Positions 1-23,895 of a DNA stretch of 23,895 nucleotides are shown one piece after another. The notes beneath the pieces were generated by a model, which had not been told where the DNA came from, ran no database searches, and worked only from the letters and a program-made list of their open reading frames with translations. The position numbers were made by a program, and so were the translations under genes. The DNA comes from a virus, in the IMG/VR virus record IMGVR_UViG_3300032160_001553, positions 1 through 23,895 of that record; one strand, written 5' to 3'. Every line of letters starts with the position of its first letter. The first letter of the stretch is position 1.

Positions 1-996
1 CGGCCGGTCGTCGGCTTCTACATCAACGCGCTTTACTCCCCCTGGAGACAGAACTGGAAAGCTCTCGCCCAGGAGTGGCACGAGGCGAACGAAGAGAAAA
101 ATCCGGAGAAAATGAAAGCGTTCATCAACCTCCGACTTGGCGAGACGTGGGAAGAGGCCGGCGATTCGCTCGAGCCCCACACGCTCCGACATCGATGCGA
201 GGAGTATCCCGCGGACGTTCCGAACGGCGTCGCGCTCCTCACAGCGTCAGTGGACGTCCAGGGCGATCGACTCGAAGTCGCCGTCAAGGGATGGGGCAAA
301 GGCGAGGAGTCATGGCTGATCGCGTACCAGCAGTTCTTCGGGGACCCCGGTCAGGGCGATGTATGGAACGATGTCGACGAGTTTCTCCTCACCGAGTTCG
401 AGCATGAGTCCGGCCGGAAGATGCGGATCCATTGCACGATGATCGACTCCGGCGGTCACAACTCCGACGACGTGTACCGCTTCGTGAAAGCTCGACAACG
501 CCGGCGGATCTATGCCCTCAAGGGATCGAGCGAGGCGGCGAAAGAGATCCTTGGGAAGTTCTCGCTTAACAATTCGTATCGCGTGAAGCTTTACACGATC
601 GGGACCGACACGGCGAAGGATCGGATCTTCGCGCGGATGAAGATTCCCGCTCCAGGGCCCGGATACATGCATCTCCCGCATTTCATCGACGACGAGTACC
701 TCGAGCAGCTCACGTCCGAGAAGCGGGTCCGGCGAGTAAAAAAGGGCGGACAGTTCGTTCGCGAGTACATCAAGACGCGAGCTCGAAACGAGGCGCTCGA
801 TCTGGAGGTCTACACGCTCGCCGCGCTCTATGCGATCGGACAATGGCGCCTCAACAAACTCGGCGAGCTCGCCGAGGAGATGGCTCTGCCGCCCGGCGAT
901 GTGGTCAAACCGGAGGCGAAACCCCAGACAGAGGCACCCGCACGGCCGGCGATTCGGCACCAAACAGGGGGCTCGTCCTGGGTGAAAAACTGGTAA
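1..996 (+). CDS. terL: Terminase large subunit, GpA family, 5' truncated by window edge
   Basis: This is the C-terminal 331 residues of a lambda gpA-type terminase, the motor that cuts concatemeric DNA and pumps it into the prohead. The frame is open from the first base, so the N-terminal ATPase domain lies outside the window. What remains starts with the family pattern GFYINALYSPW followed by FINLRLGETWEE. The nuclease domain follows: SVDVQGDRLEV (Asp codon at 253, a candidate metal ligand) and IDSGGHNSDDVYRF (Asp codon at 445). The C-terminus is Pro/Ala-rich and ends SSWVKNW. GpA-type terminases are usually 600-700 residues, so about half is missing. The family normally packages from cos sites, but no cos site is visible here. 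Family assignment is firm; the catalytic residues are assigned by analogy. Confidence 0.93.
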   Translation, partial: RPVVGFYINALYSPWRQNWKALAQEWHEANEEKNPEKMKAFINLRLGETWEEAGDSLEPHTLRHRCEEYPADVPNGVALLTASVDVQGDRLEVAVKGWGKGEESWLIAYQQFFGDPGQGDVWNDVDEFLLTEFEHESGRKMRIHCTMIDSGGHNSDDVYRFVKARQRRRIYALKGSSEAAKEILGKFSLNNSYRVKLYTIGTDTAKDRIFARMKIPAPGPGYMHLPHFIDDEYLEQLTSEKRVRRVKKGGQFVREYIKTRARNEALDLEVYTLAALYAIGQWRLNKLGELAEEMALPPGDVVKPEAKPQTEAPARPAIRHQTGGSSWVKNW

Positions 997-1140
997 TTCG
1001 ATCATGGGATCACTTCGAGGAATGGCAAGCGGCCGCGAGGAAACGGGGCAAGGCACGCGATCTGAGTTATTGGGGGGGGGGTTACCCCGGCGGATCGCTC
1101 CTGGGGGCTCTAATGCGAAACTCCCTAAAGTCTGGGGAGG

Positions 1141-1158
1141 ATGTTCCACGTGGAACAT
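1141..1158. promoter_or_regulatory. parS-like centromere palindrome
   Basis: ATGTTCCACGTGGAACAT is a perfect 18-base palindrome. Its central 16 bases, TGTTCCACGTGGAACA, fit the bacterial chromosomal parS pattern TGTTNCACGTGNAACA bound by ParB. The TGTTCC form is the one I recall from Pseudomonas-type parS sites. It lies in a non-coding gap, so the coding constraint does not explain it. No parA or parB gene is in the window, so it would act with a host ParB or with a phage parB elsewhere. It could instead be an operator for another dimeric DNA-binding protein. Confidence 0.7.
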
Positions 1159-1169
1159 TCCCCTAAAGT

Positions 1170-1331
1170 CCTGACCAGAACCCTGCTTTACTGAGGGGTA
1201 ACCGACCCTCTGGTCACCGACGTGATCTTGCGGGTGAGTCGGCTTAGGAATAGGCTCGTTTCAGTAACGGGCCGAACGGATGCTGAACACACCCGCCCAG
1301 CCCTGACCAGATCGCCTTTACCGGAGGCAAC
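1170..1331 (+). repeat. Two imperfect direct copies of a ~30-base sequence
   Basis: CCTGACCAGA followed a few bases later by CTTTACTGAGGGGTAAC (1170-1202) recurs as CCTGACCAGA then CTTTACCGGAGGCAAC (1302-1331). The second copy supplies the ribosome binding site of the gene at 1332; the first leads into no gene. They could be a duplicated leader or paired protein-binding sites. Confidence 0.45.
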
Positions 1332-1583
1332 ATGGCTTACTCAAAAGTACCTGCATCTTCCCTACAAGACAACCGTCCCGCTTACACCGGAAACCTGATC
1401 GGACCCCTCTTCGAGCTGATCGAAAGAACCGTCCCGTCGACTCCTATCGAGGACGACGACGAGATCATGCTCGAACGCCAGATCCGCCTGGAAAAACAAC
1501 GACAGCGCGATGCGGAAATGTTAAGCCGCCGAGGACCGATGACGATTGCCGAGGTCCTCGATCGCAGCTCGATCCGCGCGTAA
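1332..1583 (+). CDS. Small hypothetical protein, 83 aa
   Basis: I do not recognise this protein. The start is well supported: GGAGG lies a few bases before the ATG, in the same GGAGGCAA(C/G) context that also precedes the internal capsid start at 5580. The N-terminal half is polar with aromatic residues. Residues from about 36 form an acidic cluster (EDDDEI) followed by a strongly charged, helix-prone stretch rich in Arg, Gln and Glu (LERQIRLEKQRQRDAEML), and the C-terminus reads MTIAEVLDRSS. There is no signal peptide, membrane segment or Cys. It is the first gene of the accessory-looking cassette between terminase and the neck gene, downstream of the parS-like site. It might be a small DNA- or protein-binding factor, but nothing shows that directly. 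Confidence 0.7.
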   Translation: MAYSKVPASSLQDNRPAYTGNLIGPLFELIERTVPSTPIEDDDEIMLERQIRLEKQRQRDAEMLSRRGPMTIAEVLDRSSIRA

Positions 1584-1597
1584 TGTCCGGCCGTAAC

Positions 1598-1626
1598 TTG
1601 TGCTCGCAGTCAAAGGCGCTTAGGTT
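1598..1626 (+). promoter_or_regulatory. Possible sigma70-type promoter
   Basis: TTGTGC (1598-1603) and TAGGTT (1621-1626) are separated by exactly 17 bases, upstream of the gene at 1650. The -35 is fair and the -10 poor. The call rests on spacing, the intergenic position and the cassette's own downstream terminator. Confidence 0.25.
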
Positions 1627-1649
1627 TATCACAAAAGGGAGAACATCAC

Positions 1650-2195
1650 ATGACGCAAATCGATCAACAAGAAGTGCCGCAACCGAACGCGAACGCCCGT
1701 TTCATCGTCAATAAACTCTTGCTGTGGCTCATCCTCGTGCCTCTGCTCATCGTGCTCGCGTTCGTTCTATTCGGCGGAATCGCGCATGGGCAAACAAACG
1801 CGGCCAGCGCGGACTCGTGCCTGATCGTGAAGCACAAGGGAACAGTCGGCCGGCGCCTGATGTGGACGGCACTGATCGGGGTCCCGATCGCTCCTGGGGC
1901 GAAGTACGATTACGTCGATTCGATTCGGCTCCCGAATGCGAAGATGAGCTACGGGGGAAAAGAACTCAAGAACATCGAGGGATCCGGAACACACGTCGTC
2001 GTGATCGACAAGTTCAGTCCCGACGTGCTCGCCTCGGCTCGACAGAGCTGTCCCGTTCAAATTCCATCCGCGGCGCCAACCCCTGAAGCTAAAGCACTCC
2101 CCGCGGCGGCGCCCGAACAGCACAGGGTATGCCTCGAAGAGATGACTTACGCAGACGGGAACAGCTTTTGCACGAAGTACGCGGATCGGCACTGA
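1650..2195 (+). CDS. Membrane-anchored or exported Cys-containing protein, 181 aa
   Basis: The function is not recognised. A ribosome site (AAAAGGGAG) precedes the ATG. After a polar N-terminus of about 20 residues there is one long hydrophobic segment, about residues 21-46 (LLLWLILVPLLIVLAFVLF), which could be an N-terminal anchor or an uncleaved signal. Cleavage near AHGQ (46-48) is possible. The rest should face the periplasm or outside. It has four cysteines (57, 134, 161, 174), which could pair as disulfides, and a Pro/Ala-rich linker at about 138-156 that sets off a short C-terminal Cys hairpin. Its place in a self-contained cassette between terminase and head genes fits a moron, such as a cell-envelope or superinfection-exclusion factor, but this is inference from position and topology only. 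Confidence 0.75.
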   Translation: MTQIDQQEVPQPNANARFIVNKLLLWLILVPLLIVLAFVLFGGIAHGQTNAASADSCLIVKHKGTVGRRLMWTALIGVPIAPGAKYDYVDSIRLPNAKMSYGGKELKNIEGSGTHVVVIDKFSPDVLASARQSCPVQIPSAAPTPEAKALPAAAPEQHRVCLEEMTYADGNSFCTKYADRH

Positions 2196-2207
2196 GGGAG
2201 CGAATCG

Positions 2208-2369
2208 ATGAATAAGAAACTTTCGAGAACGGTCTCACTCTACCTCGCGGCGATCGGTCGCAAGGGGGGCCGCATGACGTCGCCGGCGAAGAAACGGTCC
2301 TCGGCCGAGAACGGCAAGCTCGGCGGACGGCCTAGAAAAAATCGCGGTTCCCGCACTATTACGTTATAA
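2208..2369 (+). CDS. Tiny basic protein, 53 aa, with GRKGG and GGRPRK motifs
   Basis: This short reading frame starts 13 bases after the previous stop behind the ribosome site GAGGGAG. The protein is highly basic, with the pattern LAAIGRKGGRM near the middle and NGKLGGRPRKNRG near the end. Small phage and plasmid proteins with IGRKGG and GGRPRK elements are common, and the GRPRK core resembles an AT-hook that inserts into the minor groove of DNA. That makes DNA binding plausible. It is the last gene before the terminator at 2397, and its stop overlaps an exact TATAAT (2365-2370), which looks accidental because no -35 fits. Function is otherwise unknown. Confidence 0.6.
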   Translation: MNKKLSRTVSLYLAAIGRKGGRMTSPAKKRSSAENGKLGGRPRKNRGSRTITL

Positions 2370-2396
2370 TGGCTCATCTCGTTCGTGATTTCGGAC

Positions 2397-2431
2397 GCTC
2401 CCGAGGCTCAGGTCTCGGGGGCTTTTTCTTT
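2397..2431 (+). terminator. Rho-independent terminator ending the accessory cassette
   Basis: The stem GCTCCCGAG (2397-2405) pairs with CTCGGGGGC (2414-2422), nine pairs including one G-U, with an 8-base loop. It is followed at once by TTTTTCTTT. The other strand has no T run, so it acts on + strand transcripts only. It separates the small genes from the head operon. Confidence 0.88.
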
Positions 2432-2501
2432 GTTACGCTAGTAACTACGTGAGAACCTGTCACCTAAAACCTTTCTGCTCTGCGGGTTACCTTCCGATTT
2501 A
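2432..2501 (+). promoter_or_regulatory. Gap where the head-operon promoter is expected
   Basis: The strong terminator just upstream means that the head genes need either a promoter here or antitermination. I see no good sigma70 pair. There is a small inverted repeat, GTTAC-GCTA-GTAAC (2432-2445), which could be an activator or operator site. There is also no Shine-Dalgarno before the ATG at 2502, so a start close to the transcript 5' end is possible. Confidence 0.25.
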
Positions 2502-3116
2502 ATGGCTCCGATTATCCCCGATGACGTTCCGAGTCGCTTCGCGGCCGGGACGACGGTGAAATTCCATCGATCGTTCGACGATTATCTCGCCTCGGACGGA
2601 TGGGCGTACACGTTTTACGCGAACGGCGCCTCGGCCGTTTTCAATCAAGAGGCGACAACGAACGCGGACGGACAATCGTTCGACATCGTCATCCCAGCGA
2701 CGAAGACGAACGTCCCGGCCGGCCGCTATCAATGCGCGGAAGTCTTGACGAACGCGACGACGGGCGAAGTCGTTCATCCGTCCGACGACATGCTCCAACT
2801 GAACATCGAGGCGAACGTCGCGACGGCCGCGGCCGGCTCGTTCGTCTCGCACATTGAGCGAATGCTCACCGTAATCGAAGCGGCTCTCGAAGGGCGATTG
2901 TCGGCCGATCTCATGAGCTATCAAATCGCCGGCCGTGCGGTCGTCAAGATCCCGGCGAAGGATCTTCTCTGGTTTCGCGGTCACTACCGCTCGAAGCTCT
3001 TCCAACTCCAGAACCCCGGACGCCTGGGATCCCCGGTCGTCGTCGCTTTCACGAATGAACCGGAAGAACCAACTTACCCGCCGACGTGGGTCGACGTCAC
3101 AGGTCTCGATCGATGA
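2502..3116 (+). CDS. Neck or head-tail connector candidate with gpW-like C-terminal domain, 204 aa
   Basis: Residues 1-108 look like a beta-rich, Ig-like domain (TTVKFHRSFDDYLASDGWAY, then alternating hydrophobic strands). Residues 115-166 are helical and follow a gpW-like pattern: a helix (IERMLTVIEAALEGR), then SYQIAGRAVVKIP, then a second helix (KDLLWFRGHYRSKL). gpW of lambda closes the filled head and gives the tail a docking surface. Related two-part proteins sit beside the portal in many prophages, as here. The last four bases overlap the portal start (ATGA), suggesting translational coupling. No ribosome site is visible before the ATG. The C-terminal likeness is by pattern only, so the exact neck role is an inference. 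Confidence 0.65.
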   Translation: MAPIIPDDVPSRFAAGTTVKFHRSFDDYLASDGWAYTFYANGASAVFNQEATTNADGQSFDIVIPATKTNVPAGRYQCAEVLTNATTGEVVHPSDDMLQLNIEANVATAAAGSFVSHIERMLTVIEAALEGRLSADLMSYQIAGRAVVKIPAKDLLWFRGHYRSKLFQLQNPGRLGSPVVVAFTNEPEEPTYPPTWVDVTGLDR

Positions 3117-4786
3117 CAAAGCAAACCTCGTGGATCGGCCGCGTCACTCGATCAATCGTTCGCAATCTCGGATTGGCGGTCGGGCTTAGTCTGCGATCGA
3201 ACGCGACGGTCTACTCCGGAGCATCGGGGAGTCGCCTTACGCTCGACTGGATTGCGACGATCCTCTCCGCCGATCAGGAGATCCGCGGGAACCTCCGACT
3301 CTTACGCGCGCGCGGCCGCGAGCTCTCGCGAAACAACCCGATCGCGAAAAACTTTTTGAACTTGCTGATCGCGAACGTCGTCGGACACAAAGGGATCGGA
3401 TATCGTCCCCAGGTCCGAAACAGCGAGGGCAAGTGTCCCTCGTGCGATGGGAAGGGAAAGATCCCCGCGACCGCGGCCGGCGCCGCTGATCAAAAGTGCA
3501 AACCGTGCAACGGCTCGGGGAAGATCAAAGACGTCCTCAGTAAGCCGATCAACGACAAGATCTCCGCGGCGTGGGACGAATGGTGTAAGAAAACAAATTG
3601 CACAGTCGACGGAAGGCTCTCGTTTCGAGGCGTGCAAGAGGTCACCTTGAAAAACACCGCGGCGGATGGTGAAGTCTTCGTCCGCAAAGTCCGCGGGTTC
3701 CCTGGGAACAAGTTCCGATTCGCGCTCCAACTGATCGACGCCGATCAGTGCGATCACTTGTACTCGGTCCCGCCCTCGAAGGACGGAAACGAGATCCGAC
3801 TCGGCGTCGAGGTCGACAAGTGGGGTCGGCCGCTCGCTTATTGGATCAATCCAGGGCATCCGAGCGACCTCGGCGGCTCGCTCTTGCGCGAGCGGATCCC
3901 GGCCGAGGACATCATTCACCTGTACGACATCGAGCGGATCTCGCAGACTCGCGGCGTCACGTGGTTCCATCCGGTCATGCTCCAGCTCCGCATGCTTGAA
4001 GGCTACATCGAGGCCGAGCTCGTCGCGGCTCGAACCGGCGCGGCGAAGATGGGATGGCTCGAATACACGGACGCGTCCGCATACGAGGAACCGAACCCCG
4101 ATCAGAAGCTTGTCTTCGAGGCGAACCCCGGAACGATCGAGACGCTTCCCCCTGGAGTCACGTTCAAAGAGTGGAACCCAGATCACCCGGCGAACGCGTT
4201 TCCGAACTTCGTGATCACGATCCTCCGACAGATCGCGACCGGGCTCGGCGTCTCTTACAACGCGCTCGCCTCCGACCTTGTCGGCGTGAATTACTCCTCG
4301 ATGCGATCTGGACTCCTGATCGAGCGCGATCAGTGGAAACGCGATCAATCCTGGATGATCGAGAACCTTTGCGCTCCCGTCTTCGAAGACTTCCTCGCGT
4401 TCGCTCTGCTTTCGGGCGCCTTAGTTCTCGACTCGAGGGACGACGCGAAGTTCAAGGCCGGCAAGTGGGAACCTCGCGGCTGGCAATGGGTCGACCCGCT
4501 CAAAGACGCGCAAGCGGCGATCCTCTCGATCGGCGCACGGCTCAAGTCGCGCGACTCGATCGTCTCCGAGACGGGCGAGGACATCGAGGAAGTCTTCGAG
4601 CAGATCGCCCAGGAAGAGGCGCTCGCCGAGACGCTCGGTCTCGATCTCACGCTCCCGAGTGCATCGAAACCGCTCGGAGCTCCGGCCGATCAAAGCGTCG
4701 AAGACGACGAGGGCGGAGGATCCTCGGGGACGGCCGGCGACGACGACGAGGGCGACTCAGGCGGCGACGCAAGCGGCAGTAAGTAA
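3113..4786 (+). CDS. Portal protein, lambda family, with inserted zinc knuckle
   Basis: The 557-residue protein forms the dodecameric ring at the head vertex through which DNA enters and leaves. Lambda-family signatures include LSRNNPIAKNFLNLLIANVVG, then AAWDEWCKKTNCTVDGRLSF, then YIEAELVAARTGAAKMGW, and SDLVGVNYSSMRSGLLIERD near residue 410. The start at 3113 (ATGA overlap with the previous stop) gives MTKQTSW; an upstream start at 3086 would add nine Arg-rich residues. Between the conserved GIGYRPQ and the Trp-rich helix lies an extra segment with two CxxCxGxG motifs (Cys 108, 111, 129, 132), as in DnaJ. The C-terminal ~35 residues are a Gly/Asp/Glu-rich disordered tail. The stop begins a TAAGTAAGTAA run that closes all three frames. 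Confidence 0.93.
   Translation: MTKQTSWIGRVTRSIVRNLGLAVGLSLRSNATVYSGASGSRLTLDWIATILSADQEIRGNLRLLRARGRELSRNNPIAKNFLNLLIANVVGHKGIGYRPQVRNSEGKCPSCDGKGKIPATAAGAADQKCKPCNGSGKIKDVLSKPINDKISAAWDEWCKKTNCTVDGRLSFRGVQEVTLKNTAADGEVFVRKVRGFPGNKFRFALQLIDADQCDHLYSVPPSKDGNEIRLGVEVDKWGRPLAYWINPGHPSDLGGSLLRERIPAEDIIHLYDIERISQTRGVTWFHPVMLQLRMLEGYIEAELVAARTGAAKMGWLEYTDASAYEEPNPDQKLVFEANPGTIETLPPGVTFKEWNPDHPANAFPNFVITILRQIATGLGVSYNALASDLVGVNYSSMRSGLLIERDQWKRDQSWMIENLCAPVFEDFLAFALLSGALVLDSRDDAKFKAGKWEPRGWQWVDPLKDAQAAILSIGARLKSRDSIVSETGEDIEEVFEQIAQEEALAETLGLDLTLPSASKPLGAPADQSVEDDEGGGSSGTAGDDDEGDSGGDASGSK
3434..3526 (+). other. DnaJ-like double CxxCxGxG zinc motif inside the portal
   Basis: The encoded motifs are CPSCDGKGKI and CKPCNGSGKI, 21 residues apart (first Cys to first Cys). 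In DnaJ, two such motifs supply the four thiolates for one zinc ion. All four Cys and the spacer glycines are intact, so the site should be able to bind zinc. It sits in a loop between conserved portal segments and does not disturb them. Confidence 0.8.
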
Positions 4787-4820
4787 GTAAGAAAATTTCG
4801 CAGTAAGAGGAGCGGCATGT

Positions 4821-6914
4821 ATGGCGACGACGACGACGACACTCGAGGAGCTTAACAATCGGGTAAGAACTCCGCTCGTGGACGGCGAGTTACTCCCGAT
4901 TCAGACGCGCGAGTTCGAACTCACGGAGTTCGTAAAGCTCCCGAAAAAAGTGAAGCGGACGAAGGAAGACAAGATCGCCGCGAACCTCGCGAGGCGCGCG
5001 AAAAAAGCGGCCGGAGCAACCGGGCCGGACGACGATCCCGAGGAAGAGGACGATCAGGACGACGGCGCCGACGAGGATCGATTCGCGATCGCGATCTCTT
5101 CCGAGTACCCCGTCCGCGGCTGGTTTGGGACGGAGATCCTTGATCACTCGCCGGAGTCGGTCGATCTCTCGAGGGCAAAAAACGGGCTCTCGTTTCTGGA
5201 CTCTCACATCTCGCGCGAGATCATCGGGATCGTGAACGACGTCACGCTCGACAAAAAAGATCGAAAGCTCCGCGGCGTGGTCCAGTTCTCGCGAAACCAG
5301 AAAGCTCAAGACGTGAAGCGCGACGTCCAGGACAAGATCCGGAAGTACATCTCCGTCGGCTATCAGGTCAATGAGTACGTGCTCGAGAAAATGTCGGAGG
5401 ACGAAGGGGACACTTATCGAGCGACGTCCTGGGTCCCGATGGAAGCAAGTTCGGTCGCGGTCCCGGCTGATCCAACAGTCGGGCATAACCGAAACGCGGG
5501 GGAGCGCGGGTTCCCCGTCAAAGTGCGAAGTCTTAATCCTTCGGCCGAGGTCTCGGCCGAACAAACAACGGAGGCAAGAATGGCAACGGAAACGAGCAAT
5601 GCTCAAGCAGTAGTCGATTCCCGCAAGGTCGCGTCCGAGGTCGTCAAACTCGGCAAGCGACACGGGATCGATCAGGAGCGCGTCGCGACGTGGATCTCCG
5701 AGGGGCGGTCGATCGATGCCGTTTCCGCTCTGATCCTCGAAGAAGTCGCATCCCGATCGGCGAAACCAAACACGACCGGAGCGGCCGCGGAACATCGCGA
5801 CGAGATCCAACTCTCCGAGAAAGAACAACGCGAATATAACCTCGCGCGCGGGATCATGACGATCGTCGCGAACGAGGAGTCGGATGAAAGCGGCGGGAAG
5901 CGCGAGAACTCCCTGGAGCTCGAAGTCTCTCAGGCGATCGAGCGAGTGTACACAGGGAAGCGTCACGGCGGACTGTTCGTCCCCTGGAGCGTGAAGAACG
6001 TCAACGCGATCGCGGCGCGCGCGGGTCTCGATTCGAAAACGTCGACGGCGGGCGCCGAGCTCAAATTCACCGAACCGGGCGCGTTCATCGACTTCCTGTA
6101 TAACCGTTTGCGCGTGAAGGAACTCGGCGCGCAAACGATCAGCGGACTTCGCGACAACGTCGCTTATCCGAAACAGACCGGGCGGGCGACCGGATCCTGG
6201 GTCGGAGAAAACCCAGGCGCCGACGTCACCGATTCGGCGCTCACGCTCGGACAGGTCCCGAGCTCGCCGAAGACTTATCAGTCCTCGACGAGCTACTCTC
6301 GCCAGTTACTCGCCCAGGCTGTGATCGATGTCGACACGCTCGTCCGACAGGACCTCGCGCGCGACATGGCTCTCGCGATCGACCTCGCGGCGATCGCTGG
6401 AGCGACCAGCGGAAACAATCCAGTCGGGATCCTCCACACGACGGGCGTCCAGTCATTCGTGCTCGAAGGCGACGCCGGCAACGGCGCCCAACCGGATTAC
6501 GAGGATGTCGTTCACATGATCGAGGAGCTCGAAGATGTGAACGCCGATCAGCTCGGCGATCCGGGATGGCTCACGACTCCGGGAATCAAGTCGCTTTTGA
6601 AACTCACCGCGCGACTCGCGAACACGATCGCTCTTCCGGTGTGGGCGGATAACGACACGGTCTCGGGATACATGGCGCGCTCCTCGAATCAGGTCCCGAG
6701 CACGGCCGTCCGCGGAGACACGTCGAACAATCACGCTTTGATCCTCGGCGTCTTCGCGACGATGGTGATCGGGATGTGGGGGAGCGGATACGAGCTCGTC
6801 GTCGATCCGTATCGCCTCAAGAAACAGGGCATGATCGAATTGACCACGTTCATGCTCACCGACGTCGCCTTGAAGTATCCCCAGGCGTTCGTCGTCGCAC
6901 AGTGTCAGAAGTAA
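4821..6914 (+). CDS. Prohead protease / major capsid protein fusion, 697 aa
   Basis: One open frame encodes two head-maturation functions. Residues 90-220 are an HK97-type prohead serine protease: GLSFLDSH (His129), ISVGY (Ser178) and MEASSVAVPADP, the usual sequence after the catalytic core. Residues 226-390 are a charged linker or scaffold-like (delta) region. From about residue 395 (GGLFVPWSV) to the end is an HK97-fold major capsid protein, with SYSRQLLAQAVIDVDTLVRQ, the loop GNNPVGILHTTGVQ, and the closing DPYRLKKQGMIELTTF. An acidic stretch (residues 68-86) precedes the protease. The ribosome site AGGAG (4808-4812) is 8 bases before the ATG. Fused protease-capsid genes are known; an internal start is described separately. 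Cleavage sites cannot be read from the sequence. Confidence 0.92.
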   Translation: MATTTTTLEELNNRVRTPLVDGELLPIQTREFELTEFVKLPKKVKRTKEDKIAANLARRAKKAAGATGPDDDPEEEDDQDDGADEDRFAIAISSEYPVRGWFGTEILDHSPESVDLSRAKNGLSFLDSHISREIIGIVNDVTLDKKDRKLRGVVQFSRNQKAQDVKRDVQDKIRKYISVGYQVNEYVLEKMSEDEGDTYRATSWVPMEASSVAVPADPTVGHNRNAGERGFPVKVRSLNPSAEVSAEQTTEARMATETSNAQAVVDSRKVASEVVKLGKRHGIDQERVATWISEGRSIDAVSALILEEVASRSAKPNTTGAAAEHRDEIQLSEKEQREYNLARGIMTIVANEESDESGGKRENSLELEVSQAIERVYTGKRHGGLFVPWSVKNVNAIAARAGLDSKTSTAGAELKFTEPGAFIDFLYNRLRVKELGAQTISGLRDNVAYPKQTGRATGSWVGENPGADVTDSALTLGQVPSSPKTYQSSTSYSRQLLAQAVIDVDTLVRQDLARDMALAIDLAAIAGATSGNNPVGILHTTGVQSFVLEGDAGNGAQPDYEDVVHMIEELEDVNADQLGDPGWLTTPGIKSLLKLTARLANTIALPVWADNDTVSGYMARSSNQVPSTAVRGDTSNNHALILGVFATMVIGMWGSGYELVVDPYRLKKQGMIELTTFMLTDVALKYPQAFVVAQCQK
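5570..5582 (+). promoter_or_regulatory. Internal ribosome binding site and start codon
   Basis: GGAGG (5570-5574), five spacer bases, then ATG (5580-5582), in frame inside the protease-capsid fusion. It is one of the best ribosome sites in the window and matches the context before the gene at 1332 (GGAGGCAAC). It lies exactly at the junction between protease and scaffold/capsid parts. Confidence 0.65.
5580..6914 (+). CDS. Internally initiated capsid protein (scaffold region plus major capsid), 444 aa
   Basis: If ribosomes start at the internal ATG (codon 254 of the fusion), the product is a protease-free 444-residue protein beginning MATETSNAQAVVDS. It holds a helical, charged segment of about 140 residues, the size of an HK97 delta/scaffold domain, and then the capsid fold. 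Capsid protein is needed in hundreds of copies and protease in few, so separate, stronger initiation makes sense. Lambda uses a similar nested design for C and Nu3. It may also be a relic of two genes that fused by loss of a stop codon. The sequence supports the start; use in the cell is inferred. Confidence 0.55.
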   Translation: MATETSNAQAVVDSRKVASEVVKLGKRHGIDQERVATWISEGRSIDAVSALILEEVASRSAKPNTTGAAAEHRDEIQLSEKEQREYNLARGIMTIVANEESDESGGKRENSLELEVSQAIERVYTGKRHGGLFVPWSVKNVNAIAARAGLDSKTSTAGAELKFTEPGAFIDFLYNRLRVKELGAQTISGLRDNVAYPKQTGRATGSWVGENPGADVTDSALTLGQVPSSPKTYQSSTSYSRQLLAQAVIDVDTLVRQDLARDMALAIDLAAIAGATSGNNPVGILHTTGVQSFVLEGDAGNGAQPDYEDVVHMIEELEDVNADQLGDPGWLTTPGIKSLLKLTARLANTIALPVWADNDTVSGYMARSSNQVPSTAVRGDTSNNHALILGVFATMVIGMWGSGYELVVDPYRLKKQGMIELTTFMLTDVALKYPQAFVVAQCQK

Positions 6915-6964
6915 GTAAGTCACTGAGGGGTCGAACTCAGTAAGTCGGACGAAAAGGTTCACCG

Positions 6965-7001
6965 GCGGCCGCGCGTTTTTCTCACTTTCGCGCGCGGCCG
7001 C
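6965..7001 (+). terminator. Strong GC-rich hairpin after the capsid gene (no U tract)
   Basis: GCGGCCGCGCG (6965-6975) pairs perfectly with CGCGCGGCCGC (6991-7001), eleven pairs across a 15-base loop that starts with five T. No T run follows, so full intrinsic termination is unlikely. It may attenuate transcription or protect the capsid mRNA 3' end. Confidence 0.55.
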
Positions 7002-7036
7002 GGGGATCCTGAAAACTCAATCTCGGAGGTTCTAGT

Positions 7037-7366
7037 GTGGCAGCAAAAACGAAACGCGCACGGATCAAACTCTTGAAGCATGTCATCGTCGAGGGTAAGC
7101 ACGTGGACAAGGGCTCGAAACTGGAGATGGATCGCCACAAGGCGACCGAGCTCGTCGCCGCGGGGCAAGCCGAGTTCGTCGACGAAGACGCCGACGACGA
7201 TCGCGAACTCGAAGAGAGCGAGCAACTTGGCGTCCGAATCGAGGCGCCGACACATGGCGATCCTGGGATTCGACACTTGGATCCGGGACCGCACGAGGTC
7301 TCAAAACGTGAGGAGGCAGACGAGATCGCCGCTCCCCACAAGGCAAAGGTCAAAAAACGAGCATGA
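7037..7366 (+). CDS. Small phage protein resembling DUF7210-type proteins, 109 aa
   Basis: The start is GTG at 7037, behind GGAGG ending about ten bases upstream. The N-terminal 45 residues follow a pattern common in small genes next to phage capsid genes: a basic start, then KLLKHVIVEGKHVDKGSKLEMDRHKATELVAAGQAEFV. That is a beta-hairpin with a short helix and an ending like 'LVAAGxAE'. I recall this pattern as the DUF7210 type; its role is not established. The rest is very acidic (DEDADDDRELEESE) and then mixed charge, ending basic (KAKVKKRA). The stop overlaps the next start by four bases (ATGA). It may be a minor head-associated or decoration protein, judged from position only. Confidence 0.72.
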   Translation: MAAKTKRARIKLLKHVIVEGKHVDKGSKLEMDRHKATELVAAGQAEFVDEDADDDRELEESEQLGVRIEAPTHGDPGIRHLDPGPHEVSKREEADEIAAPHKAKVKKRA

Positions 7367-7662
7367 CGATCGCTTTTCGAGATGGTGATGTCTCGGCGCT
7401 ATTCGCCGACACGGGGGTCCCTGTGACGATCGATGGGACCCTCGGGGTCGGGCTCGTCGACGAAAACGATCAGATCATCGTCTCCAATGCCGGCCGCGGG
7501 GAAGTCGTCGGGGGAGTGCACACGGTCACAGTTCAAACTTCGAAGTTCCCAGCGATTACGAACGGGATGTCGATCGTCGTCGATGGGGTCACTTACTCGG
7601 TCCGGCAAAAGCTCAAAGAGGGCGACGCCGCACTTACAAAAATTCTTCTCGGGAGCGCATAG
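7363..7662 (+). CDS. Head-tail joining protein, lambda FII-like, 99 aa
   Basis: The size and sequence pattern fit the FII / head-tail attachment family: FADTGVPVTIDGTLGVGLVDE, a variable loop, then HTVTVQTSKFP and GMSIVVDGVTYSVR, and a final strand ending LTKILLGSA. In lambda, FII is the last protein added to the filled head and forms the surface that the tail binds. The gene follows the capsid gene closely and starts within an ATGA overlap with its upstream neighbour, the expected place for a neck protein. No Cys or membrane segment is present. Assignment is by pattern, since FII proteins diverge strongly. Confidence 0.75.
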   Translation: MTIAFRDGDVSALFADTGVPVTIDGTLGVGLVDENDQIIVSNAGRGEVVGGVHTVTVQTSKFPAITNGMSIVVDGVTYSVRQKLKEGDAALTKILLGSA

Positions 7663-7664
7663 TC

Positions 7665-8378
7665 ATGTCGAAAAAAACAACCGTAGTTTCGCTCGAACTC
7701 CCCGACTTCGGGGAAAACCTCGTGGAAGCGAAAAACCTACAGAAGCTCGACGACGCGATCGCCGCGCTTCAGGGTACAGCGCAAGGAACTTTTCTCGTAA
7801 CAACACCGGCGGCGGATCAAACCGTCGTGCACAAGATCATCTCGGTCGAAGGATTCGAAGGACCGCTCGCTGGAGCTGTGACAGGCAATGTCACCGGCAA
7901 CGTCACAGGGAACCTCACCGGAGCTGTGACAGGCAACGTCACCGGCAATGTCACGGGGAACCTCACCGGAGCTGTGACAGGCAATGTCACCGGCAACGTC
8001 ACGGGGAACCTCACCGGAGCTGTGACGGGCAACGTCACCGGCAATGTGAAGGGGATCATCCAGGAACCAGTCGCGAGCGATGTCGTCGCGAGTGGCGCGA
8101 TCACGGCGAAGCAAGGGCTCGTCGGACTGGGATCAAGCGGAGCTCTCGCGGTTTCACTCGCCGATCCGACGAGCGTGACCGACGACGGGAAAATCCTCCG
8201 GCTCATGGCGACCACGGCTCAACCTCACGTGATCACGGTCACGGGCGGGATCGGCGGCGGATCGAATGACACGGCAACTCTCGGTGGCTCGATCGGGGAC
8301 ATGCTGATCCTCGAAGCGAAGGGCGGAAAGTGGTTCCTCCTCCCCTCGATCAATGCGACGCTGTCGAACTCAAAGTAA
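7665..8378 (+). CDS. Repeat-containing fibre protein, probably head-associated, 237 aa
   Basis: Residues 1-69 are a soluble N-terminal domain with a helix (LVEAKNLQKLDDAIAALQG). Residues 70-135 are four tandem copies of the 16-residue unit GAVTGNVTGNVTGNLT, the last one decaying into GNVKGII. The C-terminal ~100 residues are Gly/Ser/Thr-rich and beta-prone (TTAQPHVITVTGGIGGG, ending LPSINATLSNSK). Such GNxTG arrays are typical of elongated trimeric phage fibres with a beta-helical shaft. Its place between the FII-like neck gene and the tail genes fits a head fibre or collar whisker better than a tail fibre, but that is inferred. It is one of two fibre genes here; the other, near 21000, has a different repeat. 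Confidence 0.7.
   Translation: MSKKTTVVSLELPDFGENLVEAKNLQKLDDAIAALQGTAQGTFLVTTPAADQTVVHKIISVEGFEGPLAGAVTGNVTGNVTGNLTGAVTGNVTGNVTGNLTGAVTGNVTGNVTGNLTGAVTGNVTGNVKGIIQEPVASDVVASGAITAKQGLVGLGSSGALAVSLADPTSVTDDGKILRLMATTAQPHVITVTGGIGGGSNDTATLGGSIGDMLILEAKGGKWFLLPSINATLSNSK
7872..8063 (+). repeat. Four tandem 48-base repeats encoding GAVTGNVTGNVTGNLT
   Basis: The copies start at 7872, 7920, 7968 and 8016. Differences are almost all silent third-base changes (AAT/AAC, ACA/ACG); the fourth copy diverges at its end. Within each unit there is a 12-base sub-repeat (GGC AAY GTC ACN). Copy number is likely to vary by recombination or slippage. Confidence 0.92.
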
Positions 8379-8422
8379 CCGGACGTTGATACCGCGGGGT
8401 CGCGAGGCGTCGCGGGAACTGT

Positions 8423-8447
8423 CGGGGATCGATCATGTCGATCCCCG
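8423..8447 (+). terminator. Perfect 10-bp hairpin after the fibre gene (no U tract)
   Basis: CGGGGATCGA (8423-8432) pairs with TCGATCCCCG (8438-8447) around a 5-base loop. No T run follows. It fills the gap between head and tail genes and may partly terminate, attenuate or stabilise the message. Confidence 0.55.
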
Positions 8448-8470
8448 CTCTCCAAAGTAAAGGCGGATGA

Positions 8471-8950
8471 ATGGCAACGGCAAGCATTCGGGAACAGATC
8501 CTCGCGGCGATCGTCACGAACCTCGCGGCGTCCGGAGCTCCAGCGGGGCTCACTGTTCACCGCATGCGCGCGCGGCCGATCGAGGACGATCAGCTCCCGG
8601 CGATTCTCGTTTATTCCGAGGACGACGAACCGAAACCTCTCGGGGGGCAAGTTTTTCAAGCTCCCCTCGTCGAACGGCAACTCGTGATCTATCTCGAGTA
8701 CCGCGCGGCCGGCTCGCTCACGGTCTCCCCCGACGCGGCGCTCGATCCGCTGATCGTCTGGGGGACTCAAACGATGGTCGCGAACGAAAAGATCGTGTCG
8801 ACGACGTATCCGGACGGGCTCGCGATGGGCGTCGTCGAATTGAAAACCGCGTGGATGACAAAGGAAGGCGACAAGATCCTCGCGGCCGCATCAACGCAAT
8901 GGCTTGTGAAGTACCGGACGAGTCGATCCGATCCGACTTCGAGAACCTAG
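8471..8950 (+). CDS. Minor tail protein, tail terminator (gpU-like) candidate, 159 aa
   Basis: The protein opens with a helix (ASIREQILAAIVTNLAA), then VHRMRARPIEDDQLPAILVYSEDDE and a beta-rich body with RQLVIYLEYRAAG. This 'helix, R-x-R, LPAxxVY' layout is typical of lambda gpU/Z-type proteins that cap the tail tube and stop its growth. It lies directly upstream of the tail tube gene, where tail terminators are normally found. The ATG at 8471 follows AAAGGCGGATGA. The stop (TAG, 8948-8950) overlaps the GGAGG of the next gene, so translation of the two is probably coupled. The family is recognised by pattern; a Z-like completion role cannot be excluded. Confidence 0.7.
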   Translation: MATASIREQILAAIVTNLAASGAPAGLTVHRMRARPIEDDQLPAILVYSEDDEPKPLGGQVFQAPLVERQLVIYLEYRAAGSLTVSPDAALDPLIVWGTQTMVANEKIVSTTYPDGLAMGVVELKTAWMTKEGDKILAAASTQWLVKYRTSRSDPTSRT

Positions 8951-8960
8951 GAGGGCTCAA

Positions 8961-9752
8961 ATGCCTGGAATCAAGTATCCGCTCGCTCACGTCCCGATGC
9001 TCGGCAAAGGATCGATTTTGTTCGATCGCTTCGACACTTCGGGAAACCTAACGGGTTATATGCCGTTTGGCAACGCAACCAAACTCGAGCTCGCGCACAA
9101 AGACGAGCGCGCGACCCTGTTCCAATCGCTCAATAAGTCCGCGTCGCTGATCGCGACCGGGCTCAAAAAGCGAACCGTCTCGGTCTCGATCGTCGGGACC
9201 GACTTCCGCTCCGACATGATGGCCGTCGCCATGATGTCCGGCGGGAAGACGACGCTCGCGACTGCGGTCGCGGTCGTCACCGCGGAAGTGCTCGCGCCGG
9301 CCGGCGTCTCGAAAGCGGGGAAGTATTACGCGCTTTTGAATCGGAACGTCGACAACGTCACGACTCCGCCCGTCCTCACGAACAACGCGGTCACGCTCGT
9401 CGCGGGGACCGACTACATCGTCGTCGATCCGATCGAGGGACTGATCTACTTCCCGACGACGACGACCGCGGACTCGGCGCACTCGGTCACGGCGACGTAT
9501 CACACGCTCCTCGGATCCCAGGATCAGGTCGCCGGCGCGACCGAACCCCAGGTCGAGGGGAGACTCCGCTTCGTCCCGGATCCGACCGATGGGCAGAAGA
9601 TCGGGCTCGAGGCGTGGAAAGTGAACCTCTACCCGAGCGGACAGGTCGGTCTAATCGCGGACGATTACGGGAACTGGACGCTCGACGGCGAGGTCCTCGA
9701 CGACACCGCGAACCATCCGCTCTCGCCGTACTATCTACAGACGTTCTATTGA
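8961..9752 (+). CDS. Major tail tube protein, 263 aa
   Basis: Stacked hexamers of such a protein form the hollow tail. Evidence is position (between a tail terminator-like gene and the chaperone pair), size (lambda gpV is 246 residues), and a beta-rich sequence: GYMPFGNATKLELAHKDERA, VSVSIVGTDFRSDMMAVAMM, a Val/Thr-rich segment, and a C-terminal domain with TDGQKIGLEAWKVNLYPSG and LDGEVLDDTANHPLSPYY. The ribosome site GGAGG (8950-8954) with six-base spacing is among the strongest in the window, as expected for an abundant protein. Two hairpins follow the gene. No Ig-like C-terminal domain is obvious. Confidence 0.85.
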   Translation: MPGIKYPLAHVPMLGKGSILFDRFDTSGNLTGYMPFGNATKLELAHKDERATLFQSLNKSASLIATGLKKRTVSVSIVGTDFRSDMMAVAMMSGGKTTLATAVAVVTAEVLAPAGVSKAGKYYALLNRNVDNVTTPPVLTNNAVTLVAGTDYIVVDPIEGLIYFPTTTTADSAHSVTATYHTLLGSQDQVAGATEPQVEGRLRFVPDPTDGQKIGLEAWKVNLYPSGQVGLIADDYGNWTLDGEVLDDTANHPLSPYYLQTFY

Positions 9753-9766
9753 TCTTTGCAAAAGGG

Positions 9767-9834
9767 GGGCGAGCGCGCGAACTTGCTCGCCCTCGACCGA
9801 TGGGGGCGAGTGCGATTTACTCGTCCTCGTCCCC
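9767..9834 (+). promoter_or_regulatory. Two consecutive hairpins after the tail tube gene
   Basis: Hairpin 1: GGGCGAGC (9767-9774) with GCTCGCCC (9785-9792), eight pairs and a 10-base loop. Hairpin 2: GGGGGCGAG (9802-9810) with CTCGTCCCC (9826-9834), nine pairs with one G-U and a 15-base loop. Hairpin 2 ends two bases before the GGAGG of the next gene. Neither has a U tract. Confidence 0.55.
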
Positions 9835-9847
9835 CGGAGGTTCACTT

Positions 9848-10072
9848 GTGAAGATCTCGATCAAACTCGCTCACGAGGTCCAGAATCGGCTCCAGCGCGT
9901 CGTCGGGTTCATCGAAGCGGGCAAGATCGACAAGGCCAAAGAGGAAGCTCTTCGACTCGGCGAATTAGTCAAAGGGCAAACGATTGTTATCGTCGACAAC
10001 TGCGAGGAGTGCGGATTCATGCGCGTGATACTCGAACCAAAACGAGGAAAAGATGAAACTCGACGGACGTGA
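9848..10072 (+). CDS. Small hypothetical protein with CEEC motif, 74 aa
   Basis: The start is GTG at 9848, seven bases after GGAGG (9836-9840); the first codons read KISIKLAHEVQNRLQRVVGF. Two predicted helices (about residues 8-24 and 25-42, the second rich in Lys/Glu) are followed by TIVIVDNCEECGFMRVI and a basic end. The CEEC pair (Cys 52 and 55) is half of a possible metal site. The last 20 bases overlap the chaperone gene, whose ribosome site (GAGGAAAAG) lies inside this gene. I do not recognise the family. Its place before the G chaperone suggests a role in tail assembly, without direct support. Confidence 0.7.
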   Translation: MKISIKLAHEVQNRLQRVVGFIEAGKIDKAKEEALRLGELVKGQTIVIVDNCEECGFMRVILEPKRGKDETRRT

Positions 10073-10514
10073 GTTCATTGGAATCGATCACAGCATTACG
10101 GCCGCTCAAAACGATTATGTGATCGGCCATCTCCGCGCGGCCGGCGCCCTCGAAGTCCTCGCCGGACTCGACCTCAAACAAACGGAAGGATCCGCGCTCG
10201 ACAGAGCTCGAGAAGATCTCGTCACGCGCATTTTTCTGTCCGGACGTAAGTCGTTCATCCTGGCGGGACTGCTCGTCGAAACCGGGAAGACTTGGACGCG
10301 GGTCGAAGCCGATCGCAACGCGGGGAGGTTCGATCAGACGACGGATGCGGACGATCAGGAACTCATGACCTCGGCCGTCGTGAGGGCGGTGATCGATTTT
10401 TTTCGATTCGCGGGGACATCCTCGAAGAGTTTCCCGAGATCTTCGAGCCCGAACGCAGAGGTCCCCGCTACAGGGAGCGCGGCGCCCGAGAGCTCGGCGA
10501 GTTCGCCCAGATAA
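10053..10514 (+). CDS. Tail assembly chaperone, lambda G-like, 153 aa
   Basis: This is the unshifted product. Tail chaperones of this type coat the tape measure protein and recruit tube subunits. The fold region is residues 1-117, mostly helical (LDLKQTEGSALDRAREDLVTRIFLSGR, then LMTSAVVRAVIDFF). After the slippery T7 at 10397 the unshifted frame continues for 36 residues rich in Ser/Pro/Ala, which look unconserved. Position just upstream of the tape measure gene, a long overlap with a second frame (-1) and the slippery sequence together identify the G/GT pair, although chaperone sequences rarely show clear similarity. Confidence 0.82.
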   Translation: MKLDGREFIGIDHSITAAQNDYVIGHLRAAGALEVLAGLDLKQTEGSALDRAREDLVTRIFLSGRKSFILAGLLVETGKTWTRVEADRNAGRFDQTTDADDQELMTSAVVRAVIDFFRFAGTSSKSFPRSSSPNAEVPATGSAAPESSASSPR

Positions 10515-10738
10515 TCCGCGAGCTTGCGGGATACGATCCAGCGCACTTCGACGCGGTCATGGAGTGGGCTCTCCGCGATCTCTTCGTCGCGTACGTTGAA
10601 CGGCTGAAGGATGCGGCGCGGGAAGTGTACGAGCGGGATCTTCTCGTGTGGGCAATCTTCGCGGCCGGCGGAGCGAAGACGAAAGCTCCAGCTCTTCCGG
10701 ACATTCTACGGGGTCCGAAAATTGTTTTAGGTGGGTGA
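10053..10738 (+). CDS. Tail assembly chaperone GT fusion made by -1 frameshift, 228 aa
   Basis: A -1 slip on T_TTT_TTT (10397-10403) joins residues 1-117 of the G-like protein to 111 residues read from 10403 in the other frame, starting SIRGDILEEFPEIFEPE and ending at the TGA at 10736-10738. The T part is helical with clear protein-like character (GELGEF-type segment, FDAVMEWALRDLFVAYVERL, REVYERDLLVWAIFAAGG) and has no good start of its own. In lambda, GT bridges the tape measure and the tube protein and is made at a few percent of G. The tape measure gene starts three bases after this stop. The annotated span includes the one-base backward shift. Confidence 0.8.
10397..10468 (+). promoter_or_regulatory. 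Programmed -1 frameshift signal with downstream RNA structure
   Basis: Slippery heptamer T_TTT_TTT (10397-10403), six-base spacer (CGATTC), then a two-part stem. The outer stem is GCGGGGAC (10410-10417) with GTCCCCGC (10461-10468). The inner stem is CTCGAAGA (10421-10428) with TCTTCGAG (10440-10447) around an 11-base loop. Both stems are perfect 8-bp helices and the spacer length is the usual one for stimulators. Confidence 0.82.
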
Positions 10739-10741
10739 GAA

Positions 10742-13168
10742 ATGGCAGACGCGGCGCCTGAAATTAAAGTGAAACTAACGGCCGAGGACACCGGTGTCGC
10801 GGCGGCGATCCGCGAGCTCGGGACTCAGCTCCAAGGGCTCAAAGCTAATCAAGACGCGGTCGCCGGCTCCGCCGACAGGATGGGGAACGCCGAGGCGGGC
10901 GCCGGCCGATCGATGCGCGAGGCGCGCGAAGCGGCGCGACTGCTTTCCGAAGAGACCGGCGTCCGACTCGGCCGCTCGCTCGGCGGAGTCATCGCGAGAT
11001 CGGAGACACTCGGTCCGCTCCTAAACATGGCGTTCCCCGTCGCCGCGGCGATCGGGTTCGGCGAGGTCATCGCGCACGGGACCGAGAAGCTCACGTCCCT
11101 GATCGCGAACACGTTCATCTACACGGCGGCGATGCAAGCGGAATACTCCGCGCAGATCGCGGCGAACCGAGAGATCGAAGCGTCGGCCGAGAAAATCAAA
11201 CAGCTCAAGCTCGCGTACGACCTGATCGGGCTCAAGGGCTCCGCGCTCGGCGAGGCGAAACTCACTCAACTAAAAAAAGAGACCGACGACGCAATCAAGG
11301 AACTCGATCGCCTGAAAGCGAAACAGATCGAGGTCGAACAACCTGGACTCGCTTCTCGAGTCGTCGGCGGGGTTCTCTCGGCGGTCGGAATAAATACGGG
11401 GCTCGGGATCCCGGATCCGCAACCGGCGATCGACGCGAAGGCGCGCGAGGTCGGGCTCGCGCAAGAGAAGACACGCGTCCTCAATCAAGAACAGCTCAAT
11501 CAAGAGAAAGAGCTCGCGAACGAAAAGGCCGAGGAAGCGAAGGCCGCGGCGGACAAGGCGAAGGCGCTCCAGGATCAGATCAACAAAGCGAGACTCTCGC
11601 AGATCGAGGCCGGGTTCGCGAACGAGCTCAGTCTCTACAAGGCGGAACACTCGCAAGAGGATCAGGAGAACGAGGCGTCGTATCAAAAGGGACTCGAGTC
11701 CCTGGCCGGCTATTACACCCGCAAAAAGCAGCTCGCGGCCGAGGAAGCACAAAAAGAGATCGACGCGCTCGTCGCCGAACGCGAGAGAGTTCTCGCCGCT
11801 CCAACGAAGGACAAGGCTCAGGAGATCGAGAATCAGACGAAGGCCGCGGCGCTCCAGAATCAGATCGACATCGCGAGGATCAACGCCTCGAAGACGCAAA
11901 CTCAGCTCACGAACGAGCAAGGGCAAAAACAGGAAGAGCTCGATCGCAAGGTCCTCGAGTTCCAATCGCAGATCGCGAAGGGACAGGGCGCCCGATTCGA
12001 CGAGGCATCCGAGAAGATCGAAGCCGAAGCTCTCACAATGGCGAAGACGCTTCGAGAGGCCGGGATCTCCCCCGAACAAGTCGACGCGATGGTCGCGAAG
12101 TTCAAAGCGGCGGCGACTCAGCAAGCTCAGTTCGCGAGCATGAAAACTAGCGGGAAGGGCGCGATCGCGGATCTCTCTTCGGAGGAAGAGGACATCAAGC
12201 TCAAAAACACGGCGATCGTCGCCGAGGAGAAAATCAGGGAGCTCGAACTTTCGCGGATCCCTGTTCTCCAGCAGCTCGCCGCGAACATGCGGGACGCGGC
12301 CGTAACTCCCGATCAAATCAAAGCGGCGGACGACTATTCGAAGGAAGTCGACAAGCTCGCGATCTCCGCGCAAAAAAACGCGGTAAGTTGGCATAACTTC
12401 GAGAACGAGGCCGGGACCGCACTCAAGGGTGACTTGACGAGCTTCCTCAGCTCGACGATCGATCACGTTCACGGCGTCGGCGATGCGTTTCGACAACTCG
12501 CGAGTTCGGCGGTCGCCTCAATCCAGCGGATCATCGCGCAAATGCTCGTCCAGATCATCACGCAAAAACTCGTCCAGAAGATAACTGGCGACGACGCCGG
12601 CGCAAGCGGCGTTGCGACTGCAGCCGCAAAAGGCACGGCGCAAGCGGCGCCTCTGATGGCGGCGGCGACGGCGATGTCGGCGTCGGGCGTCGTGATCGGG
12701 ACGAGTGCGGCGGCTCTCGGTGTGAGCGCGGTGGCTCTCCAAGTCGCGGCCGACACTTTGATGATCGCGAACTCGACGGGCGGGGGTGGCGTCGGTGTCG
12801 CCGGCCGTGGGCTGATCCGAGGTCCCGGATCGGCGACGTCCGATTCGATCCCTGCGCGACTCTCCGATGGAGAGTTCGTCGTACGGTCCGCGGCCGTGCG
12901 AGCTTTCGGAGTTCAGAACCTCGCGGCGATCAATCGCGGACTACACGTCCCGGCGATCACTGGACTCTCGACGCCGCGCTTCGCCGAGGGCGGACTCGTT
13001 CAATCAGGCGGCGACGGAGGCGGATCGATGGATCTTCGCCTAGGCATCGGACTCGATGAAGGTCTGATTTTGAAACATCTGGCGAGCAAGCGGGCCGGAC
13101 GGGTCATCCTTCGACACTTGTCGGACAACCCGAAAGCAGCGACCAGAGCACTACAGCGCGGACAATGA
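10742..13168 (+). CDS. Tail tape measure protein, 808 aa
   Basis: It sets tail length and fills the tube before DNA ejection. It is the second-longest gene of the window and lies right after the chaperone pair. The middle (about residues 130-480) is almost wholly helical and coiled-coil-like, rich in Lys, Glu, Gln and Ala. Hydrophobic stretches near residues 94-112 and 640-675 could insert into membranes. The C-terminal region has the conserved tape measure motif GSATSDSIPARLSDGEFVV from residue 696, followed by AINRG. From the usual 0.15 nm per residue, a tail of roughly 120 nm is expected. No peptidase or lysozyme domain is visible. The last bases overlap the next start (ATGA). Confidence 0.92.
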   Translation: MADAAPEIKVKLTAEDTGVAAAIRELGTQLQGLKANQDAVAGSADRMGNAEAGAGRSMREAREAARLLSEETGVRLGRSLGGVIARSETLGPLLNMAFPVAAAIGFGEVIAHGTEKLTSLIANTFIYTAAMQAEYSAQIAANREIEASAEKIKQLKLAYDLIGLKGSALGEAKLTQLKKETDDAIKELDRLKAKQIEVEQPGLASRVVGGVLSAVGINTGLGIPDPQPAIDAKAREVGLAQEKTRVLNQEQLNQEKELANEKAEEAKAAADKAKALQDQINKARLSQIEAGFANELSLYKAEHSQEDQENEASYQKGLESLAGYYTRKKQLAAEEAQKEIDALVAERERVLAAPTKDKAQEIENQTKAAALQNQIDIARINASKTQTQLTNEQGQKQEELDRKVLEFQSQIAKGQGARFDEASEKIEAEALTMAKTLREAGISPEQVDAMVAKFKAAATQQAQFASMKTSGKGAIADLSSEEEDIKLKNTAIVAEEKIRELELSRIPVLQQLAANMRDAAVTPDQIKAADDYSKEVDKLAISAQKNAVSWHNFENEAGTALKGDLTSFLSSTIDHVHGVGDAFRQLASSAVASIQRIIAQMLVQIITQKLVQKITGDDAGASGVATAAAKGTAQAAPLMAAATAMSASGVVIGTSAAALGVSAVALQVAADTLMIANSTGGGGVGVAGRGLIRGPGSATSDSIPARLSDGEFVVRSAAVRAFGVQNLAAINRGLHVPAITGLSTPRFAEGGLVQSGGDGGGSMDLRLGIGLDEGLILKHLASKRAGRVILRHLSDNPKAATRALQRGQ

Positions 13169-13350
13169 CGACAAACGAGATCAGCGAACACGCGCGAACT
13201 CAGCTCCCGATCCTCCGCGGGATGCGCGAGCACCATTTGAGGGTTTGTCGTTTCTGCGAGCGTCGCGAGGACTGTGACGTGATACGCGGATACGACAACT
13301 CGATCGGATGGTTTGAACACCGGGTCGATCGGATGGAAGGGGAACTCTAA
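13165..13350 (+). CDS. Small Cys-containing protein, 61 aa
   Basis: This gene sits between the tape measure gene (4-base ATGA overlap) and the next structural gene, which starts on the base after its stop. The sequence is charged and rich in Arg and His, with three Cys in CRFCERREDC (residues 28-37) plus nearby His 23 and 24, a possible small metal-binding site. There is no membrane segment. The tight packing argues that it is a real gene. I do not recognise a family, and its role in tail assembly is a guess from position. Confidence 0.65.
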   Translation: MTTNEISEHARTQLPILRGMREHHLRVCRFCERREDCDVIRGYDNSIGWFEHRVDRMEGEL

Positions 13351-14526
13351 ATGTCTTGTCAAACCGGAACGGCGACCGATTACTCGAACTTACTCGACTT
13401 ACTCGACGCGTTTCTTACTTCCCAGGGGATGACCCTCGACCCATCGTTCGCCGGCGTCGGAAACGGAACGATCAGCGGACTGATCGGCGGATCCGCGAGC
13501 GTCGTCGAGACGTTTATGATCGCGTTCACCGACGCGACTCACTTCTCGGTCACTGGATCGGTCTCCGGCGCCCTTGCGAGCGGGACCGTGGGGACCGCGT
13601 ACGTGTCGACGAAAATCAACTTCACGATCGCCGCGGGCTCGGTCGCTTTCGTCGCGGCCGATGCGTTCACCGTCGCGACGACTCCCCCCTGGACCTCCGA
13701 GCGGCGGACGGCCGGGACCGAGATGATCTGGCAAGCTCCAGGGAACGGAAACCTCGATCAGATCCTCGTCGGCGCGAAGATCTTCTCGAGCGTCGGCGGC
13801 GATTACTACAACTGGCGACTTGGCGGGTTCACGGGGTTCGATGCCTCGCTCGATTTTTTCCATCAACCGGGATACATCGGCGGTCCAGGGCAGGCGACGC
13901 CGTCTCCCGTGCTCAACCTTTGGAACTCCACGATCCCCTATTGGTTCATCGCGAACGGCCGGCGCGTGATCGTCGTCGCAAAGGTCTCGACGGTCTACGT
14001 CTCGGCTTACCTCGGATTCCTGTCGACGTACATGAGTCCCGGCGCGTTTCCGTATCCGCTCGTCGTCGGCGGATCAATGGCATGGACGGCCGAACCCGCG
14101 GCTGGCGATGTTCACTGGCGATGGTCGTACGCCGGCAATGAGCTTCGGAACTTCCCGAGTCCGTACCCGACCGTGCTCGGATCGGATAGTCCGTCGACAC
14201 TCCGTCTTCGACTTCCGACTGGGGTGTGGAGAGGATTCTCCGGCTCGACCTCCGATCCGACTTATGGGCGGCTGTGGCCGTACGGTGACGCGAACTCCGG
14301 CGGGATGGCGGACTGGAGACCGAACCTCGACGGCGGGTACACGGTTTTCCCGATCGTGCTCTTCGACGAGATCCCGAACGTGTACGGCGAGCTCGACGGC
14401 GCCGTCGCGACGACGGGGTTCGCTCAGTCGAGCGAGAACACGATCACGATCGGGCTCAGAAAGTACCTCGTCGTCCAAAACGTCAACCGGACGACAAAGA
14501 TCGATTACTTCGCGGTGAAGCTCTAA
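13351..14526 (+). CDS. Virion structural protein, paralog A, with inserted module, 391 aa
   Basis: The N-terminus QTGTATDYSNLLDLLDAFLTSQGM is a pattern I know from tail-associated proteins of siphoviruses ('TGTATDYxDLLxxL'). Residues 33-112 form an inserted beta-rich module (GVGNGTISG at the start, then HFSVTGSVSG, STKINFTI) shared with the J-like tip protein at 18075. The rest, 113-391, is rich in Trp, Tyr, Gly and Ser, as in fibre or tip proteins, and ends TITIGLRKYLVVQNVN. It is a divergent tandem paralog of the next gene. A ribosome site (GGAAGGGGAAC) lies within the end of the preceding gene. A role in the tail tip or as a decoration protein is likely from position between tape measure and tip genes; the exact role is unknown. 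Confidence 0.75.
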   Translation: MSCQTGTATDYSNLLDLLDAFLTSQGMTLDPSFAGVGNGTISGLIGGSASVVETFMIAFTDATHFSVTGSVSGALASGTVGTAYVSTKINFTIAAGSVAFVAADAFTVATTPPWTSERRTAGTEMIWQAPGNGNLDQILVGAKIFSSVGGDYYNWRLGGFTGFDASLDFFHQPGYIGGPGQATPSPVLNLWNSTIPYWFIANGRRVIVVAKVSTVYVSAYLGFLSTYMSPGAFPYPLVVGGSMAWTAEPAAGDVHWRWSYAGNELRNFPSPYPTVLGSDSPSTLRLRLPTGVWRGFSGSTSDPTYGRLWPYGDANSGGMADWRPNLDGGYTVFPIVLFDEIPNVYGELDGAVATTGFAQSSENTITIGLRKYLVVQNVNRTTKIDYFAVKL

Positions 14527-14538
14527 GGGGAGGGCCGA

Positions 14539-15570
14539 ATGGCGTTTCTTCAAGGCACGGCGACCGATGGGACCGATCTGCTCAAGCAACTCGTCGCTTG
14601 GCTCGTCACGATCGGATGGAACACGGATCTCTCCGAGGTCGACGGGTTCGGATGGCGCGCGCATGTCGACAAGGGCGGAGTCTTCGTCCATCTAAAATCG
14701 CACTTCCCCGGAGATTCGTCCTGGGTGAATCAGCAAACCGCGACCGGGTACGCGCTCCAGCTCTACCTCTCGACGGCGTTCGATCACACGCAATTTTGGA
14801 ACTCGCAACCGGGAAACCCGCCCTATGCGAGCGGATCCTCGACGCAAGTCGTCGGAGTCGGCGCGCATCTCTCGGCCGGACCGTTCGCGAACTTTTATTT
14901 TTTCTCCGACACGTCCGCGAATCACATCGTCGTCGTCGTCGAGGTTACTCCGGGGCTCTTCGTCCATTGCGGATGGGGGCCGTCGCTCGTCAAAAACGGG
15001 ACTTGGACCGGCGGGACCTACTTTTTCGCAAGCACGGGCGGCGGGTACGCGTCGAAACCGGATGCACTCGCAAACACTCCGGGACTTACATCGAGCTCGC
15101 GATGTCCGGGGGCGCACGAGGATTACTTCAAGCAAGCGGCTGGGTTCGTCTTGTGTAACTCAGACTCGTTTACCGGGAAGTGGATCGGGATCACCGATTC
15201 GACGACGCCGAGCGACGGATACACCGGGCGCAACGGCGCCTCGATGGTCTTCGCCGACATCGGGTCGACCGCGGGGATCACCGCATCGATCCCCAGGTAC
15301 TCGAGCGCGGACCGAACCTCGAACCCGCCTCAATTCCAATTTGAGCAGACGAGCCAACTCGACGGCCGCGCGAACTTACTCCCAGTCGTATGGTGGGTCG
15401 GTCGCGATGGATCGAGCGGGCAGACGGGCGGATACTCGCCGATCGGATCGATCCCGACCGTGTTCTTCTCGAACGGAGTCGGCAACGGCTTCGCGGCGGC
15501 GGAGGATTATCCGATCGGGTCCGACACGTACACCATGTTCCCAGACTTCGCGCTGAAGAAAGTCGTCTAA
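14539..15570 (+). CDS. Virion structural protein, paralog B, 343 aa
   Basis: It starts LQGTATDGTDLLKQLVAWLVTIGW, aligning with the first 27 residues of the preceding protein (GTATD, LL, L, G). It lacks the inserted module of paralog A and goes directly to GFGWRAHVDKGG. The body is aromatic and Gly/Ser-rich (FANFYFFSDTSANHIVVVVE, HCGWGPSLVKNGTWTGGTYF), ending DTYTMFPDFALKKVV. Two Cys (about residues 143 and 193 onward) have no obvious pattern. A strong ribosome site, AGGGGAGGG, precedes the ATG. The tandem arrangement suggests gene duplication followed by divergence, perhaps giving hetero-oligomers in the tail tip. No enzymatic motif is seen. Confidence 0.75.
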   Translation: MAFLQGTATDGTDLLKQLVAWLVTIGWNTDLSEVDGFGWRAHVDKGGVFVHLKSHFPGDSSWVNQQTATGYALQLYLSTAFDHTQFWNSQPGNPPYASGSSTQVVGVGAHLSAGPFANFYFFSDTSANHIVVVVEVTPGLFVHCGWGPSLVKNGTWTGGTYFFASTGGGYASKPDALANTPGLTSSSRCPGAHEDYFKQAAGFVLCNSDSFTGKWIGITDSTTPSDGYTGRNGASMVFADIGSTAGITASIPRYSSADRTSNPPQFQFEQTSQLDGRANLLPVVWWVGRDGSSGQTGGYSPIGSIPTVFFSNGVGNGFAAAEDYPIGSDTYTMFPDFALKKVV

Positions 15571-15572
15571 CT

Positions 15573-17282
15573 ATGGCCGACTTCACAGGGACCGACGTTC
15601 GATCTCCTCTCCTCGCGAGTCCCGCGGGGCGATCGACGGATGTCACGAGCTCAATCTTCGCCGGCGCGCGGACCGTGTCGCTCACTTCCGCCTCGATCGC
15701 CGCGTCGCAAGGGACACCGCAACCCGCGGTCGCGATCGCGAATTGGGCGGAGACCGGCGCGCTCCAGGAGCTTTTCGGCGGTCAACTGTTCGAACGCGTG
15801 ATCGTCACTCCTCGAGCGAAGGGGTTCGGGTTCATTCTCTCAGCGACGCAATTCCCCGTCGAAGTGTGGAACACGTTTCGAAACGCGATCGAGATCCTCA
15901 CCGCGATCGCGATCACCGGCGTCGGGGGCGTCGAGATCGACGACGTGTACGGCGAACCTCTACCGTTCGCGGCGCTCGACTCGCGGGTCTATCAGGTCAC
16001 GACGCCGCAAGCGGGCGCCGTTGTGATCGATCAGGACCTCGTCTTCGAGTTCACGGGGCTCACCGGGACCGACGTCCGGATCTCCGGATCGAGGATCACA
16101 CTTTTTTCGGTCGCGCCGGAGTGGGGGAACGGGATCAAGGAAACGATCTCGTTTTTGACGAACGTCCTCGTCGCCTATTCGGACAATGAGCAACGCCGCG
16201 GACTTCGACAGATCGCGCGCCGCGGGCTCAAGTATCGAGCGCTCGCGCTCACCGCTCGCAACGCGGCCGGCATGGAGTCGCTCGTCTGGGGATGGCAAAA
16301 CCAACCTTACGGCGTCCCCTGGTGGCCGGACTCGTCCGCGTTGACCTCCGACATCGCGGAGGGGAGCTTTGTCGTCCCTTGCGATACGACCGATCGACTA
16401 TTCGCCGTCGACGGGCTCGCGGTGATCTGGGTCGACGAGTTCACGTTCGAGGCGCTCACGATTACGGCCGTGAACGCGGACTCGATCGAGGTCGCCTCGC
16501 CGACGCAATTCGCTTGGACGGCGAACGCGGCGACGCAAGTTCTTCCCGTCTTCCTTTGTCGGCTCGCGAACAAGGTCGAGGTCGATCGCCTGTTCTCTGG
16601 CGCCGATCAGATCGATCTCGAGTTCGCCGGCGAAGCACAGCAACCGGCGCCGGCGCCGGTGGCGACGCTCACTCAATACAAGGGGTTCGACGTTCTCGAG
16701 GCGATGCCGAATTGGGCGACGGATCTCAAGCGTGAGTACGGCCGCTCGATCGTTACGCTCGATCCGAAGATCGGGCCGATCAGCGTCGTCGATCGCGGGG
16801 GTTCGGCCGTCGTCGCGCAAGATTTTCCGTGGTATCTCGAGAGTCACGCGGCCGTGACAAAGTTCCGCGCGTTTCTGCTCGCGCGGTTCGGTCAACTTAA
16901 TCCCTTTTGGATCCCGACCTTTGATCAGGACCTCGTCCTCGCGAACGATGTCGGCGGGACGGATTCCTCGATCCGGATCCAGAGCGAGTTTTACACGCGC
17001 TTTTTCTTCCCGAGCAAGGCGCGGCAATATGTCGCGTTCATTCCGGAGGACGGATCAGGGAACGTCTATCGAAAGATCACGGCCGCGATCGACAACCTGG
17101 ACGGGACCGAGACGCTCACGCTCGACTTGGGGACCGGGAAAGCTTTCGTGAAGTATGCGACGATGATCTCGTTTCTCACGTTCGCGCGCCTCGCGAGCGA
17201 CGACGCCGAGATCGAGTGGATGAACGCGGATCTCGCCGAAACGACTTTGCCAATTCTCGAAGTCCCCCGTGAGGTCCCCTAA
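15573..17282 (+). CDS. Minor tail / distal tail (Dit-like) protein, 569 aa
   Basis: The start at 15573 is chosen because it follows the previous stop by two bases; the same frame is open further upstream, but only inside the preceding gene. Residues 190-260 have the pattern SDNEQRRGLRQIARRGLKYRAL, followed by GWQNQPYGVPWWPDSS. The 'EQRRALR...R' and 'P-W-P' elements recur in siphovirus proteins that join tape measure end, tube and tip hub. A second, similar half follows the linker QQPAPAP, with KREYGRSIVTLDPKIGP and LLARFGQLNPFWIPTFDQDL (the latter a typical 'FxxRxGxxxxFW.P' segment). The neighbours are an L-like and a J-like protein, which fits the tail-tip complex. Dit-like is a working name; similarity is by motif only. 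Confidence 0.75.
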   Translation: MADFTGTDVRSPLLASPAGRSTDVTSSIFAGARTVSLTSASIAASQGTPQPAVAIANWAETGALQELFGGQLFERVIVTPRAKGFGFILSATQFPVEVWNTFRNAIEILTAIAITGVGGVEIDDVYGEPLPFAALDSRVYQVTTPQAGAVVIDQDLVFEFTGLTGTDVRISGSRITLFSVAPEWGNGIKETISFLTNVLVAYSDNEQRRGLRQIARRGLKYRALALTARNAAGMESLVWGWQNQPYGVPWWPDSSALTSDIAEGSFVVPCDTTDRLFAVDGLAVIWVDEFTFEALTITAVNADSIEVASPTQFAWTANAATQVLPVFLCRLANKVEVDRLFSGADQIDLEFAGEAQQPAPAPVATLTQYKGFDVLEAMPNWATDLKREYGRSIVTLDPKIGPISVVDRGGSAVVAQDFPWYLESHAAVTKFRAFLLARFGQLNPFWIPTFDQDLVLANDVGGTDSSIRIQSEFYTRFFFPSKARQYVAFIPEDGSGNVYRKITAAIDNLDGTETLTLDLGTGKAFVKYATMISFLTFARLASDDAEIEWMNADLAETTLPILEVPREVP

Positions 17283-18073
17283 TGAGTTTCGATGCGAGCG
17301 AAAAAGCGGGTTCGGGCGCTCTCCCCTGGGAGATCTATCTCTTCGAAACCGAGGGAGAAGCGTTTCGATTGACGAGCTCGGATCTGCCGATCACTTACCT
17401 CGGCGAAACGTACGTCCCGACGACGATCACGAGGACCGAACTCGAGCACACGGCCGAGGTCATCTCGGGACAGATCAAGGTCACGCTTCCCGTCTCGCAT
17501 CCGCTCGCCGCGCTTTTTGTCCCGTATCTCCCTCCGTCGCCGATGACCCTCACGATCTACGGCGGACACTTCGGGGACTCCGAGGTCGTCACTCTTTTTT
17601 CTGGCGAGGTCGCGAGCGCGAAGTTTACGGACGAGTGCGAGTTCACGTGTAACTCGGATGCTTACTTGTTGCAGAGACAGGTCCCGAAAAAGCTCTATCA
17701 GTCGGGATGCTCGCACATGTTCGGCGATTCAGGCTGTGGGGTCAATCTCGCGCTCTACACGCAACCGGGAACAGTGTCCGCGGTCGACGAGACCGGGACG
17801 ATCGTCACTGTCCCGGCGTTCGCCGGCATGACGCATTCACTCCGCGGCGGGTACTTCACGCGAGGCGACGACGTCCGGATGATCATCGATCACACGGGCG
17901 ACGTGATCACCTTGCTCTCGGGGATCGCGAGTCTCGAGGCGGGCGACGAATGTTCTGCGGTGAGCGGATGCCAGCACACGTACGCCGCATGCGCGTCGTT
18001 TAACAACGTCCAGAATTTTATGGGGTTCGATCTGATCCCGTCGATCAACCCGTTCTCGGGGAGCATTAACTGA
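17282..18073 (+). CDS. Tail tip protein, lambda L-like / BR0599 family, probable Fe-S site, 263 aa
   Basis: The N-terminal half is a beta domain (ALPWEIYLFET, DLPITYLGETYVPTTITRTELE), as in DUF2163 / L-like hub proteins. The C-terminal half has Cys 143 and 152 (YQSGCSHMFGDSGCGVN) and Cys 230 and 237 (SGCQHTYAACASFNNVQNF), then GFDLIPSINPF. Cysteine spacings of 9 and 7 residues match those I recall for lambda gpL, whose C-terminal domain holds a [4Fe-4S] cluster. Cys 119, 123 and 224 are extra. The protein should link Dit-like ring and J-like hub at the tail tip. Its ATG overlaps the upstream stop (TAATG) and a GAGG lies about ten bases upstream. Confidence 0.86.
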   Translation: MSFDASEKAGSGALPWEIYLFETEGEAFRLTSSDLPITYLGETYVPTTITRTELEHTAEVISGQIKVTLPVSHPLAALFVPYLPPSPMTLTIYGGHFGDSEVVTLFSGEVASAKFTDECEFTCNSDAYLLQRQVPKKLYQSGCSHMFGDSGCGVNLALYTQPGTVSAVDETGTIVTVPAFAGMTHSLRGGYFTRGDDVRMIIDHTGDVITLLSGIASLEAGDECSAVSGCQHTYAACASFNNVQNFMGFDLIPSINPFSGSIN

Positions 18074-18074
18074 A

Positions 18075-20840
18075 ATGTTCATTCTGCTCATGCTGGTCGT
18101 CGCTCTCGCCGCGACCGTTGTCGCCTCGATTCTCCTCGCTCCGAAAACCCAACCTCCGGCGCCCTCGGCGCTCGGAGACTTCACTTTCCCGACCGCCGAC
18201 GAAGGACGCGCCGTCCCGATCATCGGAGGGACCGTCAAGATCTCCGGCGGGGATGTCGTTTGGTGGGGAGATCTTCAAGTCGCGCCGATCAAAGTGAAGG
18301 TTAAGTCCGGGCTCTTCTCGTCGACGACCGAGACCACGGGTTACCGCTATTCGATCGGCTGCCAGTATGCCCTCTGTCAAGGTCCGATCGATGCGCTCGT
18401 CGGGATGGAATCGAACAATAAGATCGTCCCGTACGGCGCCAGCGTCGGACCCGACGTGATCGAGGTCGACGTGAACTCTCCGAAACTGTTCGGCGGCGAC
18501 ACGTCCGAGGGCGGGCTCGCCGGGACGATCATGCTTTACAAGGGGACGAAAACCCAGGGGCCGAACGCGTACCTCTCGGCGAAGCAAACCGCGGCGGGGA
18601 CCGCGGGCAGTCTCGTCCCGTACTCCGGAGTCGGAAACGGCGGGCTCTCGTTTCTTGCTCCCGGACCGAACTCGATCGCGGAGACGATCACGATCACGTC
18701 GCTCGGGACCGTCTACACGGCCGACTCGACGAAGCCGTACTATCTCGCGGCGCAGTTCTCAGTCGTCGGATCCGTCTCGGGTCCGATCGGGACGGCGTAC
18801 GCGGATTACTCGTTCGGATCCTCGAAAATCAACTTCACGATCACGACGGGCTCGATCCCTTTTTCCCCTGGGGATCGCTGGACGGTGACGACGCTCGCGA
18901 CGCGCGTCGCGCCGAGTTACAAAGGGCTCTGTTACGCCGTGCTCCAGGCGTTCTACATGGGCACGTCGAATTACATCAAGCCGATCGACTTCGTCGTGAG
19001 CAAGTTCCCGGACCCGCTCGGCATGGGTTCGAGCTTCTCGAACCTGAACGGCGATTGCAACGCCGCGCTTTTTATCTATCTCGTGCTCACCGATGTCGAT
19101 TCGGGATTAGGGATCCCGACCTCGAGAATGGACGACGACTCGTTCCGCACGGCCGCGACGACGCTCAAAACCGAAGGGCTCGGGGTCTCGCTGATGATCG
19201 ATCAGCAGGCGACGGCCGATAACCTGATCAATGACGTCCTCCGTCACGTTGATGGAGTGCTCTACGTCGACCCGACGACGAACCTGTTCACACTCAAGCT
19301 CGCGCGCGCCGATTACGATCCCTCGACGATCCCCGAGATCACGGTCGATGACGTCCAGGCAACGCCGGACTTCTCTCGCGCGTCCTGGACGCAAACGTAT
19401 AACCAAATCATCGTGAAGTACCTCGACAAGACTCAGGACTTCAATACTCGGTCGGTCCAAGTCCAGGATCCGGGAAACATCGCGATCACCGGCGAAGTGC
19501 GGACACAAACGGTCGAATATAACTCGCTTTCGAACGCGACGACGGCGATGCTCGTCGCGATGCGAGTCCTCCGCGCGATCGCCTATCCTCTCGGGAAGCT
19601 CACGATCACGATCAACCGCAAGGGATGGAACTGGAGACAGGGCGGAGTTTTCAAATTCACCTGGGTCCCGCTCGGGATCTCGAATCAGGTTTTCCGGATC
19701 GCAAAGATCAGTTACGGGGAAGTGATCGACGGGAAGATCACGATCGACGCGATCGAGGACGTGTTTGGATTGAACCTCACCGCGTTCGATCCTCCGCCCC
19801 CGTCCGGATGGGTGAACCCGACCTCGGCTCCGCTCGCTCCCTTGTTTCAGAAACTCGAGGAAGTCCCCTATGCATTCGAGTCGCTCGGGATTTTCGTCCT
19901 CGCAATGGCGGCGCGCGCGGATACGACCTCGACAAGCGACGATGTCTATCAGGACGTGAGCGGGTCGGACACTCTCACGAACACGATCGCGGCGTTCGCT
20001 CCGGTCGGGTTACTCTCCGGGGCGTATCCCGCGGCGACGCCGGCGAACGACTCGACCGGCTTCACGCTACAGGTCAACGGCGCCGATCTGAACACGCTGA
20101 TCGCAACCGACGCCGGCGGACTCTTCCTCGGGAAAAATCTCTTGCTGATCGATGAGGAGTGGATGTCCTGGGAATCGTTCACGGTCAACCTCGACGGGAC
20201 GATCACGATCTCCGGGATCCTTCGCGGCGTCTTCGACACGGTCCCGGCCGATCACGCGAGCGGCGCGAAGGTCTGGTTTTTCTCGCAAGGCTCCGGCGAG
20301 ACTCAGCTCGCCGCGTATCCGGCCGATCTCACTGTCCAGGCGAAGCTCCTACCGATCAACAGTTCGGGCGAGTATCCGCTCTCGAGCGCGACTTATATCA
20401 CGCTCACGACGCGCTCGAGGTACGCGCGACCGTATCCCCCTGGAAACTTGCTATTCGCGGGGCAGTCCTATGGCGTCCGCTTCTCGACGACGCTCGGCGA
20501 CGTCACGTTCACATGGCGCGCGCGCAACCGGATCACGCAAACCGCGGCCGGCGTACTTACTAAGCAAGATGCCGGCGACGTTGCGGCCGAGGCGGGGACG
20601 ACTTACAAGGTCGCGATCTCGATCGGCGGAACTTACATTCGCACGGTGAGCGCGATCGCGGTCGAAACCTTCACTTATCACGCGGCGGATCGCGTGTCGG
20701 ACGGCGGAGTCGGATCGGTCACGCTCGCTTTCTACTCGAACGCGAACTCGCTCGATTCCTATCAGGCGCAACAAGTCACGTTCGAGATGACCGGCTTCGG
20801 TCTCGACTTTGGGCGCATTTTCGGAGGTCAACAATCATGA
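18075..20840 (+). CDS. Central tail tip / hub protein, J-like (Phage-tail_3 type), 921 aa
   Basis: This is the longest gene of the window. Residues 1-22 are a hydrophobic segment (FILLMLVVALAATVVASILL) seen in related hub proteins, possibly for membrane contact. GRAVPIIGGTVKISGGDVVWWG (residues 45-66) is the conserved opening of this group. Residues 170-280 are an inserted module related to that in the gene at 13351. Conserved hub sequence resumes with YKGLCYAVLQAFYMG and continues through NLINDVLRHVDGVLYVD and YNQIIVKYLD. The C-terminal part (from ~620) is beta-rich with GxILRGVFDT, probably exposed receptor-side domains. Such proteins close the tube and carry fibres. The stop overlaps the fibre gene start (ATGA). 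Assignment is good; domain borders are approximate. Confidence 0.88.
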   Translation: MFILLMLVVALAATVVASILLAPKTQPPAPSALGDFTFPTADEGRAVPIIGGTVKISGGDVVWWGDLQVAPIKVKVKSGLFSSTTETTGYRYSIGCQYALCQGPIDALVGMESNNKIVPYGASVGPDVIEVDVNSPKLFGGDTSEGGLAGTIMLYKGTKTQGPNAYLSAKQTAAGTAGSLVPYSGVGNGGLSFLAPGPNSIAETITITSLGTVYTADSTKPYYLAAQFSVVGSVSGPIGTAYADYSFGSSKINFTITTGSIPFSPGDRWTVTTLATRVAPSYKGLCYAVLQAFYMGTSNYIKPIDFVVSKFPDPLGMGSSFSNLNGDCNAALFIYLVLTDVDSGLGIPTSRMDDDSFRTAATTLKTEGLGVSLMIDQQATADNLINDVLRHVDGVLYVDPTTNLFTLKLARADYDPSTIPEITVDDVQATPDFSRASWTQTYNQIIVKYLDKTQDFNTRSVQVQDPGNIAITGEVRTQTVEYNSLSNATTAMLVAMRVLRAIAYPLGKLTITINRKGWNWRQGGVFKFTWVPLGISNQVFRIAKISYGEVIDGKITIDAIEDVFGLNLTAFDPPPPSGWVNPTSAPLAPLFQKLEEVPYAFESLGIFVLAMAARADTTSTSDDVYQDVSGSDTLTNTIAAFAPVGLLSGAYPAATPANDSTGFTLQVNGADLNTLIATDAGGLFLGKNLLLIDEEWMSWESFTVNLDGTITISGILRGVFDTVPADHASGAKVWFFSQGSGETQLAAYPADLTVQAKLLPINSSGEYPLSSATYITLTTRSRYARPYPPGNLLFAGQSYGVRFSTTLGDVTFTWRARNRITQTAAGVLTKQDAGDVAAEAGTTYKVAISIGGTYIRTVSAIAVETFTYHAADRVSDGGVGSVTLAFYSNANSLDSYQAQQVTFEMTGFGLDFGRIFGGQQS

Positions 20841-22369
20841 GTACATCGACAGGTCCTCGCCGCGGGTTACTGATCAACGCGCTCACGGGCGACAATTTCG
20901 ACGTTACCTTCCGCGCGTTTCTTCGCGCGATCGACGCGCTTCTCTCGGCCGCGGTCATCAACCTCACGACCTCCGCTCCCCCAGGCTCGCCGGCAAATGG
21001 CGACGCGTACATCGTCAAGGCATCCGGGACGGGCGCCTGGACGGGACACGACAACGCGCTCGCGATCTGGACGACCGACAACCCCGCGACCCCTGGGGGA
21101 CTGTGGGAGTTCTATCCCGCGGCGTCCGGGATGATCGTCGTCAACCTCGCCGACTCGTTGCTTTATTACTGGAAGAGTTCGGCGTCGGCATGGACCGCGA
21201 TCGGCTTAGGAGCGGTGACGAGCGTCGCGGGAAGAACGGGCGCGGTCGTCCTGGGAGAAAGTGATATCACGAGTCTCACGACCGACCTCGCCGCGAAAGC
21301 GACCGCATCCGCACTCTCCGCGGAAGTATCGCGGGCCGAGGCCGCGGAAGCTCTCCTCGCTCCGCTCGCGTCGCCGGCGCTCACTGGCAACCCGACCGCT
21401 CCGACTCAGACGGCGCACGATAACTCGACGAGAATCGCGACGACCGCTTACACGGACGGCGCGGTCGCCGCGGGCATCGGAGGGATCGGCGGCGGATCCT
21501 CGACACTCGCGGGCGACACGGACGTTTCAATCAGCTCGCCGGCGAACAATGACGTGCTCACATACGAGACGTCGTCGACGAAGTGGAAGAACAAACCGGC
21601 GGGCGGCGCGGTGACGAGCGTCGCGGGAAGAACGGGCGCGGTCGTCCTGGGAGAAAGTGATATCACGAGTCTCACGACCGACCTCGCCGCGAAAGCGACG
21701 CTTGCGTCGCCGGCGCTCACTGGCAACCCGACCGCTCCAACTCAGACGGCGCTCGACAACTCGACGAAGATTGCAACGACCGCTTACACGGACGGCGCGG
21801 TCGCGGCGGCGGCTGGCGGGGGCGGACTCCCGGCCGGGACTCTCATCACGGTTGGCGTACGCGGCACGGGTTCGGGCGGGGCGGGTTGGAACAACTACAC
21901 GCTGATAACGGCTATTCTCGGCGAACAAGTCATCAACCCGGTTTCGAAAGTGCAGGCTCGAATATGCGTGATCGGCGGCGCCGGTATGCATCTTCAGGGG
22001 TTCATCATTTCAACGAACCGGGGGAGCACAACCGTCGTATCGAAGACGGCGATCACTTGGGCCGGAGGGAACTCCTCGTACGTCGCGACTTTCAGCGGGG
22101 CGAGCGCGACCAATCCGTTCTATCTCGACTCGGACGCGATCACGGTCACGATCGATAAGGAGCATGACTGGTACGTCTATATCTATCTCGACACGGACGG
22201 CGGCGGCTACAATGCCGGCGTCGTCCCCTGGGGATCCAGTACGACCAATCTCGCGCTTTGCATGCTCTTTACGCATGGCGCGGGAAACACGATCCCGAAC
22301 GTCGGCGGGACGGTCGCGACCGGATTCTCTACAACGAACCCGTTCGTCGTCGCTCTACTTTCGGCGTAA
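20837..22369 (+). CDS. Tail fibre protein with DUF2793 domain and internal duplication, 510 aa
   Basis: After a short N-terminus, residues 40-122 match the DUF2793 pattern: VINLTTSAPPGSPANGDAYI, GTGAWTGHDNALAIW, then LWEFYPAASGMIVV and YYWKSSASAW. The shaft has two copies of AVTSVAGRTGAVVLGESDIT and two of LTGNPTAPTQTA plus IATTAYTDGAVAA, both common in phage fibres; a helical heptad-like piece (SALSAEVSRAEAAEALL) is present only in the first. The C-terminal ~170 residues, from GLPAGTLITVGVRG, have a less repetitive, aromatic beta-type sequence and are probably the receptor-binding tip. GGAGGTCAAC before the ATG is a good ribosome site. Host specificity likely resides in the C-terminus, by analogy with other fibres. 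Confidence 0.88.
   Translation: MSTSTGPRRGLLINALTGDNFDVTFRAFLRAIDALLSAAVINLTTSAPPGSPANGDAYIVKASGTGAWTGHDNALAIWTTDNPATPGGLWEFYPAASGMIVVNLADSLLYYWKSSASAWTAIGLGAVTSVAGRTGAVVLGESDITSLTTDLAAKATASALSAEVSRAEAAEALLAPLASPALTGNPTAPTQTAHDNSTRIATTAYTDGAVAAGIGGIGGGSSTLAGDTDVSISSPANNDVLTYETSSTKWKNKPAGGAVTSVAGRTGAVVLGESDITSLTTDLAAKATLASPALTGNPTAPTQTALDNSTKIATTAYTDGAVAAAAGGGGLPAGTLITVGVRGTGSGGAGWNNYTLITAILGEQVINPVSKVQARICVIGGAGMHLQGFIISTNRGSTTVVSKTAITWAGGNSSYVATFSGASATNPFYLDSDAITVTIDKEHDWYVYIYLDTDGGGYNAGVVPWGSSTTNLALCMLFTHGAGNTIPNVGGTVATGFSTTNPFVVALLSA
21212..21699 (+). repeat. 92-base identical direct repeat in the fibre gene (21212-21303 and 21608-21699)
   Basis: The two copies, 396 bases apart and in the same frame, are identical over 92 bases including silent positions. 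This implies a recent duplication or ongoing gene conversion, since protein selection alone would not keep synonymous sites equal. Confidence 0.93.
21368..21804 (+). repeat. 101-base near-identical repeat in the fibre gene (21368-21468 and 21704-21804)
   Basis: I count seven differences over 101 bases; the copies are 336 bases apart. The offset differs from that of the 92-base repeat because the first unit has an extra ~60-base helical piece between the two blocks. Confidence 0.9.
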
Positions 22370-22420
22370 CTTTCGTACTGTCGACGGGCCGTCTTCGATC
22401 GGTGATCGTGGAATGACGTC

Positions 22421-22735
22421 ATGGATCGAGTCCTCGAGTTCGAGTCGACGGGCGAGTATCGAGAGGAGCGTCTCTTCCTTTTGGAGACGGTGAAGCGTCA
22501 AGAAAAAAAGCTCGACGACGCTCTCGAAAAAGTCGCCGTCGCAAAAGCCGATCTCGGGAAGGTCCGAACGGACCTCAACGAAGTCGGCAATCGAGCTCGA
22601 GCACTCTTGAAGGCGAAGGACGAACTTACTGCGCGGCTGATTCGGATGGAAGTCAAGGCGGGACTGATCGCCGGCGCCGCGGGAATCTTCACCGCAGTCG
22701 CGCTCGAGGGCGTGAAGCGTTTTCTATTCAAATGA
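22421..22735 (+). CDS. Coiled-coil protein with C-terminal membrane segment, lysis region, 104 aa
   Basis: Residues 12-75 form a long charged helix with heptad-like spacing (VKRQEKKLDDALEKVAVAKADL and onward), and residues 79-98 are hydrophobic and Gly/Ala-rich (AGLIAGAAGIFTAVALEGV), followed by the basic end KRFLFK. A soluble coiled coil plus one C-terminal anchor matches XhlA-type holin-associated proteins in topology; a spanin-like or pinholin-associated role is also possible. The ribosome site is weak. The stop overlaps the endolysin start (ATGA), so the two are probably co-translated. No sequence signature fixes the family. Confidence 0.72.
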   Translation: MDRVLEFESTGEYREERLFLLETVKRQEKKLDDALEKVAVAKADLGKVRTDLNEVGNRARALLKAKDELTARLIRMEVKAGLIAGAAGIFTAVALEGVKRFLFK

Positions 22736-22756
22736 ACGAATCGATTCAAATAGAAA
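22721..22756 (+). promoter_or_regulatory. AT-rich inverted repeat enclosing the endolysin start codon
   Basis: TTTCTATT (22721-22728) is exactly complementary to AATAGAAA (22749-22756), with the start codon (22732-22734) inside the 20-base loop. The direct repeat ATTCAAAT (22726-22733 and 22744-22751) overlaps the arms. It could modulate endolysin translation; the stem is AT-rich and weak. Confidence 0.4.
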
Positions 22757-23373
22757 CGATCTGCTCAGTCCTCGGACCCTTCGGTCGCGCCGAAAGCGTC
22801 CGCGTAAACTGGCCGCTCATTTTCGCCGCTCTCGAGAAGCAATCGATCGCCGACTCCCCGACTCAGATCGCCGCGATCGCGACGGTCGGAGTCGAGACGG
22901 GATGCTTCGCTCCGATCAAAGAGCGCGGCGGGCCGGCTTACTTCACGAAGATGTACGAGACGAACGCGGACGAAGCGAAGCGTCTCGGGAACTGCAACGC
23001 CGGCGACGGTCCCCTGTTCCGCGGCCGCGGGTACATCCAGATCACGGGTCGGGCGAACTATCACAATTACGGCCGCGCGATCGGCGTCGACCTTTGTGCG
23101 GATCCCGAGCTCGCCCTCGATCCTGGAATCGCCGCGCGGATCCTCGCGATCTATTTTCGCGACCATCACATCCCGGCGCTCGCCGCTCTCGGCAAGTGGG
23201 AGACGGTTCGGCGCCGCGTCAATGGCGGGCTCACCGGATGGGCTCGTTTTTTTTCGTTCGTGCAAGGGCTCTCGAAAGCAATCGCCCTCGCCGACGTCGA
23301 CACGTCGACCGTCGCGAGCGCGGAACAGAAACCCGTCGAGGCGATCGGCGTCTTCGGCGACGTACAAGTCTAG
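22732..23373 (+). CDS. Endolysin, glycoside hydrolase family 19 type, 213 aa
   Basis: It should cleave the glycan strands of peptidoglycan to release progeny. The GH19 pattern is clear: IAAIATVGVETGCFAPIKE (Glu55 and Glu64 as candidate catalytic residues), then YFTKMYE, RLGNCNAGDGPLFRGRGYIQ and ITGRANYHNYGRAIG, and near the end VRRRVNGGLTGWARFFSFV. No signal peptide, SAR segment or separate cell-wall-binding domain is seen, so a holin is needed for export. The last ~25 residues look like a flexible tail. The start overlaps the upstream stop (ATGA) and has no strong ribosome site of its own. The protein is about the usual size for phage GH19 lysins. Confidence 0.92.
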   Translation: MNESIQIETICSVLGPFGRAESVRVNWPLIFAALEKQSIADSPTQIAAIATVGVETGCFAPIKERGGPAYFTKMYETNADEAKRLGNCNAGDGPLFRGRGYIQITGRANYHNYGRAIGVDLCADPELALDPGIAARILAIYFRDHHIPALAALGKWETVRRRVNGGLTGWARFFSFVQGLSKAIALADVDTSTVASAEQKPVEAIGVFGDVQV

Positions 23374-23392
23374 GGGAAGGGAGAAAATACTC

Positions 23393-23563
23393 ATGTTTCA
23401 AGGGATCGTGATCGGCGCAGTCGGTGGACTGATCGCCGGGACCATCTACGGGAAGTATGTCCTCGCGGACTACAGCTCGATCAAAGCTCACATCACGGCG
23501 GAGGTCGCCTCGGTCAAGACAACGATCGCGACGGAACTCGCCTCACTTCGTTCCAAACTGTAA
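23393..23563 (+). CDS. Small membrane protein, 56 aa
   Basis: The ATG at 23393 follows GGGAGAAAA by a suitable distance. Residues 3-24 form one Gly-rich membrane helix (FQGIVIGAVGGLIAGTIYG) with a GxxxG-type small-residue face, and residues 28-56 an amphipathic helix (SSIKAHITAEVASVKTTIAT). One membrane helix plus an amphipathic tail next to an endolysin suggests a holin, antiholin or spanin-related accessory, but no family is recognised. The same frame is open upstream inside the endolysin gene, but only this start has a ribosome site. Confidence 0.65.
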   Translation: MFQGIVIGAVGGLIAGTIYGKYVLADYSSIKAHITAEVASVKTTIATELASLRSKL

Positions 23564-23625
23564 GGTTCTCCCCCGTCCCGTCTCCTCGGGTTCGCCGTGG
23601 TAGGTGAATACGTGAGGGGATCCAG

Positions 23626-23895
23626 ATGTTCGCGTATCTAAGAAAATTTCTCGACTCAACTGATGCGACCGCTTCGCTCCGAAACGCGGCGTTCGCGCTC
23701 GTGATCGTGGCGGGCGTCGTCTACCTGGGAGCACAACTCGTCGTCGGGCTCGTGAAAACCGGCGTCGGGATCACCGGCGATTGGAATATGGGACTCGGCA
23801 TTCTCGCCGGCGCCGTGACGGGCTCGAAGCTTCTCGGCCAAAAATTGCATAACGACGCGCCGGATCCAGACGCGCGAAAGGACGTCACCGAATGA
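23626..23895 (+). CDS. Holin-like membrane protein, 89 aa
   Basis: The ATG follows GAGGGGATCC. After a basic/polar N-terminus (AYLRKFLDSTDATASLRN) there are two hydrophobic segments, about residues 21-43 (AAFALVIVAGVVYLGAQLVV) and 53-70 (NMGLGILAGAVTGSKLLG), and a charged C-terminus (HNDAPDPDARKDVTE). Two membrane helices, small size and position after the endolysin fit a class II holin, which would let the signal-less GH19 endolysin reach the cell wall. The gene is complete; its stop is the last codon of the window. Whether this or one of the other two membrane proteins is the true holin cannot be told from sequence. Confidence 0.72.
   Translation: MFAYLRKFLDSTDATASLRNAAFALVIVAGVVYLGAQLVVGLVKTGVGITGDWNMGLGILAGAVTGSKLLGQKLHNDAPDPDARKDVTE

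Follow-up and report, generated by a model that had tools for sequence, protein, structure and literature searches.

Portals and phage zinc knuckles

The portals of the lambda family, among them that of roseophage R4C (8gtd) and lambda gpB, are the closest described counterparts of the protein considered here, which shares with them its fold, its sequence and its place in the head gene order. In R4C a loop of the wing domain, residues 99–108, reaches layered genomic DNA via R100 and K105 (PMC10276861). Where our portal carries an inserted segment R4C has this DNA-contacting loop; in both R4C and lambda the loop is short and free of CxxC pairs.

The inserted segment finds its likeness elsewhere, in the central domain of DnaJ (PF00684, 1exk), with which it shares CxxCxGxG motifs and predicted knuckle turns. 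DnaJ, however, has four such motifs, two zinc ions and a J domain, whereas the insert has two motifs and lies inside a portal. DnaJ-type knuckles inside phage proteins are already known. The DNA polymerase of HMO-2011-type phages has a partial DnaJ domain (PMC9038755) and resembles our portal in that two CXXCXGXG motifs sit inside an essential phage protein; there the knuckle falls between exonuclease and polymerase domains and belongs to replication, whereas here it belongs to head assembly. A DnaJ-type knuckle is also contained in Loki gp45, which is similar to lambda Q (PMC5313236), and in a protein of phage Riggi (PMC3853051). Q-like antiterminators (phrog_6060, phrog_127) share a four-Cys knuckle with the insert but are free-standing regulators. 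CxxCxGxG turns like those of the insert also occur in anti-TRAP and in the zinc insertion of UvrA (9ga5, DNA-bound), both of which match the insert weakly in structure or sequence, although the proteins that house these turns, and their functions, are unrelated to the portal. In the Xanthomonas phage XapPhi6 (L174, 1953–2423) a 'hypothetical protein' encoded in the small-terminase position, just upstream of the large terminase, has a knuckle of like kind, CPTCKGLG...CPSCGGVG, and knuckles of this sort may have entered packaging proteins on more than one occasion. The portal location is, apparently, new.

The window – the whole stretch of 23,895 nucleotides that was analysed, from an IMG/VR virus record – places the portal gene (3113–4786, plus strand; 557 aa) between two other head genes on the same strand: a head-tail joining (connector) protein upstream (2502–3116; phrog_5774, E=2.4e-19) and a prohead protease/major capsid fusion protein (4821–6914; PF05065 and PF04586), which resembles NF045541 but scores under its cut-off. 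The portal itself is an ordinary member of the lambda family. In profile searches PF05136 matches residues 41–412 (E=9e-96, over the cut-off) and TIGR01539 the protein as a whole (E=3e-108, 362 bits against a cut-off of 173), phrog_21 is matched as well, and the best Foldseek match of the whole-portal model is R4C 8gtd (E=3e-23), followed by lambda 8xow and 8k38. ORF translation, profiles and alignment thus bear out what the sequence-only reading had described: two CxxCxGxG motifs inside a lambda-family portal, with conserved blocks around them.

Some further features of the window deserve mention. The interval from the terminase to the head-tail joining gene holds two small ORFs (1332–2195; 83 and 181 aa) that match no PHROG and lack relatives in all seven of the related contigs used for comparison. 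Between the head genes and the tail terminator an ORF at 7665–8378 encodes a tail-fibre-like protein that may be a head fibre or a decoration protein, and includes a 48-base tandem repeat (7872–8084) encoding GNVTGNVTGNLTGAVT. At 20837–22369 lies a 510-aa tail-end protein with an internal duplication, in which AGRTGAVVLGESDITSLTTDLAAKA is present twice.

The insert and its two motifs

Alignment places the insert at K107–V141 (3431–3535, plus strand), about 35 residues flanked on both sides by conserved portal sequence; the place proposed from sequence alone was right, while the span proves slightly longer than the 3434–3526 first given. It comprises, in order along the same strand, a first motif CPSCDGKG (aa 108–115; 3434–3457), a variable spacer (3458–3496) that is 13 aa here and up to 36 aa in relatives and is made mostly of Ala, Pro, Gly, Lys and Thr, a second motif CKPCNGSG (aa 129–136; 3497–3520), and a short basic tail, KIKDV (3521–3535), which in the alignment of relatives leads back into a portal helix. 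The insert is cleanly missing from three sister portals (L010, L011 and L016) that are 78–84% identical overall: in these VRNND(G) runs directly into the next helix, and in the window the sequence reads VRNSEG, then K107 to V141, then LSKPIN. That the segment is an insertion, as had been proposed, is therefore borne out.

Chance can be discounted as the origin of the motif pair, both by shuffling and by conservation in 11 divergent relatives: among 200,000 shuffles of the portal at least one motif appeared in 0.09% and two motifs in none. A six-frame scan of the window gives just one further match, a single motif read from the complementary strand at this same site; we regard it as incidental to the sequence of the coding strand.

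The pattern of conservation is telling. The four cysteines are invariant in the 11 distinct sequences – both in the first motif and both in the second – although both TGC and TGT are used as their codons. Of the four glycines in the motifs three, including those of the second motif, are likewise invariant, and the remaining one is replaced, by Ala, in L012 only. Ratios of pN/pS are 0.21 for the motifs, 0.15–0.23 for the portal body, 0.76 for the spacer and 0.55 for the loose C-terminus; the motifs evolve at about the pace of the portal core and the spacer, from 13 to 36 residues long, is nearly free. A conserved motif combined with a free spacer is the pattern expected of a metal site joined to an unconstrained loop and not of a neutral passenger. 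It might still be supposed that the knuckle was captured from another zinc protein and is merely tolerated as a neutral hitch-hiker in a permissive loop, and its patchy presence on the tree and freely varying spacer would suit such an origin. A neutral passenger, however, would lose its cysteines, and the motif residues keep to the slow pace of the portal core, against 0.43–0.74 differences per synonymous site; the codon test thus disfavours this explanation and we consider it very improbable.

What kind of element the motifs define was approached through models and profiles. Confidence is low within the insert in the model of the whole portal. A fragment model made from the 11 insert-bearing sequences, with a mean pLDDT of 65, shows each CxxCxGxG turn immediately flanked on both sides by isolated beta bridges. 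Every one of its seven PDB matches by Foldseek is to a DnaJ zinc domain, UvrA2 or BSD2, but none is significant individually (E from 1.7 to 5.6), so that they serve as no more than a pointer. When the insert was searched as a profile, E. coli DnaJ 1exk was recovered at E=1.6e-5. All 11 inserts match the zinc profiles of the DnaJ central domain, anti-TRAP and RNase E/G, those of the window falling below the curated cut-offs: PF00684 scores 21 bits in the portal and 22.7 in the fragment against a gathering threshold of 32.7, and anti-TRAP PF15777 scores 23.1 against 32. All 11 also match the Q-like antiterminator phrog_6060 (best E 2.4e-6), a match made by the insert alone: the whole portal has no Q match, nothing beyond the knuckle resembles Q, and the rest of Q is missing from the portal. 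The paired motifs assign the insert to the CxxCxGxG knuckle class, which is a motif class and not a homologous family. Since the matches reach several families and, in the window, fall below the curated cut-offs, we name the segment a CxxCxGxG zinc knuckle and not a DnaJ domain. It is probably a structural zinc knuckle whose four cysteines are predicted to hold one zinc ion, and the DnaJ-type character first suggested for this putative zinc site is supported by the paired motifs and by the matches to DnaJ zinc profiles.

The likeness to DnaJ had also led to the suggestion that the insert recruits the host DnaK/DnaJ system; a variant of this idea makes the insert itself a chaperone of DnaJ type during head assembly. 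The profile match to the DnaJ central domain is what speaks for it, but the score, about 22 bits, is well short of the Pfam gathering threshold of 32.7, and the anti-TRAP and Q-like matches are equally good. DnaJ requires its J domain to act on DnaK. A profile search detected no such domain in the portal, the insert has two motifs where DnaJ has four, and close relatives dispense with the insert altogether. We find a chaperone role scarcely credible.

Position in the portal wing and the likely partner

A central issue is where the insert projects. In an alignment of many insert-less portals with R4C and lambda, with which pairwise PDB alignment agrees, R102 of the window portal falls on R4C R100, G106 on R4C G104 and L142 on R4C K106, a mapping that rests on about 30% identity. 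The alignment of G106 and L142 puts the insert inside the wing loop 99–108, where it would lengthen the DNA-contacting loop within the head; that this loop contacts DNA is known solely from R4C. Every insert carries a net charge of +1 to +7 and the remainder of each portal −11 to −20, although the positive charge is a weak sign, given that a per-portal windows test places it only in the top 2–21% and that the spacers of L012, L013 and L161 are, taken alone, neutral or acidic.

Position in the wing and not in the clip makes contact with the terminase, a partner that the sequence-only reading had entertained, unlikely. The alignment with the DNA-contacting loop of R4C, together with the net positive charge, instead makes packaged DNA – absent from the candidates first put forward – the leading one. 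We propose, with a probability of roughly one half, that the insert is a zinc knuckle on a flexible stalk, extending a lumen-facing loop and making an accessory contact with packaged DNA. On this proposal the four cysteines of the two CxxCxGxG turns would hold one zinc ion; twelve copies would form a ring of positive mini-domains on flexible stalks around the portal, in the head interior; and the ring would touch the final layers of packaged DNA and might help to anchor or arrange them. The knuckle would then be an accessory part and not a chaperone.

Contact with scaffold is a possible alternative and the main rival to DNA contact. The knuckle could be where, in the prohead, the scaffold region of the protease/capsid fusion docks, and could so aid the incorporation of a single portal ring at one vertex. 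Scaffold touches the portal wing in HK97 (PMC10275583) and in P22 (PMC12005531), and it is to the wing that the insert maps; the HK97 contacts, however, lie in the groove between wings and not on a lumen loop. Nor do the capsid genes bear signs of such a partnership. In the scaffold-like middle of the fusion the insert-less L010, at 81% and 78%, is no more distant from the window than are insert-bearing relatives, at 49–80%; phages with and without the insert do not form separate groups in the capsid tree, and no link of the scaffold region with the insert was seen. Docking of scaffold appears doubtful.

Another alternative is that the knuckle lacks a separate partner and serves only to stiffen the portal ring or to staple it, inside a subunit or from one subunit to another. 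Knuckles of this type act as structural zinc sites, and strong selection on Cys and Gly beside a nearly free spacer fits a staple; but the range in spacer length, 13 to 36 residues, and the low confidence of the model point to an element that is mobile and exposed, and sister portals manage without it. We judge this unlikely, and retain DNA contact by a stalked zinc knuckle as the preferred reading.

Distribution, history and significance

Six IMG/VR scans and one scan of GTDB genomes supplied the relatives, in all 271 portal sequences, which a k-mer rule reduced to 164 non-redundant ones. Among the relatives a portal of 61% identity from a Terriglobia genome (L095) hints that the host belongs to the Acidobacteriota. 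The knuckle is present in 11 of these 164 (IMG/VR), all of one clade, and in none of the approximately 150 other non-redundant lambda-family portals surveyed. When the insert and its flanks were searched against named phages by tblastn, portals were matched through the flanks; the insert matches opened or named among the 49 records belong to a protein upstream of the large terminase, to UvrA and to DnaJ. Xanthomonas phage and human-gut matches to the insert, considered as portals, are in fact the protein upstream of the large terminase and UvrA. A common portal feature can thus be ruled out, with the knuckle confined to one clade among 164 and found in none of the portal matches listed for named phages. 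We found no description of a zinc knuckle in any portal in the open-access literature, outside which many subscription papers lie. The supposition that the insert is unusual for portals stands, and the insert is real and under selection, an apparently undescribed add-on of a small family of uncultured phages.

The history of the insert admits several routes. In a portal tree built without the insert columns the insert-bearing portals form two groups, separated by L010 and L011/L016, which lack the insert (moderate bootstrap values of 84 and 90); in the capsid tree L011/L016 stand beside the insert-bearing L012/L013/L161 group (88). An old gain followed by at least two losses, two gains, and exchange between phages all fit. 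Portals of the group as a whole can dispense with the insert and, since close relatives lack it, packaging does not in general depend on it.

We considered whether an accessory gene accompanies the insert and rejected the idea: in the related contigs head and tail genes are largely alike with and without it. A small ORF with CEEC (9740–10072) was found in three of the contigs with the insert and in neither of those without it, cases too few to count. No other two-motif ORF, and hence no second knuckle protein, was found in the 11 related-contig stretches searched.

Portals are thought to sense the fullness of the head and to hold the DNA in. A tentative extension of the preferred reading – possible, yet less probable than DNA contact as such – is that the ring of zinc knuckles is a module, gained or lost, that grips DNA and tunes the end of packaging or the retention of DNA: a metal-dependent anchor. 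The portal in any case joins the phage proteins in which knuckles occur, namely a polymerase, Q-like regulators and a protein in the small-terminase position. To our knowledge, the manner in which the wing loop contacts packaged DNA is poorly known. An insert in the loop that corresponds to the DNA-contacting loop of R4C, together with insert-less sisters 78–84% identical, provides a ready-made pair for probing the role of that loop.
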